A stretch of 64,000 bases of DNA from positions 4,154,001 through 4,218,000 of the forward strand of contig NZ_JADWYI010000001.1 of the NCBI RefSeq assembly GCF_016904885.1. Reading direction: 5' to 3'. Source of the DNA: Archangium primigenium. Lineage in GTDB: Bacteria; Myxococcota; Myxococcia; Myxococcales; Myxococcaceae. The number at the start of each line of letters is the position of its first letter. Position 1 is the stretch's first letter. A program made the position numbers and the translations under genes. The notes under the pieces were generated by a model, which saw nothing but the letters and a program-made list of their open reading frames with translations, searched no databases and was not told where the DNA came from. Shown here one piece after another: positions 1 through 64,000 of the stretch.

Positions 1-993
1 ACCTCCGTGGAGCTGTTCGCGGTGGGCGGAGTGGGCCTGGGCGCGAGCGCGGGAACCCCGTTGTACCGGGTGATGGTGGGCAGTGCCTTCGGGGGAGTGT
101 CGCCCACGTGGATGAAGGGCGAGTCCTCCGTCAACTGCTCGCCTGGCTTCAAGCACACGGTGGACGAGTGCCCGGAGCTGGACGAGGACCAGGATGGAAT
201 CCGCAATGTCGTGGACAAGTGTCCCTTCGAGTCCGGAATCCTGGAGCGGGGTGGATGTCCCTTCCTGGATCAAGACGGAGACGGCATCGAGGACTCGCGC
301 GACGGGTGCCCCACCGAGGTTGGACTGGTCGCCTATCAGGGTTGCCCCATGCCCGACGGGGATCAAGACGGGGTGGCGGACGAGGTGGACTCGTGTCCCG
401 CGGATTACGGCCCTGCCGACAACCGTGGCTGTCCGAGGCGGGACAAGGATGGGGATGGGATCGAGGACGACGTGGACGCCTGTCCCCTTCAACCGGGTGA
501 GGCCAAGTTCAAGGGTTGTCCCGAGGAAGACCGGGACGGCGATGGTCTCGCCAACAGTCTCGATAGCTGTCCGGACATGGCGGGCAAGACGGAGAACCAT
601 GGGTGCCCGGACCATGAAATCCCCATGGTTTATCTCGAACGGGATCGCTTCGTGCTGCTGGGCCGGGTTTTCTTCGCACCCAACCAGCCGAAGCTGGAGG
701 CGCGCTCCCATGCCCAGCTGGACTGGGTCGCGCGGGTGATCAAGGAACACCCGGAGTTCCACCACATCTCGGTGGGCGCGCACTCGGACAACCGGGGATT
801 CGCCCAGACGAACCTGTACATGACGCAGGCCCAGGCCCAAGCCGTGCAGTGGTACCTCATCGAGCGAGGCGTGGAACCCGAGCGGCTGGAAGCCCGGGGT
901 TACGGGGACACGCGACCCATCGGTGACAACAACATGGTCAGGGGGCGCGAACAGAACCGCCGCGTGGAGTTCAAGATCGTCCAGCCTGACTAG
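1..993 (+). CDS. OmpA-family protein with thrombospondin type 3 repeats (5' partial)
   Basis: The reading frame is open at the left edge, so the N-terminus is missing; the first ~30 residues are glycine-rich and look like the end of an outer-membrane beta barrel. Five calcium-binding-type TSP3 repeats follow (D-x-D-x-D-G then D-x-C-P, codons about 60-200). The last ~120 residues are an OmpA C-terminal peptidoglycan-binding domain ending in the typical GREQNRRVEF motif. Predicted role: outer-membrane protein tethering the envelope to peptidoglycan through a Ca-dependent stalk. It ends 27 bases before a shorter paralogue on the same strand. The family call is firm; the barrel is inferred from very little sequence. 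Confidence 0.85.
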   Translation, partial: TSVELFAVGGVGLGASAGTPLYRVMVGSAFGGVSPTWMKGESSVNCSPGFKHTVDECPELDEDQDGIRNVVDKCPFESGILERGGCPFLDQDGDGIEDSRDGCPTEVGLVAYQGCPMPDGDQDGVADEVDSCPADYGPADNRGCPRRDKDGDGIEDDVDACPLQPGEAKFKGCPEEDRDGDGLANSLDSCPDMAGKTENHGCPDHEIPMVYLERDRFVLLGRVFFAPNQPKLEARSHAQLDWVARVIKEHPEFHHISVGAHSDNRGFAQTNLYMTQAQAQAVQWYLIERGVEPERLEARGYGDTRPIGDNNMVRGREQNRRVEFKIVQPD

Positions 994-1020
994 ACGGGAA
1001 CGAGTCAAGGGCGGTGTGCG

Positions 1021-1704
1021 ATGAAAACAGGCCTCTGGGGCGTGTTCCCGGTGATGGCTCTTTGCTCGTTTGAATGCACGGCGGGCTCGGCGCGAAACCC
1101 ATCGATGCTTCATGCGCGAGGTGAGAGCGGACGTCCAGCGGCCCTGGCGCACATTGCGGCAGCGTACCCGGGACTGGACGTGGAAGAGGATGTAGAGGTG
1201 GCGGACGAAGAAGAAGTTTCGCGCCTGAGCTCCGAAGAAGACCGGGACGCGGATGGCCTCGCGAATCATTTCGACAGTTGCCCGGACATGGCGGGGAAGA
1301 AGCGGAACCATGGATGCCCGGACCATGAAATCCCGATGGTCATCCTCCACCGGACCCACTTCGAGCTGCTGGGCCGGGTCTTCTTCGTACCCCATCAACC
1401 AGCGCTGCATTCCCGCGCCCATGCCCAGCTGGATTGGGTGGCACGGGTGATCAAGGAACACCCGGAATTCCGCCGCATCTCTGTGGAAGCGCATTCAGAC
1501 AGCCGCGGTTCGCCCGAGGCCAACCTGCTCCTGACGCAAGCCCAGGCCCAAGCGGTGCTGCAATACCTTGTCGAGCGGGGAGTGGAACCCGAGCAGTTGG
1601 AAGCCCTGGGTTACGGGGACACACGACCCGTCGCCGACAACGGTACGGTCAAGGGACGCGAGCATAACCGCCGCGTGGAGTTCAAGATCGTCTGGCCGGA
1701 TTGA
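1021..1704 (+). CDS. short OmpA-domain paralogue with one TSP3 repeat
   Basis: 227 residues. The second half is almost the same as that of the gene just upstream: one TSP3 unit (EEDRDADGLANHFDSCPDMA) followed by an OmpA-like peptidoglycan-binding domain with the GREHNRRVEF end. The first ~80 residues are different: a hydrophobic, signal-like start rich in Cys but without a canonical lipobox, then an acidic stretch. No beta barrel is present, so this is a duplicated copy that kept only the periplasmic part. It may be an exported peptidoglycan-binding protein or a decaying duplicate; the intact frame argues for the former. Confidence 0.8.
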   Translation: MKTGLWGVFPVMALCSFECTAGSARNPSMLHARGESGRPAALAHIAAAYPGLDVEEDVEVADEEEVSRLSSEEDRDADGLANHFDSCPDMAGKKRNHGCPDHEIPMVILHRTHFELLGRVFFVPHQPALHSRAHAQLDWVARVIKEHPEFRRISVEAHSDSRGSPEANLLLTQAQAQAVLQYLVERGVEPEQLEALGYGDTRPVADNGTVKGREHNRRVEFKIVWPD

Positions 1705-1732
1705 CACATATGCAGTCCATTCGAGGTGGCTG

Positions 1733-3955
1733 ATGAGGATATGGGTTTTTGGGTTGGTTCTGGCCCTGGCTTTTTGTGCAAGTTCATCTCTGGCGGAAAA
1801 TATTATTGATTCAAACACTGCCAATCATCTAGATGGACTTGAACTCGGATTGATGCCAAATGGAGTTGTAGTAAAATATCCGCCAAAATATGTCGAGAGC
1901 GAAAACAATGGAGTGAGTGGTCCACCTGTCATCAAAGCCTGTCTTGCTCATTCGGGGAATTGCATTCCTGTGGATGCAAGCAAGTGTTCAATCTCGGTTG
2001 AGATAAGAACTATAAAAGATGAGCCCACAGGCGTTGGGGCGCAATCCGAGCCTGACTTCGTGCCTGTCTGGCCAGCAGAGGGAAAACAGCCAGTGGTCAA
2101 GAATGGAAATGCCGACGACAAACCTGTCGAGTTCTTCCCGTCGGCTTGGGACTGGAATGAGAATTATTGGCTGCCGCTTCGTTTATACGATGTCAGAGCC
2201 ACGGCCCAATGTGACTTCGCCACTGGTGTTGTTGGTTTTCAATCGGAATACGTGACATTTTTGGTTCAGGAAGGGCAGAGAGGCGAGATTGTTGTCGACG
2301 GCGGAAAACCCATAAAATCGCCGACCACAAACAGGAAAGCAGCGTTCACCTATTCATTTCGTGATGGCGACGGTGAGGCCGATTTTGTCTGTCAGGAAGT
2401 TTTTCCCGAGGGTTACACAAAATTTCCAAGATTGGGACGTTGTCCAGACAGCGAAACCGGAGTGTCCTTCAGTGATTTAACGCCTGGGACGTATAGATTC
2501 TCGATTTATGCGGTTGATGAAGAGGGGCATGCCATCTCGGCGCCAAAATCCATAACCTGGGATGTAGTTCCATTAACGTCGACGTGGAAGATCAAGCCAA
2601 AAGAAAAACAGTCGACGGAAATTGAGAGTTATTTCAAGATTTCCGCAAATGAGAAATCTTGTTATAGCTATGTTTTGCGTAAGAGTGGCAAGGTCGAAAA
2701 CGTAGACGAGGGCACGTCGTGTCCAACCGAAAATTCGGAGCGAATGGAGTGGTATGACCAGTCGCTTAAGGGCATCGGTGCAGATGATTTTGGGTTGTAC
2801 ACGCTTCAGGTCAATGTTTTGGATGTCTACAAGAACGAGGAGGCGCCGCCCAAGATCCATAACTGGTATATGGATTTGACTGCTCCTGTGGTTGGGTTTG
2901 ACGGCTTTGGCAGGAAGGGAAAGGACGGCATTGCAATTACCAAGGAGGTAAAACCAAAAATTTATTTTACTGTTGATGACGAAGGCAGTCTTGTGCGGGT
3001 TGGCATTCCTACTCAATTCCCCTCTGTGTCTGTTCTGGCGCATGAATCAAGTCGGGCCGCCGGACTGAGCAGGTGGGTGATAGATATAGAGGGGCAGGAC
3101 ATGTCGTTGGAGCCTGGGTATCATCTTGCTCGGCTATATGTTGAGAATAAGGCTGGCGGTTCTGTGGAGACTGTATTTGTATTTCGTGTTGATAACACCC
3201 CCCCTGTTGTGTCCATCTACAGTAAGCCAGAGAAAAAGAGTGAGTCGCAAAAGGCATCTTTTAGGCTGGGTTCAAGCGAGCCAGAAACTAAGTTCTGGTG
3301 CAGTCTTGTTGATTGGGGCGACATTGCGATTGATGAGGACGTTCCAACAGATGAAGCTGTGAAGATTAAATGCGCGGAGCCGTTGGAGTTTGTTGAGTGT
3401 CCATTCGATTACTCACGTGAGGACCTGAATAATCATGGCTATAGCCTTTGTGTTTATGGTGAGGATGAGGCGGGCAATCCAGGACCGCTTGATTCTTGGT
3501 CTTGGAGAGTGGTTGCTAGAGTACCCGCTGATGCCACGATCCTGGAACCAGCCGACGAATCCATTGTAGAAACTTTGACGCCAGTTATTTCCGGTTGGGC
3601 CGAATTAGGAAGTACGGTGCACGTTTTCGTGGATGACGAACCGCTGGGGAAGACGGTCGCCACGGACGCGGCGACGGGTGCTTTCCGTTTACCCGTGAAA
3701 TTGCTTAGGGACGGGCGGCACTCCTTGCGCACGAAGGTTGTTAGTAGTTCAGGAAACAGCAGTGCTGAAAGCAAAAATAAACATACTTTTGACGTAGTGT
3801 TGCCGCCAGGTTCTATTCCAGAAAAGCCAAGCGTCACGGGTGGTGGGGTTGGCTTTTCCTGTGCCGCAGCCAGCGCTTCTCCTGCTTGGTTGCTGCTGGC
3901 AGGCACCCTGTGCTGGTGGGCTCGGCGTCCACAACGGCGTTCGTGGCCTGATTGA
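1733..3955 (+). CDS. secreted Ig-like protein with MYXO-CTERM tail, AT-rich gene
   Basis: 740 residues. The ATG at 1733 is preceded by GAGGTGG and gives a clean signal peptide (MRIWVFGLVLALAFCASSS). The body is a set of beta-sandwich, Ig-like modules, the last (from about residue 600) of the 'PVISGWAELGSTVHVFVDD' type seen in myxobacterial surface proteins. The C-terminus is a MYXO-CTERM signal: Cys, hydrophobic helix (AWLLLAGTLCWWA), then RRPQRR; such tails are processed in the envelope and the protein is sorted to the cell surface. Base use is strikingly unlike the neighbours (22 of 60 bases are G or C at 1801-1860), but the end of the gene, including the sorting tail, is richer in GC. Function unknown. 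Confidence 0.8.
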   Translation: MRIWVFGLVLALAFCASSSLAENIIDSNTANHLDGLELGLMPNGVVVKYPPKYVESENNGVSGPPVIKACLAHSGNCIPVDASKCSISVEIRTIKDEPTGVGAQSEPDFVPVWPAEGKQPVVKNGNADDKPVEFFPSAWDWNENYWLPLRLYDVRATAQCDFATGVVGFQSEYVTFLVQEGQRGEIVVDGGKPIKSPTTNRKAAFTYSFRDGDGEADFVCQEVFPEGYTKFPRLGRCPDSETGVSFSDLTPGTYRFSIYAVDEEGHAISAPKSITWDVVPLTSTWKIKPKEKQSTEIESYFKISANEKSCYSYVLRKSGKVENVDEGTSCPTENSERMEWYDQSLKGIGADDFGLYTLQVNVLDVYKNEEAPPKIHNWYMDLTAPVVGFDGFGRKGKDGIAITKEVKPKIYFTVDDEGSLVRVGIPTQFPSVSVLAHESSRAAGLSRWVIDIEGQDMSLEPGYHLARLYVENKAGGSVETVFVFRVDNTPPVVSIYSKPEKKSESQKASFRLGSSEPETKFWCSLVDWGDIAIDEDVPTDEAVKIKCAEPLEFVECPFDYSREDLNNHGYSLCVYGEDEAGNPGPLDSWSWRVVARVPADATILEPADESIVETLTPVISGWAELGSTVHVFVDDEPLGKTVATDAATGAFRLPVKLLRDGRHSLRTKVVSSSGNSSAESKNKHTFDVVLPPGSIPEKPSVTGGGVGFSCAAASASPAWLLLAGTLCWWARRPQRRSWPD

Positions 3956-3957
3956 AC

Positions 3958-5007
3958 TCAAGGTTGAGACGTGTCGGCGCTGTTCGTTTCCGTAGCGGTC
4001 CGAGGCGCATTGTCGATGGGGGAGACCCAAACGCCCCGGAACCGTTTCCGAGTGGGGTCTTTCAATCGCTTGCACTCGACTCCGTCGATCTTGTGCGTGC
4101 CGTCGTCGCTCAGCACGAGGATCTTGTCCTCGTTCTCGTAGGACACGAAGGCCTCGGGATTGAGGCCGGTGAAGTCCGCGCCCTCCACGGGCGTGGGTTT
4201 CTCGGCCGTGCCGTCCCAGACGAACAGGCGTGAGCCGTCATTGCCGGACGGCGAGCCGCCGATGATGAGGTAGCGGCCCCGCCAGCGCGTCATCGAGCGG
4301 ATGCCCTGGCCGCCCAGGTCCAGCAGCACCACGGGCCCGAGTTGGGCGGGCTCGCCGTTCACCATCTCCACCGGGTTGAGCAGTGACACCGCGAGCGCCT
4401 TGCCCGCAGGGCGTGGGTTGCGAAAGCCAATCAGGAAGGACTTGCCGTCCGCCATCACCGTCATGCCCTCCAGGTTGAAGCCGCCCTCCTGCTTGGGCGC
4501 CCGCCCGACCGCCTCGGCCAGTCCGTAGGTCTGCAACTGCGGCGCGGCGAGCAGGTCATCGAGCAGCCGCGTGTACGGCTTGCCCTCGAGTTGGAGCGCC
4601 TGGCCGTCCGCCGCCTGGCGGGTGGCGAAGAAGCGCAGCCGGTTGGCATCCGCCTGCCCGGAGCTCCGGCGCCCATGGGATGTCAGCCAGAAGGCCAGGG
4701 GCGGAATGGCGGTGGCCGCCTCGATGTCCGTCTCGGGCGACTGCTGTTTCTTGCCCGGGGGCAGGCCCAGGGCGGGGGAGAGGTCGAAGGTCCGCACGGG
4801 CCCGCCCCCCTGGCGGCTGTCGTAGACGCGCAGGACGTTGTTCTCGTCATCCCCCACGAGGAAGCGGCCGTCGCTCAGCTCCACGGCGCCCGAGGCATCA
4901 CAGGTTCCCTCGAAGGTGACGAGCGGCCGGGCGGGGTCGGGCGGTGCGGCGGGTTCCACGGGCGTGGCGCCCAGGGCCGCGGACAGGAGCAGGGTGAGCG
5001 CGAGCAT
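3958..5007 (-). CDS. DUF3616-like exported protein
   Basis: 349 residues with an N-terminal signal peptide (MLALTLLLSAALGA). The mature protein starts with TFEGTCDASGAVELSDGRFL and has beta-propeller-like strands (GDDENNVLRVYD, ETDIEAAT, LEGMTVM), the pattern of DUF3616 proteins that occur in myxobacteria and other soil bacteria. No catalytic residues can be assigned. It is convergent with the MYXO-CTERM gene, leaving a 2-base gap, and divergent from the XdhC-like gene. It is probably periplasmic or secreted. Confidence 0.7.
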   Translation of the reverse strand: MLALTLLLSAALGATPVEPAAPPDPARPLVTFEGTCDASGAVELSDGRFLVGDDENNVLRVYDSRQGGGPVRTFDLSPALGLPPGKKQQSPETDIEAATAIPPLAFWLTSHGRRSSGQADANRLRFFATRQAADGQALQLEGKPYTRLLDDLLAAPQLQTYGLAEAVGRAPKQEGGFNLEGMTVMADGKSFLIGFRNPRPAGKALAVSLLNPVEMVNGEPAQLGPVVLLDLGGQGIRSMTRWRGRYLIIGGSPSGNDGSRLFVWDGTAEKPTPVEGADFTGLNPEAFVSYENEDKILVLSDDGTHKIDGVECKRLKDPTRKRFRGVWVSPIDNAPRTATETNSADTSQP

Positions 5008-5096
5008 GGTGTCCTCCTCGAGGGGTCGGGCGTTGGCGCCGGATTTCCCACGGAGGACAGACCCCGGGCGGGCTCCATGGTTAAAATCCCTCCGGG

Positions 5097-5855
5097 ATGA
5101 ATTTGTACGCGGAGATCGCCACCCTCGTCGCCGAAGGCCGCCCCTTCGTGCTCGCCACCGTCATCGAGAGCGCGGGCAGTACGCCCCAGAAGCCCGGCTC
5201 GAAGATGGTCGTGCTCGAGGACGGCTCGCTGCGTGGCACCGTGGGCGGGGGCGCCATCGAGTTCCAGATCATCGAGGCCGCGCGTGCCCTGTTGCGCTCG
5301 CCCGAGCGCACGCGCACCTTGGAGACGCACCTCACCCACGAGCTGGGCATGTGCTGCGGCGGCCGGATGAAGGTCTTCCTGGAGAAGCAGGAGGCCCCCG
5401 CGCGGCTCACGCTCTATGGGGCGGGGCACGTCTCCCAGGAGGTGGCCGCGCTGGCACACCGGGTGGGGTTTCGCGTCACGGTGGTGGATGCGCGCGCGGC
5501 GTGGGCCTCGCACGAGCGCTTCCCGGGCTGCGAGGTCCGCGTGGAGGATCCCGCCGACCATGCACGCGCCTGTCAGCCGGACGGGCACGACTTCTTCTGC
5601 ATCACCACGCACGATCACCCGCTCGACCAGGCCGTGCTGGAGGCGCTCCTGCCCAAGCCGGGGGCCTACCTGGGGGTCATCGGCAGCGAGCGCAAGGCGG
5701 CCCGCTTCCGCATGCGGCTGGAGGCGGCGGGATTCAGCGCGGAGGCCCTGGCGCGGGTCCGCTCGCCCATGGGCGTGACCATCGGAGGCCTCACGCCCCA
5801 GGAGATCGCCGTGTCCATCGTGGCCGAGCTCATCCAGGTGCGCCGGGGCGCGTGA
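5097..5855 (+). CDS. XdhC/CoxI family protein
   Basis: 252 residues. The N-terminal XdhC/CoxI domain has ATVIESAGSTPQKPGSKM, the glycine turn GTVGGGAIE and GMCCGGRM; the C-terminal half is a Rossmann-type domain (LYGAGHVSQEVA, VIGSERKAARF, PMGVTIGG). Characterised members bind and insert molybdenum cofactor into xanthine dehydrogenase-type enzymes. No molybdoenzyme gene lies nearby, so the client is unknown. The start at 5097 has no strong ribosome binding site but matches the family N-terminus. Its end is 3 bases from the convergent zinc-ribbon gene. Confidence 0.88.
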   Translation: MNLYAEIATLVAEGRPFVLATVIESAGSTPQKPGSKMVVLEDGSLRGTVGGGAIEFQIIEAARALLRSPERTRTLETHLTHELGMCCGGRMKVFLEKQEAPARLTLYGAGHVSQEVAALAHRVGFRVTVVDARAAWASHERFPGCEVRVEDPADHARACQPDGHDFFCITTHDHPLDQAVLEALLPKPGAYLGVIGSERKAARFRMRLEAAGFSAEALARVRSPMGVTIGGLTPQEIAVSIVAELIQVRRGA

Positions 5856-5858
5856 CGC

Positions 5859-6146
5859 TCAGCGCTTCTTGAAGAGGGCCTCGGCGGCGGACACGAGGGC
5901 GTCCTTGCCGGGCGTGTCGCTCCGGCCGCCCTCGCCGATCTGGTACAGGTCGCAGAAGTTGGGCGCGTCCTTGTCCGAGGGCACCTCCGCGAAGGGCTCC
6001 TTGCACTGTTTGGGCGCGCGCTCGTCGAAGTGGCGGCAGTTGTGGCACGAGCGCAGGGGCTTGCCGCAGTGGGGGCACGTGTCGCGCCGGCCCACCTGGT
6101 TGCCCACGACGTCGAGCACGCCGCCACAATGCCCACAGCCCGGCAT
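5859..6146 (-). CDS. small zinc-ribbon protein
   Basis: 95 residues. The first 45 carry three CxxC-type pairs (CGHC, CPHC, CHNC) and further Cys residues (CKEP, FCDL), which suggests one or two zinc-binding knuckles. The rest is hydrophilic and ends in a short helix (AAEALFKKR). It starts 3 bases after the stop of the upstream membrane-protein gene on the same strand, so the two are likely one transcript. I do not recognise the family beyond the zinc-ribbon fold; a role in protein-protein or nucleic acid contact is only inferred. Confidence 0.7.
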   Translation of the reverse strand: MPGCGHCGGVLDVVGNQVGRRDTCPHCGKPLRSCHNCRHFDERAPKQCKEPFAEVPSDKDAPNFCDLYQIGEGGRSDTPGKDALVSAAEALFKKR

Positions 6147-6149
6147 GCG

Positions 6150-6572
6150 TCAGGCGCGCGAGCGGGGAAGGTGGGCGCGCACGGGGACGGGCACCGGAAT
6201 CGGCTCGGCGCGCAGCGAGGTGTCGTCCAGTCCCTCGGTCGCCTCATCCAGCGCGCCATTGATCCGGCGCAGCAGACTCAGCACCCACGCGCAGGCCGCC
6301 GCCGCCGCCGCGAAGAGGATGCCCAGCGTCTGCACGCGCTGCCACAGGTAGGCCTGCTCCAGGACCGCGCGGCGCTTGGCGAACGTCTCCAACTGCTGGG
6401 AGGCCACGGCGTCGTTGAAGCTCTGGGTGTACTCGGTGGCCTGGGCCCGGCTGCGCTCCATCAACCACGAGGCCTCCGAGCGCAGCGCCTCCGCCCGGTG
6501 CCAGGCGCCCACCGCGCAGCCCGCGCACAGCACGCCCACGAACAGCGCCGTCGTCACGCTCAACAGTCGCAT
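6150..6572 (-). CDS. two-helix membrane protein, unknown function
   Basis: 140 residues. The chosen ATG (6572) has GGAGGGGG just upstream and begins a transmembrane helix (LLSVTTALFVGVLCAGCAV); a longer reading upstream is Arg/Pro-rich and unlikely. The middle is an amphipathic helical section (Glu, Gln, Arg rich) and a second membrane helix (LGILFAAAAAACAWVLSLL) is followed by a cytoplasmic Pro/Val-rich tail. The layout resembles the four-helix-bundle sensor part of a chemoreceptor, but no HAMP or signalling domain follows. It is translated together with the zinc-ribbon gene. Confidence 0.65.
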   Translation of the reverse strand: MRLLSVTTALFVGVLCAGCAVGAWHRAEALRSEASWLMERSRAQATEYTQSFNDAVASQQLETFAKRRAVLEQAYLWQRVQTLGILFAAAAAACAWVLSLLRRINGALDEATEGLDDTSLRAEPIPVPVPVRAHLPRSRA

Positions 6573-6669
6573 GCCCCCTCCGGCTCTTCGAGGTTTCCGG
6601 GGACTCGGGGGCCTCCGGCACCGCTCCGCTTTGCGAAGACAGTAACGGATGCTAGGGACCGCATCCGCC

Positions 6670-7290
6670 ATGGGCAAGCCCTACCGTCCGAAAGACCACT
6701 ATTTCAAGAAAGCCAAGCAAGAAGGGCTCCGGGCCCGGTCCGCCTTCAAGGTGGATGAAATCCTCAAGCGCCATCCCTTCTTGAAGAAGGGCGCGTCGGT
6801 GTTGGACCTGGGCGCGGCGCCGGGCGGCTTCTTGCAGATCCTCGCCGACACGGTGGGGGCCAACGGCCGGGTGATTGGCGTGGACATCGTACCCATCCGG
6901 CCCTTCTCCCAGGCCTTCGTGAAGACGGCGGTGCTGGACGTGCTGGCGGACGACTTCGACGCGAAGCTGCTCGCGATGTACGAGGGGCCCTTCGACGCCG
7001 TCATCTCCGACATGGCGCCCAAGACGAGCGGCATCCGCACCACGGACGAGGCGCGCAGCCTGCGCCTGGCGCGCAAGGCGCTCGAGGTGTCGCTCACCCG
7101 GGGCCGCCCGGGCTCGGCCTTCGTGGCCAAGCTCTTCATGGGCGGCGAGTTCGAGGAGTTCCGCGACGAGGTGCGCGCGGGCTTCGAGGAGGTGAAGCTG
7201 GTGCGGCCCGAGGCCACCCGGGGCGCGAGCATGGAGGTCTACATCGTCGGGCTGCGACGTCGGGTGGCCCCGGCGTCGGCTCCGGCTTAG
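6670..7290 (+). CDS. rlmE: 23S rRNA (uridine-2'-O-)-methyltransferase RlmE (FtsJ)
   Basis: 206 residues from the ATG at 6670; this start matches the family N-terminus (YRPKDHYFKKAKQEG...RARSAFK). The SAM-binding motif is LDLGAAPGGF (about 46-54). The full catalytic tetrad can be read: K27, D114 (SDMAPK), K154 (VAKLF) and E189 (SMEVYIV). RlmE methylates U2552 in the 23S A loop during late 50S assembly. The gene is monocistronic or followed 11 bases later by a hypothetical gene. Confidence 0.93.
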   Translation: MGKPYRPKDHYFKKAKQEGLRARSAFKVDEILKRHPFLKKGASVLDLGAAPGGFLQILADTVGANGRVIGVDIVPIRPFSQAFVKTAVLDVLADDFDAKLLAMYEGPFDAVISDMAPKTSGIRTTDEARSLRLARKALEVSLTRGRPGSAFVAKLFMGGEFEEFRDEVRAGFEEVKLVRPEATRGASMEVYIVGLRRRVAPASAPA

Positions 7291-7301
7291 AGAAGGAACC
7301 C

Positions 7302-8024
7302 ATGCCGCCCACGGACACCTTCGTCGTCGAGGACATCAACGAGGCCCACGGTTTCGCGCGGCTGCGCGCGGAGGGCGCGGGAGCCCAGGCCCACTGCGGC
7401 CTCTTCCCCGAGCAGCCCGACGGGGAGCTGAGCCCCCTGCGCCTCCAGGTGGGGGACCGGGTCTCCGGCCAGCGGCGAGGCCAGACGGTGTCCCACGTGC
7501 AGTGGCTGGAGCGGGCCGCGCCGCCCCGGGAGTGGGTGGAGCGCATGGAGGGCCTGCTGGGCGCGCTCGCGGCCCGGGGCCTGCCCGTGTCCGCGGCGCC
7601 CGAGCCCCTCGCGGAGCACCTGTGGCGTCAGGGTCCGGGCAGTCCGCTGCTGGAGCTGCTCGAGCCCCACCTGCGGCTCTTCTTCGACTGGAAGCACGCC
7701 CACCCGTTCGAGGACGAGGGGCTGCTGGAGCGCGTGGCGAAGGCCACGGCGGAGCACCTGCCGGGCTTCTCCGCGCGGCCGGTGCCGGGCGCGCCGCGCT
7801 TCCAGGTGGAGCCGGGCGGGCACGTCGTCACCGGCGACGCGCCGGACTGGGACAACCCCATGGGGCTGTTCGAGCTGCTCGTGGAGCACATCAACCAGGA
7901 GCTGGGCCGCGCGGGCTCGGCGGTGCGCTGGAGCCCGGTGCGCGACAACTGGGTGCTCGCCCCGCCGGACGTGGTGGGGCTGTTGCTGGACAACGGCGTG
8001 CTCCAGGGCCGGGCCTCGGCCTGA
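7302..8024 (+). CDS. hypothetical cytosolic protein with possible OB-fold start
   Basis: 240 residues, starting 11 bases after rlmE. No signal peptide or membrane helix. Residues 5-70 (VVEDINEAHGFARLRAEG ... LRLQVGDRVSG) resemble a diverged cold-shock/S1-like OB fold, which would fit an RNA-linked job beside rlmE; this is inference only. The remainder is acidic, Pro- and Trp-containing, and mixed helix/strand. I do not recognise the family. Confidence 0.6.
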   Translation: MPPTDTFVVEDINEAHGFARLRAEGAGAQAHCGLFPEQPDGELSPLRLQVGDRVSGQRRGQTVSHVQWLERAAPPREWVERMEGLLGALAARGLPVSAAPEPLAEHLWRQGPGSPLLELLEPHLRLFFDWKHAHPFEDEGLLERVAKATAEHLPGFSARPVPGAPRFQVEPGGHVVTGDAPDWDNPMGLFELLVEHINQELGRAGSAVRWSPVRDNWVLAPPDVVGLLLDNGVLQGRASA

Positions 8025-8038
8025 GCCCCGCCTGAACT

Positions 8039-8731
8039 TCAGACGAGCAGGGGCGCCTGGCTGGCCACGCGCTCCACGCAGGCCGCCACGTCGTTGGTGG
8101 GCGAGTTCACCACCCGGGCCACCTCCCACAACTCCAGGGGTGAGGCCTCGTCCGGCCCGAGCAGGGGCTGGAGGGTGGCGGCCTCCTGGGGCTCGGGGCG
8201 CAGCCAGAGGTCCTGGGCCTCGGGCTGGAGGATGACGGGCATCCGGTCGTGGATGGGCGCCATCACGGCATTGGGGCCAGTGGTGAGGATGGTGCAGGTG
8301 CGCAAGACCTCGCCCGTGTCCGGGGCCGTCCACTCCTCCCACAGCCCGGCGAAGGCCATGGGGCGGCCGTCCTGGCGGTGGAAGTAGAAGGGCGTCTTGG
8401 GCTTGGTGTTCTGCTTCCACTCGAACCAGCCATCCACGAGCACCAGGCAGCGGCGGCGCTTGAGGGCCGAGCGGAAGCTGGGCTTCTCGGCCACCGTCTC
8501 GGCGCGGGCGTTGATGAGCTTGCTGCCAATCCCGGGCTCCTTGGCCCACGAGGGGATGAGGCCCCAGCGCGCCGTGTCGAGCAGGCGCGTGCCGTCATTG
8601 AGCACGACGGGGATCTGCTGGGTGGGGGCGAGGTTGTAGCGGGGGCGCTCGATGGCCGAGCGGACACCGGCGAGGTTGAGCTCGCGGGCGATGGCGAGGG
8701 CGGGGGTCTGGATGGTGACGCGTCCACACAT
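8039..8731 (-). CDS. yedK: SOS response-associated peptidase (SRAP/YedK/HMCES family)
   Basis: 230 residues, full family length. The Cys2 nucleophile (MCGRV), N74 and E78 of the NARAE motif, E104 (WFEWK) and H161 (IHDRMPV) are all present. Family members form a covalent thiazolidine link between Cys2 and abasic sites in single-stranded DNA and so shield them from breakage. Stand-alone gene, tail to tail with the hypothetical gene on the other strand (14-base gap). Confidence 0.93.
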   Translation of the reverse strand: MCGRVTIQTPALAIARELNLAGVRSAIERPRYNLAPTQQIPVVLNDGTRLLDTARWGLIPSWAKEPGIGSKLINARAETVAEKPSFRSALKRRRCLVLVDGWFEWKQNTKPKTPFYFHRQDGRPMAFAGLWEEWTAPDTGEVLRTCTILTTGPNAVMAPIHDRMPVILQPEAQDLWLRPEPQEAATLQPLLGPDEASPLELWEVARVVNSPTNDVAACVERVASQAPLLV

Positions 8732-8773
8732 GCCCCGAGTATGCCCTCGCCGGAGGGACGGCGCACGTCGCCG

Positions 8774-9805
8774 TCACTCGCCGCAGGTCGGCCGCTCGTC
8801 GGTGGGGTAGAGCGAGGCGATGCCGTAGGTGCCGTTGCGCGTGCCGCACCAGATGCGCCACGCCCCCGGGCCCACGTCCGGGGCCGCGTAGACGCCGCCC
8901 TCCTTCTGGGCCCCGCCGCGCGCGCAGCACCGGGCGAAGGCGCGGGTGCCTATGGCCACCAGCGCCACGGGGTCCACCCGCTGGGCGAAGCCCCCGAGCT
9001 TCTTCTCGCCGCAGGACCAGGGCGCCACGCCCCGGAAGCGGATGACGTACTGGCCGCCCTGCAGGGACTCGCGGCCCCGGGCGGGGCCGTCGAAGCACAC
9101 CTTGCCCTCGGCCTCGAGCTGGGCGTAGCGCGGCAGGTAGTGCAGGCCCCCGATGGTGCGGCCCGTCCAGTCATCCCCGCAGAAGACGTGGGTGAAGGCG
9201 TTGCGCGGGCCCGTGCTCACCCACAGGCCGGTGAGCCAGTCCAGGTTCGCCTGTCGCGCGCCCGGGCGGCCCGCGGCGGACAGCGCCCGTTGCAGGCGCG
9301 TGTCCTCGTAGTGCGCCGAGAGGAAGCGCCTGACGTCGCCCGCGCTCACGGAGGCATCGGGCCGGGCGGGGCACAGGCCCAGCACCTCGCGATCCTCCGG
9401 TGCGAGCTCCGGGGCCACGCGGAACAGGGGCGGGCGGGTGCAGCGGCTCGCGCAGCCCGTGGCCTCGGGCACCTGGGCGGGGAGCGGCGCGGCCGTGGGG
9501 ACGCGATCCCTCGACGCGAGGAACTCCCCGCTCAGGCGGGGGGTCTCGGGCAGCTCCGCCGTGCCATCGCACCGCACCCAGCCCTCGGCTGTGGCGCTCT
9601 TCACCTTGCACCAGGCCCGGCCCGGCCCTCCCTTCTTGAGCACGGGGTAGGCCGTGTCCGGCTCGACGGTGAAGACGACGGTTTTCGATTCGGGCTCGGC
9701 CAGCGCCTCCAGCTTCACGCTGGAGACGAAGGCCCCCGCGGCGTGGGCGCGCGCGGGGAGAAAACCCAGGAGGACACTCAGGACGACAGCGAGGGAGGGC
9801 CGCAT
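8774..9805 (-). CDS. exported protein with SH3-like and EndoU-like nuclease domains
   Basis: 343 residues from the ATG at 9805, which begins a signal peptide (MRPSLAVVLSVLLGFLPARA). Residues about 30-95 look like a bacterial SH3 domain (AYPVLKKGG..AWCKVKSATAEGWVRCD). The C-terminal ~150 residues carry the EndoU pattern: THVFCG, then GGLHYLPRY (two candidate catalytic His), followed late by NGTYGIASLYP (Thr/Tyr motif). EndoU domains cut RNA and occur in secreted toxins. Many Cys residues suggest disulphides in the periplasm or outside. It starts 28 bases inside the end of the antiporter gene, so translation is probably coupled. The EndoU call is by motif only. Confidence 0.65.
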   Translation of the reverse strand: MRPSLAVVLSVLLGFLPARAHAAGAFVSSVKLEALAEPESKTVVFTVEPDTAYPVLKKGGPGRAWCKVKSATAEGWVRCDGTAELPETPRLSGEFLASRDRVPTAAPLPAQVPEATGCASRCTRPPLFRVAPELAPEDREVLGLCPARPDASVSAGDVRRFLSAHYEDTRLQRALSAAGRPGARQANLDWLTGLWVSTGPRNAFTHVFCGDDWTGRTIGGLHYLPRYAQLEAEGKVCFDGPARGRESLQGGQYVIRFRGVAPWSCGEKKLGGFAQRVDPVALVAIGTRAFARCCARGGAQKEGGVYAAPDVGPGAWRIWCGTRNGTYGIASLYPTDERPTCGE

Positions 9806-11697
9806 GGCTCGGGGAGGATACCCCCGACCCACGCCGGGGCGGGCACGCTCGCCTCGGGCCGCCAGCCATGGGCGGCGAGCCAGTCGCGGGCCACGTCGGC
9901 CCGCTCGGCGTGGAGCGCGAAGTCCACGCGATCGCCCGTCAGGGGCCGGGTCAGGTCGTCGTAGAGCCGCACCTGTCCGTCGCGCACGTGCAGCACGGGC
10001 AGCAGGGCGTCCTCGAGCGCGCGGCTCGCGCCGGGCGTCGAGGCCTCCAGTTGGGGCGCCTCCAGCACCCAGCGCTCGAGCGAGACCTGCCCCCGATCGC
10101 ACCACGAGGCCCACAGGTCGAGCCCGCGTTCGTCCCCGAAGAGGACGCGGTTGTGCTCCGTCGCGTGCTCCTTGCGGATGGCCGAGTGGCCCCGGTGCAT
10201 GGCGACGAGCCGGGGCGCCGCGCGGTCGTGGTCGCGGACCTTCTGGGTGAAGAGCAGGTTGACGCCCTCGTTGACGGTGAGCCCCACGAAGCCCGCGCGG
10301 CCCTCGAGCTGGGCGCGCAGCAGGGTGCGCTCGTCCAGGCCGTCCCCGAAGATGACGTGCAGGCCCTCCTCCTGGGCACGGCGGCAGGCCTCGTCGCCGG
10401 TGTCCACCAGGGTCACGTGCTGGCCCGCGGCCTTGAGCGCCCGCGCCACGAGCCGGCCCAGGCCATTGGCCCCGAGCAGCACATAGCCGCCCGGCGCGGT
10501 GCGCCGCACGCCCAGCCAGTCCGCGACCCACCCGCCACTCAGGCCCTGCACCACCACCGTCACCGCGATGACGAGGAACACGAGCGCCCGCAGCGCGGGG
10601 CCCCCATCCATCTCATGGGCCTCCAGTCGGTTGGCGAAGAGCGAGGCCACCGCCGCCGCCACGATGCCCCGCGGTCCCATCCAGGCGATGAAGCCCTTCT
10701 CGCGCCACGTCAGCCGCGCGCCCTGGGTGGAGGCCCACACCGCGAGCGGCCGGGCCACGACCATGAGCAGCCCCACGGTGACGAGCCCCCGCCACCCGAG
10801 CGCCGTCACCTCGCGCAGCCGCACGTCCGCGGCCAGCAGGACGAAGAGCATGCCCACGAGCATGACGGTGAGCTGCTCCTTGAAGGTCACCAGCTCGCGC
10901 CGCACGGGCACCCCCGCGTTGCCCACCACGAGGCCCGCGGCGATGACGGCCACCACGCCGCTCTCCGGGGCGAGCGCGCCGCTCACCTGCCCGAGCCCCA
11001 GCACCATGGCCAGGCTGAAGACGTTGCGCAGCTCCTCGGGGATGGCCCGCTGGGACTTGAGCCCGCGCGCGATGAGCCCCCCGGCGAGGCCGCCCACGCC
11101 CAGGCCCACGGCCCAGCGCAGCGCGAGCGCGTGGAAGAAGGTGGACAGCGCCTCCTCGGGCGGACGCAGCGCCACCTCCAGGGCCACCACGGCGGTGATG
11201 GCGCCCACCGCGTCCACGAAGATGCCCTCGCCCTCGAGCACCGTCTCCACCGGGCGCACCACCCGGATGCGGCGCAAGAGCGGGGTGATGACGGTGGGCC
11301 CCGTCACCATCACCAGCGTGCCGAAGAGCAGCGCGTTCCTCCAGCTCCAGCCCATCACGTGCCGGGCCGCGAGCGCGCCGCACAGGGCCGTCACCAGCGC
11401 GCCCACCGTCACCAGCCAGCGGATGACGCGGCCCTCCTTGCGCAGGCGGCGCACGTCCAGGCTCAGCGCGCCCTCGAAGAGGATGACGGCCACCGAGAAG
11501 TTGACCAGCATCGGCAGCGCGCCACCGAGCGTGGTGGGCCGCACGAGCCCCAGCACCTCGGGCCCGAGCAGCACGCCCGTGCCGAGCAGCACCACGATGC
11601 CCGGGATGCTCAGCCGACGGGCGAGCACCTGGGCCAACATCCCCGCCATCAAGGCCAGGGCCACACAGAGAGCGGGGGAGTAGGTCGCGTGTTCCAT
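9778..11697 (-). CDS. CPA-family cation:proton antiporter with TrkA-N domain
   Basis: 639 residues. About twelve membrane helices fill residues 1-395 in the Na+/H+ exchanger fold (VAVILFEGAL, TGPTVITPLLRR, EGIFVDAVGA, WMGPRGIVAAAV). Residues 400-520 form a cytosolic RCK/TrkA-N Rossmann domain (YVLLGANGLGRLVARAL, FGDGLDERTL) that in relatives binds NAD(H) or nucleotides and gates transport. A further ~110-residue tail follows. Likely a Na+ or K+/H+ antiporter of the inner membrane. The ion cannot be decided from sequence. Confidence 0.88.
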   Translation of the reverse strand: MEHATYSPALCVALALMAGMLAQVLARRLSIPGIVVLLGTGVLLGPEVLGLVRPTTLGGALPMLVNFSVAVILFEGALSLDVRRLRKEGRVIRWLVTVGALVTALCGALAARHVMGWSWRNALLFGTLVMVTGPTVITPLLRRIRVVRPVETVLEGEGIFVDAVGAITAVVALEVALRPPEEALSTFFHALALRWAVGLGVGGLAGGLIARGLKSQRAIPEELRNVFSLAMVLGLGQVSGALAPESGVVAVIAAGLVVGNAGVPVRRELVTFKEQLTVMLVGMLFVLLAADVRLREVTALGWRGLVTVGLLMVVARPLAVWASTQGARLTWREKGFIAWMGPRGIVAAAVASLFANRLEAHEMDGGPALRALVFLVIAVTVVVQGLSGGWVADWLGVRRTAPGGYVLLGANGLGRLVARALKAAGQHVTLVDTGDEACRRAQEEGLHVIFGDGLDERTLLRAQLEGRAGFVGLTVNEGVNLLFTQKVRDHDRAAPRLVAMHRGHSAIRKEHATEHNRVLFGDERGLDLWASWCDRGQVSLERWVLEAPQLEASTPGASRALEDALLPVLHVRDGQVRLYDDLTRPLTGDRVDFALHAERADVARDWLAAHGWRPEASVPAPAWVGGILPEPCGPPSLSS

Positions 11698-11785
11698 ACC
11701 GGAGGAGCGAACCTATTCACGACCACTGAAGTCGCAGCCCTCGCGCGGACCGAGGGTCGGGCACGCGACGGATGCCCGCGCGGTC

Positions 11786-13048
11786 TCAGGATAGTTTGAG
11801 CCGCGCCGACTTGTGCTTGCCGACCTGCACGAGGTACTCGCCCGCGGGCAGCTCGTGCTTGGGGTCCATCACCTTCTCGCCGTTGACGCGCACGCCGCCC
11901 TGGCCCATGAGCTTGCGGCCCTCGGTGCCGCTGGCGACGAGCTTCGCCTCGGCGAGCGCCTTGGCGAGCGGCACGGTGGGCGCGCCGGCGAGCGGCACCT
12001 CCACGAGCGGCTGATCCTCGGCGACGACCTTCTTCTGCGAGTAGCGCTGCTCCCAGGCCTGCATCGCCTGCCGGGCGGCCTCGGGCGAGTGGAAGCGCGC
12101 GGCCATCTCCTCGGCGAAGCCGGACTTGGCCTGCTTGGGGTGCACCTCGCCGCGCTCCACCTGGCCCTTGAGCGCGGCGAGCTCCGGCAGCGTGCGCGAG
12201 GACAGGAGCTCGTAGTAGCGCCACATCAGATCGTCCGTGATGCTCATCAGCTTGCCGTAGATCTGCTCCGGCGCCTCGCTGATGCCCACGTAGTTGTCCA
12301 GGCTCTTGGACATCTTGTCGCCGGTGATCTTCCCGTCGACGAGCCTGGCGTCCAGGCCCTCGAGGATGGGGCCGGTCATGATGACCTGGGGCTCCATGCC
12401 CTCTTCCTTCATGAGCTGGCGGCCCACGAGCAGGTTGAAGAGCTGATCCGTCGCGCCCAGCTCCACGTCCGCCTTGAGCGCCACCGAGTCGTAGCCCTGC
12501 AGGAGCGGGTAGAGGAACTCGTGCAGGGAGATGGAGCGCTCCTCGCGGTAGCGCTTCTTGAAGTCGTCGCGCTCGAGCATGCGCTGCACCGAGTAGCGGC
12601 TCGCCAGGCGGATCATCCCCTCGGTGCCGAGCTTGTCGAGCCACTCGGAGTTGAAGCGCACCTGGGTGCGCTGGCCGTCGAGCACCTTGAAGACCTGCTC
12701 CTGGTACGTCAGGGCGTTGGTCTTCACCTCGTCGCGCGTGAGCGGCGGGCGGGCGGCGTTCTTGCCCGAGGGGTCTCCGATGAGGGCGGTGAAGTCCCCG
12801 ATGAGGAAGATGACCTGGTGGCCGAACTCCTGGAAGCGCCGCATGCGCGTGAGCAGCAGCGAGTGGCCCAGGTGCAGGTCCGGCCGGCTGGGATCGAACC
12901 CCGCCTTGATGACGAGCGGCTTGCCCGTGGAATACGAGCGCTCGAGCTTCTTCTTGAGCTCCTCGGGCACCTGGAGGTCCACGGTGCCGCGGGTCACTTC
13001 GTCGAACTGCTCCTGGGGGGTCGCCTTGCGCAGCGGTTGGTCGGACAT
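11786..13048 (-). CDS. tyrS: tyrosyl-tRNA synthetase
   Basis: 420 residues. Class I aminoacyl-tRNA synthetase fold with the HIGH-type motif HLGHS (about 59-63), KMSKS at about 244, and a C-terminal S4 RNA-binding domain (RKLMGQGGVRVNGEKV). The features fit the TyrZ/TyrS2-type subgroup. It follows the YmdB-type gene on the same strand by 46 bases and is probably the last gene of the 6S RNA / 5-FCL cluster. It charges tRNA-Tyr in the cytosol. Confidence 0.95.
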   Translation of the reverse strand: MSDQPLRKATPQEQFDEVTRGTVDLQVPEELKKKLERSYSTGKPLVIKAGFDPSRPDLHLGHSLLLTRMRRFQEFGHQVIFLIGDFTALIGDPSGKNAARPPLTRDEVKTNALTYQEQVFKVLDGQRTQVRFNSEWLDKLGTEGMIRLASRYSVQRMLERDDFKKRYREERSISLHEFLYPLLQGYDSVALKADVELGATDQLFNLLVGRQLMKEEGMEPQVIMTGPILEGLDARLVDGKITGDKMSKSLDNYVGISEAPEQIYGKLMSITDDLMWRYYELLSSRTLPELAALKGQVERGEVHPKQAKSGFAEEMAARFHSPEAARQAMQAWEQRYSQKKVVAEDQPLVEVPLAGAPTVPLAKALAEAKLVASGTEGRKLMGQGGVRVNGEKVMDPKHELPAGEYLVQVGKHKSARLKLS

Positions 13049-13094
13049 GGCGGCGCGGGACCCTAACCGAAAAGTCCCGTCCGGGGCAGCGCGA

Positions 13095-13886
13095 TCAGGT
13101 GCCGGGCAGGTGCTCGCGGATGCGCTCGATGCTGCGCGCCTTGCCCGTCTTGTCGTCCATCTCGATGACCACGCCCTGCAGGTACACGAGGTTCTTGGCG
13201 ACCTCGTAGGGCGTGTTGCGCAGGGTGACGAAGCGCTCGACGGACAGCTCCTTCTTCACGCCGATGACGGAGTCGAGCGGGCCGCACATGCCCACGTCGG
13301 TGATGAAGGCGGTGCCGCCGGGGAGAATCCGCTCGTCGGCCGTCTGCACGTGGGTGTGGGTGCCCACCACGGCGGAGACCTTGCCGTCCAGGTGCGCGCC
13401 CATGGCGTTCTTCTCGCTCGAGGCCTCGCAGTGCATGTCCACGAGGATGCAGGGCGTCTGCTTGCGCAGCTCCGCCACGAGCTCCGGCGCCACCGCGAAC
13501 GGGTTGTCCAGGGGCTTCATGAACACGCGCCCCTCGAGGTTGAGCACCCCGAGCTTGCGCCCGTCCGGCGTCTGGATGACGGTGTGCCCGCGACCCGGCG
13601 CTCCCTTGGGGTAGTTGGCCGGCCGCAACAGCAGGTGCGGATGCTCCTCCACCCAGGGGAAGATCTGCTTCTTGGTCCAGAAGTGGTTGCCGCTGGTGAG
13701 GAGGTTGACCTCACAGTCCAGCAACGCCTCCGCCGACTCGGGGGAGATGCCCGCCCCGCCTTCGCTGTTCTCCGCGTTGGCGATGACGAGGTCCACCGAG
13801 TGGCGGGCGATCAACTTCGGGAGAAGGGTGCGCACCGCCTGCATGCCAGGCTTGCCCACCACATCTCCCATGAAGAGTACTTTCAC
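13095..13886 (-). CDS. YmdB-type metallophosphoesterase (TIGR00282 family)
   Basis: 263 residues. Metal-binding motifs of the family are intact: MGDVVGKPG at the start, IANAENSEGG, TSGNHFWTKK, DMHCEASSEK, VGTHTHVQTAD and TDVGMCGP. B. subtilis YmdB hydrolyses 2',3'-cyclic nucleotides including cAMP and affects biofilm and motility gene expression. Its ATG overlaps the stop of the 5-FCL gene by 4 bases, which indicates translational coupling. Confidence 0.9.
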   Translation of the reverse strand: MKVLFMGDVVGKPGMQAVRTLLPKLIARHSVDLVIANAENSEGGAGISPESAEALLDCEVNLLTSGNHFWTKKQIFPWVEEHPHLLLRPANYPKGAPGRGHTVIQTPDGRKLGVLNLEGRVFMKPLDNPFAVAPELVAELRKQTPCILVDMHCEASSEKNAMGAHLDGKVSAVVGTHTHVQTADERILPGGTAFITDVGMCGPLDSVIGVKKELSVERFVTLRNTPYEVAKNLVYLQGVVIEMDDKTGKARSIERIREHLPGT

Positions 13887-14506
13887 GTGTCGAGGAAATC
13901 CCAGTCGCGGTAGAGCCCGCGCATCGTCTGCGACTCGGTGACCACGAGGTCCATGTCCACGTCGTCACTGTTCGTGGGGATGGTTTGGACGATCTGGTCG
14001 TTGAAGGCAAGTCCCACGCGCCGGCTGCGCGCCGAGGCCGCCTTCAGGGTGGCGTCGTAGTAGCCGCCGCCGCGCCCCAGCCGCTTGCCGTCGGGCGAGA
14101 AGCCCAGCCCCGGCACGACGAAGAGATCGATCTGATCCACCGCGATGAGGTCCGCGGAGTTGGTGGGCTCCCGCACCCCCAGGCGCCCCGGCTCCAGCTC
14201 GGTCTCGGACTTGATGGCCCGGAAGGCCAGGATGCGCCCGTGCACGTGCGAGAGCGGGTAGCAGACGATCTTCTCGTCCATCAGCGCCGCGATGAGGATG
14301 TCCCGCGTGGGTACCTCGCCCCGGATGGGGGCATAGAGCGCGACGGTGCGCGCTTTTTGGTAGTACGGCGTCGCCAGGAAGCGGGACTGCACCTTGATGC
14401 CCCGCTCGTCGATCATCTCCGGCGTCATCGCCTTGCGTCGCGCCGTCAGCTCCTCGCGCAGCGACACCTTCCGAACCGCTCCCTCTTGCGCCACCGTCTC
14501 GCTCAC
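13883..14506 (-). CDS. 5-formyltetrahydrofolate cyclo-ligase
   Basis: About 207 residues. I prefer the GTG at 14506 because GGGGAG lies 8 bases upstream; another GTG at 14515 is possible. The ATP/phosphate loop near the N-terminus (REELTARRKAM) and the C-terminal motif GLGFSPDGKRLGRGGGYYD are characteristic. The enzyme turns 5-formyl-THF into 5,10-methenyl-THF using ATP. It is the first protein gene downstream of the 6S RNA on the same strand, as in the enterobacterial ssrS-ygfA arrangement, and overlaps the YmdB gene. Confidence 0.92.
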   Translation of the reverse strand: MSETVAQEGAVRKVSLREELTARRKAMTPEMIDERGIKVQSRFLATPYYQKARTVALYAPIRGEVPTRDILIAALMDEKIVCYPLSHVHGRILAFRAIKSETELEPGRLGVREPTNSADLIAVDQIDLFVVPGLGFSPDGKRLGRGGGYYDATLKAASARSRRVGLAFNDQIVQTIPTNSDDVDMDLVVTESQTMRGLYRDWDFLDT

Positions 14507-14581
14507 CGTCCCCACTCCCCGACAAGAGAAAGAAAAAAAGTCCCCCGCGAAATGGCCGTGTGCCTAGCGTCCATTGAACCC

Positions 14582-14765
14582 TAAAAAGCCAGGTGGGACT
14601 CGAAGTCATGGAACCGTAGGCTTCCCTCATCCCGCGAGGGGAGGGCTTGCGCATGGAACCTGAAACGAACCCCGTGATGGACGTATCGGTTCGAATTTCT
14701 GCTGGGCATCACGCGCCCCGCAGGGGACAACACCTTGGAACTCCTGGAAAAGCCCAGAAGCACTT
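14582..14765 (-). ncRNA. ssrS: 6S RNA
   Basis: About 184 nt read from a consensus promoter just upstream. Landmarks on the minus strand: a closing stem CCAAGGTG (14738-14731) pairing with CACCTGG (14595-14589) with one bulged A; the 5' block GTCCCCTG then CGAACCGATACG, matching the conserved CCCCUG...GCCGAUA of other 6S RNAs; and the 3' block GGAAGCCTACGGTT, matching the conserved GAAGCCU. A T-run follows the closing stem. Location directly upstream of a 5-FCL gene is typical. 6S RNA imitates an open promoter and holds the housekeeping RNA polymerase in stationary phase. Ends are estimates. Confidence 0.82.
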
Positions 14766-14771
14766 GAAGGA

Positions 14772-14800
14772 ATGATAAGGACGTGGGGGTGGTGGGTCAA
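14772..14800 (-). promoter_or_regulatory. sigma70-type promoter of 6S RNA
   Basis: Minus strand: -35 TTGACC (14800-14795), 17-base spacer, -10 TATCAT (14777-14772). The expected start is an A at about 14765, giving a transcript of the usual 6S size. It also would serve the downstream 5-FCL, YmdB and tyrS genes by read-through. Confidence 0.75.
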
Positions 14801-14814
14801 GCCATGGGTGTGCG

Positions 14815-14843
14815 TTTACACGCGAGGCCCTGCCTTCTATGAT
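14815..14843 (+). promoter_or_regulatory. sigma70-type promoter of the TPR-kinase operon
   Basis: -35 TTTACA (14815-14820), 17-base spacer, -10 TATGAT (14838-14843). The predicted start near 14850 lies only ~8 bases before the ATG at 14858, with no Shine-Dalgarno sequence between, so the mRNA may be close to leaderless. It is back to back with the 6S promoter (14 bases between the two -35 boxes). Confidence 0.6.
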
Positions 14844-14857
14844 GACGTGCTCCACCC

Positions 14858-15799
14858 ATGGCGTCTGTTTCGAGAACAATCGGCTTCGCGGCCCTCATTG
14901 TCATCGTCCCCGCGACCTTGAGAGCCCAGGGCCTCCCTCAGGGCCTCCCCCGCGGGGGCTTTCAGACGGACGTGTGGGGGCGGGTGGAGTTGACCCATGA
15001 GAACGCACGGGTGATCGGCCACGCGGTGAGAGGGGGCGGCTGCCTGCCCGCTCAGTCCAAGGTGCTCGAGGGAGAGTGGCAGGGCCGGGTGCTGGTGGGT
15101 CAGCTGACGGTGTGCCTGCTGGGCCCCTCCTGTCCTCCGCATGTGGCGCTGCCGCTGCTGGCCTTCGCGGGGCCGGAGGACGGAACGTTGACGGCCTATG
15201 TGCGACCCCAGTCGGGCTGCTCGGCCACGGGGGTGGGCCTGGGCGGGCTGGTGGTCTTCTATCCGGAGTCGTCCGACGGCGCGTCGTCCCCCTCGGTTCC
15301 CCCGGCGTCGGGCCCCCGGCTCAAGCGCAATCCCGAGGCGGCCAAGGCGGCCCTGGACCGCGGGGATCAGCTCATGAAGGAGAAGAAGTGGATCGCGGCG
15401 GTCGCCGAGTTCGAGCGCAGCATCGCGCTCAATGATCAGAACTGGACCGCGCAGCTGAGCCTGGCGACCGCCCAGCTCATGCGCAACCACCCGGAGGAGG
15501 CCATCTCCGCCCTGGACAGGGCGCGGGACCTGAGCAAGGGCGAGCCGCTCATCTACTACCACCTGGCCTGCGCCTACAGTCGGCTGGGGCAACTGCCCCG
15601 GGCCATGGACAACCTGGAGCGCGCGGTGGGCCTCGGGCTCGCCATCAATCCGGAGCCCGAGGACGAGGGCCTCAAGAAGTTGGGCTCGGACATCACCTAC
15701 AACGTCAAGTACGTTCAGTTGATGCAGCGCGCCGCGAACAACGTCACCGCCCCCAATGCCAAGGCATCCGCCGGCAGGCGGCAATATCCGGTCCCGTGA
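14858..15799 (+). CDS. exported TPR protein
   Basis: 313 residues with an N-terminal signal peptide (IGFAALIVIVPATLRAQG). Residues 25-140 are a beta-rich domain with paired Cys (GGGCLPAQ, CLLGPSCPP, QSGCSATG). Residues 155-280 hold about three TPR units (AALDRGDQLMKEKKWIAAVAE, WTAQLSLATAQLMRNHPEEA, PLIYYHLACAYSRLGQLPRA). It is thus a periplasmic or outer-surface scaffold. Its stop codon overlaps the GTG of the kinase gene (GTGA), so the two are made together; a link between this protein and kinase signalling is inferred from that coupling. Confidence 0.75.
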   Translation: MASVSRTIGFAALIVIVPATLRAQGLPQGLPRGGFQTDVWGRVELTHENARVIGHAVRGGGCLPAQSKVLEGEWQGRVLVGQLTVCLLGPSCPPHVALPLLAFAGPEDGTLTAYVRPQSGCSATGVGLGGLVVFYPESSDGASSPSVPPASGPRLKRNPEAAKAALDRGDQLMKEKKWIAAVAEFERSIALNDQNWTAQLSLATAQLMRNHPEEAISALDRARDLSKGEPLIYYHLACAYSRLGQLPRAMDNLERAVGLGLAINPEPEDEGLKKLGSDITYNVKYVQLMQRAANNVTAPNAKASAGRRQYPVP

Positions 15800-16737
15800 A
15801 CTCCTCGGCTCCCTCGAGGATCCCGCGGATCCTCGGCAACTACGAAATTCTGTCCGCGTTGGGCAAGGGGGGCATGGCGGAGGTGTTCCGCGCCCGCGTC
15901 TTGTCCGGACCGCGTGAGAACTGGATCGTCGCGCTCAAGCGGCTGCTGCCGGCGCTCACCCAGGATCCCGCCTCGCTCGAGCTGTTCGCCTCCGAGGCGC
16001 GGCTCACGAAGCTGTTGGACCATCCCAACATCGTCCAGGTGCTGGACGTGGGCTCGGTCTCGGATCAGCACTTCATCGTGATGGACCTGGTGGATGGCCG
16101 CGACCTGGGCCACATCCTGCGCCGCTGCAAGCTGCGCGGCATCCACCTGCCCTTGGACTTCGCCATCTACCTGTGCCGGGTGCTGCTGGAGGCCCTGGCC
16201 TACGCGCACTCGTGCACGGGGCCCCAGGGCGAGGCGCTGGGCATCGTGCACTGCGACGTGTCGCCCTCCAACCTGTTCATCTCCCGGCTGGGGGACATCA
16301 AGCTGGGGGACTTCGGCGTGGCGCGGCTGCGCGTGGACGGGGTGCTGCAGGGTGGCGAGGTCCTGGGCAAGCCCTACTACCTGTCTCCCGAGGCCCTTCA
16401 GGGCGCGCTCTCGCCGCAGGTGGACCTGTGGGCCGCCACGGTGGTGCTCTACGAGCTGCTCACGCTCCAGCGGCCCTTCACCGGGTCCACGCCGGACGAG
16501 GTCTTCTCGAAGATCATCTACCGGGACTACCTGGCGCCCAGCCTCATCCGGCCCGCCATCCCCGAGGCGCTGGAGGAGATCATCCACCGGGGCTTCAGCA
16601 CGGACATGTCCGAGCGCTTCCCCTCGGCCGAGTCCTTCGCCGAGGCGCTCGCGCCCCACTACGACGAGCGCGTGGGCACCCCCCTGGCCATCGCCGCCGT
16701 GGTCCGCGGATTGTTCGGCGCCTCCGACGCGAAGTAG
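15796..16737 (+). CDS. Ser/Thr protein kinase, Pkn-type
   Basis: 313 residues, essentially one kinase domain with no membrane helix or sensor. Glycine loop GKGGMAEV (23-30), Lys48 (IVALKRL), catalytic loop HCDVSPSN with D154, and DFG at 172-174 (GDFGVAR). The APE-like segment is LSPEAL and the lower lobe has VDLWAATVVLYELL. The usual HRD arginine is Cys153, so it is a non-RD kinase. It starts at a GTG that overlaps the stop of the TPR gene. Myxobacteria use such kinases in development and stress circuits; the substrate is unknown. Confidence 0.9.
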   Translation: MNSSAPSRIPRILGNYEILSALGKGGMAEVFRARVLSGPRENWIVALKRLLPALTQDPASLELFASEARLTKLLDHPNIVQVLDVGSVSDQHFIVMDLVDGRDLGHILRRCKLRGIHLPLDFAIYLCRVLLEALAYAHSCTGPQGEALGIVHCDVSPSNLFISRLGDIKLGDFGVARLRVDGVLQGGEVLGKPYYLSPEALQGALSPQVDLWAATVVLYELLTLQRPFTGSTPDEVFSKIIYRDYLAPSLIRPAIPEALEEIIHRGFSTDMSERFPSAESFAEALAPHYDERVGTPLAIAAVVRGLFGASDAK

Positions 16738-16820
16738 GGCAGGGCTCGGTTGGCCGCCCGCCCCGGTGCGGCGGACCGGTCCCGTGCGGAAATTCCTCCC
16801 CTGACCCCAGGAGGATTTCC

Positions 16821-16988
16821 ATGGTGGACCCGAAGAAGGAGCAGGAGCAGCAGCCCGAGGAGCAGGACACGCGCAAGGCGGACGCCGATTCGTCCAACCT
16901 GGAGGGCGGCCAGCAGGGCTACGGCCAGCCCCCCAAGGACGTCAGCGACAAGCCCCTGCCGGATCAGAAGTGGGGCGGCCGCCGGTAG
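16821..16988 (+). CDS. small hydrophilic protein, 55 residues
   Basis: A good Shine-Dalgarno (CAGGAGGATTT) stands before the ATG at 16821. The protein is highly charged and rich in Gln, Asp, Lys and Pro (KKEQEQQPEEQDTRKADAD ... KPLPDQKWGGRR), with no hydrophobic core, and so is probably disordered. It lies between the kinase gene and the convergent cysteine desulfurase gene (3-base gap). Function unknown; the strong ribosome binding site and codon pattern make it a credible gene. Confidence 0.65.
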   Translation: MVDPKKEQEQQPEEQDTRKADADSSNLEGGQQGYGQPPKDVSDKPLPDQKWGGRR

Positions 16989-16991
16989 CGG

Positions 16992-18140
16992 CTACTCCAG
17001 GCCGAGCGCCCGGGCCCGGGGAACATGCCGCGCCAGGGCGGCCACGACGCGCTCCACGTCCTCGGGGGTCGTCGAGGTGCCCAGGGAGAAGCGCAGCGTG
17101 GCGCTGGCCTGGGCCGGGGTGAGCCCCATCGCCCTGAGGACGTGCGAGGGCGACAGCGTTCCCGACGCACAGGCCGCGCCCGAGGAGACGCAGATGCCCT
17201 CCAGGTCCAGGGCGATGAGCAGCGCCTCGCCGTCCGCGCCAGGGAAGGTCAGGTTGCTCGTGTTGGGCACCCGGGGCACCGCCTCGCCGTTGATGAACAC
17301 GTCCGCGAAGCGGGCGCGGACCTCGTGCTCGAACGTGTCCCGGAGGTGCCGCAGGCGCTCGGCGTTCGCGGGCCGCTCCGCGTGGGCGAGTTCGAGGGCC
17401 AGGGCGAAGGCCTCGGCGTAGGGGATGTTCTGCGTGCCGCCGCGCAGTCCGGCTTCCTGGTGTCCGGGCGTCAGCGCGTGGAGCTCCACGCCCGTGCGCA
17501 CCACCAGCACGGCCGCGCCCGGCGGCCCGCCGAACTTGTGCGCCGACAGCGCGAGCAGGTCCGCGTCCACCTCGTGCAGGGTCATGGGCAGCTTGCCCGC
17601 GGCCTGTACCGCGTCCGTGTGGAAGAGGATGCCCCGGCGCCGGCACTCCCGCGACAGCGCCTCCACGGGCTGCACCACACCCGTCTCGTTGTTCGCCCAC
17701 ATGAGCGAGCACAGCAGGGTGTCGGGCGTCAGCGCCTCGAGCAGGGCCTCCAGCGGCACCTGGCCCGTGGAGGCTGGTGGGATTCGCACCACGTCCGCGC
17801 CCAGCGCCTCGAGCTGCGCGAGCGCGCCGAGCACCGCCGGGTGCTCGAGGGTGGAGCTCACCACGCGCCGCTTGCCGGGGGACCGCCGCCCAAACCAGGC
17901 GCCCTTGAGCGCCAGGGCATCCGCCTCCGAGCCCGAGCCCACGAAGCAGACCTCCTTCGGCGCGCAGCCGAGCACCCGGGCCACGCGTGCCCTCGCGCCA
18001 TCCAAGCGCGCCCGGGCCTCGCGTCCGCCGCGGTGCACGCTGGAGGCGTTGCCGTGGCCGCCCTCGGTGAAGGCCCGCGCGAGCAGGTGGGCCACCTCGG
18101 GCCGCACCGGCGTGGCCGCGTTGTGATCCCAGTAGATCAC
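16992..18140 (-). CDS. cysteine desulfurase (NifS/IscS family)
   Basis: 382 residues from a GTG at 18140 (VIYWDHNAATPVRPE). PLP-enzyme fold type I: the PLP lysine sits in ALSAHKFGGPPG and the catalytic Cys loop is SSGAACASG. NETGVVQPV and the HTDAVQAAGK substrate motif are also present. It takes sulfur from cysteine as a persulfide for Fe-S clusters or tRNA thiolation. No iscU, iscA or mnmA is adjacent. The GTG overlaps the stop of the upstream DHH gene (GTGA). Confidence 0.92.
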   Translation of the reverse strand: MIYWDHNAATPVRPEVAHLLARAFTEGGHGNASSVHRGGREARARLDGARARVARVLGCAPKEVCFVGSGSEADALALKGAWFGRRSPGKRRVVSSTLEHPAVLGALAQLEALGADVVRIPPASTGQVPLEALLEALTPDTLLCSLMWANNETGVVQPVEALSRECRRRGILFHTDAVQAAGKLPMTLHEVDADLLALSAHKFGGPPGAAVLVVRTGVELHALTPGHQEAGLRGGTQNIPYAEAFALALELAHAERPANAERLRHLRDTFEHEVRARFADVFINGEAVPRVPNTSNLTFPGADGEALLIALDLEGICVSSGAACASGTLSPSHVLRAMGLTPAQASATLRFSLGTSTTPEDVERVVAALARHVPRARALGLE

Positions 18141-19264
18141 GGCGAGGGGGCGGACAGGAGCGCCACGGGCCGCTCGTCCGCGACGCCAAAGGCCTCCAGG
18201 AAGCGCCGCACGAGCTCGCGCTTGACCGCCTTGCGCTGATGGGCCCGGCCCGACAGGGGAATGCGCGCGCCCGCCATGCTGCCGTGGCCGCCCGCCGAGC
18301 CCCCGTAGTCCTCGCAGATCTCCCGGATGAGCCGCCCCGCGTTCATGCGCCGGTCCTTCACGCGCAACGACAGGAAGAGCTGGTTGCGGAAGCTCGCGTA
18401 CGCGAGCGACCACTTCATCCCCTCGAGGAACATCAGCCGCTCGGCCACCTCGGCCACCATGTCCGGGGAGTAGACCTCCTCCAGATCCGTGACGATGGCC
18501 GTGTCCCCGTACACCTTCGCCCGCTCGAAGGCCGTGTGGTACATCTGGAAGTAGCGCGCGGGCAGTTCCGGGTGCTCGATCTGTCCGAGCAGTTGCTTGT
18601 CCGCCCGGGGAAAGAGCCACAGGTACGTGTCGATGTCCGTGGGCGTCGTCTCCCGGCCCAGGTCGCGCGTGTCCGCCTTCACCCCGTAGAAGAGGGCGGT
18701 GGCCACCTCGGCGGAGGGCTCCAGACGCGCGGCGCGCAGGTACTGCGCCAGCATCGTCGAGGTGGCGCCATAGTCCCCGCCCACGTCCGCGAACGGCGCC
18801 TCGAGGCTCTCGTCGCGCAGGGGGTGGTGGTCGATGACGATGTCCACCTCGCGGCGCAGGCGCGGGGGCACGGCGTGGTTGCCCGTGGGCGGCTGCGTGT
18901 CCACGAGCGCCAGCAGATCGTACGCGTCCAGATCCAGCTGGGCGATGGGCACCACGGGCAGCCGCAACACCTTGACGAAGGCGATGTTCTCCGCGCGGCC
19001 GATGAGCCCGCTGTAGCCCACCTTCGTCTCCTCCACGCCCGCGCGCTCGCGCAGCAGCTGGGCCAGGGCGACCCCCGCGGCGATCGAGTCGGGGTCTGGA
19101 TTGTCGTGGGTGAGCACGAGGGCCTTCTTGCGGCCCTTGGCGACCTGGATCAGCCGCTCCAGCTTGGCGCGGGCTGGCAGGGTCGCGAGGCGCGGTGACG
19201 GAGGCTCCGCGCTCTCACCGCCTCCGGCAAGCTTGCGGCTGTTGGCTGTGGGGGTGGCAGGCAT
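18137..19264 (-). CDS. DHH/DHHA1 phosphoesterase (NrnA-like)
   Basis: 375 residues. An N-terminal tail of ~30 residues, then the DHH domain: LVLTHDNPDPDSIA, VDTQPPTG and VIDHHPLR (DHH motif), and the C-terminal DHHA1 domain with EDYGGSAGGHGSMAGA. Relatives degrade nano-RNAs, pAp or cyclic dinucleotides using Mn2+. Which substrate is used here cannot be read from sequence. It is translationally coupled to the cysteine desulfurase gene downstream. Confidence 0.88.
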   Translation of the reverse strand: MPATPTANSRKLAGGGESAEPPSPRLATLPARAKLERLIQVAKGRKKALVLTHDNPDPDSIAAGVALAQLLRERAGVEETKVGYSGLIGRAENIAFVKVLRLPVVPIAQLDLDAYDLLALVDTQPPTGNHAVPPRLRREVDIVIDHHPLRDESLEAPFADVGGDYGATSTMLAQYLRAARLEPSAEVATALFYGVKADTRDLGRETTPTDIDTYLWLFPRADKQLLGQIEHPELPARYFQMYHTAFERAKVYGDTAIVTDLEEVYSPDMVAEVAERLMFLEGMKWSLAYASFRNQLFLSLRVKDRRMNAGRLIREICEDYGGSAGGHGSMAGARIPLSGRAHQRKAVKRELVRRFLEAFGVADERPVALLSAPSP

Positions 19265-19418
19265 GGGAAACGGGTTCTACTCCCTCTGGCGTGACGATTC
19301 GAGAACGCCGGAGGACATCACCGGCCCCTTCAGATTGCGGACGAGGCGCGATGACTTCACGCGGAGGCGGGAGGACCAGGGCTCGAGCGCCTCCCTGGCC
19401 CACTCACGGCGGCGCGGG

Positions 19419-20255
19419 CTAGTTGATGGCCTTGTACCGGCGGGCCATGTCCTTGAAATACTTGATGCCGTTCTCGAGCGAGTTCTCGATGGCATCCATG
19501 AGCAGGCCGCGGAAGATGCCCTCCGCGCCGCGCAGCGACTCATAATAGCGCTGCCGATCGATGGAGTGGATGATGGCGGGCATGTAGCCGTTGCGCAGCA
19601 GCACCAGGTTGGTGAGCATCCGGCCGACCTTCCCGCTGTTCTCCGTGAACGGGAAGATCTGCATGAACTTGTGCTGGGCCACCGCCGCCTGCTTGATGGG
19701 GTGGAACTCGCGGAACTCGGCGCTGCCCGTGTAGTCCACGTACTTCTCCAGCGCGGGCTGGATCTTCGCCGGCTGGGAGATCTCGTGGAAGTAGGTGCGG
19801 TGCAGGGGCATGTCCTTGCGGTAGCCGCTGCGCTCGCGCTCCTTGGCCAGTTCCTTCTCCGTGCGCTCGCGCCGCTCGATGTTGGCGCGCGTGGTGAGCG
19901 CCTCGGGCGTGTTGCCACACACCAGGTCGTGGATGCGCTTGATGGTGGTGAGCGTGATCTGCGCCTGCTTCTTGCCCGTGGCCGCCGCTTCCTCGCGCAG
20001 GTAGTCGCACGCGGCCTTGTGGTTGCGCACCTCGAGCACCACCGGGATCATCGCCGGGTCCATGCTGGCCCGCTCGGGGAAGAGCGCCGAGAGCAGCTCC
20101 TGCTGCGTGTACACCGTCCCCTCGAGGGCCGCGTCATGGTAGATCCACGACATCTCGAAGCGCTCGAGGAAGTCGCGACCCTTGTCCTTGTAGATGCCAA
20201 GGTAGTCGCGCAGCGTTTCGTTCTTCTCGTCAATCTCTTGGTAGCGTTCCTTCAC
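19419..20255 (-). CDS. Fic-fold protein with degenerate active-site motif
   Basis: 278 residues starting at a GTG. The Fic core is clear: FHPIKQAAVAQHKFMQI, then FPFTENSGKVGR (201-212), then LTNLVLLRNGYMPAIIHSID and RYYESL. Compared with the canonical HPFx(D/E)GNGRxxR, the catalytic His is Phe201, GN is NS, and the first Arg is Lys209. An N-terminal DAALEG (41-46) resembles the inhibitory (S/T)xxxE(G/N) helix. It is therefore unlikely to transfer AMP by the normal mechanism. A consensus promoter (20340-20368) precedes it, so it is probably its own transcript. Confidence 0.8.
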   Translation of the reverse strand: MKERYQEIDEKNETLRDYLGIYKDKGRDFLERFEMSWIYHDAALEGTVYTQQELLSALFPERASMDPAMIPVVLEVRNHKAACDYLREEAAATGKKQAQITLTTIKRIHDLVCGNTPEALTTRANIERRERTEKELAKERERSGYRKDMPLHRTYFHEISQPAKIQPALEKYVDYTGSAEFREFHPIKQAAVAQHKFMQIFPFTENSGKVGRMLTNLVLLRNGYMPAIIHSIDRQRYYESLRGAEGIFRGLLMDAIENSLENGIKYFKDMARRYKAIN

Positions 20256-20339
20256 GGACGTGACGCTCCTTCACACCGGCTCCCTGCATGGCGGCGCCTC
20301 GGGGGGAATCATGCCGAGGGCCGGGACAACGGGCACTGG

Positions 20340-20368
20340 ATTGTAGAAATTCCAGGTGTTTAGGACAA
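20340..20368 (-). promoter_or_regulatory. sigma70-type promoter of the Fic-fold gene
   Basis: Minus strand: -35 TTGTCC (20368-20363), 17-base spacer, -10 TACAAT (20345-20340), with an AT-rich stretch just upstream. The predicted start near 20333 leaves a ~78-base leader before the GTG at 20255. Confidence 0.7.
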
Positions 20369-20386
20369 TTAAAACGCCATGGTTCT

Positions 20387-21721
20387 TCACAGGCTGACGA
20401 GGAAGACCTCGCACGCCTGGTCCAGGAGGTCCTTGGAAAGCGCGGGCGGGATCTGCCGGTAGCGGGCGGCATCCCGGATGAGCTGCACCAGGTCGCGCGG
20501 GTGGCAGGCACGCAGCTGCATGTTGCGCGGCCGGTAGTAGTGCTCGAACAGGTAGGTGACCGCCTGCTCCACGTAGGGGATGCCCGCCGCCTCGCACACG
20601 TTGGCGAAGATGTCCCGGTAGACCTCTTCGTCGGGGTTGGTGACCTCGATCTTGTACTTGATGCGCCGCAGGAAGGCCTCGTCCACCAGCTCCTTGGGGT
20701 CCAGGTTGGTGGAGAAGACGAGCAGCTGATCGAAGGGGATCTCGAACTTCTTGCCCGTGTGCAGGGTGAGGAAGTCCACCCGCTTCTCCAGGGGGACGAT
20801 CCACCGGTTGAGCAGATCCGTGGGGTGCACCTTCTGACGGCCGAAGTCGTCGATGAGGAGCATGCCGCCGTTGGCCTTCACCTGGAAGGGCGCCTCGTAG
20901 AAGCGGGCCGTGGGCGAGTAGATGAGATCCAGCGTCTCGAGCGTCAGCTCGCCGCCCACCACCACCGCGGGGCGCCGGCACAACTGCCAGCGGTGATCCA
21001 TCTCGAAGGTCTGCCGGCGGCCCGCCGCGTCGCGCTCGCTCTCCAGCCGCACGGGGACATGGTTGAGCGCGTCGAAGACCTTGATGATCTGGTTGTCGAT
21101 CTCCAGACAGTGGGGGATGAACACCTCGCCGCCGAACATGCGGCTGATGGCCTCGGCGAGGCTCGTCTTGCCGTTGCCCGGGGGCCCGTAGAGAAAGAGC
21201 GAGCGGCCCGAGTTCACCGCGGGCCCCAGCTTGTCCATCAGGTCCGCGGACACGGTGAGGTGCTTGAGCCCCAGCACCAGGTCCTCGCGGCTGATGACCG
21301 GGCTCTCCTCGGTCTGCGCGGTGATGAGGGCGTTGTACTGCTCGATGGGGATGGGGGCGGGGCCCACGTAGGTGCTGCGCTCGATGGCGCCGCGCGCGTA
21401 CTCGCGGCCGCGCTCGGAGAGCACGAAGTCCACCGAGGCGCGGCCAAAGCCCTTGCCGCCCCGGAGGTCCACCAGCTTCTCCGAGGTGAGGAACTCCACC
21501 ACGGCCTCGATGACGCCAGGCCACGGCAGGCGCAGCTCCTGGGCGATGTCCATGCCGGTCGCCGTGCCCTGGTAGTACAGGTAGCGCAGGGCGATGTCCG
21601 ACAACAGGCCCATCTTCAGGCCCGTCTCCTCGAGCGACTTCGGCTCCGCCGGAGCGATGTCGAGGATGGCGGGGTTTTCGAGACCGAAGGGATTGGCGGG
21701 GGCGGCGTACTCGGGGCGCAT
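20387..21721 (-). CDS. AAA-family ATPase with N-terminal winged-helix-like region
   Basis: 444 residues. Residues 35-120 look like a winged-helix domain (LSDIALRYLYYQGTATGMDI..FLTSEKLVDLRGG). The ATPase core has Walker A GPPGNGKTS (about 175), Walker B LLIDDFG, a sensor 1 FSTNLDP and an arginine-finger-like FLRRIKYKI. The C-terminal lid ends with HPRDLVQLIRDAARY. No membrane helix. Its remodelling target is unknown. Between it and the Fic-fold gene is only that gene's promoter. Confidence 0.82.
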   Translation of the reverse strand: MRPEYAAPANPFGLENPAILDIAPAEPKSLEETGLKMGLLSDIALRYLYYQGTATGMDIAQELRLPWPGVIEAVVEFLTSEKLVDLRGGKGFGRASVDFVLSERGREYARGAIERSTYVGPAPIPIEQYNALITAQTEESPVISREDLVLGLKHLTVSADLMDKLGPAVNSGRSLFLYGPPGNGKTSLAEAISRMFGGEVFIPHCLEIDNQIIKVFDALNHVPVRLESERDAAGRRQTFEMDHRWQLCRRPAVVVGGELTLETLDLIYSPTARFYEAPFQVKANGGMLLIDDFGRQKVHPTDLLNRWIVPLEKRVDFLTLHTGKKFEIPFDQLLVFSTNLDPKELVDEAFLRRIKYKIEVTNPDEEVYRDIFANVCEAAGIPYVEQAVTYLFEHYYRPRNMQLRACHPRDLVQLIRDAARYRQIPPALSKDLLDQACEVFLVSL

Positions 21722-21826
21722 CGGCTCTTCTTTTAGCCGATCCGCCCCGGTTTCGGCACGCTTCCCGCGCGCGCCTCGGTCGCCTGGAGGGTCGCCTGGA
21801 GGTTCGGAGGCGCCTCCGGGCGGACG

Positions 21827-22774
21827 TCAGATGTAGGTCAGCCAGTGCGCGTAGCGCGGCTCCAGGCCCCGGACGGCCCGGAAGTAGGTGTCCTGCACGT
21901 ACTGGGTGATGGGGCCGGGCTTGCCCTCACCCACGGTGCGGTTGTCCACCTCGCGCACGGGGGTGATCTCCGCCGCGGTGCCGGTGAAGAAGACCTCGTT
22001 GGCGATGTAGAGCGCGTCGCGGGTGACCGTGACTTCCTCCACCTCGCGGCCCGAGTCGCGCAGGATGCGCAGCACCGAGTCCCGGGTGATGCCGTCCAGG
22101 ATGGGCGAGGAGAGGGGCGGCGTCTTGATGATGCCCTTCTTGTTCACCAGGAAGATGTTCTCGCCCGAGGCCTCGGCCACGAAGCCGCTGATGTCCAGCA
22201 TGATGGCCTCGTCGTAGCCGCCGAGCACCGCCTCGCGCTTGGCGAGGATGGAGTTGACGTACTGGCCGGAGATCTTCCCGCGCACCATGTTCACGTTGAC
22301 GTGCATGCGCGTGAAGGAGCTCACCTTGGCGCGGATGCCCTCGCGGATGCCCTTGTCCCCGAGGTATGCGCCCCAATCCCAGGCGGTGATGGCCACGCGC
22401 GTGGGGTTGATGGCGCCCAGGCCCATGGCGCCATCGCTCATGAAGGCGATGGGGCGCAGGTAGGCGCCGTTGGCGAACTGCTCCTTCTGCGCGCGCAAGA
22501 GGTCCAGGCAGCCCTGGAACACCTGCTCGCGCGTGAAGGGCATCTTCATCATGCAGATGTGGGTCGAGTCGAACAGGCGATCCACGTGCTCCTGGAGGCG
22601 GAACACCGCGAGCCGGCCATCGTGGGTCTTGTAGGCGCGGATGCCCTCGAAGGCCCCCAGCCCGTAGTGGAGGGCGTGGGTCATCACGTGCACCTGACCC
22701 TCCTCCCATTTGACCAGTTTGCCGTCGAGCCAGATCTTATCGGAGCGCAGCACTTGAGCCGAGGTGGAGCTCAT
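21827..22774 (-). CDS. ilvE: branched-chain amino acid aminotransferase
   Basis: 315 residues from the ATG at 22774 (MSSTSAQVLRSDKIWLDGKL); an in-frame ATG 66 bases upstream gives a non-family extension. Class IV PLP aminotransferase: HYGLGAFEGIRAY, the PLP lysine region ISGQYVNSILAKREA, GYDEAIMLD, EASGENIFLV and the TGTAAEITPV phosphate site. It performs the last step of Ile, Leu and Val synthesis and the first of their breakdown, which also supplies iso-branched fatty acid primers in myxobacteria. Confidence 0.94.
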   Translation of the reverse strand: MSSTSAQVLRSDKIWLDGKLVKWEEGQVHVMTHALHYGLGAFEGIRAYKTHDGRLAVFRLQEHVDRLFDSTHICMMKMPFTREQVFQGCLDLLRAQKEQFANGAYLRPIAFMSDGAMGLGAINPTRVAITAWDWGAYLGDKGIREGIRAKVSSFTRMHVNVNMVRGKISGQYVNSILAKREAVLGGYDEAIMLDISGFVAEASGENIFLVNKKGIIKTPPLSSPILDGITRDSVLRILRDSGREVEEVTVTRDALYIANEVFFTGTAAEITPVREVDNRTVGEGKPGPITQYVQDTYFRAVRGLEPRYAHWLTYI

Positions 22775-22861
22775 GACGGGGACATCCTTGATGGGGTGGG
22801 TGTACAGCGTGGCGGCATTCTTCGCGGCCGGGTCTTTCAAGTCAAAACAATGCGTGCGGGC

Positions 22862-23803
22862 TCAGCCCTGGGCGATGCGCGCGAGCTGTCCCTTGGCCTT
22901 CTCGATGTCGCCCTCGTGCTTGAGCACCAGGTTGAGCGTGGAGGCCACCACGTCCGCCGAGAGGCTCTCCGCGTTGAGCAGCGCCAGGCTCTGGGCCCAG
23001 TCGAGCGTCTCGCTGATGGAGGGGGACTTCTTGAGCTCCAGCCCGCGCAGCACCGCCACCGCCTCCACCACCTGCTCCAGCAGGGTGCGCGACACGTCCG
23101 GCAGGCGCCGGCGCAGGATGCGCAGCTCGCGCTCGCGATCCGGGAAGTCGATGTGCAGGTGCAGGCAGCGCCGCTTGAGCGCGTCCGACAGCTCCCGGGC
23201 GTTGTTGGAGGTGAGCACCACCCGCGGCACGTGCCGGGCCGGGAAGGTGCCCAGCTCGGGAATGGTCACCGCGTTGTCCGACAGCACCTCCAGCAGGAAG
23301 GCCTCGAACTCGGGATCCGCCTTGTCGATCTCGTCCACCAGCAGCAGCGCCGGCGTGTCCGACAAGAGCGCCTGGAGGATGGGGCGGGGCAGCAGGAAGC
23401 GCTCGGAGAAGAACACCGCGTCGCTCGTGGCCAGCCGATCCGCGGCCTCGCTCAGCGTGCCCGCGCCCTGCACCATCTCGCCAATCTTGTCCTTGAGCAG
23501 CTGGGTGTAGAGCAGCTGCTTGGCGTACTCCCACTCGTAGAGCGCCTTGGCCTCGTCGAGGCCCTCGTAGCACTGCAGGCGGATGAAGCGCCGCCCGAGC
23601 GCCTGGGCCAGCGCCTTGGCCAGCTCCGTCTTGCCCACCCCGGCCGGGCCCTCCACCAGGATGGGCTTCTGGAGCCGATCCGCCAGGAAGCTCGCGGTGG
23701 AGATCTCCGGTGAAGCCAAATATCCCACCTGCTCGAGGCGCGTCGCCGCGTCCTCCACGTGGGCCAGGAGGTGCGCTGCGGTCGGAGGAGAAGGAGGGCT
23801 CAC
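22862..23803 (-). CDS. MoxR-type AAA ATPase
   Basis: 313 residues from a GTG at 23803 (start is a judgement; the frame is open further upstream). Walker A VEGPAGVGKTEL, Walker B ALLLVDEIDKAD, sensor 1 LTSNNAREL and the arginine-rich LKRRCLHLHIDFPD are present. MoxR proteins usually act as chaperones with VWA-domain partners to insert cofactors or metals; no VWA gene is visible here. It is upstream of ilvE on the same strand, 87 bases apart. Confidence 0.82.
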   Translation of the reverse strand: MSPPSPPTAAHLLAHVEDAATRLEQVGYLASPEISTASFLADRLQKPILVEGPAGVGKTELAKALAQALGRRFIRLQCYEGLDEAKALYEWEYAKQLLYTQLLKDKIGEMVQGAGTLSEAADRLATSDAVFFSERFLLPRPILQALLSDTPALLLVDEIDKADPEFEAFLLEVLSDNAVTIPELGTFPARHVPRVVLTSNNARELSDALKRRCLHLHIDFPDRERELRILRRRLPDVSRTLLEQVVEAVAVLRGLELKKSPSISETLDWAQSLALLNAESLSADVVASTLNLVLKHEGDIEKAKGQLARIAQG

Positions 23804-23987
23804 GGCCCCGAACTTAGTCGAAGGTTTTTCAAGCCACTGCGGCAAAAACGCCAGGGTCTCGGGGCGGTCGAGTCCCCCCCGCCGCACCCCTGACGGCCAA
23901 CCCAGCGGAACGACTGCGCGTTCGCTTTTTTCACAGACGGCACACGCCATGCATCCAACCGTCTTCATCTCGACGGAGGTCGCGGTC

Positions 23988-24206
23988 ATGTCCTGGGTGT
24001 GGCGGATGATGCTGGTGGCGGTGGTGACCGTGGTTCCAGGCGCCTTCGTGCTGCTCGTGTCCTATCTGGCCTCCCGGACGATGTGGGAGCACTGGCGCCT
24101 GGCCCAGCAGGAGGCGCTCGTGAGCGGCGTCCCGGTGACGTTCCGGGACGTGCTGGCCACGGTGCACATGAAGGACGTGGTGCAGCAGGCCCGGGCCGCG
24201 CTGTAG
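23988..24206 (+). CDS. 72-residue single-pass membrane protein
   Basis: The ATG at 23988 has GGAGGT 7 bases upstream, which decides it over an ATG at 23949. One N-terminal membrane helix (VWRMMLVAVVTVVPGAFVLLVSYLA) is followed by a ~40-residue cytosolic amphipathic tail (EHWRLAQQEALVSGVPVTFRDVLATVHMKDVV). It is divergent from the MoxR gene and convergent with the AglZ-like gene. I do not recognise the family. Confidence 0.6.
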   Translation: MSWVWRMMLVAVVTVVPGAFVLLVSYLASRTMWEHWRLAQQEALVSGVPVTFRDVLATVHMKDVVQQARAAL

Positions 24207-24241
24207 GGGCGCGGCCCGAGGGCCCGGGTCCTTGCTGACGA

Positions 24242-27200
24242 CTACTTGTCCAGCTCGTCCACGAGCGAGGTCCAGTCGGCCTCGTCCGAGGCGACGGCCG
24301 TGGGGATGGGCATCATCACGGTGCGCTCGGAGACCTCGTCATCCTCGCCGAGCGCCGGGGGCGGCGCGGGCGGGGCGACGCGCTTGGGCGCGGCGGCGGC
24401 GGCGGCCGGCTTGGCGGCGGGACGGGGCGCGGCCCGGGGCATGGCGGCGGCGGGCGCCACGGTGGGCACCTGCTGGGTGGAGAACAGATCCTCCTCCGCC
24501 AGCAGACCGCCCGGCGCGGGCGTCTTGGCGGCCACGGCATTGGGCGCGGCGGGGGCCTTGGTCTTGAAGCGCGCCAGCTCCAGCTCGGCCACCTTGAGCG
24601 CCTTGCTCTTCTCCTGCACGGACTGCTGCAGGCGGGCGATCTCCTGCGCCTTGAGGGCCTCGCGGCGCTCGAGCTCCGCCTTCTGACGGGCGTTGAGGTC
24701 CTCGAGCTCCTTCTGCTGCCGGGCCTCCAGCTCCTTGCGCTCCTTGAGGGTGGCGGCCGACTTGGCGACGGCCTCGTTGGCCTTGGCCTCGGCGGCGGTG
24801 GCGCGGGCGGTGAGCTCCTTCTCCACGCGGGCCTTGGTGCTCGTGGCGCTCTCCACCGCGAGCTCCAGCTCCTGGACCTTCTTGGCCCGGAGGGCGGTCT
24901 GCCCCTGGGCCTCCTTGAGCCGGGCGTCGGCCTCGTCGGCGCGGGTCTGCAGCTCCTGGGTGAGCTGGGCGGAGCGGGCCTCGGAACGGGCCAGCTTCGT
25001 GGTGAGCTCTTCCTGGGCGCGCTTGGTGTCGGCGCGCTCCTGGGCCTGGGTCTGCTGCAGGGCCTGGGCCTGGGCCTGGGCCTGGGCGAGCTGCGCGCTC
25101 ACGGCCTCGCGGTCCGACTGGAGCTTGGCCTGCTGAGCCCCCGCGGCACGCAGCTGCTCGTCGCGCGCGGCGACCTGCTTGCGCGCGGCGTCCAGCTCCG
25201 CGTTGAGCGCGGCGAGCTGCCGGGCGGCGTCCTCCTGGGCGCGCTTGGCCTGCTCGGTCTCGGCGTGGCGGCGCTCCTCGAGCTGCTTGATCTGCTCGGT
25301 GCGGGCGGACACCTCGCCGCGGAAGCGCTCCTTGTCCTGGGTCGCCACGCTGAGCTTCTGCAGCGTGTCGGACAGGTCCTGGTTCTTCTGCTCGGCGTCC
25401 TTCTCCAACATCTCGATGCGGCGCTGGGACTCGGCCGTGAGCGTGTTGAAGCGCTCCTGGAGGGTGTGGTGCTCCTCCTCGGAGTGGGCGAGCTTGGAGC
25501 GCAGCTCGGTGACCTCGGCGACGCTGCTGCCGAGCTCCTGCTTGACGAGGAAGAGCTGCTCCTCGAGCTCCTGGCCCTGGTCGCGCGCCTGGGCGAGCTG
25601 GGTCTCCAGCTCCACGCGGGTGGCGGTGGTCTGCTGCTGGGTCTGCGCGTGCGCGGCCTGCTCGCCGGTGAGCGCCTCGCGCGTGGCGGCCAGGTCGCCC
25701 TCGGTCTCCGCCAGCTTGTTGCGCGTCTGGCCGAGCTGCTCGGACAGCTCCTCCTCCATGGCCGTCTTGAGCGCCTCGGTCTCCTGCAACACGCCGTTGA
25801 CGCGGACGATCTCCGCCTGGGCCGTTTGCAGCTCGGCGTCACGCTCGGCGAGCGCCTGGGCGGTGGCCGACAGGGTGCCCTGCGTCTCGGCGAGGGTGCC
25901 CTGCGTCTCGGTGAGCGTCTGGGTGGTGGCGTCCAGCTCGCCGCGAGTCGTCGCCAGCGTCTCCTCGGTGGAGGCCAGCTTCGTCTCGGTGGCCGAGAGC
26001 TTCTCCTCCGTGGCCGAGAGGGTGCCCTGCGTCTCGGCGAGGGTGGCCTGGGTCTCGGAGAGGGTCTGGCTGGTGGCGTCCAGCTCGCCGCGCGTGGTGG
26101 CCAGCGTCTCCTCGGTGGAAGCCAGCTTCGTCTCGGTGGCCGAGAGCGTGCCCTGCGTCTCGGCGAGGGTGGCCTGGGTCTCGGAGAGGGTCTGGCTGGT
26201 GGCGTCCAGCTCGCCGCGAGTCGTCGCCAGCGTCTCCTCGGTGGAGGCCAGCTTCGTCTCGGTGGCCGCCAGCGTGCCCTGGGTCTCGGAGAGCGTGGTC
26301 TGGGTCTCGGAGAGCGTCTGGCTGGTGGCCTCGAGCTCGCCGCGCGTGGTGGCCAGCGTCTCCTCGGTGGAGGCCAGCTTCGTCTCGGTGGCCGAGAGCG
26401 TGCCCTGCGTCTCGCTGAGGGTGGTCTGGGTCTCGGTGAGGGTCTGGCTGGTGGCGTCCAGCTCGCCGCGGGTCGTCGCCAGCGTCTCCTCGGTGGAGGC
26501 CAGCTTCACCTCGGTGGCCGAGAGCTTCTCCTCGGTGGAGGCGAGGGTGGCCTGGGTCTCGGAGAGGGTCTGGCTGGTGGCGTCCAGCTCGCCGCGGGTC
26601 GTCGCCAGCGTCTCCTCGGTGGAGGCCAGCTTGTCCTGCGTGGCGGAGAGGGTGCCCTGCGTCTCGGCGAGGGTGGCCTGGGTCTCGGCGAGGGTCTGGC
26701 TGGTGGCGTCCAGCTCGCCGCGCGTGGTGGCCAGCGTCTCCTCGGTGGAGGCCAGCTTCGTCTCGGTGGCCGAGAGCGTGCCCTGCGTCTCGCTGAGGGT
26801 GGTCTGGGTCTCGGTGAGGGTCTGGCTGGTGGCCTCGAGCTCGCCGCGCGTGGTGGCCAGCGTCTCCTCGGTGGAGGCCAGCTTCGTCTCGGTGGCCGAG
26901 AGCTTCTCCTCGGTGGAGGCGAGGGTGGCCTGGGTCTCGGAGAGGGTCTGGCTGGTGGCGTCCAGCTCGCCGCGGGTCGTCGCCAGCGTCTCCTCGGTGG
27001 AGGCCAGCTTCGTCTCGGTGTCGGCGAGCGTCTTGCTCGTGGCCTCCAGCTCACCCGTGAGGGTGGAGATGCGCTCGTCGCGCGCGGCGACGGTCTCCTG
27101 GAGCCCCTGGATCTGCCCGTTGAGGTCGGCCTCGGAGGCGTTCTTGGCGGCCTCGAGGTCGTTGCGCGACTGGGTCATCGCCTCGAGCTCGGCGGTGAGC

Positions 27201-28867
27201 TCGGCCTCGCGGTCGGCCAGGTGCGTCTTGGCGGCCTCGACCTCGCCTTCCAGCTCGCCGATGCGCTCCATCTGCTGCTGGATGTTGGCGTTGAGCTCCG
27301 CCTCGTGGCTCTCGTTGCGGGCGATGCTGTCCTGCAGCTCGCGGTCGAGCGTGGCGATGCGCGCGTCCCGGTCCTCGAGCCGCTGCGTGAGGTCGCTCTC
27401 CTGGGCGTCCTTGTCCACCTGGAGCTGATCGCGCTCGCCCGTGGCGCGGGCGAGGTCCGACTCCAGGCCGGCGATCTGCTCGTTGAGGCGGGCCTCGAGC
27501 GCGGCGCGCTCGGCGTTGATCCGCTGGATCTCCGCGTCCGCGCGGGCGCCATGGTCCTCGGCGGCGCCGGCGCGGGCCTCGAGGGTGCGCACGGTGGTGT
27601 CGCGCTCCTGCTCGAGCTGGGCCAGGCGCTCCTGGAGCGCCTGGACCTCGCCCGTCAGCTCGGAGTAGCGCTGGTCGCGCTCGCCGATGGTGCGGGCCAG
27701 CTCGGCGTCCAGCGTCTCGATGTTCTGCTGGCGCCGCGACAGCTCGCCCTCGTGGGCCTGGACGGTCTCGGTGAGCCGCTGCTCCTTGACCTCGAACTCG
27801 AGCGTGACGATGCCCAGGTGCTTCTCGAGCTTGTCGTACTCGTCGCGGACGTAGGTGATCTCCGCGGCCCGGCGCGACAGCTCCTCCTCGCGGTTGGAGG
27901 CCTCGCGGCGAAGGACGTTGATGTCCTTCTCCTTGGAGGCCACCACCTCGATGAGATCCTTCTCGGCGGAGAACTTCTGCAGGAGCAGGTCGTCCACGGT
28001 GGCGCCGTGCTCGCGCTCCTTCTGGAGCGTGGCCTGCTGGGCCTCGTTGAAGCGGCGCAGCAGGTCATCCACCTGCATCTTGAGGCCCTGCAGCTCCACG
28101 TCCTTGTCGTGGAGGCGGTCCTCGACGGACAAGAGCTCGCGCTCGCGGACGTTCCACACCTCGGAGAGGCGGGCGATCTGCGACTCGCGGCCCTTGAGCT
28201 CGTCGCGCAGGAGCTGCACCTTGCCCTCGGGCGTGCCCATCAGGTCGCGCCGGGGCGGCGGGCGCTTGAGCTGACGCGACTCGGCGAGCAGCTCCGCCTT
28301 GCGGTCCGCGATGGACTGGAAGGCGCGCTCGAGGAAGGTGCGATCCTCCTCGGTGATGGCGCTGCGGCGCTCGCGCTTGGGCAGCCGGGGCGGGGCGCCG
28401 GCCGGGGTGGGCGGGCCCCGCAGGGGCGGGGGGATGCTCGGCGGGCCGTCACGCGGCGCGGCCTGCTGGGCGCTGGCGGACTCGTCCCCGGAGGGGAGGA
28501 TCTCCATGCTCATCGCCGCGAGCTCGCCCATGTCGAAGGGCACCAGCAGGTAGCCGTCCGCGGCACCCGGGCTCTGGCGGTGCTGCTCGATGCCCTCGCG
28601 GCTCATCTCCTCGGACACGAGGAGGACGTGGAGGTTGTGGCCCCACTTTCCGCGCTTGATCTGCCCACAGATGCTCAGACCGGACTGATCACTGCCCTTC
28701 AGCTCGGCGTTGATGACGAGCAGATCCGGTCGGCGCTTCTCGACCTCACGCTGGGCATCCGCGGCACTGGAGGCGATGGCCGTTTGATAACCCGCGCTCT
28801 TGAGCACGGTGGCCATGCTCAGGGCGAAGTCATTCTTGCTCTCGACGATAAGGACGCGACGCTCCAT
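24242..28867 (-). CDS. aglZ: AglZ-like pseudo-receiver/coiled-coil protein
   Basis: 1541 residues. Residues 1-120 are a receiver-like domain, but the phospho-acceptor Asp is Asn (PDLLVINAEL) and the usual Lys before the last loop is Val (YLLVPFD), so it cannot signal by the normal route. After a Pro-rich linker (to ~175) there is a ~1200-residue coiled coil, with a 42-residue heptad array in its middle. The C-terminus is Ala/Lys/Pro-rich and ends SERTVMMPIPTAV...WTSLVDELDK. M. xanthus AglZ (gliding motility) has this layout; FrzS is built alike but is much shorter. The cell presumably uses it as a filament or scaffold at motility sites. Confidence 0.75.
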   Translation of the reverse strand: MERRVLIVESKNDFALSMATVLKSAGYQTAIASSAADAQREVEKRRPDLLVINAELKGSDQSGLSICGQIKRGKWGHNLHVLLVSEEMSREGIEQHRQSPGAADGYLLVPFDMGELAAMSMEILPSGDESASAQQAAPRDGPPSIPPPLRGPPTPAGAPPRLPKRERRSAITEEDRTFLERAFQSIADRKAELLAESRQLKRPPPRRDLMGTPEGKVQLLRDELKGRESQIARLSEVWNVRERELLSVEDRLHDKDVELQGLKMQVDDLLRRFNEAQQATLQKEREHGATVDDLLLQKFSAEKDLIEVVASKEKDINVLRREASNREEELSRRAAEITYVRDEYDKLEKHLGIVTLEFEVKEQRLTETVQAHEGELSRRQQNIETLDAELARTIGERDQRYSELTGEVQALQERLAQLEQERDTTVRTLEARAGAAEDHGARADAEIQRINAERAALEARLNEQIAGLESDLARATGERDQLQVDKDAQESDLTQRLEDRDARIATLDRELQDSIARNESHEAELNANIQQQMERIGELEGEVEAAKTHLADREAELTAELEAMTQSRNDLEAAKNASEADLNGQIQGLQETVAARDERISTLTGELEATSKTLADTETKLASTEETLATTRGELDATSQTLSETQATLASTEEKLSATETKLASTEETLATTRGELEATSQTLTETQTTLSETQGTLSATETKLASTEETLATTRGELDATSQTLAETQATLAETQGTLSATQDKLASTEETLATTRGELDATSQTLSETQATLASTEEKLSATEVKLASTEETLATTRGELDATSQTLTETQTTLSETQGTLSATETKLASTEETLATTRGELEATSQTLSETQTTLSETQGTLAATETKLASTEETLATTRGELDATSQTLSETQATLAETQGTLSATETKLASTEETLATTRGELDATSQTLSETQATLAETQGTLSATEEKLSATETKLASTEETLATTRGELDATTQTLTETQGTLAETQGTLSATAQALAERDAELQTAQAEIVRVNGVLQETEALKTAMEEELSEQLGQTRNKLAETEGDLAATREALTGEQAAHAQTQQQTTATRVELETQLAQARDQGQELEEQLFLVKQELGSSVAEVTELRSKLAHSEEEHHTLQERFNTLTAESQRRIEMLEKDAEQKNQDLSDTLQKLSVATQDKERFRGEVSARTEQIKQLEERRHAETEQAKRAQEDAARQLAALNAELDAARKQVAARDEQLRAAGAQQAKLQSDREAVSAQLAQAQAQAQALQQTQAQERADTKRAQEELTTKLARSEARSAQLTQELQTRADEADARLKEAQGQTALRAKKVQELELAVESATSTKARVEKELTARATAAEAKANEAVAKSAATLKERKELEARQQKELEDLNARQKAELERREALKAQEIARLQQSVQEKSKALKVAELELARFKTKAPAAPNAVAAKTPAPGGLLAEEDLFSTQQVPTVAPAAAMPRAAPRPAAKPAAAAAAPKRVAPPAPPPALGEDDEVSERTVMMPIPTAVASDEADWTSLVDELDK
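25866..27036 (-). repeat. 126-bp tandem repeats encoding 42-residue heptad units
   Basis: Nine copies of the segment LASTEETLATTRGEL can be counted in the translated protein. Most units are 126 bp (six heptads), each heptad opening with Leu; some copies carry an extra heptad (147 bp spacing at about 25958-26104). Copies are nearly the same in DNA as well as protein, so expansion by recombination is recent or continuing. It lies inside the AglZ-like gene. Confidence 0.9.
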
Positions 28868-28994
28868 GAGCCCTTTTTTTCCCAGGAAAGATCAATGAAA
28901 ACCCGCACATCCTAGATCCGCACCACAAGCCTTGGAAAGTTTCCCCGTCAGGCTCGGTTGGCTGCTTCACGAGTGCGCGAGACCCTGGGACCGC

Positions 28995-31136
28995 TTACGG
29001 ACTCTTGCCCCGAGCGCCGCCCTGGATCTTTGCATCGGCAGCGGTGGCCGGCTGCTCATCCCGCCCCGGGAAGGTGGTGGGAGGCGTGTGTCGGGCGAAG
29101 TGGGTCCCCTCGGGGGGACAGTAGCCGTGGGCGAGCTGGGCGAACCACGGATTCAAGCGGGAGGCGGGCGGCTCGCGCGGCGGCAGCTCCGCGGGCTCGT
29201 TCTCCTGGAGCTCGTCGTCGCTGATCTCCTCGGGCTCCTCCAGGGGCAGGGCGGCGCGGGGCGTGGGCGAGACGTCGTCGTCCTCCTGGAGCGCCATCGC
29301 GTGCGAGGAGGAGATCTCCTCGGGTTCATCCTCCTCGGCCGTGGGCGGGGTGGCGGGCTCGGCGGGCCGGGGGCCGCTCGGCGCGCGGCCGCCGCGGGGA
29401 GGCAGCGGCGGAATCGCCATGGACGGGCGCGAGGGCAGCGCGGGCGGCCGCGCGGGCTCGGGCTCGGCGGCGGGCGGGGGCAGCACGGCGCGCGTGATCA
29501 GCGAGGGCCGGGGCGGAATGGGCGGCGGGCTCACGGCGGCGGGGGCCGTGGCGGGCGCGGGCGCGGCGGCGGGGGGCGTGAGCGGAGGGGGCATGGGAGG
29601 CGGTGCGGCGGCGGGAGGGGAGGGCGCATCGCGCAGGGGCAGGCCCATGATCACCGGAGGGCCCTCGGGCCGGTGGGCATCCGGCTCGGTCTTCACGAGC
29701 CGCGTGTCGAGGCCGTCGTCCAACAGCGCCATGCCCACCACGACGGGGGGCTCGTCGCTGACGGGCTGGCCCAGGCCGGGATCCGTGTCCGACTGCGCGG
29801 GGGACGCGGCCTCCTCGGTGCCGGGGGGCGTGGACGGGGCCGCGGCGCTGGCCCCCGCGCCCGTGCCCGTGCCGACATTGCCCATGAGCGCGAGGACGCG
29901 GTTGGTGGGGGTGCCGATCGTGGTGGCGTGGAACTCCGTGCTCTCGGCGCTCGCGCGCGGCGGCGGCTGTTTGCCGAGCAGCCCATCATAGAGGTCCAGC
30001 AGCTGGCCCCGGATGCGCCCCGCGTCGAGCGTCTTCTGCGCGGCGGCGCGCGCCTGCTGCCCGAGCGCGCGGCGGCGGGGCACGTCCCGGGCCAGCTCGA
30101 CGATGCGCTCGGCGAGCGCCTTGGCGTCTCCGGGCGGGTAGAAGACACCGGCCGAGGCGGGCACGAGCTCGCGCGTCACCGGGAGATCCGCGGCGAGCAC
30201 CGGCCGGCCCGCGGCGAGGTACTCGGACACCTTGGCGAGCGCGCCGCCCTGCACGCGGTTGCGATCCACGTCCTCCAGCGGCAGCACGCCCACGTCCGCG
30301 AGCGTGAGCACCTTGGCCACGTCGTCGTGGGCCACGGCGGGCTGGAACTCCACGTGCTGCTTGAGGCCCAGCTCGGCCACCAGGTCCTCCAGGTGGGGCT
30401 GCCAGTCGGGGTGGCGGGCGCCCACGAGCGTGAGCCGCACGTCCTCCTCCTTGACGGCCAGCGCGAGCCCCCGCAGCAGGCCCGCCAGCCCCTGCCACGC
30501 CACCTGGCTGCCCAGGTACATCAGCCGCATGGGGCGGCCGTCCGGCACGCCGAGGGCGTCGGGGTTGTAGGGGCCCAGGTCCACGGGCGCGCGCACCACG
30601 TGCACCGCCTCGTCCGGCACGCCGAGCGAGCGGATGAAGCCGCCCGTCGTGGCCGAGCCGGTGATGACGCGGTCCGCGTTCATCAGGCAGAAGAGCTCCT
30701 GGCGCCGGACCTTGGAGAGGAACTTGCGGTCACCCTCCAGCTGCGGGTGCGTGTAGCGCAGCTCCTGGGAGGGGAAGCTCTGCGCCTCGTACACGATCCG
30801 GTAGCCGTAGTCCCCCTTGAGCTCGCACAGGGCATAGCCGCCAAAGGGGTCCGTGAAGTGCACGAGCGCGTACTCCTCGCTCTCCAACTGGCGCCGCACC
30901 GCGCGCTCGAAGGATTGGATGCGCGAGGCGAGATCGCCGGAGCCCACGGGCACGCGCAAGAGCCGCGCGCTCTCGTACTTCTCGATATGGGTGTGGTCTG
31001 GCGTCTTCACCGAGAGCACCACCACCGTGAACCGGTCGGGCAATGCCTTCAGGTACTCGGTCACCCGGCGCGAGGAGCCAGATGGACCGGGGATGACGTC
31101 AAAGCTGCACAGCAGGAGTCTGGGCAGGTCGCTCAA
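28995..31136 (-). CDS. glycosyltransferase with long disordered C-terminal tail
   Basis: 713 residues. Residues 1-390 are a GT-B glycosyltransferase, GT4-like (LLCSFDVIPGPSGSSRRV, VYEAQSFPSQEL, RLMYLGSQVAWQGLAGLL, DVGVLPLEDVDRN, ALAKVSEYLAAGRPV with the EX7E-type donor region). Residues ~400-713 are low complexity, Pro/Ala-rich, with two acidic EPEEIS motifs and no fold. Upstream of the AglZ-like gene on the same strand, 127 bases apart. The sugar and acceptor are unknown; the tail may be a docking platform. Confidence 0.82.
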   Translation of the reverse strand: MSDLPRLLLCSFDVIPGPSGSSRRVTEYLKALPDRFTVVVLSVKTPDHTHIEKYESARLLRVPVGSGDLASRIQSFERAVRRQLESEEYALVHFTDPFGGYALCELKGDYGYRIVYEAQSFPSQELRYTHPQLEGDRKFLSKVRRQELFCLMNADRVITGSATTGGFIRSLGVPDEAVHVVRAPVDLGPYNPDALGVPDGRPMRLMYLGSQVAWQGLAGLLRGLALAVKEEDVRLTLVGARHPDWQPHLEDLVAELGLKQHVEFQPAVAHDDVAKVLTLADVGVLPLEDVDRNRVQGGALAKVSEYLAAGRPVLAADLPVTRELVPASAGVFYPPGDAKALAERIVELARDVPRRRALGQQARAAAQKTLDAGRIRGQLLDLYDGLLGKQPPPRASAESTEFHATTIGTPTNRVLALMGNVGTGTGAGASAAAPSTPPGTEEAASPAQSDTDPGLGQPVSDEPPVVVGMALLDDGLDTRLVKTEPDAHRPEGPPVIMGLPLRDAPSPPAAAPPPMPPPLTPPAAAPAPATAPAAVSPPPIPPRPSLITRAVLPPPAAEPEPARPPALPSRPSMAIPPLPPRGGRAPSGPRPAEPATPPTAEEDEPEEISSSHAMALQEDDDVSPTPRAALPLEEPEEISDDELQENEPAELPPREPPASRLNPWFAQLAHGYCPPEGTHFARHTPPTTFPGRDEQPATAADAKIQGGARGKSP

Positions 31137-31269
31137 AGCGGGCCGGAGAATACAAAGGCCCCTCCCGACTTGTCACCGTCCCCGGCCAATCCCATGAGGT
31201 ATGCCCACGAACAGATGCGAAATCGTCCGTTGACCGCGATTTTCCCCCCCACTAAGCCCTTGCGTGCTT

Positions 31270-32979
31270 ATGGGCGACCTCAAGAGCGTCATGGTGGAGC
31301 ACCTGCGGCAGTTGGCCCACGCGCGGTTGGAACGGATGCGGGGCCGCCCCGGTCTGGTGGGGGTGCTCGTGGAGGGGGTGTCGCGGCTGGCCCGGCGCCT
31401 GGGGCTGCGGCCCGCGCGCTCCTCGCCCCTCCGGGCCGCGCCGTCCGACAAGCCCGAGGACAAGGACGCGCCCCTCGCCCCCCGGGGCCCGCTGCCGGGG
31501 GATGACGAGGAGAAGACCCCCGTCTACATCCCGCCGCCCCGGGTGCGGGTCGTCAACTTCCCGCCCAAGCCCAAGTCCAAGCCCCAGCGGCCCTCCCCGG
31601 ACGAGGAGGCCACCCTGTTCTCGCCCGGGGATGAGGACGCCGAGGCCGTGGCGCCCGTGGCGACGGAGGCCGAGCCCCTGGTGGAGGGCTTCTTCGTGGC
31701 GCGCATCGCCGGAGAGCAGGAAGCGGCGCGCCATCACCTCGGGCGTCCGGGCACGCCGCCCCCTCCGGGTCCGGGACATCCGGAAGGGCCCGGGGGGCTG
31801 CCCCGGGAGTATGGCGACGACACGGTCCTGCTGCTGCCGCGCGATCCGCACACGCTCTACGTGGTCTGGGACTTCAGCGCCGCGAGCCGTCGGCGGGCCA
31901 TGGAGGGCCTGGAGTCCCCGAGCGCCGTGCTGCGCCTCTTCAATGATCAGGACCGGTTGCTGAGCGTCATCGACATCGCGCTCGAGTCCCGCGGCTACTA
32001 CCTGCATGGTCTTCCGGCGGGTCAGCCCTACCGGGTCGAGGTCCACTTCCTGGGCCGCAAGGGGGCCACGCGCCGCATCGGACCCTCGTCCAACCGCGTC
32101 ATGCTGCCCCCCGGGGGCCCGTCCGCGGACACCTCGGTGCGCTTCATGCGCGTGCCGTCCCGCCTGTCGTCCCGGGACGAGGCCTCGCGGGGGCCCTCGC
32201 TGCGAACGCTGCCCGCCGACGCCTCGCGCCCGTACATCACCTGGCGTCGCGTGAGCCTGCCGGGCAGCGAGCGGACCCAGGCCGTGGCCGGAGCCCCGCG
32301 CGCCGAGGGCGCCTCCGAGGTCCGGGCCGTCGGGTCCATTCCGGGGCAGGGGACCTGGTTCGGCTCGTCGGGGCCGGTGGGCGGCGCGTCCGAGCAGGTG
32401 CCGGGCGGCGCCGTGTCCTCGTCCTTGTCGTCGTCCTTCTCGTCGTCCTTCTCCTCATGGGGACCCCTGGGCGGCGCGTCCGAGCAGGTGCCGGGGGGGC
32501 CCGGTGTTCCCGGTGTTCAGAGGGGGGAAGGGGCGTGGCTCGCCTCCGCGGGGCCGGTGGGCGGCTCGTCGGAGCAGGTGCCCGGAGGGGCCGGTGGGCG
32601 GAGCGAGGCGGGTCACTGGTTCTGGTCCGCGGGGCCGGTGGGTGGCTCGTCGGAGCAGGTGCCCGGGGCCGAGGCGGGGCCGTGGTTCGGCTCCACCGGG
32701 CCCGTCGGCTCCTCGGAGCCCCGTCGGGACGCGGGGGCAGGGGGACTGACGGGCGGGGCGTGGGTGGGCTCGGCGGGGCCGGTGGGATCCTCGGAGCAGG
32801 CGCCGGGGCACGGAGGAGGGGTCGCGCGGGGCGAGGCGCGCTGGGTGTGGTGGTACGGGCCCGTGGGGTCCGCCCCGGAAGGGTTCTCGGGGCACTGGGT
32901 CGTGTCGCACGGCCCCTCGGGCTCCTCCGAGCTGGGCTCCTCGGGGCGCCCGGACCTTCCCTCCTCGCCGGTCCGCTGA
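31270..32979 (+). CDS. DUF4912 protein with C-terminal GPVG/SSEQ repeats
   Basis: 569 residues from the ATG at 31270; a GTG 6 bases before is possible. The N-terminal ~35 residues are a basic helix. Residues 185-275 form the DUF4912 domain (DTVLLLPRDPHTLYVVWDF, YYLHGLPAGQPYRVEVHFL, SNRVMLPPGG). Residues ~355-560 contain eight copies of a ~20-residue motif, a Trp-containing start then S-x-GPVGGSSEQVPG, plus a Ser-rich insert. It ends 10 bases before the GH57 gene, so the two act together; binding of glucan or of the enzyme is inferred. Confidence 0.82.
   Translation: MGDLKSVMVEHLRQLAHARLERMRGRPGLVGVLVEGVSRLARRLGLRPARSSPLRAAPSDKPEDKDAPLAPRGPLPGDDEEKTPVYIPPPRVRVVNFPPKPKSKPQRPSPDEEATLFSPGDEDAEAVAPVATEAEPLVEGFFVARIAGEQEAARHHLGRPGTPPPPGPGHPEGPGGLPREYGDDTVLLLPRDPHTLYVVWDFSAASRRRAMEGLESPSAVLRLFNDQDRLLSVIDIALESRGYYLHGLPAGQPYRVEVHFLGRKGATRRIGPSSNRVMLPPGGPSADTSVRFMRVPSRLSSRDEASRGPSLRTLPADASRPYITWRRVSLPGSERTQAVAGAPRAEGASEVRAVGSIPGQGTWFGSSGPVGGASEQVPGGAVSSSLSSSFSSSFSSWGPLGGASEQVPGGPGVPGVQRGEGAWLASAGPVGGSSEQVPGGAGGRSEAGHWFWSAGPVGGSSEQVPGAEAGPWFGSTGPVGSSEPRRDAGAGGLTGGAWVGSAGPVGSSEQAPGHGGGVARGEARWVWWYGPVGSAPEGFSGHWVVSHGPSGSSELGSSGRPDLPSSPVR
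32341..32960 (+). repeat. eight degenerate GPVG-SSEQ coding repeats
   Basis: The DNA repeats as ...GGGCCGGTGGGCGGCTCGTC... blocks of ~60-90 bp that encode W-x-x-S-x-GPVG-x-SSEQ-x-PG. Copies weaken toward the 3' end (last ones GPVGSAPEG and GPSGSSELG). They lie within the DUF4912 gene. Confidence 0.8.
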
Positions 32980-32989
32980 GGAGACGCGG

Positions 32990-34579
32990 ATGACCATCGG
33001 CTCGCTCGCGCTCGTCCTGCACGCCCATCTGCCGTTCGTCCGACACCCCGAGGACGAGAACTTCCTGGAGGAGGACTGGCTCTACGAGGCCATCTCCGAG
33101 ACGTACCTGCCCCTGCTGCTCGTGTTCGATCGGCTGGTGGAGGAGGGGATCGCCTTCCGGTTGACGCTCACGCTCTCGCCGCCGCTGCTTAGCATGCTGG
33201 GCGATGGGCTGCTCATGGGCCGCTATGCGCGCAGGCTCGATGCGCTGTGCGAGCTGGGCGCGCGCGAGGTGCACCGCACCCGGAACGATCCCGTCTTCGG
33301 GCCCATCGCGCACTTCCACCGGAGCCACTTCGAGTCCCTGCGCACGGCCTTCCACGGGCGCTACCAGCGTGACCTGGTGGGCGCCTTCCGCGCGCTGCAG
33401 GACGCGGGGGTGCTGGAGATCATCACCTGCGGCGCCACGCACGGCTTCCTGCCGCTGATGCAGCAGACGCCCGAGGCGGTGCGCGCGCAGGTCTCCGTGG
33501 CCGCCAACCACTACCGGCTCCACTTCGGGCGCAACCCGCCCGGCATCTGGCTGCCCGAGTGTGGCTACTTCCCCGGCGTGGAGCGCTTCCTCGCCGCCGA
33601 GGGCATCCGCTATTTCTTCGTGGACACCCACGGCCTCACGGATGCCACGCCCCGGCCCCTGAACGGTCCCTTCGCCCCCATCTACACCGAGGTGGGCGTG
33701 GCCGCGTACGGGCGGGATCCCGAGAGCAGTCAGCAGGTGTGGAGCGCCGAGCACGGCTACCCCGGCGATCCCGCCTACCGCGAGTTCTACCGGGACATCG
33801 GCTGGGAGCTGGAGCTGGAGCAGGTGCGACCCTTCGTGCAATCCACGGGCGCGCGCAAGAACACGGGCTTCAAGTACCACCGCATCACCGGCAAGACGCG
33901 CGACAAGCAGCCCTACGTGCCAGAGGCCGCGCGCGCGCGGGCCGCCGTGCACGCGGGACACTTCCTCTTCAACCGCCAGCGCCAGTTCGAGTGGCTCGCG
34001 GACAAGGTCCAGGGGCGCTCGCCCGTGGTGGTGGCGCCCTATGACGCGGAGCTCTTCGGCCACTGGTGGTTCGAGGGCCCCTGGTTCCTCGACGCGCTCC
34101 TGCGCAAGGTGGCCCTGGAGCAGGACACCTTCCGGCTCGTGACGCCCTCGGACGACCTGGCCGCGTTCCCCGAGAACCAGGTGGCCACGCCGCCGCTGTG
34201 CTCGTGGGGCGCGGGCGGCTACGCCCAGATGTGGCTGGATGGCTCCAACGATTGGATCTACCGCCACCTGCACCACTGCGCCCGGCTGATGGTGGCGCTG
34301 GCCAAGGACTTCCCGGAGCCCTCCACCCTGCGGCGTCGGGTGCTCAACCAGGCCGCGCGGGAGCTGCTGGCCGCCCAGGCCTCGGACTGGGCCTTCATCC
34401 TCAAGACGGGCACCATGGTGGAGTACGCCCTGCGCCGCACCCGCGAGCACCTGGAGCACTTCCAGCGCCTGCACGACCAGGTGCGCCAGGACACCATCGA
34501 CGAGGCGGCGCTCACCGCACGAGAGGGAACGCTCAACCTCTTTCCGGAGATCGATTACCGGGTCTACCGGCCCCTGTAG
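32990..34579 (+). CDS. GH57 glycoside hydrolase, 1,4-alpha-glucan branching-type
   Basis: 529 residues. GH57 barrel: LVLHAHLPFVRH at the start, the catalytic nucleophile Glu190 in IWLPECGY, acid/base Asp352 in APYDAELFGHWW, and the C-terminal helical domain (SDWAFILKTGTMVEYA). The pattern fits the GH57 branching enzymes (Thermotoga AmyC / Thermococcus TK1436 group) that build alpha-1,6 branches in glycogen. Starts 10 bases after the DUF4912 gene. Role: glycogen or trehalose-linked storage carbon metabolism. Branching rather than hydrolysis is inferred from the family. Confidence 0.88.
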   Translation: MTIGSLALVLHAHLPFVRHPEDENFLEEDWLYEAISETYLPLLLVFDRLVEEGIAFRLTLTLSPPLLSMLGDGLLMGRYARRLDALCELGAREVHRTRNDPVFGPIAHFHRSHFESLRTAFHGRYQRDLVGAFRALQDAGVLEIITCGATHGFLPLMQQTPEAVRAQVSVAANHYRLHFGRNPPGIWLPECGYFPGVERFLAAEGIRYFFVDTHGLTDATPRPLNGPFAPIYTEVGVAAYGRDPESSQQVWSAEHGYPGDPAYREFYRDIGWELELEQVRPFVQSTGARKNTGFKYHRITGKTRDKQPYVPEAARARAAVHAGHFLFNRQRQFEWLADKVQGRSPVVVAPYDAELFGHWWFEGPWFLDALLRKVALEQDTFRLVTPSDDLAAFPENQVATPPLCSWGAGGYAQMWLDGSNDWIYRHLHHCARLMVALAKDFPEPSTLRRRVLNQAARELLAAQASDWAFILKTGTMVEYALRRTREHLEHFQRLHDQVRQDTIDEAALTAREGTLNLFPEIDYRVYRPL

Positions 34580-34680
34580 GTCGTCGGGAACAGACGGGCG
34601 CGTCGCGTGTTGCGTCCCCATGGGGGCAGGTGCGGATCCCGCCTTGCCTTGGCGTCTTTGCGTCTTATCTCGGGAGCGAC

Positions 34681-36135
34681 ATGAACAAGCCACTGAGCCT
34701 TCCGCGGGGTGCCGTCGCCGGTGCCCTCATCCTGGTCCTTCCCACCCTGGCGCCCGCCCAGACGGCCGCCCCTCCCGCCGCCGGCCCCGTGCAGCCCGCC
34801 ACTCGGGAGGCGCAGGCCCTGCCCTCGCTCGCTCCGCTGGTCGAGTCGGTCAAGAGCGCCGTGGTCAACGTGGACGTGCAGTCGCGCGGGGGCGAGTCCG
34901 ACGAGATGTCGGTCGGGCAGAACCCCTTTGGCTTCTTCGGAGGGGATCCGCGCTCGGGCCGCCGCCGCGAGGCGCCGGTACGCCAGGGCACGGGCTCGGG
35001 CTTCATCATCGACCCCAAGGGCCTGGTGTTGACCAACAACCACGTCGTCGAGGGCGCGGTGTCCATCCGCGTGCGGCTGGATGATGGCCGGGCGTTCGAG
35101 GCGGAGATCGTCGGGCGGGATCCGCTCACGGACGTGGCGCTCATCCGGCTCAAGAAGGCGGAGAACCTGCCCACGGTGAAGCTGGGCGACTCGGACGCGA
35201 TGCGGGTGGGGGACTGGGTGCTGGCCATCGGCAACCCCTTCGGCCTGGCCTCGAGCGTGAGCAGCGGCATCCTCTCGGCGCGCGCGCGCAACATCCACGC
35301 GGGCCCCTATGACGACTTCCTGCAGACGGACGCGGCCATCAACCCGGGCAACTCGGGCGGCCCGCTGTTCAACCTCAAGGGCGAGGTGGTGGGCATCAAC
35401 ACCGCCATCGTGGGCGGGGGCACGGGCATCGGCTTCTCGGTGCCGAGCAACCTGGTCAAGGCGCTGCTGCCCCAGTTGGAGAAGTCGGGCGCGGTGACGC
35501 GCGCCTGGCTCGGCATCGGCATCCAGGACCTGAACGCCGAGCTGGCGCGGGCCCTCAAGCTGCCCGTCAACGAGGGCGCCATCGTCACCCTGGTCAACGA
35601 GGACTCGCCCGCGGGCCGCGCGGGCATGAAGCAGGACGACGTCATCGTGACGCTCGACGGGCAGAAGGTGGCCTCGGGCGGCGAGCTCACGCGCTCGGTG
35701 GCGCTCAAGACGCCGGGCAGCACGTCCACGGTGGAGCTCTACCGCGACGGCAAGAAGCAGACGGTGAAGGTGCAGCTGGGCACGCGGCCGGACATCGAGC
35801 GGGTGGGCGAGCGCTCGCGCAAGGGCGAGGACTCCGACGCGCAGTCCTCCAAGGCGCGCGTGGGCCTGTCGCTGAGCAACGTGGATCCGCGCATGGCGCA
35901 GCGCGCCGGCCTCAAGGCGTCCCAGGGCGCGCTCATCACCGAGGTGCAGCCGGGCTCTCCCGCCGAGCGGGCCGAGCTGGAGCCGGGCATGGTGGTGGTG
36001 GAGGCGGATCGCAAGCCGGTGACGAGCGCCGAGTCCCTGGCGGCCGTCATCCGCAAGACGCCCGCGGGCGGCACGGTGCTGCTGCGCGTGCTGTTGCCGA
36101 GCGGCCAGTCCCTGCGCGCCCTGTCCGTCCCCTGA
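34681..36135 (+). CDS. degP: DegP/HtrA-family periplasmic serine protease
   Basis: 484 residues from the ATG at 34681 (GGGAGC upstream), with a signal peptide ending ...LPTLAPAQ. The catalytic triad is His121 (NNHVVEG), Asp151 (TDVAL), Ser225 (GNSGGPLF). Two PDZ domains follow (about 275-370 with GAIVTLVNEDSPAGRAG, and 395-480 with GALITEVQPGSPAERA). This is the Do/DegP layout: periplasmic chaperone-protease that removes damaged proteins. The gene ends 1 base before the stop of the convergent diguanylate cyclase gene. Confidence 0.93.
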   Translation: MNKPLSLPRGAVAGALILVLPTLAPAQTAAPPAAGPVQPATREAQALPSLAPLVESVKSAVVNVDVQSRGGESDEMSVGQNPFGFFGGDPRSGRRREAPVRQGTGSGFIIDPKGLVLTNNHVVEGAVSIRVRLDDGRAFEAEIVGRDPLTDVALIRLKKAENLPTVKLGDSDAMRVGDWVLAIGNPFGLASSVSSGILSARARNIHAGPYDDFLQTDAAINPGNSGGPLFNLKGEVVGINTAIVGGGTGIGFSVPSNLVKALLPQLEKSGAVTRAWLGIGIQDLNAELARALKLPVNEGAIVTLVNEDSPAGRAGMKQDDVIVTLDGQKVASGGELTRSVALKTPGSTSTVELYRDGKKQTVKVQLGTRPDIERVGERSRKGEDSDAQSSKARVGLSLSNVDPRMAQRAGLKASQGALITEVQPGSPAERAELEPGMVVVEADRKPVTSAESLAAVIRKTPAGGTVLLRVLLPSGQSLRALSVP

Positions 36136-36136
36136 T

Positions 36137-38077
36137 TCAGGCCTTGGCCACGTGGGCGGCGGACGGATCGTGCGGCCGCGCCAGGCCCCGCTCCCGGCTG
36201 GGGTGTACCTCCATGCCGGGCGCGTAGGCGGTGACGCGGTTGCGGCCCCCGCGCTTGCTCGCGTAGAGCGCGGCGTCGGCGCAGTCCACCATCAAATCCT
36301 GCGCGGGCGCGTCCGTGGGCAGGGTGGCCACGCCGATGGACACGGTGATGTGGCCGCCCGGCTGGGTGGGTGAGGCGAGCAGGGGTGACTCCGCCACGGC
36401 GCGCCGCAGCTTCTCGCCCACCTCGTACGCGTCCTCCTTGGACACGTTGGAGAGCACCAGCATGAACTCCTCGCCGCCGTAGCGCGCGAGCGTGTCCACC
36501 TTGCGCACGCGGCCGCGCAGCGTGTCGCACACGCGCCGCAGCGCCTCGTCGCCCGCGCGGTGCCCCTCGGCGTCGTTGAGCTTCTTGAAGTGGTCGATGT
36601 CCACCATGAGGATGGACACCGGGGTGCCGTAGCGCTGGGCGCGCGCCACCTCCAGCTCCAGGCGGCTGAAGAGGTGGCGGCGGTTGGGCACGCCGGTGAG
36701 GGGATCCGTCAGCGTGAGCCGCACCGCCTCGGAGTGCAGCAGGGCGTTCTTCACCGCCGAGGCGACCTGATCGGCCACGGCGGTGAGCAGCTCCAGCTCC
36801 TCGGGCGCGAAGCTGGCCACCTCGGGCCGCTGGAAGTTGAGCACGCCGAGCACGGTGTTGGTGTGCACCATGGGCACGCACAGCATGGAGCCCCGGTCCT
36901 GGCCAGGCCGCAGGTCGCGCTGGGTGTAGCCGCTGGAGGGCTCGCCCACGTCCGGCACGTACACGCCGCGCTGGGTCGCCGCCGCGCGGCCACACGCGCC
37001 CTCGCCCGCCTGGAACGTCACGCCCTCGAGCCGCGGATCCTCGGGGAACGTGCTCTTGACCTCCAACTGGCCCTCGGCGTTGACGAGCATGATGGAGAAG
37101 TCGGGGATGTGCAGGCGCTCGGGCACCAGGTGGGTGATGCGCGCGAGCAGCTCGGGCAACTCGAGCGTGGAGTTGAGGGAGTGCGCCACGTCGAAGAGCA
37201 GGGCCAGGTCCGCCATGCGCTCCTCGAGCTCCTCCTTGGCCGACAGCTTCGAGCGCGTGGCCTGCAGGTCGCGGTGGGTGTCGATCTCCTCGGCCTTCAT
37301 GGACGTGAGGCGCGCGAGCATGGCGTTGAAGGCCGAGCCGAGCTGGGCGAGCTCGTCCGTGCCGCCGGTCTCGGCGCGCACCAGCAGATCCCCCTCCTCG
37401 GCGCGCCGCATGGCGGCGGTGAGCCGGCGCAGGGGGCGGGTGAGGAAGAAGTGCAGCGACACGCCAATGGCGAGGATGAGGATGGAGCCGAGCGCCAACA
37501 CCGCCGCCAGCGCGCCCCCGAGCGCATCGGTCAGCTCGCGGTGCACCGCGGGCTCGGCGACGCGCAGGTGCAGCATGCCCACCGGCGTCGTCCCGGCGTC
37601 CGGGTGGCAGCCCTCGCAGCTCGCGTCCCCGAGCGGCCGCAACACCTCCGTCTGGTGCTTGTCCGAGCGGGCCCACTGCGGCCCGGGCGAGGTCAGCAGC
37701 GCGGCGGCCGGATGGCGCTGGCCCACTTCCTGGGGCCGGGGGGACCAGCGGATGCGCCCATCCGGGGACAGGATGTTCAGCTCCGCGGTGGTGTCGACCA
37801 GGCGCGAGCGGGCGCCCAGCAGCGAGGCCACGGGGGCGTGGGGGGCCTGGCCCTCGGGGGTCGGCAGCCGGAAGGCCGCGCCGAGGAACTCCGCCAGCAC
37901 CATGGCCTCGTCATGGGTGGCGTCCCGCGTGGCCCGGCGGGCCTCCCACCAGAAATGTCCCAGTCCCACCAGGGCGGCCAGCAGCCCGGGAAGAGCGATG
38001 CTCCACAGGAGCTTCCGGCCAACGGAGGGAGGATGGGGCATAGGCGGGGAGGGGGGCCTCGGGCACCGTGCCGTCAT
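36137..38077 (-). CDS. membrane diguanylate cyclase with periplasmic c-haem motif, HAMP and GAF
   Basis: 646 residues (the ATG at 38041 is an alternative start). A membrane helix at ~22-45, a periplasmic sensor with one CEGCH c-type haem motif (154-158), a second helix at ~185-210, HAMP to ~265, a coiled coil, GAF (~290-450), and GGDEF (~460-625). The active loop is GGEEF and the product-inhibition site RKVD lies 5 residues upstream. It makes c-di-GMP from GTP, probably under redox, gas or haem control. Its end is 1 base from the DegP gene. Confidence 0.88.
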   Translation of the reverse strand: MTARCPRPPSPPMPHPPSVGRKLLWSIALPGLLAALVGLGHFWWEARRATRDATHDEAMVLAEFLGAAFRLPTPEGQAPHAPVASLLGARSRLVDTTAELNILSPDGRIRWSPRPQEVGQRHPAAALLTSPGPQWARSDKHQTEVLRPLGDASCEGCHPDAGTTPVGMLHLRVAEPAVHRELTDALGGALAAVLALGSILILAIGVSLHFFLTRPLRRLTAAMRRAEEGDLLVRAETGGTDELAQLGSAFNAMLARLTSMKAEEIDTHRDLQATRSKLSAKEELEERMADLALLFDVAHSLNSTLELPELLARITHLVPERLHIPDFSIMLVNAEGQLEVKSTFPEDPRLEGVTFQAGEGACGRAAATQRGVYVPDVGEPSSGYTQRDLRPGQDRGSMLCVPMVHTNTVLGVLNFQRPEVASFAPEELELLTAVADQVASAVKNALLHSEAVRLTLTDPLTGVPNRRHLFSRLELEVARAQRYGTPVSILMVDIDHFKKLNDAEGHRAGDEALRRVCDTLRGRVRKVDTLARYGGEEFMLVLSNVSKEDAYEVGEKLRRAVAESPLLASPTQPGGHITVSIGVATLPTDAPAQDLMVDCADAALYASKRGGRNRVTAYAPGMEVHPSRERGLARPHDPSAAHVAKA

Positions 38078-38210
38078 CTCCCCCGTGGTGAGTGGGTGGA
38101 TTGTCGGTGTGGCTGACGCACACTGTCAAACAGAGTTCACTTGGGATTCTCGCCGCGAGCCACGGAGTTGTTGCGTGCCGGGCCACGGCCCGTGCTCGGA
38201 TGGAGGTCGT

Positions 38211-38993
38211 ATGATCGCGCCCGCTGCCTCGTTCCTTCGCTCCGCGCTGCTGCCCGTACCCCACGGTTTCACGACGCGTGAGGGCGGCGTGTCCGAGGGC
38301 GTGCATGCCTCGCTCAACCTGGGCTTCGCCGTGAACGACGTGCGCGAGCACGTGGAGGAGAACCACCGGCGGCTGGCGGCCCGGGTGGGGGTGGAACTCG
38401 GCGCGCTGCACACGGTGCGGCAGGTGCACGGGGATCGGGTGGTGGAGGCCACGCAGGAGGGGCACGGGGAGACCCGGCGTCCGTTCGGCGAGGAGGCGGA
38501 TGGGGTGTGGACGGCGCTGCCCGGGCAGTGGGTGGCCGTGGGCACGGCGGACTGCGTGCCGGTGCTGCTCGTGGATCCGGAGCGGCGGTACGTGGCGGCG
38601 GTCCACTCCGGCTGGAAGGGGACGGACGCGCGCATCGTGGCGCGCGCGGTGGAGGCGCTGGTGGCCCGGGGCTCGCGCGCCGAGCGGCTCCTGGCGGCCG
38701 TGGGGCCCTGCATCCAGCGCTGCTGCTACGTCGTCTCCGAGGAGCTCGCCGGGCGCTTCACGTCCCGGTTCGGCGCGGAGGTGATCGCGCGCGAGGGCGC
38801 CCCGGGTGACACGCCGGTGCGGCTGGACCTGTCGCTCGCCGTGCGCCACACCCTGCGCGAGGCGGGCTTGCCCGAGGGGCAGGTGGACGTGCTGCCCGAG
38901 TGCACGGCGTGTGACGCCCGCCGGTTCTTCTCCCACCGTCGGGACGCGGGGCGCACGGGCCGCCACTTGAACTTCGTGGTGAACCGGTTCTGA
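38211..38993 (+). CDS. pgeF: peptidoglycan editing factor PgeF (YfiH/LACC1 family)
   Basis: 260 residues; the ATG at 38211 has GGAGGT 3 bases upstream. Family motifs are complete: HGFTTREGGVSEG, VRQVHGDRVV (His), GTADCVPVLL (Cys), VHSGWKGTDARI (His), GPCIQRCCYVV and the last TACDARRFFSHRRD. YfiH-type enzymes are purine nucleoside/adenosine-type enzymes in vitro and in E. coli prevent wrong L-Ser in peptidoglycan stems. It is divergent from the cyclase gene. Confidence 0.9.
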   Translation: MIAPAASFLRSALLPVPHGFTTREGGVSEGVHASLNLGFAVNDVREHVEENHRRLAARVGVELGALHTVRQVHGDRVVEATQEGHGETRRPFGEEADGVWTALPGQWVAVGTADCVPVLLVDPERRYVAAVHSGWKGTDARIVARAVEALVARGSRAERLLAAVGPCIQRCCYVVSEELAGRFTSRFGAEVIAREGAPGDTPVRLDLSLAVRHTLREAGLPEGQVDVLPECTACDARRFFSHRRDAGRTGRHLNFVVNRF

Positions 38994-39014
38994 TCGGCCT
39001 CCCAGGCCGATTTC

Positions 39015-39044
39015 TTGACGGTCTCCGGCGCTGCTTCCTATCCT
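39015..39044 (+). promoter_or_regulatory. sigma70-type promoter of the CpoB-like gene
   Basis: -35 TTGACG (39015-39020), 18-base spacer, -10 TATCCT (39039-39044). A start would be expected at about 39049-39052, on top of the GTG start codon at 39049, with no leader. Confidence 0.55.
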
Positions 39045-39048
39045 TGGG

Positions 39049-39912
39049 GTGGATCCCCCGAGGCCGTTCCCGGAGCGCCGCCCCATTCGCCGACTGATCG
39101 CCATCGCCCCCCTGTGCGCGCTGACCGCCTGCGCCACCACCGGTTCCGCCCCGTCGGCGGAGGTGGCGTCGCTCAAGGCCGAGGTGCGCGCCCTGCGCGA
39201 GACCCAGTCCCGGCTGGAGAAGCGGCTCGAGCGCGTGGAACTGCACGCGAGCGTGCGCCAGGCCCGTGCCGCCCAGGACGCTCCCGCCCCCGCGTCTTCC
39301 GCCGCCGCCTCCGCGGCTTCCACCTCCGCTCCGGTGGCCCCTTCCCTCCAGACCCCCGACCTGGCGGTGGTCAAGCTCAAGCCCCGCTTCGAGCCCGCCC
39401 CCAAGCTGCCGGTGAAGTTCGCCGTCGTCGAGCCCTCGACCGAGGACATGGAGATCTTCATCGCCAACGGCTCCGACGACGCCGACGCGGGCGAGAGCCC
39501 GCCGGACAGCGCGCCCGCGGAGCCGACGCTCGACCCCGTGCTGGAGGCAGCCTTCGAGCAGGCCATGGCCGCGCTGCGCACCGGCAACGTGGAGGGGGGC
39601 GTGAGCGGGCTGTTGAGCTTCGCGGAGAAGAACCCGGGCCATGCCCGCGCCGACAACGCGCTCTACTTCAGTGGCCTCGGGCAGATGGGGCTCAAGGAGC
39701 ACGGGGCCGCGGCCAAGACGTTCGAGCGGCTCATCGCGCGCTACCCGGCCGGTGACGCCGTGCTCGATGGGATGTTGCGGCTGGCCGAGTGCCGGCTGCG
39801 GCTCGACCAGAAAGACGACGCCCGGGCCCTGTACACCCGTATCCTCACGCAGTTTCCGGGCACGGCCGCCGCCACTCAGGCGGAGCAGCGGCTCGCGTCC
39901 CTCTCGCACTAG
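39049..39912 (+). CDS. CpoB/YbgF-like lipoprotein with coiled coil and TPR
   Basis: 287 residues from a GTG at 39049. Lipobox LTAC at ~22-25 gives an outer-membrane lipoprotein. Residues 35-70 form a coiled coil (EVASLKAEVRALRETQSRL), then an Ala/Pro linker, then TPR repeats (residues ~165-285; ARADNALYFSGLGQMGLKEH, GMLRLAECRLRLDQKDDA). This is the architecture of YbgF/CpoB, which works with Tol-Pal and peptidoglycan synthesis during constriction. No tol genes are in the window. It is followed 22 bases later by the LysM gene. Confidence 0.8.
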   Translation: MDPPRPFPERRPIRRLIAIAPLCALTACATTGSAPSAEVASLKAEVRALRETQSRLEKRLERVELHASVRQARAAQDAPAPASSAAASAASTSAPVAPSLQTPDLAVVKLKPRFEPAPKLPVKFAVVEPSTEDMEIFIANGSDDADAGESPPDSAPAEPTLDPVLEAAFEQAMAALRTGNVEGGVSGLLSFAEKNPGHARADNALYFSGLGQMGLKEHGAAAKTFERLIARYPAGDAVLDGMLRLAECRLRLDQKDDARALYTRILTQFPGTAAATQAEQRLASLSH

Positions 39913-39934
39913 CAGTCCGAAAGGAAGTCGTCCG

Positions 39935-41152
39935 ATGCGCTCGCGGATCTTCTCCTCGCTCCTCCTCGCCACCGTCCTCGCGCCGCCCGTCTGGGCCCAG
40001 AACGCGGAAGACGGACAGCAGGAGGCCGAGACCCCCGACGAGACCCAGGGCAGTGACGTGGTCGACGAGCCGGGGCGTCCCGCCCGGCCCGGCCAGTTCA
40101 CCGTTCCCCCGGGCACCAAGGGCCGTGAGTCCGCGCCCGGCGAGCGGCACACGGTGGAGCGGGGTGACACCCTGTGGGACTTGTCCCAGCGCTACCTGGG
40201 CAGCCCCTGGTACTGGCCCAAGGTCTGGTCCTACAACCCCGAGATCGCCAACCCGCACTGGATCTACCCGGGCAACAACGTGCGCTTCTTCCCCGCGGGC
40301 GAGGAAGTGCCCTCGCGCGTGGAGGCGGGCCTCGGTCCGTCCACCTCCCTGGGCGGGGACGACGTCTCCGAGCCCCAGTCGTCGGGCGCCGCGGTGGAGG
40401 TGACGGGCAACCTCACCTACAAGCCCAAGAACGTGCAGACGGTGACGACGCTGGCGTTCGTGACCACGCGCGAGCTCGACGAGTCGGGCCGCATCGAGGG
40501 CTCGCCCCACGGCGCGGAGATGCTGTCCTTTCCGGACACGGCCTACGTGCGCTTCAAGCGCAAGGGCGACGCCAAGGTCGGCGCCGACTACGTGGTGTTC
40601 CACACCGCCGAGCAGATCTTCCACCCGGTGACGCGCAAGCCCGTGGGCTACCTCACCGAGTTCGTGGGCAAGGTGCGCGTGACGGCGCTGGGCGACACCT
40701 ACGTCAAGGCGCAGATCACCGAGACGTGGGATCCCATCGCGCGCGGCGACCTGGTGGGCCCGCACGGCAACGACCGCACCGGCGAGGACGTGGTGCCCCG
40801 CCGCAACGAGAAGGAGCTCAAGGGCGTCGTCGTCACCTCGCTCGTGCCCTACCAGACGCTGACGGCCGAGCACTTCTTCCTGGTGATCGACAAGGGCAGC
40901 GCGGACGGCGTGCAGCGCGGCAACGTGTTCACCATCACCCGGCGGGGCGACCCCGCCCGGGAGCGCGTGCTCAACCTGGAGCTGCCCAGCAAGAAGAAGG
41001 TGGCGCCGTTCCCCTCGGAGAACATCGCCCTGTGCCTGGTGACCGAGGTGAAGGATCGCGCCTCCAACTGCCTGCTGACCCGCTCCCTCCAGGAAGTGGG
41101 CCCCGGCGACGAGGCCATCATGCGCGTGGATCCGGCCACCGCCCAGCGCTGA
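39935..41152 (+). CDS. exported LysM-domain protein
   Basis: 405 residues. ATG at 39935 (AAGGAAG upstream) with a signal peptide (MRSRIFSSLLLATVLAPPVWAQ). An acidic linker is followed by a LysM domain at ~70-125 (HTVERGDTLWDLSQRYLGSPWYWPKVWSYNPEIANPHWIYPG, split for reading), then ~270 residues of beta-rich sequence resembling FlgT- or DUF-type domains in myxobacterial envelope proteins. LysM binds peptidoglycan, so it is a periplasmic wall-associated protein. Likely one transcript with the CpoB-like gene. Confidence 0.85.
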   Translation: MRSRIFSSLLLATVLAPPVWAQNAEDGQQEAETPDETQGSDVVDEPGRPARPGQFTVPPGTKGRESAPGERHTVERGDTLWDLSQRYLGSPWYWPKVWSYNPEIANPHWIYPGNNVRFFPAGEEVPSRVEAGLGPSTSLGGDDVSEPQSSGAAVEVTGNLTYKPKNVQTVTTLAFVTTRELDESGRIEGSPHGAEMLSFPDTAYVRFKRKGDAKVGADYVVFHTAEQIFHPVTRKPVGYLTEFVGKVRVTALGDTYVKAQITETWDPIARGDLVGPHGNDRTGEDVVPRRNEKELKGVVVTSLVPYQTLTAEHFFLVIDKGSADGVQRGNVFTITRRGDPARERVLNLELPSKKKVAPFPSENIALCLVTEVKDRASNCLLTRSLQEVGPGDEAIMRVDPATAQR

Positions 41153-41222
41153 GCCGAGGCGCCCGGGGGCTCTTGACCCCTGGGATCGGCCCCCAAACGC
41201 CCAACCACCCAGGATGTCCCGC

Positions 41223-41251
41223 TTGACCACCGACGGTCAGGTGTTTATGTG
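41223..41251 (+). promoter_or_regulatory. sigma70-type promoter upstream of dprA
   Basis: -35 TTGACC (41223-41228), 17-base spacer, -10 TATGTG (41246-41251). The predicted start near 41258 is ~55 bases before the dprA ATG. A TATATA at 41281-41287 is a second -10-like site without a clear -35. Confidence 0.55.
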
Positions 41252-41313
41252 TGCCGGCCTCTTCCCGTCGGACCCATCTTCTATATAGGTGGCTCGGGGA
41301 AGGGGGTCGGGGC

Positions 41314-42432
41314 ATGGTGGACGTCACGGCGGACAGACTCACGGCGGAGCAACGCGCGCTGCTCGCGCTCTGGACGGTTCCGGGCCTCGGGCCGCGGACG
41401 CTGGCACAGTTGCGCGCGTTCAGCCGGGGCGGGCTCGCCCGCCTGGCCGAGGCCCCCGTGAGGGACTGGGTGTCCGAGGCCCCGCTGCCGCCGCCCGTGC
41501 GCCGTCGCCTCGCGGAGGTCGCCAGCCTGGAGCCCCTGGCCGCCCACGCCCTGGAGCGCTGCGCCCGGGCGGGCATGGGGGTGGCCTTCCAGGGCGAGCG
41601 GGCCTACCCGGCGCGCCTGGCCGAGGCCCCGGATGCACCCCCCCTGCTCTTCTTCATGGGACACGTGGGGCCCCCCCGCCGCCGCGTGGCCATGGTGGGC
41701 AGCCGCCATCCGGACCAGGGCTTCCTTCCCTTCGCGCGGACGTTCGCCCGCCAGGTCGCCGAGGGCGGGGTGGGGGTGGTGTCCGGCGCGGCGGCCGGCG
41801 TGGACCGGGCCTGCCACTGGGGCGCCATGGACGCGGGTGGGGAAACGTGGGCCTTCCTGGGCTCGGCGCTGGACGCGTTGGATCCCGCCCAGGCGAAGCT
41901 GTGGCCGCACGTGCTGACGCGGGGTGGGGTGTTCTTCAGTGAGTTGCCGCCCGGCGTCCGGGCGAGCACGACGACTTTTCCCCGCCGCAACCGGCTCATC
42001 GCTGGCGCGTCGGACGCGATCCTGGTCCTGCGGGCGGGAGTGGGCTCCGGCAGTCTGTATACGGCCCAGGCGGGGCGGGCGAGCGGCAGGCCCGTCCTGG
42101 CGCTGCCGGGGGATGTCATGAACGAGGGGGCGGCGGGGTGCAACGCACTCATCCGCGATGGCCACGCCCGGGCCTGCCTCGGCGTTGAGGAAGTCTGGCG
42201 CACCGTGGGGGTGGATCCCCAGCGGGCGGTGCCGCCAGGAGAGGGGTCGTGGGAGGACCTCTCCGGGGAAGCGAGGGGAACCTACGAGGTGTTGAAGCGG
42301 GTTCCCAGGTCATTCGATGAGGTGCTGGCCGACAGCCGGCTGTCCCCCGCGGCGCTCACCAGCGCCCTGGTGGAACTGGAATTGTCGGGATTCATCGTCC
42401 AGCACCCTGGCAGGTTGTTCGAGAGGGTTTGA
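41314..42432 (+). CDS. dprA: DNA-processing protein DprA
   Basis: 372 residues from the ATG at 41314. An N-terminal helical region with VPGLGPRTLAQL (helix-hairpin-helix-like), then the Rossmann-like DprA domain: MVGSRHPDQG, VVSGAAAGVDRACHWGAMDAGG, FFSELPPG, FPRRNRLIAGASDAILVLRAG, ALPGDVMNEGAAGCNALIRDG. A C-terminal winged helix is at ~310-370. DprA loads RecA on incoming single-stranded DNA in natural transformation. It ends beside topA, an order common to many bacteria. Confidence 0.93.
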   Translation: MVDVTADRLTAEQRALLALWTVPGLGPRTLAQLRAFSRGGLARLAEAPVRDWVSEAPLPPPVRRRLAEVASLEPLAAHALERCARAGMGVAFQGERAYPARLAEAPDAPPLLFFMGHVGPPRRRVAMVGSRHPDQGFLPFARTFARQVAEGGVGVVSGAAAGVDRACHWGAMDAGGETWAFLGSALDALDPAQAKLWPHVLTRGGVFFSELPPGVRASTTTFPRRNRLIAGASDAILVLRAGVGSGSLYTAQAGRASGRPVLALPGDVMNEGAAGCNALIRDGHARACLGVEEVWRTVGVDPQRAVPPGEGSWEDLSGEARGTYEVLKRVPRSFDEVLADSRLSPAALTSALVELELSGFIVQHPGRLFERV

Positions 42433-42440
42433 GGAAAATC

Positions 42441-45080
42441 ATGGCGACGCGCACGAAGAAGACCGCCACGGCGGGCGAGCAGGAGGTCGAGGAGACGGCG
42501 ACCTCCGGGAAGGCAGCCAAGAAGCCGGCGGCGCGCAAGAAGACCACCGCCAAGAAGACCACCGCGAAGAAGGCGTCCGCCAAGAAGGCGGCGGCCAAGA
42601 AGACGGCCGCGCGGGGCAAGGGCAAGGGCAAGAAGGGCGAGCTGGCCACGGTGGAGGCCTCCGCGGAGGAAGAGGGGGAGGGCGAGGACACGCCGGCCCG
42701 GCGCGGCAAGGGTCCGCACTACCTCGTGGTCGTCGAGTCGCCCGCCAAGGCCAAGACGATCAAGAAGTACCTGGGCTCGGGCTACACGGTGAAGGCGTCC
42801 GTGGGCCACATCCTGGACCTGCCCAAGAGCAAGATGGGCGTGGACCTGGAGAAGGAGTTCGAGCCCCAGTACGAGGTCATCAAGGGCAAGGAGAAGGTGC
42901 TCGGCGAGCTCAAGAAGGCCGCCCAGGGCGTGGACAAGGTCTTCCTCGCCACGGACCCGGATCGCGAGGGCGAGGCCATCGCCTGGCACATCAACCAGCA
43001 GCTGCGCCACCCGGACTCCTACCGGGTGATGTTCAACGAGATCACCAAGCCGGCCATCCAGGAGGCCATCGCCAACCCGCGCCAGCTGAGTCAGGACAAC
43101 TACGACTCGCAGCAGACGCGGCGCATCCTCGACCGGCTCGTGGGCTACCAGATCTCGCCCATCCTCTGGAAGAAGGTGCGCCGGGGCCTGTCCGCCGGCC
43201 GCGTGCAGTCGGTGGCCGTGCGCCTCATCTGCGAGCGCGAGAGCGAGATCAAGGCCTTCGTGCCCCAGGAGTACTGGACGCTGGACGCCGTGCTCGAGGG
43301 GCCCTCGGGACCGCCGCCCTTCAAGGCGAAGCTGTCACGCGTGGACGGCAAGAAGGTGGAGCTCAAGGACGCGGCCACCACGCGCGGCCTCGTGGAGGAG
43401 GTCAAGGGCGCGCCCTTCACCGTGAGCAAGGTGGACAAGCGCGAGCGGCGCCGCAACGCGCCCGCCCCCTTCATCACCTCCAAGCTCCAGCAGGAGGCCG
43501 CCAACCGCCTGCACTTCACCGCCAAGAAGACCATGGCGCTCGCCCAGCGGCTCTATGAAGGCGTGCTGCTCGGCGAGGAGGGCCAGACGGCGCTCATCAC
43601 GTACATGCGTACGGACTCCACCCGTCTGTCCGACCAGGCCGTGGCGGGCGTGCGCGACTTCATCCAGCAGACGTACGGGCAGGACTACCTGCCCGAGGCG
43701 CCCGTGGTGTACCGCACCAAGAAGGGCGCCCAGGACGCGCACGAGGCCATCCGCCCCACGTCGCTCGACTACCCGCCCGCCAAGGTCAAGGCGGCGTTCG
43801 ACGCGATGAACGACGACATGGCCGCGGACATGTTCCGCCTCTACGAGCTCATCTGGAACCGCTTCGTGGCGTGCCAGACCAAGCCCGCCGTGTACGATCA
43901 GACGAGCGCGGACATCACCGCGGGCCGGGCCACCTTCCGCGCCTCGGGCTCCACGCTCAAGTTCCCCGGCTACCTGGCCATCTACGGCGCCAGCCTCACC
44001 CCCGAGGAGGAGGCCGCCCAGGAGAAGGCGCGCGCCGCGGGCGACGAGACGGCCGAGGACGCCACGGGCGACCTGCCCGTGCTCAACGACGGCGACACGC
44101 TCGGCCTGCAGAAGCTCGTGGACGAGCAGCACTTCACCCAGCCCCCGCCGCGCTTCTCCGAGGCCACCCTGGTCAAGGAGCTGGAGGAGCGGGGCATCGG
44201 CCGTCCGTCCACCTACGCCGCCATCCTCTCCACCATCCAGGACAAGAAGTACGCGGAGAAGATCGAGGGCCGCTTCCGTCCCACGGACCTGGGCCTCATC
44301 TGCAACGATCTGCTCGTCAAGCACTTCCCCCAGGAGCTGGACGTGACGTTCACGGCCAACATGGAGGAGAAGCTGGACCAGATCTCCGAGGGCGAGGCCA
44401 ACTGGAAGGCCGTGCTCAAGGACTTCTACGAGCCCTTCAAGGAGACGCTCGAGAAGGCCGAGACGGAGATGCGCGACGTCAAGCGCGAGGAAGTGAAGAC
44501 CGACGTGGCGTGCGAGAAGTGCGGCCACATCATGGTGATCAAGTGGGGGAAGATGGGCCACTTCCTGGCCTGCTCCAACTACCCCGACTGCAAGAACACC
44601 AAGGACTTCAAGCGCGACGTGGAGGGGAAGATCGTCATCGTGGAGGAGGAGACCACGGACGAGCTGTGCGCCAACTGCGGCAAGAACATGGTCGTCAAGC
44701 GCGGCCGCTTCGGCAAGTTCCTCGCGTGCTCGGGCTACCCCGAGTGCAAGACGTCCAAGCCCATCTCCATCGGCGTGTCGTGCCCGGACTGCAAGCAGGG
44801 CTACCTCACCGAGCGCCGCAGCCGCTTCGGGAAGATCTTCTTCGGGTGCAACCGCTACCCGGACTGCAAGTTCGCCGCGTGGGATCGGCCGCTCGCCGAG
44901 GCCTGTCCGCAGTGCCAGTCGCCCTACCTGCTGCAGAAGTTCTCCAAGCGGGACGGCCCCTTCGTGGCCTGTCCCAACAAGGAGTGCGACTACCGCCGGC
45001 AGGTGCAGGATCCGGAGGCCGTCGCCGCGGCGGCCGCCGCGTCCCCGAACCCCTCGCCCGACGCCTCCACGGCGGCGTGA
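42441..45080 (+). CDS. topA: DNA topoisomerase I with Lys/Ala-rich N-terminal extension
   Basis: 879 residues from the ATG at 42441 (GAGG 6 bases upstream). Residues 1-95 are an added tail of KK-x-x-AKK repeats followed by an acidic stretch, like histone H1 tails. The Toprim domain starts at ~97 (LVVVESPAKAKTIKKYLG, with DPDREGEAIAWH). The catalytic tyrosine is Y388 in TYMRTDSTRLS. Four C-terminal zinc ribbons (CEKC, CANC, CPDC, CPQC) bind single-stranded DNA. It relaxes negative supercoils. Confidence 0.96.
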   Translation: MATRTKKTATAGEQEVEETATSGKAAKKPAARKKTTAKKTTAKKASAKKAAAKKTAARGKGKGKKGELATVEASAEEEGEGEDTPARRGKGPHYLVVVESPAKAKTIKKYLGSGYTVKASVGHILDLPKSKMGVDLEKEFEPQYEVIKGKEKVLGELKKAAQGVDKVFLATDPDREGEAIAWHINQQLRHPDSYRVMFNEITKPAIQEAIANPRQLSQDNYDSQQTRRILDRLVGYQISPILWKKVRRGLSAGRVQSVAVRLICERESEIKAFVPQEYWTLDAVLEGPSGPPPFKAKLSRVDGKKVELKDAATTRGLVEEVKGAPFTVSKVDKRERRRNAPAPFITSKLQQEAANRLHFTAKKTMALAQRLYEGVLLGEEGQTALITYMRTDSTRLSDQAVAGVRDFIQQTYGQDYLPEAPVVYRTKKGAQDAHEAIRPTSLDYPPAKVKAAFDAMNDDMAADMFRLYELIWNRFVACQTKPAVYDQTSADITAGRATFRASGSTLKFPGYLAIYGASLTPEEEAAQEKARAAGDETAEDATGDLPVLNDGDTLGLQKLVDEQHFTQPPPRFSEATLVKELEERGIGRPSTYAAILSTIQDKKYAEKIEGRFRPTDLGLICNDLLVKHFPQELDVTFTANMEEKLDQISEGEANWKAVLKDFYEPFKETLEKAETEMRDVKREEVKTDVACEKCGHIMVIKWGKMGHFLACSNYPDCKNTKDFKRDVEGKIVIVEEETTDELCANCGKNMVVKRGRFGKFLACSGYPECKTSKPISIGVSCPDCKQGYLTERRSRFGKIFFGCNRYPDCKFAAWDRPLAEACPQCQSPYLLQKFSKRDGPFVACPNKECDYRRQVQDPEAVAAAAAASPNPSPDASTAA

Positions 45081-45084
45081 GGCC

Positions 45085-45115
45085 GTCCGGGGGAGCCCTC
45101 GGGCTCCCCCGGCCG
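45085..45115. terminator. perfect hairpin between topA and the DksA-like gene
   Basis: CCGGGGGAGCCC (45087-45098) is an exact reverse complement of GGGCTCCCCCGG (45101-45112), giving a 12-bp stem with a 2-base centre. It lies between two convergent genes and has no T-run on either side, so it would be a bidirectional pause or a Rho-assisted terminator. Confidence 0.6.
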
Positions 45116-45135
45116 TGTCCGGGGCTGGGGTCCCG

Positions 45136-45525
45136 CTAGAGCGTGGGGATGGACTGCTGGTGGCCCCCGCGCTGCTCCAGCTCGTGGGTGGTGGCGTCCT
45201 CCTCGCAGCGGATGGCGAAGGGCAGGGCCTCCAGCCGCTCGATGGAGATCTCCCCCCCGCAGTCCACGCACTCGCCGAACACGTTCATGTCCATGCGCCG
45301 CAGCGCCGCGTCGATGAGCATCACCTCGCGCCGCTGCGACTCCATCAGCGTGGACAGGGTGTAGTCGGCCAGCTCCGCCTGGGCCTGCTCCTCGTACTCG
45401 GGGTCTCGCTCCTGATCCTTGAGCGCCCGGAGCTCGCGGTGCGTGCCCTCCGTGGCGTTGAGGATGGAGCGGCGCCGCTTCTGCAGCAGGTTGCGGATGT
45501 TCAGCAGGTCGTCGGCTCGCTTCAT
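45136..45525 (-). CDS. DksA/TraR-like zinc-finger protein
   Basis: 129 residues from the ATG at 45525. A helical hairpin (RADDLLNIRNLLQKRRRSIL ... LADYTLSTLMESQRREV) is followed by the C-terminal finger CVDCGGEISIERLEALPFAIRC. The second Cys pair is incomplete: after RC come EED, so the usual fourth Cys is Asp. DksA-type proteins insert into the RNA polymerase secondary channel. The acidic tip residues of true DksA cannot be confirmed. Convergent with topA. Confidence 0.8.
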   Translation of the reverse strand: MKRADDLLNIRNLLQKRRRSILNATEGTHRELRALKDQERDPEYEEQAQAELADYTLSTLMESQRREVMLIDAALRRMDMNVFGECVDCGGEISIERLEALPFAIRCEEDATTHELEQRGGHQQSIPTL

Positions 45526-45795
45526 GGCCTCTGGCTCCCGTGAGAATGAATCGCGCGGCTCGTGGGTTCGCGCGCGGTTGAACTGGCCAAAGGTAGGAGT
45601 TCCGAGGAGGTAGGGTAACTGCGGCCCCCCCACCTACCCGCCTCGCAAGGCCGGGGAGCGGCCGAGTGGGCGAGCCCCTGGGGGTCCGGGGTGGACACGC
45701 CGACGTGGAAGGCGAGGACAGGGCGGGGGGGCGCCTGCTAACAGGGGCCGCACGTGGACCGGCCCCGGGTGGGCCTGGAGAGAGGCAGGCAGGAC

Positions 45796-47142
45796 GTGAC
45801 GTTTCAGCGGGTGACGGTGATTGGTGGTGGCCTCGCGGGCAGCGAGTGCGCCTGGCAACTGGCGAGGCGCGGGGTGCCCGTGACGCTGCGGGAGATGAAG
45901 CCCCAGCGCCGCTCGCCCGCGCACAAGACGGACACGTTCGCCGAGCTCGTGTGCTCCAACTCGCTGCGCTCGGACAACCCGGAGAGCGCCATCGGGCTGC
46001 TGCACCAGGAGCTGCGCGCGCTCTCCTCGCTCATCCTCGGCAGCGCGGACGCGCACCGGGTGCCCGCCGGGGACGCCCTGGCGGTGCAGCGCGATGACTT
46101 CTCCCGGGCGGTGACGCGCGCGGTGCGCGAGGCGCCGGGCGTGGAGGTGGTGGCCGGCGAGGTGGACGTGCTGCCCGAGGGCGTGGTGGTGGTGGCGACC
46201 GGCCCGCTCACCTCGGACGCGCTCACGCGGGACCTGGAGCGCTACGTGGGCGAGAAGCTCTATTTCTACGACTCCATCGCGCCCATCGTGTCGGGGGACT
46301 CCATCGACATGACCATCGCCTTTCGCGCGAGCCGCTACGGCAAGGGGGGCGGGGACGACTACATCAACCTGCCGCTCACCGAGTCCGAGTACGCGCGCTT
46401 CATCGCCGAGGTGAAGGCGGGCCAGAAGCTCGAGCCGCACGCGTTCGAGGAACCCCGCTACTTCGAGGGGTGTCTGCCCATCGAGGTCATGGTGGATCGC
46501 GGCGAGCAGACGCTGGCCTACGGGCCGATGAAGCCGGTGGGCCTGGTGGACCCGCGCACGGGCCGCGAGTCGCACGCGGTGGTGCAGCTGCGCATGGAGG
46601 ACAAGGGCGGCACGTCGTGGAACATGGTGGGCTTCCAGACGCGCCTGACGTGGGGTGAGCAGAAGCGCATCTTCTCCACCTGCATTCCGGGCCTGGCCCA
46701 GGCCGAGTTCCTGCGCATGGGGCAGATCCACCGCAACACCTTCATCGACGCGCCGCGGCTGCTCGGGCGGGACTTGTCGCTCAAGGCCGAGTCGCGGCTG
46801 TTCTTCGCGGGGCAGATCACCGGCGTGGAGGGCTACGTGGAGTCGGCGGCGTGCGGCTACCTCGCGGCGCTGGCGGTGTACGCGCGGCTCACGGGCACCG
46901 AGTTCCTGCCGCCGCCGGCCACCACGGCCCTGGGCGCGCTCTACCGCCACGTGACGGGCGAGGCGCACCCGGCGGACTACGACTACCAGCCCTCCAACAT
47001 CATCTTCGGCCTGTTTCCGCCCCTGGAGGGACGCTTCAAGAAGGCGGACAAGCGGGTGAAGTACGCGGAGCGCGCGCGCGCGGACCTGGCCACGTGGCTG
47101 CCGAGCGTGCCGCCTGGCGACGAGCCCCGGAGGAGCGCATGA
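45796..47142 (+). CDS. trmFO: methylenetetrahydrofolate-tRNA-(uracil-5-)-methyltransferase TrmFO
   Basis: 448 residues from the GTG at 45796 ([20 protein letters not shown]). FAD-binding [54 protein letters not shown] and [15 protein letters not shown], all typical for TrmFO/GidA-type enzymes; the length matches. It forms 5-methyluridine at position 54 of tRNAs using folate. The stop overlaps the ATG of the next gene (ATGA). Confidence 0.94.
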
Positions 47143-48752
47143 ACCGACGATTGATGGCGACGGGAGCCCTGACGGGCGCCCTGGTGGTGCTCGCGCTGAC
47201 GGGCTGCAAGCGCGAGGGCGAGGCCAAGGGGCGGGCGCGCCCGGGCACCCAGAACGCGGAGGCCGCGGGCGGCACGGGCATCCTCCTCGCGGAGGGCGCG
47301 GCCGAGGACCTGCGGGTGTCGGCGGACGGGCGCTTCGCCTCGTTCCTCAAGAAGACGCGCAAGCCCACCGTGGAGGGCATTCCGCCGCAGATGCGCCTGG
47401 GCGAGCTCTACGTGGTGCCGGTGGAGGGGGGCCAACCGCGCAGGATTGGCGACGGGGTGACGAACGTGCCCGGCGGGCTGCTCTTCTCGCCGGACTCGCG
47501 GCACGTGCTGTTCCTCACCGGCTACAACCTGGCGAGCCAGTCCGGGGTGCTGCACTCGCTCGTGCTGGCCGAGCCCACGGCCGAGCCGCAGCGCCTGGGC
47601 GACGCGGTGACGTACTTCGTGCCGAGCCCGGACGGCAAGCAGCTGGCCTTCGTGGATGGGGGCGTGCTCAAGCTCGGCGCGCTGCCGGCGGGGCCGTTCC
47701 GCCCGGTGGGCGGCGAGGTCGCCACGGCGGAGTTCTCCCCGGACAGCCAGACGCTCTTCTTCAAGCGCAAGCTCCGGGCGGCGGGCAGCCTGTTGACGGT
47801 GCCGGTGCAGCCCCTGGCCACCGGCGCGCTGGCCGAGCCGCGCGTATTGGGCGATCAGGTGGGCGACTACCTGTCCTCCGCGGACTCGCGCTACCTGGCC
47901 TACCAGTCGCGGGGCAGCGCGAGCACGTATGACCTGTACGTGGCCGAGGCCCCCGAGTGGAAGGGCAAGAAGGTGGCCACGGGCACCACCGCGTTCGCCT
48001 TCTCGCCGGACTCCCAGTGGCTGGCGCGCAACGACGGCGGCAAGCCCGAGCAGCTGGGCGACCTGATGGTGGGGCCGGCCTCGGGCGAGGCGGGCCGCAA
48101 GGTGGGCGACGGCGTGAAGGAGCTCGCCTTCTCGCCGGACTCGCGGGCGCTGGGCTTCCTGGCCAAGTACGACGAGTCCGCGCGCGCGGGCCTCATGGGC
48201 GTGGTGACGCTGCCCGACGGCGAGCCGAAGCTCGTGGGCAGCCGCGTGCCCAACTTCACCTGGGGCGCCGACGGCAAGCACGTGGCCTACCTGTCGCGCT
48301 TCCTCAAGCCCATCTACTCGGTGGACCTGATGCTCTACGCGGTGGGCGGCGAGGAGAAGGCGCGCAAGGCCCAGGCGGGCGTGTTCGGCTACGGCTTCGC
48401 GCCGGAGAACGGCGCGCTCGTCTTCCGCTCGGGGTGCACGCGCGAGGGCCGCGCGTGTGACTTCAAGGCGCTCACGCTGCCCCCCGCGCCCGAGGCCGCG
48501 CCGGACGCCTGGCTGCAGGGCATCTACAGCTACAAGTTCTCCAAGGACGGCGAGCGGGTGCTGGCCACCTCGGCGCGCATGGACGCGGACACCTTCGACG
48601 TGTCGCTCTACGACGTGAAGAGCCACTCGCGCCGCCTGCTCGACCAGGGGGCCCAGCTGCCCGTGTACTTCGCTGGGCCGGGCGAGTCGCTCGCGGTCTA
48701 CGTGCTCAAGGGCGCGGGCGCGGGGGTGTACGTGGCCCCCGCGCGGCCGTGA
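47139..48752 (+). CDS. beta-propeller (TolB/PD40-like) lipoprotein
   Basis: 537 residues. Signal peptide with lipobox LTGC at ~20-23, then a linker, then repeated SPDS/SPDG blades ([66 protein letters not shown]), about six or seven propeller blades. Such proteins are outer-membrane or periplasmic lipoproteins that bind partners. It overlaps trmFO by 4 bases, but no functional link is clear. Confidence 0.8.
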
Positions 48753-48770
48753 GTCACCGAGTGTTGGGGC

Positions 48771-49355
48771 TCACCACTCGATGATGTAGTCCGCCGCGTC
48801 GAGCCCCCTGCGCTGCACCTCGATGCGGCCCTGGCAGCCGATGCCCTGGAGCGCCGCCTCCAGGAGGCCCTGGTGGAACTCCACCGGCTGCATGTCCCCG
48901 GTGAAGCGCAGGCGCAGCTTGCGCTCGCCGAGCAGCGCGTACTCGCGCTGCCCGTAGCTCACCGTGGTGGAGTAGGCCGTGGGCGCGCTCGAGAAGAGCC
49001 GCTTGGGGTCTCCCTTGCCGATGATGTGCGTGAGCGTGCGGCCCACGCCCGAGTCGAAGAAGCCGCCCACGGCCGCCGCGCCGCACGCCCGGATGGCGGA
49101 CTCGTGCGAGCCGTACTGCGGCGCGAGCAGCTCCGCGGCCTGGTAGAGGACCTGGAGGAAATCGCGGGCGGAGTAGGAGAAGAAATCCACCAACGGTTTC
49201 TTCGAGACGGTGGCGCGCAACTCATTGCTCGCCGCATCTCCGTGGTGCTGCTTCACGAGCTTGAAGACCGCATTGAAGATGAGGCCTCGCACCGTCGCCG
49301 AGTCCGGAGCGAGGTCCATTCGCTGCGTGCATTCCTGGTGGGTAAGCGATGGCAT
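48771..49355 (-). CDS. TIGR02265 (DUF2378) family protein
   Basis: 194 residues from the ATG at 49355. Cytosolic, mixed helix/strand; signature regions are TVRGLIFNAVFKL, VDFFSYSARDFLQVLYQAAELL, and the second-half YGQREYALLGERKLRLRFTGDM and DAADYIIEW. TIGR02265 is a paralogous family found mainly in Myxococcus and relatives. A second member is at 60919. Function unknown. Divergent from the methyltransferase gene. Confidence 0.8.
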   Translation of the reverse strand: MPSLTHQECTQRMDLAPDSATVRGLIFNAVFKLVKQHHGDAASNELRATVSKKPLVDFFSYSARDFLQVLYQAAELLAPQYGSHESAIRACGAAAVGGFFDSGVGRTLTHIIGKGDPKRLFSSAPTAYSTTVSYGQREYALLGERKLRLRFTGDMQPVEFHQGLLEAALQGIGCQGRIEVQRRGLDAADYIIEW

Positions 49356-49436
49356 GGTTCTCTGATTCTGACACAATGGGGACTCCGGGTCCTCGTCCGA
49401 GGATCGCGTGAGCGTCACAGGTTAGGTACGACCGCC

Positions 49437-50444
49437 TTGAACCCGCTCTCCCGTCACGCTGTCGCTCCTGCCTCATCGGAAACTTTCGACGCCGCGCTTT
49501 CCACGCTGTGTGCGTGGTTGGCGGAGTTGGAAAATTCTGGACGGATCGCATCACCGCCCACGGCCGATGACGCGGCCCGATTGGACGCACTGCTGCGGGA
49601 GGTGTGGCGTACGGGGAGTGCACCCGGCCAGGCGGGCCTCACGCGGGCCTCGCCGGAGCAGGAGCGCTTTCGCGCCCAGGCCGGTCCCTTCTTCTGGAAG
49701 AGCGCGGTGCTGCGGCGCTGCTGGGAGAAGCCCCGCGGCTACGCGGGCGACTTCATGATGATGGAGGCGCTCTACCGGCGCGAGCCCGAGGGCACGACGC
49801 CGCAGGAGCGGTGGATGGACACGTGGGCCCTGGAGCTGCCGGGCTTCCAGGCGGTGCGCAACCGCCGGGACAAGCTCAGCCAGCTCTTGCGCGAGGAGCA
49901 CGCACGCGGAGCGCGCCGGGTGATGAACGTGGCGTCCGGCTCGGCGCCCGAGCTCGTCGCGGTGGCACGCGACATCGCCTTCGAGGGCGTGACGTTGATG
50001 GACCAGGACCAGGGCGCGCTGGACTCGGCGCTGGGGCACTTCACGCACGTGGGCGCGCTGCCCGCCACGCACCACGCGGCCCTGCGGTTGTGGTGTGGCT
50101 CGGTGCTGGAGCTCTTGCGCAACCGCAGCGACCTGGAGCCCGCCTCGCAGGACTTCATCTACTCCATCGGGCTCTTCGACTACCTGACGGAGCGCTTCGC
50201 GCGGCGGCTCACCCAGAAGCTGTGGGACGGACTGGCCCCGGGCGGCCAGCTCGTGGTGGGCAACTTCAACGCGCGCAACCCCATGCACGTCTTCATCGAG
50301 ACCGCGCTGGACTGGTACCTCATCTACCGCGAGCCGGAGGATCTGCTGCGGCTCCTGGACGGACTGCCCGGTGTGCGCTCGCGGGAGGTGTGGACCGAGG
50401 ACACCGGGTGCTTGCACCTGCTGGTGGCGCGCAAGGACGGCTAG
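49437..50444 (+). CDS. SAM-dependent methyltransferase-like protein
   Basis: 335 residues if it starts at the TTG at 49437; no strong ribosome binding site is visible, and a later start is possible. An N-terminal helical domain (~110 residues) is followed by a class I methyltransferase fold (RVMNVASGSAPELVAVA, VTLMDQDQGALDSAL, DFIYSIGLFDYLTERF, APGGQLVVGNFN). The pattern is like proteins annotated as making 3-hydroxy-palmitic acid methyl ester-type signals; the substrate is not certain. Monocistronic. Confidence 0.75.
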   Translation: MNPLSRHAVAPASSETFDAALSTLCAWLAELENSGRIASPPTADDAARLDALLREVWRTGSAPGQAGLTRASPEQERFRAQAGPFFWKSAVLRRCWEKPRGYAGDFMMMEALYRREPEGTTPQERWMDTWALELPGFQAVRNRRDKLSQLLREEHARGARRVMNVASGSAPELVAVARDIAFEGVTLMDQDQGALDSALGHFTHVGALPATHHAALRLWCGSVLELLRNRSDLEPASQDFIYSIGLFDYLTERFARRLTQKLWDGLAPGGQLVVGNFNARNPMHVFIETALDWYLIYREPEDLLRLLDGLPGVRSREVWTEDTGCLHLLVARKDG

Positions 50445-50462
50445 CGCGGCGGCTCGCGCGGC

Positions 50463-50810
50463 TCAGAAGAGCTGCTCGGGCTCCTCCTGGGGGCCCGTAT
50501 CCTGGCTGGCGAGCTTGAGCAGCACCGACTCGTCGAGCAGCTGCGGCTCGAAGTTGACGGCCACCACGAACCACATGCCCGTCGGGCGGATGCGCACCAC
50601 CTGGATGACCTGGGAGTGCCCCAGGGTGGGCAGGTACACGCTGAAGCGCTCGCCCTCGTTCATCTTCACGGGCGTGACGAGCAGGCAGCCGGAGCGCGAG
50701 ATGTTGAAGATCTCCCCGGCGACCTCGCTGTCGTTCCTCAGGAACTGGATGCGCAGACGCACCCGATGACGGGGATGGCGACGCCGCTCGGGACCGCTCG
50801 AACCGCTCAA
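50463..50810 (-). CDS. PilZ-domain protein
   Basis: 115 residues, one PilZ domain. RRRHPRHRVRLRIQF gives the RxxxR arginines, and NISRSGCLL is the second motif (Asn in place of the usual Asp). c-di-GMP would bind between them. The rest is a small beta barrel (SVYLPTLGHSQVIQVVRIRPTG). No effector domain is attached, so it is a stand-alone receptor. Convergent with the methyltransferase gene. Confidence 0.88.
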   Translation of the reverse strand: MSGSSGPERRRHPRHRVRLRIQFLRNDSEVAGEIFNISRSGCLLVTPVKMNEGERFSVYLPTLGHSQVIQVVRIRPTGMWFVVAVNFEPQLLDESVLLKLASQDTGPQEEPEQLF

Positions 50811-50956
50811 GGTGACTCTCCTGGCATGAAGGGCCCGGCCACGAACCCCCCGAGGTTCACTATAGTCCCCGGGGGGGGTCTCCGCGACCCGACCGTGCGT
50901 CCAGGGGAGGGCGGAAGCTTGCGGGGCACGGGGGGGCGTCTACGCTAGGAGCTCCC

Positions 50957-51865
50957 ATGAGTCCCGCCGCGCTGTCGCCCCTGCTGGAGAAGTTCCGGGT
51001 CCACCTGGTGGACGAGAAGGGCGCGAGCCCCCACACCGTGCGCAACTACTTCATCGATCTGGTGGACTTCGAGCGCTACCTCGTCGAGCGCATGAAGCTC
51101 TCGCTCCTGTCGGCCTCGCACGCGGCCATCCGGGGCTACCTGGGCACGCTCGCCGTGGAGCACGCCCCGGCCAGCCGCGCGCGCCGGCTCGCCAGCATCA
51201 AGAGCTTCTACAAGTACCTGGTGCGTCAGAAGCTCCTGCCCGGCAGCCCGGCCAAGCTCGTCAAGAGCCCCAAGCAGCCCAAGAAGCTGCCCAAGGTGAT
51301 GCCCGTGGACGAGCTGTTCGCGCTGCTCGACGTGCCCTCCCAGGACACGGTGCTGGGGCTGCGCGATCGGGCCATCCTGGAAATCCTCTACGGCGGGGGC
51401 CTGCGCATCAGCGAGCTGTGCGGGTTGGATCTGTTGGACGTGGACCGCCCGGGGCGCATCCTCCGGGTGATGGGCAAGGGCAGCAAGGAGCGCCTGTGCC
51501 CGGTGAACGCGCAGGCCATCCGCGCGCTCGAGGCGTACCTGGCGCGCCGGGACGAGCTCCTGGCCGAGCCGCGCGCGGGCCAGGTGCCGGAGGCCATCTT
51601 CCTCAACCACCGGGGCGGCCGGCTGACGCCGCGCAGCATCGCCCGGCACCTGGACGCGCACGTGCTGGCGTGCGCGCTGCAGCGCAAGGTGAGCCCCCAC
51701 GCCCTGCGCCACTCGTTCGCCACGCACCTGCTCGGGGGAGGGGCGGACATCCGCAGCATCCAGGAGCTGCTCGGCCACGCGAGCCTGTCCACCACCCAGC
51801 GCTATACGCACGTGAGCTGGGAGCAGCTCCAGGCCGTCTACGACGCCGCCCACCCCCGGGCGTGA
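50957..51865 (+). CDS. xerC: tyrosine recombinase XerC/XerD family
   Basis: 302 residues. N-terminal SAM-like core-binding domain ([18 protein letters not shown]), then the catalytic domain with R ([11 protein letters not shown]), K (GKGSKERL), [14 protein letters not shown] and Y (QRYTHVS), a full set. Upstream of hslVU, as in many bacteria (xerC-hslV-hslU or codV-clpQ-clpY), so it is the chromosome dimer resolvase rather than a phage integrase. No dif site is seen here. Confidence 0.92.
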
Positions 51866-51939
51866 GGCGCCCAACAACCGTCCAGGGAAGCGTGGGAGTG
51901 TCGTGGAAACGCCGGGGCGCGCTTGTTAAACCCGGGGAC

Positions 51940-52467
51940 ATGTTCCATGGCACCACCATCCTCTGTGTGCGCCGCGAGTCGAAGGTCGTCATCGCGGGCG
52001 ACGGTCAGGTCAGTCTCGACAAGACCATCATGAAGAACACGGCGAAGAAGGTCCGCCGTATCGGAGACGGCTCGGTGCTCGCCGGGTTCGCCGGCAGCAC
52101 CGCCGACGCCTTCACGCTCTTCGAGCGCTTCGAGGCCCGGCTCAAGGAGCACCAGAAGAACCTCGCCCGCGCGTGCGTGGAGCTGGGCAAGGACTGGCGC
52201 ACCGACCGCTTCCTGCGCCGGCTGGAGGCGCTGCTCATCGTGGCCGACCGGGAGAAGACCTTCATCCTCTCCGGCGCGGGGGACGTCATCGAGCCGGACC
52301 ACGGCATCGCCGCGGTGGGCAGCGGCGGCTCCTATGCGCTCAGCGCCGCGCGGGCCCTCATGACCCACACCCAGCTGTCCGCGCGCGAGGTGGCCACGCA
52401 CTCCATGCAGATCGCCGCCGACATCTGCGTCTACACCAACTCCAACGTCACCTACGAAGAGCTCTGA
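51940..52467 (+). CDS. hslV: ATP-dependent protease subunit HslV
   Basis: 175 residues from the ATG at 51940. N-terminal nucleophile hydrolase: [22 protein letters not shown]. The family's catalytic Thr lies after a short leader (MFHG then TTIL), so four residues would be removed rather than Met alone. [15 protein letters not shown] is the conserved C-terminal helix. It forms two hexameric rings with HslU. It is followed by hslU 8 bases later. Confidence 0.94.
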
Positions 52468-52475
52468 GGGCCGCC

Positions 52476-53876
<1,401 letters not shown>

Positions 53877-53902
53877 CCGTTCCCCCCTAGGAGTGCTCCC
53901 CC

Positions 53903-55156
53903 ATGGCCACCGTGTCTACCCTGAACCCCCTTCAGCCGGAGGCGGCGCGCGCCCCCACGTCCCCGGCCAAGAACGCGCAGTGGATCGACAAGGCGAAGGC
54001 GCACCTGCTGCAGAACTACAAGCAGCAGCCCATCGTGCTCGAGCGGGGGCTGGGCTCGCGCGTGTGGGACGCGGATGGCCGGGAGTACCTGGACCTGCTC
54101 GGTGGCATCGCCACGTGCGGCCTGGGCCACTGCAACCCCGAGGTGGTGGCGGCGGTGCGCGGCCAGCTCGACAAGCTCTGGCACGTGTCCAACGTCTTCT
54201 ACTCGCAGCCGCAGATCGACCTGGCCGCGCGCCTCACCGCGGCGGCGGGCCTGCCGCGCGCCTTCTTCTGCAACTCGGGCGGTGAGGCGAACGAGGCGCT
54301 CATCAAGCTCGCGCGCAAGGTGCAGAAGGACCGGGGCCAGCCGGGCCGCTACGAGCTCATCACCTTCGAGAACTCGTTCCACGGCCGCACGCTGGCCACC
54401 GTCACGGCCACCGGCCAGCCCAAGTACCACAAGGGCTTCGAGCCGCTGCCCGAGGGCTTCACCCACGTGCCCTACGGCGATCTCGACGCCGTGCGCCGCG
54501 CGGTGAGCGAGCGCACCGCGGCCATCCTCGTGGAGCCCATCCAGGGCGAGGGCGGCGTGCGTCAGGCGCCCCCGGGCTTCCTCAAGGCCCTGCGCGCCCT
54601 GTGCGACGAGCACGGGCTGCTCCTGCTCGTGGATGAGATCCAGACCGGCATGGGCCGCACCGGCAAGGTCTTCGCCTACCAGCACGAGGGCATCCTCCCG
54701 GACGCCATCAGCCTGGCCAAGTCGCTCGGCAACGGCATGCCCATTGGCGCCATGCTGTGCACCGAGGAGGCGGGCCAGAGCCTCACGCCGGGCACGCACG
54801 GCTCCACCTTCGGCGGCAACCTCATCGCCGCGGTGGCCGCCAACGTCGTCATCCGCAAGGTGAGCGAGCCGCAGATGCTGCGCGACGTGGCGCAGAAGGG
54901 CGAGTTCTTCCTCGGCCGCCTGCGCGAGCTGCAGGTGCGGCTGCCCACCGTCATCAAGGAGGTGCGCGGCCTGGGCCTGCTGGTGGGCGTGGAGCTCTTC
55001 CAGGACGCCGCCCCCGTCATCTCCAAGTGCCGCGACTTCGGCCTGCTGCTCAACGCCGCGGGCGAGAAGACGCTGCGCTTCGCCCCCGCCTATACGGTGT
55101 CCCACGACGACCTGGACCAGGGCGTGCGCCTGCTGGAGAAGGCCCTGCGCGCCTGA
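53903..55156 (+). CDS. argD: acetylornithine aminotransferase
   Basis: 417 residues. Class III PLP aminotransferase: LDLLGGIATCGLGHCNPEV, CNSGGEANEALIKLAR, ENSFHGRTLATVTATG, the PLP-binding DEIQTGMGRTG, Lys in LAKSLGNGMPIGA, and GSTFGGNLIA. Its closest family is ArgD/acetylornithine transaminase in arginine synthesis; related 4-aminobutyrate enzymes are less likely. It starts 26 bases after hslU and may share its transcript. Confidence 0.88.
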   Translation: MATVSTLNPLQPEAARAPTSPAKNAQWIDKAKAHLLQNYKQQPIVLERGLGSRVWDADGREYLDLLGGIATCGLGHCNPEVVAAVRGQLDKLWHVSNVFYSQPQIDLAARLTAAAGLPRAFFCNSGGEANEALIKLARKVQKDRGQPGRYELITFENSFHGRTLATVTATGQPKYHKGFEPLPEGFTHVPYGDLDAVRRAVSERTAAILVEPIQGEGGVRQAPPGFLKALRALCDEHGLLLLVDEIQTGMGRTGKVFAYQHEGILPDAISLAKSLGNGMPIGAMLCTEEAGQSLTPGTHGSTFGGNLIAAVAANVVIRKVSEPQMLRDVAQKGEFFLGRLRELQVRLPTVIKEVRGLGLLVGVELFQDAAPVISKCRDFGLLLNAAGEKTLRFAPAYTVSHDDLDQGVRLLEKALRA

Positions 55157-55185
55157 GTCATCCCCTCCGTCCCGGGCCGCTCCCG

Positions 55186-55240
55186 AGCCCCGGTGCCGCC
55201 ACGCACGCCCCGCTCACGGGCGTGTCCGCGGGCCGGGGCT
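55186..55240 (+). terminator. nested inverted repeat after argD
   Basis: AGCCCCGG (55186-55193) pairs with CCGGGGCT (55233-55240), and inside it ACGCCC (55205-55210) pairs with GGGCGT (55218-55223). There is no T-run after the outer arm. Possible Rho-assisted terminator of hslVU-argD. Confidence 0.4.
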
Positions 55241-55297
55241 TCGTGTTGCCTGGGGGTCCACGAAATATTCTCAGCCTGCAAAAATCCGCCGAGAACG

Positions 55298-55326
55298 TTG
55301 ACTCCCACAACATGATTCCTTAGGAT
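55298..55326 (+). promoter_or_regulatory. sigma70-type promoter of the DEPLQ-repeat gene
   Basis: -35 TTGACT (55298-55303), 17-base spacer, -10 TAGGAT (55321-55326). Predicted start near 55333 leaves a ~73-base leader before the ATG at 55406. The AT-rich stretch 55261-55290 may help. Confidence 0.55.
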
Positions 55327-55405
55327 GTCAAGAGGCCATCGCGCTTTCCCGGATTTTCCTGTCTCGGGAGGGGTTCGTCCTTGGCGTGAGGCAGGGGGCT
55401 GGGTG

Positions 55406-56104
55406 ATGAAGAGCGATCCTTCGCATTTCGCTGGACTGGCACCCGTGCTCGCCGGGCCCGCCCTGGGCGTGCTCGCCGCGGCGCCGGTGACGCCCTCCCT
55501 GGTGGAGGTGAGCGTCGTGCTGTTGGAGGACGAGGAGTCGCTGCTGGCCGGGGCGACGGCCTCCATGCCGTCCATCACCGACGACGTGCTGGCCTACCTG
55601 GCCGAGTCCGAGCGGGAGTCCGCCGCGGACGAGCCGCTCCAGGACGAGCCGCTCCAGGACGAGCCGCTCCAGGACGAGCCGCTCCAGGACGAGCCGCCCC
55701 GCGAGGTGGACACGCTCCTGGTGGGCGTGGAGGAGTTGCTCGGCCTCGGGGACGTGACGAGCGCCCTGGCACTGCTGCACAAGGCCGAGCGGTGCGCGCC
55801 CGAGGATGGGCGGCTGGCGGTGGCGCGCGTGCGGTGCGAGCAGGTGCAGCGCACGCAGTGGGAGAAGCGGCTGGGGGACACCCGGCAGGTGCCGCTGCTC
55901 AAGCTGCGCATGGCGGAGTTGATGAAGCTCAGCCTGGATGCGCGCATGGGCTTCCTGCTGTCGCGCATCGACGGGCGCACGAGCTACGAGGCGCTCTTCG
56001 CCGTCTCGGGCATGTCGCGGCGGGACACGCTGGGCATCCTGGTCCAGCTGCTGGACCAGGACGTCATCCTCACGCGGGGCGCTAGCGGAACTCGAGTACC
56101 CTGA
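55406..56104 (+). CDS. hypothetical protein with DEPLQ repeats and C-terminal winged-helix-like end
   Basis: 232 residues from the ATG at 55406. Residues ~1-75 are Ala/Val-rich, then four DEPLQ pentapeptides, then a helical TPR-like section (LLGLGDVTSALALLHKAERCAPEDGRL). The last ~60 residues (LSLDARMGFLLSRIDGRTSYEALFAVSGMSRRDTLGIL, partly) resemble the wing-like tail seen in several myxobacterial regulators. Cytosolic. Its 3' end overlaps the convergent lipoprotein gene by 23 bases. Confidence 0.65.
   Translation: MKSDPSHFAGLAPVLAGPALGVLAAAPVTPSLVEVSVVLLEDEESLLAGATASMPSITDDVLAYLAESERESAADEPLQDEPLQDEPLQDEPLQDEPPREVDTLLVGVEELLGLGDVTSALALLHKAERCAPEDGRLAVARVRCEQVQRTQWEKRLGDTRQVPLLKLRMAELMKLSLDARMGFLLSRIDGRTSYEALFAVSGMSRRDTLGILVQLLDQDVILTRGASGTRVP
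55628..55702 (+). repeat. 15-bp tandem repeat coding for DEPLQ
   Basis: GACGAGCCGCTCCAG repeats four times (55628-55687), and a fifth, altered copy (GACGAGCCGCCCCGC) follows. The copies are identical, so slippage or recombination could change their number without a frameshift. Confidence 0.9.
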
Positions 56105-57047
56105 AGGAGTAGCTGGCGGTCGCGCCCGTGGGCGGAGACAGCTCCAGGTAGACCGTGGTGGTGGAGTCCGCGCGGAACTCGATGAAGGCGTTCTGCGCGG
56201 TGCGGAACGGCGTGCGCACGTCCTCGCGGATGTAGGCGGCGAGCGCGGGGATGACGCGGCCGCCCGCCGTGTCGAACTCCACGCGGTAGCCGGCGTTGAG
56301 CGTCACCGGGAAGGAGAAGACGTCCTTGTCCTGGCCGTACTCGAAGGTGCCGGAGAGGGTGCTCGGCGAGGTGCTCCCGCCCGCGCTCGGGGTGAGCCCC
56401 GTGGCCTCGGTGACCGTGTCCCCATGGTCGTCCACCACGGAGGGCGCGAGCGTCAGGGTGTACGCGCCCGTGCCGGGCGAGGGATCCCTCGGGGAGTGGC
56501 TCACGCGCACGTAGTGGGGCGCGCTGAGCCGGGCCTTGAAGCCCAGGCTCACCCGGGGCGAGGTCGTGGCGTCCAGGGCCGTGAGCCACACGCCCTGCGG
56601 ATCGAACACGTCCAGCCGGGGCAAGAGCGAGCCCGCCGAGGCCTCCGCCGTGAGCGTGTAGATGGTGCGCGCGGTGCCGTCGATCTGGAAGAAGTCGTAG
56701 TCGCCCACGGGCTCGATGGTGCGCCCGGTGAGGGCCGAGGCGGTGGCGAGGGGCGCGGCCCGGGCGAGGCAGTCATCCGGCTCGGCCGCGTCGCCCGCGT
56801 GCTCCGGGCAGTTGGCGGCGGACAGGGGCTCGCACGCGCCGTTGGGGCGCAGGATGGTGCCCGCCTTGCACACGCAGCTCGCGCGGCCGTTGTCGTTGAC
56901 GCAGGCCGTCTTGTCCCCCTGGGTACAGGGGTTGGGCTCGCAGGGGTCCACCGGGGCGGGGGGCTCGGTCGTGGACAGACACCCCGCGCCGAGCAGCGCG
57001 GTGAGGCCGAGGAGGGGCAGGGGCGCGAGGGGGTGGCGCGAGGGCAT
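56082..57047 (-). CDS. lipoprotein with EGF-like Cys region and PPC-like domains
   Basis: 321 residues from the ATG at 57047. Lipobox GAGC at ~19-22; then a Cys-rich stretch (PCEPNPCTQGDKTACV, CVCKAGTILRPNGAC) like an EGF module; then two beta-rich domains of the pre-peptidase C-terminal kind (GDYDFFQIDGTARTIYTLTA, KDVFSFPVTLNAGYRVEF). Outer-membrane lipoprotein of unknown partner. Its ATG shares a base with the stop of the upstream SDR gene; its stop lies within the gene on the other strand. Confidence 0.72.
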   Translation of the reverse strand: MPSRHPLAPLPLLGLTALLGAGCLSTTEPPAPVDPCEPNPCTQGDKTACVNDNGRASCVCKAGTILRPNGACEPLSAANCPEHAGDAAEPDDCLARAAPLATASALTGRTIEPVGDYDFFQIDGTARTIYTLTAEASAGSLLPRLDVFDPQGVWLTALDATTSPRVSLGFKARLSAPHYVRVSHSPRDPSPGTGAYTLTLAPSVVDDHGDTVTEATGLTPSAGGSTSPSTLSGTFEYGQDKDVFSFPVTLNAGYRVEFDTAGGRVIPALAAYIREDVRTPFRTAQNAFIEFRADSTTTVYLELSPPTGATASYSFRVLEFR

Positions 57048-58231
57048 CAGCGACTCCGGGGGGGCTCGGCGTCGGAGGGGTCGTCCTCCAGCGGCGGGGG
57101 GCTCAGGTCGAGGGGATCCTCCACCTCGGAGGAGCGCTCGCGGCGCTGGCGGTACTGCTCGCGCACGTAGGCCACGAGCTGATCCAGGTAGGAGGCCAGG
57201 GGCGGGCAGCGGATGCCGGTGCCGTCCAGGAGCTCCAGGGTGTTGTGGCAGTTGTAGATGGCCAGGTGGTTGACGTAGCCGAGCGCGGCGCGCTGGGGCC
57301 GGGCGAGCTTCTCCAGCACGGGCAGCCGCATCATCACGTCCGCGGCGCGCGCCGAGAGGTTGAAGCGGGGCAGCTTCTTGTTGGACTGCTCGGCGATGCG
57401 CTCGTAGACGCGGCGGGCGCTCATGGGGTTGGGGTCCACCAGGTGGAAGGTGCGGCCCACGGCGCGGGGATCGTGCGACAGCGTCCACACGGCCTTCACC
57501 ACGTAGTCCACGGGCACCACGTTGAGCGGGGCCACGCCGTTGCCCGGCAGGGGCATGGGCATGACGAGCGGGCTCGTCACCAGGAGGATGCCCAGGTAGT
57601 AGGGCCCCTCGAACCGGTCGATCTCCCCGGTGCGCGAGTCGCCCACCACGCTGCAGGGGCGGAAGATGGTGATGGGCAGGCTCGCCGCGGCGCGTTGGAT
57701 GCGCTGCTCGGCGTGGAACTTCGTCTCCTCGTATACGTTGCGGAAGGCCTGGCCGCAGTCCAGCTCGTCCTCGGCGATGACGCCCAGCCGATCCCCGGAC
57801 ACGTGGCAGGTGGAGAAGTAGTTGAGGCGCCGCAGGTGCTCGCAGTCGCGCGCCAGCTCCAGCACGTTGCGCGTGCCGTCCACGTTGATGCGCCAGGCCG
57901 TCTCCTTGGGCACGCCCAGGTAGAACACCGCGGCCAGGTGGTAGATGTGCGTCACCCGCGCGCACAGCCGCTGGTACTCCTCGCCGGACAGGCCCAGGTG
58001 CATGTCCACGATGTCGCCGGTGAGCAGCTCCAGCGTGCCGCCCGTGCCCTTGAGCTTGGCGGCGAGCTTCTGGGCCTCCTTGAGGTGCTTGGGCTGCACC
58101 AGGGCATAGACGTGCGCCCGGGGCTCCTCGCGGAGGATGTGCTCGACCAGGCGTTTGCCGATGAAGCCCGGAAAGCCGGTGAGGAAATACGTGCCGGCGG
58201 TGTCCGGGGCTTCCTTGCGCGTGTCACTCAT
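57047..58231 (-). CDS. extended SDR (fatty acyl-CoA reductase-like / NAD-binding 4) protein
   Basis: 394 residues. NAD(P)-binding TGFPGFIGKRL at ~18-28, the active-site YEETK (~167-171), VFYLGVPKETAWRINVDGT, and a C-terminal ~100-residue extension ending in acidic/Pro residues. The NAD-binding 4 family includes fatty acyl-CoA reductases and male-sterility proteins. The substrate is not determined. Ends coupled to the lipoprotein gene. Head-to-tail with coaE, 36 bases apart. Confidence 0.82.
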   Translation of the reverse strand: MSDTRKEAPDTAGTYFLTGFPGFIGKRLVEHILREEPRAHVYALVQPKHLKEAQKLAAKLKGTGGTLELLTGDIVDMHLGLSGEEYQRLCARVTHIYHLAAVFYLGVPKETAWRINVDGTRNVLELARDCEHLRRLNYFSTCHVSGDRLGVIAEDELDCGQAFRNVYEETKFHAEQRIQRAAASLPITIFRPCSVVGDSRTGEIDRFEGPYYLGILLVTSPLVMPMPLPGNGVAPLNVVPVDYVVKAVWTLSHDPRAVGRTFHLVDPNPMSARRVYERIAEQSNKKLPRFNLSARAADVMMRLPVLEKLARPQRAALGYVNHLAIYNCHNTLELLDGTGIRCPPLASYLDQLVAYVREQYRQRRERSSEVEDPLDLSPPPLEDDPSDAEPPRSR

Positions 58232-58267
58232 ATGGGGCGCGCAGCATACCGTGGAACCCGCCGTGGC

Positions 58268-58864
58268 CTAGTCTCGTGCGCGCAACTGATTCCAGACGTC
58301 ACGGACCTGGGCGCGCGTGGACTCCAGGCCCCCCGCGTTGTCCACCACCCAATGCGCGTGCGCGCGCTTGGCGTCCAGGGGGAGCTGGGCCGCGAGCCGG
58401 GCCTCCGCGGCGGCCGCGTCGAGGCCATCCCGTTGCATCAGCCGCTCGCGCTGCACCTCGCGCGGCACCCACACGAGCACCACGCCCGCCATCGTCTCGT
58501 GCAGCCCGCTCTCGATGAGCAGGGGCACGTCGTAGAGCAGTCGCGTCACGCCCGCGTCGGCGAGCGCCTGGGCCTGCTCGAGGAAGCGCTCGCGGATGCG
58601 CGGATGCAGCAGGCCGTTGAGCGCGGCGCGCTCGGCCGGGTCCCCGAAGATGCGCGCCCCGAGCTTCGCCCGATCCAACCGCCCGTCGGGCCCCAGCACG
58701 CCGGGAAAGCGCTCCGCCACGGCCGCGAGGCCCGGCGTGCCCGGCTCCACCACCTCGCGCGCGATGACGTCCGCGTCGAGCACCTCGGCGCCCAGCTCGC
58801 GGAACATCCGGCTCGCGGTGCTCTTGCCCGAGGCGATGCCGCCCGTCAGTCCGTAGACCTTCAC
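58268..58864 (-). CDS. coaE: dephospho-CoA kinase
   Basis: 198 residues. P-loop LTGGIASGKSTASRMF (residues 6-21), DADVIAREV, the lid region RERFLEQAQAL, and a C-terminal helix (VRDVWNQLRARD). It phosphorylates dephospho-CoA in the last step of CoA synthesis. Likely first gene of a short transcript with the SDR and lipoprotein genes. Confidence 0.93.
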   Translation of the reverse strand: MKVYGLTGGIASGKSTASRMFRELGAEVLDADVIAREVVEPGTPGLAAVAERFPGVLGPDGRLDRAKLGARIFGDPAERAALNGLLHPRIRERFLEQAQALADAGVTRLLYDVPLLIESGLHETMAGVVLVWVPREVQRERLMQRDGLDAAAAEARLAAQLPLDAKRAHAHWVVDNAGGLESTRAQVRDVWNQLRARD

Positions 58865-58872
58865 CGGCGGGC

Positions 58873-59337
58873 CTACTTCGTCGCCAGGGCGTTGAAGGTG
58901 AGCGACTGCACCGTCTTGCCGTCCTCGTTGAGGAACACGGCCAGCCCCAGCCGGGAGTAGAAGAGGAAGGTGCGGAACTCGTCCGTCACCTTCTTCTGGT
59001 AGCAGGGCGTGGCGGGGGCCCGGCCGCTCGGGCAGGCCGGACCGTAGGTGTTCTCCACCGACTCCATGTCCACCACGGGGCCGGGGAACACCGAGATGCG
59101 CTCCACCTGCTGGCTGTCCACGTCCACGGTGAACTGCACCTGCTGGGTGCCCTTGATGGCCTTGTCGCCGAAGTAGGCGATCGTCTCCTTGCCGTCCGCC
59201 GTGATGGCACGCGAGGGCTCTCCGAATTTCTTGATGACACTGTCACGCCGGGTCTGGCCGGGTTCGATTCCCTGCCAGGGCTTGGCCACCACGGGCGCGG
59301 CGGCGAGGAGCACGGCGACGAGGGTGAGGGTCTTCAT
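58873..59337 (-). CDS. exported BamE/SmpA-like small protein
   Basis: 154 residues with a signal peptide (MKTLTLVAVLLAAAPVVA). The mature start WQGIEPGQTRRDSVIKKFGEPS matches the 'G-x-T-x-x-x-V-x-x-x-x-G-x-P' helix-turn of BamE/OmlA-type folds. No lipobox, unlike true BamE, so it is a periplasmic relative. Upstream of coaE, 8 bases between. Confidence 0.65.
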   Translation of the reverse strand: MKTLTLVAVLLAAAPVVAKPWQGIEPGQTRRDSVIKKFGEPSRAITADGKETIAYFGDKAIKGTQQVQFTVDVDSQQVERISVFPGPVVDMESVENTYGPACPSGRAPATPCYQKKVTDEFRTFLFYSRLGLAVFLNEDGKTVQSLTFNALATK

Positions 59338-59444
59338 ATCCCTAGGATGTAGCGGATTCCCCGATGTCGGCTCAAGCGCTCAAGGGCTTGTGTTTCCTAC
59401 CCGCGCCTTGCTCGTCCCACATGCGTCTGCTAGTGACCGGACCG

Positions 59445-59948
59445 ATGCGTCCCTCGCGCCCCACGCTGCTGACCCTCGTCGTCGCCCTCGGCCTGTGCGG
59501 TGCCGCAGGGGCGGCGGATTTCCTCGGCCCGGAGAGCTGCAAGGGCTGCCACCCGGCGGCCTATGACGCCTGGACGCAGTCCAAGCACGCCCGGGCGGGC
59601 GACTCGCTCGCCCCCCCGCAGCAGAAGGACGCCCGCTGCCTGTCCTGTCACTCCCCGGACCAGTCGGCGCAGACGGTGTCCCACGTCACGTGCGAGACGT
59701 GCCATGGCGCCGGGCAGCACTACTCCCCCTCGTATGTGATGAAGGACGCGGAGCTGGCGCGGCTGGTGGGTCTGGTGGACCCGTCCGAGAAGTCCTGCCG
59801 CACCTGCCACGACGCCTCGTCCCCATCCCTCAAGCCCTTCAACTTCGTCGAGGCCCTCAAGGCCATCGACCACTGGTCCGCCGAGCGGGCCGGCAACAAG
59901 AACGCCCGGGCGGACAGTGCCGCTCCCGAGGCGTCCAAGAAGAACTAG
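59445..59948 (+). CDS. exported four-haem c-type cytochrome
   Basis: 167 residues; I choose the ATG at 59445, which begins the signal peptide (RPSRPTLLTLVVALGLCGAAGA); 59421 is an alternative. Four CxxCH haem sites: CKGCH, CLSCH, CETCH and CRTCH. The cytochrome c554-like spacing suggests periplasmic electron transfer. No partner oxidoreductase is in view. The stop is 1 base before the engB start codon. Confidence 0.85.
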   Translation: MRPSRPTLLTLVVALGLCGAAGAADFLGPESCKGCHPAAYDAWTQSKHARAGDSLAPPQQKDARCLSCHSPDQSAQTVSHVTCETCHGAGQHYSPSYVMKDAELARLVGLVDPSEKSCRTCHDASSPSLKPFNFVEALKAIDHWSAERAGNKNARADSAAPEASKKN

Positions 59949-59949
59949 C

Positions 59950-60555
59950 GTGATCAAGATCCTCGACGCCCGCTTCCTCACCACGGCGGTGGAGCCCAAG
60001 GGCTACCCCACCAGCCTCGCCCCGGAGATCGCCTTCGTGGGGCGCTCCAACGTGGGCAAGTCGTCCATGATCAACGCCCTCACGGGCCGCAAGAAGCTCG
60101 TGCGGGTGTCCAACACGCCCGGCCGCACCCGCACGCTCAACTTCTTCGACGTGGACGTGGAGCGCGACGGCAAGCCGCACCTGGTGCGCTTCTGCGACCT
60201 GCCCGGCTACGGCTTCGCCAAGGTGAGCAAGACCGAGCGCGCCGAGTGGCAGTCCATGATCACCACCTACCTGGAGAAGCGCCGGGACCTGAAGGTCGTG
60301 GTGAGCATCATCGACGCCGAGGTGGGCCCCACCCCGGACGACTTCCAGACGCTCGACTACCTGCAGGAGTACCGGCGCATCCTCGTGGTGGCCACGAAGA
60401 TCGACCGGCTGCCCAAGGCCAAGCGCAAGCCCCGGCTCTCGGCGCTCGCCGAGCAGCTGTCCCTGCCGCGCGAGGCGGTGCTGGCCTTCTCCGCCACGGA
60501 GAAGATGGGCCTGGACGAGGTGTGGGACGCGCTGCTCGGCAGCGTGAAGGGCTGA
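59950..60555 (+). CDS. engB: ribosome biogenesis GTPase EngB (YihA/YsxC)
   Basis: 201 residues from the GTG at 59950. G1 VGRSNVGKSSMI, G2/G3 NTPGRTRTLNFF and DLPGYGFAKV, G4 TKIDRLPK, G5 SATEKMGL. It binds GTP and helps late assembly of the 50S subunit. Overlap or 1-base spacing with the cytochrome stop suggests one mRNA. Confidence 0.94.
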   Translation: MIKILDARFLTTAVEPKGYPTSLAPEIAFVGRSNVGKSSMINALTGRKKLVRVSNTPGRTRTLNFFDVDVERDGKPHLVRFCDLPGYGFAKVSKTERAEWQSMITTYLEKRRDLKVVVSIIDAEVGPTPDDFQTLDYLQEYRRILVVATKIDRLPKAKRKPRLSALAEQLSLPREAVLAFSATEKMGLDEVWDALLGSVKG

Positions 60556-60609
60556 GCGGAGACGCCCACCCCCGAGTCGCTCACGGGCTCTCGCGACCTC
60601 CCTGCGTTG

Positions 60610-60873
60610 ATGCGGGACGACGCGGGCACGGACCTCTTCGCGGACGTGCTCGCACCCTCGCGTCCCCGAGCCCAGGCGCTGCTCGCGCCGCTGCGGGTGC
60701 TGCCCCTGCGCGTGTCGCTCCGGGAGGACCCGCGCTTCCTCGAGGCGCTGGGCGTCGTGCCCTTCACCGGCGAGGACTTCGGTCCGGTGCGCCACGAACT
60801 CGTCGCGGATGGCGGACCGGACCGGGAGCCGCGCCCGGTGAAACCCGGAGCACGGAGCGTCGGCGGAGGGTGA
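60610..60873 (+). CDS. possible small protein, weakly supported
   Basis: 87 residues from the ATG at 60610. It has an ordered-looking middle (LREDPRFLEALGVVPFTGEDFG) but no clear ribosome binding site, and no family that I know. It might be the remnant of a larger gene. The rest of the 60556-60918 gap shows nothing I can name. Confidence 0.35.
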   Translation: MRDDAGTDLFADVLAPSRPRAQALLAPLRVLPLRVSLREDPRFLEALGVVPFTGEDFGPVRHELVADGGPDREPRPVKPGARSVGGG

Positions 60874-60918
60874 CAGCCGGGGTGGGTATGCTCTCCGCGC
60901 CGGGAGGGAGAGGGACCG

Positions 60919-61527
60919 ATGTCATCCGAGGACGATTGGGAGGCCGATCTCGCGTTGCGCGTGGCCCGGGCGCTGCCCGAGCACACCACCCGCGGGTTCT
61001 TCCTCCAGTCCTACATGGAGCAGTTGCGCGCGCTCGGGGATGAGGCCCTGCTGGGGCAGGCGCTCGCGCTGTGCGGCAACGGGCCCATCATGGAGTTCTT
61101 CAACTACCCGGTCAGCAGCCAGCTGCGGGTGCTGGCGCTGCTGATGCCCTCGCTCGTGGCGCGGCATGGAAGCGCGTCGGCGGCCCTGCGCGTCATGGGA
61201 CGTCAGGGCGTGAGCCGGTTCCTGTCCTCGACCGCCGGCAGCATGTTGCTCAAGCTCTCGGGCCAGGGACCCAAGCGCATCGTGAGTCACGCGCCCATCG
61301 GCTACCGGATGTCGTCGAGCGTGGGCGAGCACTCCCTCGTGTGGCAGGGGCCTCGCAGCGGGCGCTGGACCATGCGCGAGCAGTTCCTGCCCCCCGCGTT
61401 CCACGAAGGCCTGCTCCTGGAACTCATGGATCGGGGCGGGGCGCATGAGCCCCGGGTGGTCTCGCGCGTCCGGGGGTTGATGGACTTCGAGTTCGACCTC
61501 TCCTGGGAAGATCCTCCGGGCGAGTGA
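60919..61527 (+). CDS. TIGR02265 (DUF2378) family protein, second copy
   Basis: 202 residues. Same outline as the protein at 48771 but with different surface: ARALPEHTTRGFFLQSYMEQL, MEFFNYPVSSQLRVLALLMP, and the second-half SSVGEHSLVWQGPRSGRWTM and RGLMDFEFDLSWED. Cytosolic; unknown function. Two such genes in one window fit a family amplified in myxobacteria. Confidence 0.75.
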   Translation: MSSEDDWEADLALRVARALPEHTTRGFFLQSYMEQLRALGDEALLGQALALCGNGPIMEFFNYPVSSQLRVLALLMPSLVARHGSASAALRVMGRQGVSRFLSSTAGSMLLKLSGQGPKRIVSHAPIGYRMSSSVGEHSLVWQGPRSGRWTMREQFLPPAFHEGLLLELMDRGGAHEPRVVSRVRGLMDFEFDLSWEDPPGE

Positions 61528-61569
61528 AGTGGGTGTAGACAGGGGGCTCCTTTCGAACCTGGAGTCCCC

Positions 61570-62574
61570 ATGCGCGCCTTCTTCATCCGCCGGTACGGTG
61601 GCCCCGCTGTCCTCGAGGAGGGCGAGCTGCCCGCGCCCGCCCTGGGCCCTCACGACGTGCGCATCGCCGTGCACGCGGCGAGCGTCAACCCGGTGGACTG
61701 GAAGATCCGCGACGGCGCGCTGCGGGTGCTGCTGCCGTACCGGTTTCCCCTCGTGCTCGGCAACGACTGCGCGGGCGAGGTGCGGGAGGTGGGCGCCGAG
61801 GTGACGGCCTTCAAGCCGGGCGACGCGGTGTGGACGCGCCTGGACAAGGACCGCATCGGGGCCTTCGCCGAGGAGGTGGTGGTGCCCGCATCCCTGGTGG
61901 CGCCCAAGCCCTCGCGGCTGTCCTTCGAGGAGGCCGCGTCCTTGCCCCTGGTGGGCCTCACGGCGTGGCAGGCCCTGGTGGAGGTGGGACAGCTCTCCGC
62001 GGGCCAGACGATCCTGGTGCACGCGGGCGCGGGCGGCGTGGGCGCGGTGGCGGTGCAGGTGGCGCGGCACCTCGGGGCGCGGGTGGTGGCCACCGCGAGC
62101 GCGAAGAACCACGCGTTCGTGAAGCAGCTCGGCGCGGACGAGGTCGTGGACTACCACGCCCAGCGCTTCGAGGACGTGGTGCGGGACGCGGACGTGGTGC
62201 TCGACACCGTGGGCGCGGACACGCAGCTGCGCAGCTTCCGGTGCGTGCGCCCGGGCGGGCACGTCATCTCCATCACGGACCGTCCCACCCTGGCCCTGGC
62301 GCGTACCTGGGGCGTGTCTCCCATGCTCTGGCCCGTCTTCGCGCTGCTCGGCGCCCGGGCGACGCTCGCCGCCCGACGCCACGGCGCGCACTACACGTAC
62401 CTCTTCATGCACCCGAGCGGCGAGCAGCTCCGGACACTCGGCGACCTGGTGGACACGGGCGCGCTGCGGCCCCACGTGGACCGCGTCTTTCCGTTCGCCC
62501 AGACGCGCGAGGCCATCGCCCATGCCGAGTCGGGCCAGGCGCGCGGCAAGGTGGTGGTCCGGGTTCGCGACTAG
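61570..62574 (+). CDS. MDR-family NADP-dependent oxidoreductase (quinone oxidoreductase-like)
   Basis: 334 residues. The catalytic domain at 1-125 (SVNPVDWKIRDGALR, LGNDCAGEVREVG) lacks the structural zinc Cys cluster, as in quinone oxidoreductases. The Rossmann half has VHAGAGGVGAVAVQVARHLGA (about 155-175) and C-terminal GKVVVRV. It reduces quinones or enones with NADPH. Starts 42 bases after the TIGR02265 gene. Confidence 0.88.
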   Translation: MRAFFIRRYGGPAVLEEGELPAPALGPHDVRIAVHAASVNPVDWKIRDGALRVLLPYRFPLVLGNDCAGEVREVGAEVTAFKPGDAVWTRLDKDRIGAFAEEVVVPASLVAPKPSRLSFEEAASLPLVGLTAWQALVEVGQLSAGQTILVHAGAGGVGAVAVQVARHLGARVVATASAKNHAFVKQLGADEVVDYHAQRFEDVVRDADVVLDTVGADTQLRSFRCVRPGGHVISITDRPTLALARTWGVSPMLWPVFALLGARATLAARRHGAHYTYLFMHPSGEQLRTLGDLVDTGALRPHVDRVFPFAQTREAIAHAESGQARGKVVVRVRD

Positions 62575-62584
62575 GGCTCCCTCC

Positions 62585-63331
62585 ATGAACGAGCGCATGC
62601 GCTGGACGGCGAGGAGCGCCTGGCGGCTGATGGGCTGTCTCCTGCTGCTGGGGACGTTGCTCTCCGCCCACGCGGAGCCTCCTGCCCTCAAGCTCCCGGG
62701 CCGCAAGCCCGATTCCGCCGAGCCGTGGGGCGCTTTTCTTGGCCGGGCAGCGCATTTCGCGATCGGCGGGCAGTATCGCGTGCAGCACCCCTCTCACCTT
62801 GTCTTCCTCGACACCGTCAATCTCCAGGACATCGTGGAGCGAGCGCGGTTGGGAGATCGCCACCGTCTGTCGGAGTTCGTCAGGCTTTTGCGTCCGGATA
62901 TCACCGATGCCAGCGACCTCGTGCTCTTCGAAATCAAGCCAGATAACGAGATGTCGCGCAGGCAAGGACGGGAGCAGGCGGGCCGCTATTTGAAGGCCCT
63001 GAATCAGGTTGTCGCGCTCGACAAGAAACTCACGGGAGGCACCGGTTTCGATGGCTCCCTATTTATCGATTTCGAGAAGGGTGGGGCGCTCTGGCAGTTG
63101 TCCTGGCGTACGCCAGAGCCTGGAGTGACGCTCTACCGCTGGAGCTATCGGCGTGCGAAGTCCCCTGCGTCCTGGAAGGAGCGTGCGGCCCAAGCGGATG
63201 AAGCGCTCCCAGACGCGGAAGCCGAAGCGCTCGGTGAATTGGCCGAGCAAGCGATTCGGGCTGCTTATGAAGGGAGCGACCTTCCCGAAGGCTTTCGGGG
63301 CCATGTCTACCTTCCCGTGGAGTGTCAGTGA
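62585..63331 (+). CDS. exported protein with PD-(D/E)XK-like nuclease motif
   Basis: 248 residues, starting 10 bases after the oxidoreductase. Signal peptide MRWTARSAWRLMGCLLLLGTLLSAHA. The middle reads RPDITDASDLVLFEIKP (P104-D105 and E116-x-K118) and then RRQGREQAGRYLKALN (Q-x-x-x-Y), which is the PD-(D/E)XK nuclease signature. Base use is a little less GC-rich than around it. It resembles secreted toxins of the restriction-endonuclease fold in myxobacteria, although the Cys before the cleavage site does not form a lipobox. Confidence 0.7.
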   Translation: MNERMRWTARSAWRLMGCLLLLGTLLSAHAEPPALKLPGRKPDSAEPWGAFLGRAAHFAIGGQYRVQHPSHLVFLDTVNLQDIVERARLGDRHRLSEFVRLLRPDITDASDLVLFEIKPDNEMSRRQGREQAGRYLKALNQVVALDKKLTGGTGFDGSLFIDFEKGGALWQLSWRTPEPGVTLYRWSYRRAKSPASWKERAAQADEALPDAEAEALGELAEQAIRAAYEGSDLPEGFRGHVYLPVECQ

Positions 63332-63420
63332 ATGAGCGGCGACGCGCTCGCACTCGTTGGCGTCGGGGACGGAGCCCGTGGCTTGATGCCCAAGTAACCT
63401 CCATGGTAGGGCCGAATGTG

Positions 63421-64000
63421 ATGACCTCTCGACAATCACCCGTGCTCGAGTTCCCCGCGATGCTCCACGGTCTCTCAGGCGCCGTCTCGCGCAACGTGCG
63501 GAGTAAGGGACGTGCATGGGCGCGGGAGTACGTCACCACAGGTGCTTTCACGCAGCCGCAGCGGATGCTCCAGGTCCAGCCTGGCGAACAGCTGCAGATG
63601 GAAGCGGGCGTCGTCTTCGACGTCGTTCCCGCGCCCCGGTGGCGGGTTCACCTGTTGTCCCACGCGTTCATGGGCTTGAACACCGGTGTTCCAGAAGAGA
63701 TGCGCCAGTCCGCGGAGAGCGCCTTCGAGTCCTTCTGTCTGGGCACCCCATGGGGCGCGCTCTTCCATGCGGTGACTCCCTACCCACTGCGGAGCGCGGA
63801 GCGCATGGCCCGGCGACTCGCCGCGCTGCTGCGCTTCTGGGACGTGCTCCAGGGCCCCCGCTACGCGTTCGGTGTGCTCGTCCCCCAACAGACACTCGAG
63901 GAGCTCATCGGCTCCCTCTACCGGGAGACCCTGGACGCGTGGTGTCCCGGAGGCCCCATCGCGGTGCGTGAGCACGTGTCACGGTCGGTGGAACGCATGG
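63421..64000 (+). CDS. hypothetical cytosolic protein, 3' partial
   Basis: At least 193 residues, open to the right edge. The ATG at 63421 has GGTAGGG before it; an in-frame ATG at 63403 is possible. No signal peptide. The readable sequence includes VVFDVVPAPRWRVHLLSHAF and RSAERMARRLAALLRFWDVL. It lies 89 bases after the predicted secreted nuclease, so it could be its immunity partner, but no motif supports that. I do not recognise the family. Confidence 0.6.
   Translation, partial: MTSRQSPVLEFPAMLHGLSGAVSRNVRSKGRAWAREYVTTGAFTQPQRMLQVQPGEQLQMEAGVVFDVVPAPRWRVHLLSHAFMGLNTGVPEEMRQSAESAFESFCLGTPWGALFHAVTPYPLRSAERMARRLAALLRFWDVLQGPRYAFGVLVPQQTLEELIGSLYRETLDAWCPGGPIAVREHVSRSVERM

Follow-up and report, generated by a model that had tools for sequence, protein, structure and literature searches.

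The usual view of Fic proteins is of mobile toxins, effectors or stress regulators. A gene in the 9.49 Mb genome of Archangium primigenium raises the question of what a protein with this fold does once its catalytic histidine has been replaced. The gene lies in a 64,000-nt stretch of contig NZ_JADWYI010000001.1 (GCF_016904885.1), hereafter the window. The features on which the question turns are the following:

19419..20255, minus strand: gene of a 278-aa Fic-fold protein lacking the catalytic His, with a GTG start and its stop at 19419
19620..19655, minus strand: degenerate Fic loop FPFTENSGKVGR, codons 201-212
20340..20368, minus strand: sigma-70-type promoter TTGTCC-17-TACAAT, with 9 of 12 consensus bases, conserved in relatives

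A Fic-fold gene with a degenerate motif

Family membership rests on both profile score and fold. The 278-aa product matches the Pfam Fic profile PF02661 (E 1.6e-11; score 45.3 bits, curated cut-off 24), and its AlphaFold model (pLDDT 89.3, pTM 0.88; lower in the flap, at about 76-81) matches FICD with a Z score of 29.0 and an rmsd of 2.4 over 243 residues, in line with an earlier note on this DNA that had described the fold as well kept. The catalytic core reads F201-P-F-T-E-N-S-G-K209-V-G-R212, as against HPFx(D/E)GNGRxxR in ordinary Fics, and the three replacements listed in that note for the open reading frame—His to Phe, Gly-Asn to Asn-Ser and Arg to Lys—are all borne out by the sequence.

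The note had also proposed that a consensus promoter drives the gene, and such a promoter is indeed found, its end lying 85 bases upstream of the start codon. TTGTCC-17-TACAAT is the single site of its kind between 18000 and 22500, where shuffling leads one to expect 0.4. The promoter block GGAATTTCTA(C/G)AATC is conserved throughout the orthologue family, and two distant orthologues (L138 and L141) have a TTGACA-17-TACAAT of their own at the equivalent place. Likewise, the start VKERYQ and the GGAG upstream of it are conserved among relatives. A profile search of the A. primigenium genome matches this gene alone and finds no other Fic, and other near-complete relatives likewise give exactly one hit.

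Loss of the catalytic residues throughout the family

For the genome counts, orthologues were defined as matches with E below 1e-50, our own cut on the tables of a search with a profile built from 48 orthologues. The motif was compared over 206 orthologous loci encoding 146 distinct proteins. Across these loci, position 201 is F in 195 and Y in 11, and never His. The Asn position, 207, is occupied by S in 190, T in 12, N in three and A in one, so that S or T stands for Asn in 202 of 206 and the motif of AMPylating Fics, HPFx(D/E)GN(G/K)R, is not present. P202 and G208 are unchanged in all 206 loci, and the ordinary Fics encoded in the same genomes read HPFxDGNGRxxR. Because an F or Y occupies the His position in every locus, a chance origin of the motif change is excluded.

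The earlier note had asked whether F201 and K209 are fixed. An aromatic residue is always found at position 201, if not strictly phenylalanine (F in 135 and Y in 11 of the 146 distinct proteins); position 209 is not fixed, being K in 107 and R in 24, with M, S, F, T and Q also occurring. Accordingly, K or R is found at 209 in 131 of 146 proteins, and the acid E/D205 is retained in 128 of 146. In the deep branches, both the Mg-binding acid (205) and the phosphate-binding Arg or base (209) are gone, and 14 of 83 orthologue representatives have none of His, Asp/Glu, Asn and Arg left. Judged from these alignments, canonical AMPylation by the protein is very unlikely. The note had named orthologues that regain HPF...GNGR as the outcome that would speak against its reading; none of the 206 loci across the phylum does. 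This rules out a pseudo-enzyme specific to one strain and supports the suggestion of binding without AMPylation or of another chemistry. A nucleotide may be bound, yet a different ligand seems as likely as ATP, since the phosphate ligands of the Fic motif are largely replaced.

Two further genes with altered motifs were seen. One is a short Fic-like ORF (L216, G159:C12:105450-106070) with QPFSEMNAR for HPFxDGNGR, which is His-less and falls outside the clade by score. The other (L060, G031:C10:104739-105008) is an ordinary-looking 527-aa Fic reading HPFAVGSGRMGR, in which His is kept and Asn has become Ser.

Distribution and descent

With the cut at 1e-50, an orthologue is present in 141 of 147 genomes of the class and 176 of 195 of the phylum; counting any match to the 48-orthologue profile, these figures rise to 143 of 147 and 184 of 195. 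Named carriers include Archangium, Hyalangium, Myxococcus xanthus, Corallococcus and Anaeromyxobacter, and even a genome of 1.3 Mb, 99% complete, retains the gene. The few near-complete genomes without an orthologue are G015 and the Corallococcus-like G098 within the class, and, outside it, those of families f18 and f19, one genome of f25 and a very small one of f22. The G098 assembly consists of 20 contigs and is 99% complete; its missing orthologue reflects either loss or an assembly gap.

When 24 ordinary Fics of the same genomes were included in the tree, the 51 orthologues came out as a single group (SH-aLRT 98). When 13 diagnostic columns were masked and the comparison comprised 26 ordinary Fics, plasmid and phage proteins included, the orthologue clade was again recovered (98/98, 96% of bootstrap trees). 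Within the clade, the grouping of families follows the taxonomy, which is what vertical descent would produce, and dN/dS between close orthologue pairs (0.04-0.20) indicates purifying selection, which, together with the conserved promoter, bears out the earlier view that the gene is not decaying. The protein is thus a vertically inherited, nearly universal core protein of the phylum. A phage or plasmid origin was considered and ruled out: no viral contig encoding a relative was found, and the matches on plasmids and phages are distant Fics, with about 30% identity or less among the rows listed.

Some of these plasmid genes have neighbours of their own. The Fic gene L264 235-954 (Planococcus) adjoins a gene with a nucleotidyltransferase domain, and L269 298-1032 (Metabacillus) adjoins a DUF86 gene; HEPN-MNT toxin-antitoxin pairs are made up of these two halves. 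On a Methylobacter plasmid, the genes for the S and R subunits of a type I restriction system have a Fic gene (L267 286-1047) between them.

A new set of fixed residues

Three segments other than the Fic loop carry residues fixed in the family:

20112..20150, minus strand: inhibitory-helix equivalent SWIYHDAALEGTV, codons 36-48; H40 and D/E41 fixed, E/D45 and G46 kept
19761..19820, minus strand: flap equivalent RKDMPLHRTYFHEISQPAKI, codons 146-165; R146, P150, H152, Y155 and H157 fixed
19530..19559, minus strand: pocket helix DRQRYYESLR, codons 233-242; R234 and Y237 fixed, Q235 and R/K242 family-specific

All 146 distinct proteins have H40, G46, R146, Y155, H157, P202 and G208, while H152, R212, R234 and Y237 each occur in 145; position 45 is E in 129 and D in 17. 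With few exceptions, the columns of highest invariance are His, Arg, Tyr, Gly or Pro. The set fixed in the family comprises H40, D/E41, R146, P150, H152, Y155, H157, Q235 and R/K242, and a position-by-position comparison of 83 orthologue representatives with 26 ordinary Fics separates what is new in it from what is general. Residue 41 is D/E in 83 of 83 orthologues and Ser/Thr in 26 of 26 ordinary Fics. H152 (82 of 83), Y155 (83 of 83) and P150 (81 representatives) are likewise found in none of the 26, and R/K242 (80 of 82) occupies a position that is mostly acidic in ordinary Fics. H40 and H157 do occur in some of the latter. The general Fic pocket is kept, namely R146, R212, Y237, F203 and G208 plus the inhibitory Glu and Gly (45 and 46), and with E/D45 and R212 the inhibitory Glu-Arg pair is retained.

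Mean column entropy was compared on the same basis, with the caveat that the ordinary Fics are few (26) and a broader sample than the orthologue clade, which raises their entropy everywhere, so that the absolute values should not be over-read: orthologues and ordinary Fics score 0.91 and 1.77 in the inhibitory helix, 1.16 and 2.40 in the flap, 1.06 and 2.17 in residues 230-242, and 1.35 and 0.99 in the Fic loop. The remaining segments differ little. Because the Fic loop differs in the opposite direction to the other segments, the alignment indicates a shift of constraint inside the fold: the loop is looser, and the inhibitory helix, the flap and the last pocket helix are about twice as conserved. 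Beyond the earlier note, then, are the phylum-wide core clade, the lack of another Fic in the genome and this new invariant set in the inhibitory helix and flap.

Predicted structure and comparison with known systems

In solved Fics, the inhibitory helix, flap and Fic loop surround one pocket (PMC3667792, PMC4342408, PMC2686095). The nucleotide of FICD is bordered by the Fic loop helix, the post helix and the flap loop 311-324, and Arg 374 is the partner of Glu 234 in its inhibitory helix (PMC4342408, PMC12974487). By backward extension of the alignment without gaps, H157 is placed near FICD 319 in the flap loop; opposite N407, an adenosine-contact residue of FICD, there is an alignment gap. 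In the Helicobacter pylori Fic, R50, R107 and Y132 are part of the potential active site (PMC2686095), and in our own mapping by alignment R146, R212 and Y237 are their equivalents. By analogy with these structures, the new fixed residues would cluster in one pocket. The predicted fold of L141, an orthologue from a distant class without any of the four catalytic residues, also matches FICD (Z 29.0).

Our search of the literature on Fic in Myxococcus or Myxococcota, which took in few subscription papers, found no study of this protein, and a survey of Fic/Doc motifs distinguishes five groups, none of which has FPFxxxSGK (PMC4454073). Among the families listed by the fold search, human FICD/HYPE and Caenorhabditis elegans FIC-1 share the whole Fic fold with the protein, including the inhibitory helix and a loop-like flap (Z 29.0 and 26.6), as well as the inhibitory Glu, its Arg partner and the pocket Arg and Tyr. 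Unlike these two, the protein has no catalytic His or Asn, carries Asp/Glu for the Ser/Thr of the inhibitory motif, lacks TPR and membrane parts, and is only 24% identical. The protein thereby departs from the class II motif (S/T)xxxE(G/N): its position and its E(G) persist, with Asp/Glu for Ser/Thr in all orthologues. FICD-type deAMPylation does not fit either, the Glu being kept and the His absent: in EfFIC, deAMPylation needs both the inhibitory Glu and the catalytic His (PMC6408439). The Bacteroides Fic BT_2513 (PDB 3cuc) is similar in size and fold (Z 25.1 over 237 residues) at 20% identity.

Other systems resemble the protein in the loss or dispensability of catalytic residues. AvrB has a Fido fold without the Fic histidine, as here, and is a distant match (Z 11.7, 7-8% identity); this proven His-less Fido protein catalyses another chemistry, being a rhamnosyltransferase (PMC10866546) that uses UDP- or dTDP-rhamnose and no metal, and differs in its inserted upper-lobe domain, its active-site residues and its role as a secreted plant effector. 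Campylobacter fetus Fic2 has reported activity despite a degenerate motif (PMC5651007) but still carries its histidine, and the phenotype measured for BepC survives mutation of His or Asn (PMC7842913), although the native protein has the histidine; both are effectors or toxins of particular lineages, unlike a phylum-wide core gene. In Doc clade D2, with the motif Qx[F/Y]x[D/E][G/V]NKR, the catalytic His is replaced as it is here, but Asn and Arg are kept, and the 45 sequences in the survey are small Doc-type proteins (PMC4454073). The orthologues depart from the Doc and Fic-Doc D2 motif [H/Q]xFx(D/E)xNKR with F/Y in first place and S/T for Asn. Nor does the gene resemble a Fic-type toxin-antitoxin module, with its conserved small partner and patchy, mobile occurrence, having no fixed partner gene and a phylum-wide distribution.

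A proposed retooled pocket and its rivals

The protein very probably does a core job other than AMPylation. The best explanation of it, in which we place slightly more belief than doubt, is that the pocket has been retooled for a different ligand, with ligand and activity both putative. A FICD-like Fic with an N-terminal inhibitory helix would be the ancestor of this vertically inherited protein, and AMP transfer would have been given up, catalytic His and Asn being lost in the whole clade. The fold, the pocket residues R146, R212 and Y237 and the pair E/D45-R212 are retained, and the inhibitory helix, the flap and the last pocket helix carry a new fixed polar set. Because these elements probably line one pocket, as in solved Fics, that pocket would have been rebuilt for another ligand—probably a small molecule of anionic character, a derivative of a nucleotide, or a peptide that docks in extended form on the flap. 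The protein might act by specific binding of this ligand or through another reaction in which flap His/Tyr and helix acids replace the Fic histidine, and would require neither a second Fic nor a fixed neighbour gene. New functions have been named before as the probable outcome for Fics whose motifs are degenerate (PMC3667792). A bolder version, to which we give somewhat less than even credence, holds that the rebuilt site of three His, a Tyr and two acids in inhibitory helix and flap is a new enzyme or sensor in the core physiology of the phylum, with a substrate and a reaction new to Fido proteins.

Part of the conservation pattern could come from a conserved docking surface, and the main rival, unlikely though deserving of attention, is a pseudoenzyme scaffold whose fold docks a partner protein via the flap, with a ligand-free pocket and fixed residues that shape the altered flap and helix. 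Flaps of solved Fics dock extended peptides (PMC3667792), the Bartonella effector BepC, which binds a partner protein of the host, still works after mutation of its catalytic His or Asn (PMC7842913), and an inhibitory Glu-Arg pair kept where there is no AMP transfer to inhibit fits a structural role. However, the retooled pocket is favoured over such a scaffold because the invariant columns are the pocket-type polar residues, Gly and Pro named above rather than hydrophobic surface, and because known flap docking is main-chain based and sequence-independent (PMC3667792), leaving invariant H152, Y155 and H157 unexplained. A further rival, which we consider improbable, is a nucleotidyl transferase or hydrolase acting on proteins, in which H157 or H152 of the flap replaces the Fic His, and K209 and E205 replace Arg and Asp. 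The wide retention of E/D205 and K/R209 speaks for it, as do the retained organisers of the Fic pocket (R146, R212 and Y237; PMC2686095) and the example of AvrB, which needs no metal (PMC10866546) and for which flap residues were once proposed as the His substitute (PMC2686095). Yet the fixed set is still present in the 14 representatives that have lost all four catalytic residues, and because it persists there, the old phosphate site must be dispensable for the conserved function. Moreover, the catalytic His of EfFIC, needed for deAMPylation, is described as the base of AMPylation (PMC6408439), and the counterpart of the adenosine-contact residue N407 falls in a gap.

An antitoxin or inhibitor acting in trans on an active Fic of the same cell would make sense of the retained inhibitory-helix Glu and has a precedent in C. 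fetus, where a degenerate Fic is controlled by another Fic (PMC5651007), but the gene has its own promoter and no fixed partner, and is the one Fic of its genome, as in other near-complete relatives. This idea is highly improbable in general and ruled out for A. primigenium, which has no second Fic. As for a decaying gene or a sequencing artefact, the degenerate motif is the sole point in its favour, and its probability is practically negligible: the reading frame is open across the sampled species, the substitutions are fixed phylum-wide, and dN/dS and distribution, down to the 1.3 Mb genome, rule out decay.

With a retooled pocket as the preferred reading, a Fic protein became a near-universal vertical gene of a phylum after losing the residues of the family-defining reaction, with new pocket residues fixed. 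The case is a clean test of the re-use of an enzyme fold and provides a short list of residues to mutate in the tractable carriers M. xanthus and Anaeromyxobacter.

Gene neighbourhood

Two genes flank the locus:

20387..21721, minus strand: AAA ATPase gene just upstream of the fic-like gene; context, not an obligate part
18137..19264, minus strand: DHH/DHHA1 phosphoesterase gene downstream; a neighbour conserved across much of the class

Much of the class shares the arrangement ilvE - AAA ATPase - fic - DHH phosphoesterase - nifS. Parts of it alone persist in the deep branches, where fic neighbours patatin, ilvE, nfo-like, DHH, nifS, ribA or TPR genes, a changing housekeeping context that rules out reading a function from the neighbours, which are best read as a stable chromosomal setting rather than a pathway. 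The AAA ATPase is matched in just 21 of 45 sampled genomes and absent from 24, which rules out an obligate partnership; where a close copy exists, it is next to fic in 13 of 18. This ATPase (20387-21721, minus strand) also has a second paralogue group of 44-48% identity in this and related genomes, for example at G000:C1:5112238-5113476. Elsewhere in the window, a gene at 24242-28867 (minus strand) encodes a protein of 1541 aa whose receiver-like N-terminus is accompanied by a long coiled coil of near-identical repeats, which correspond to about 8.4 copies of a 126-base unit with 88% match at 25968-27031.
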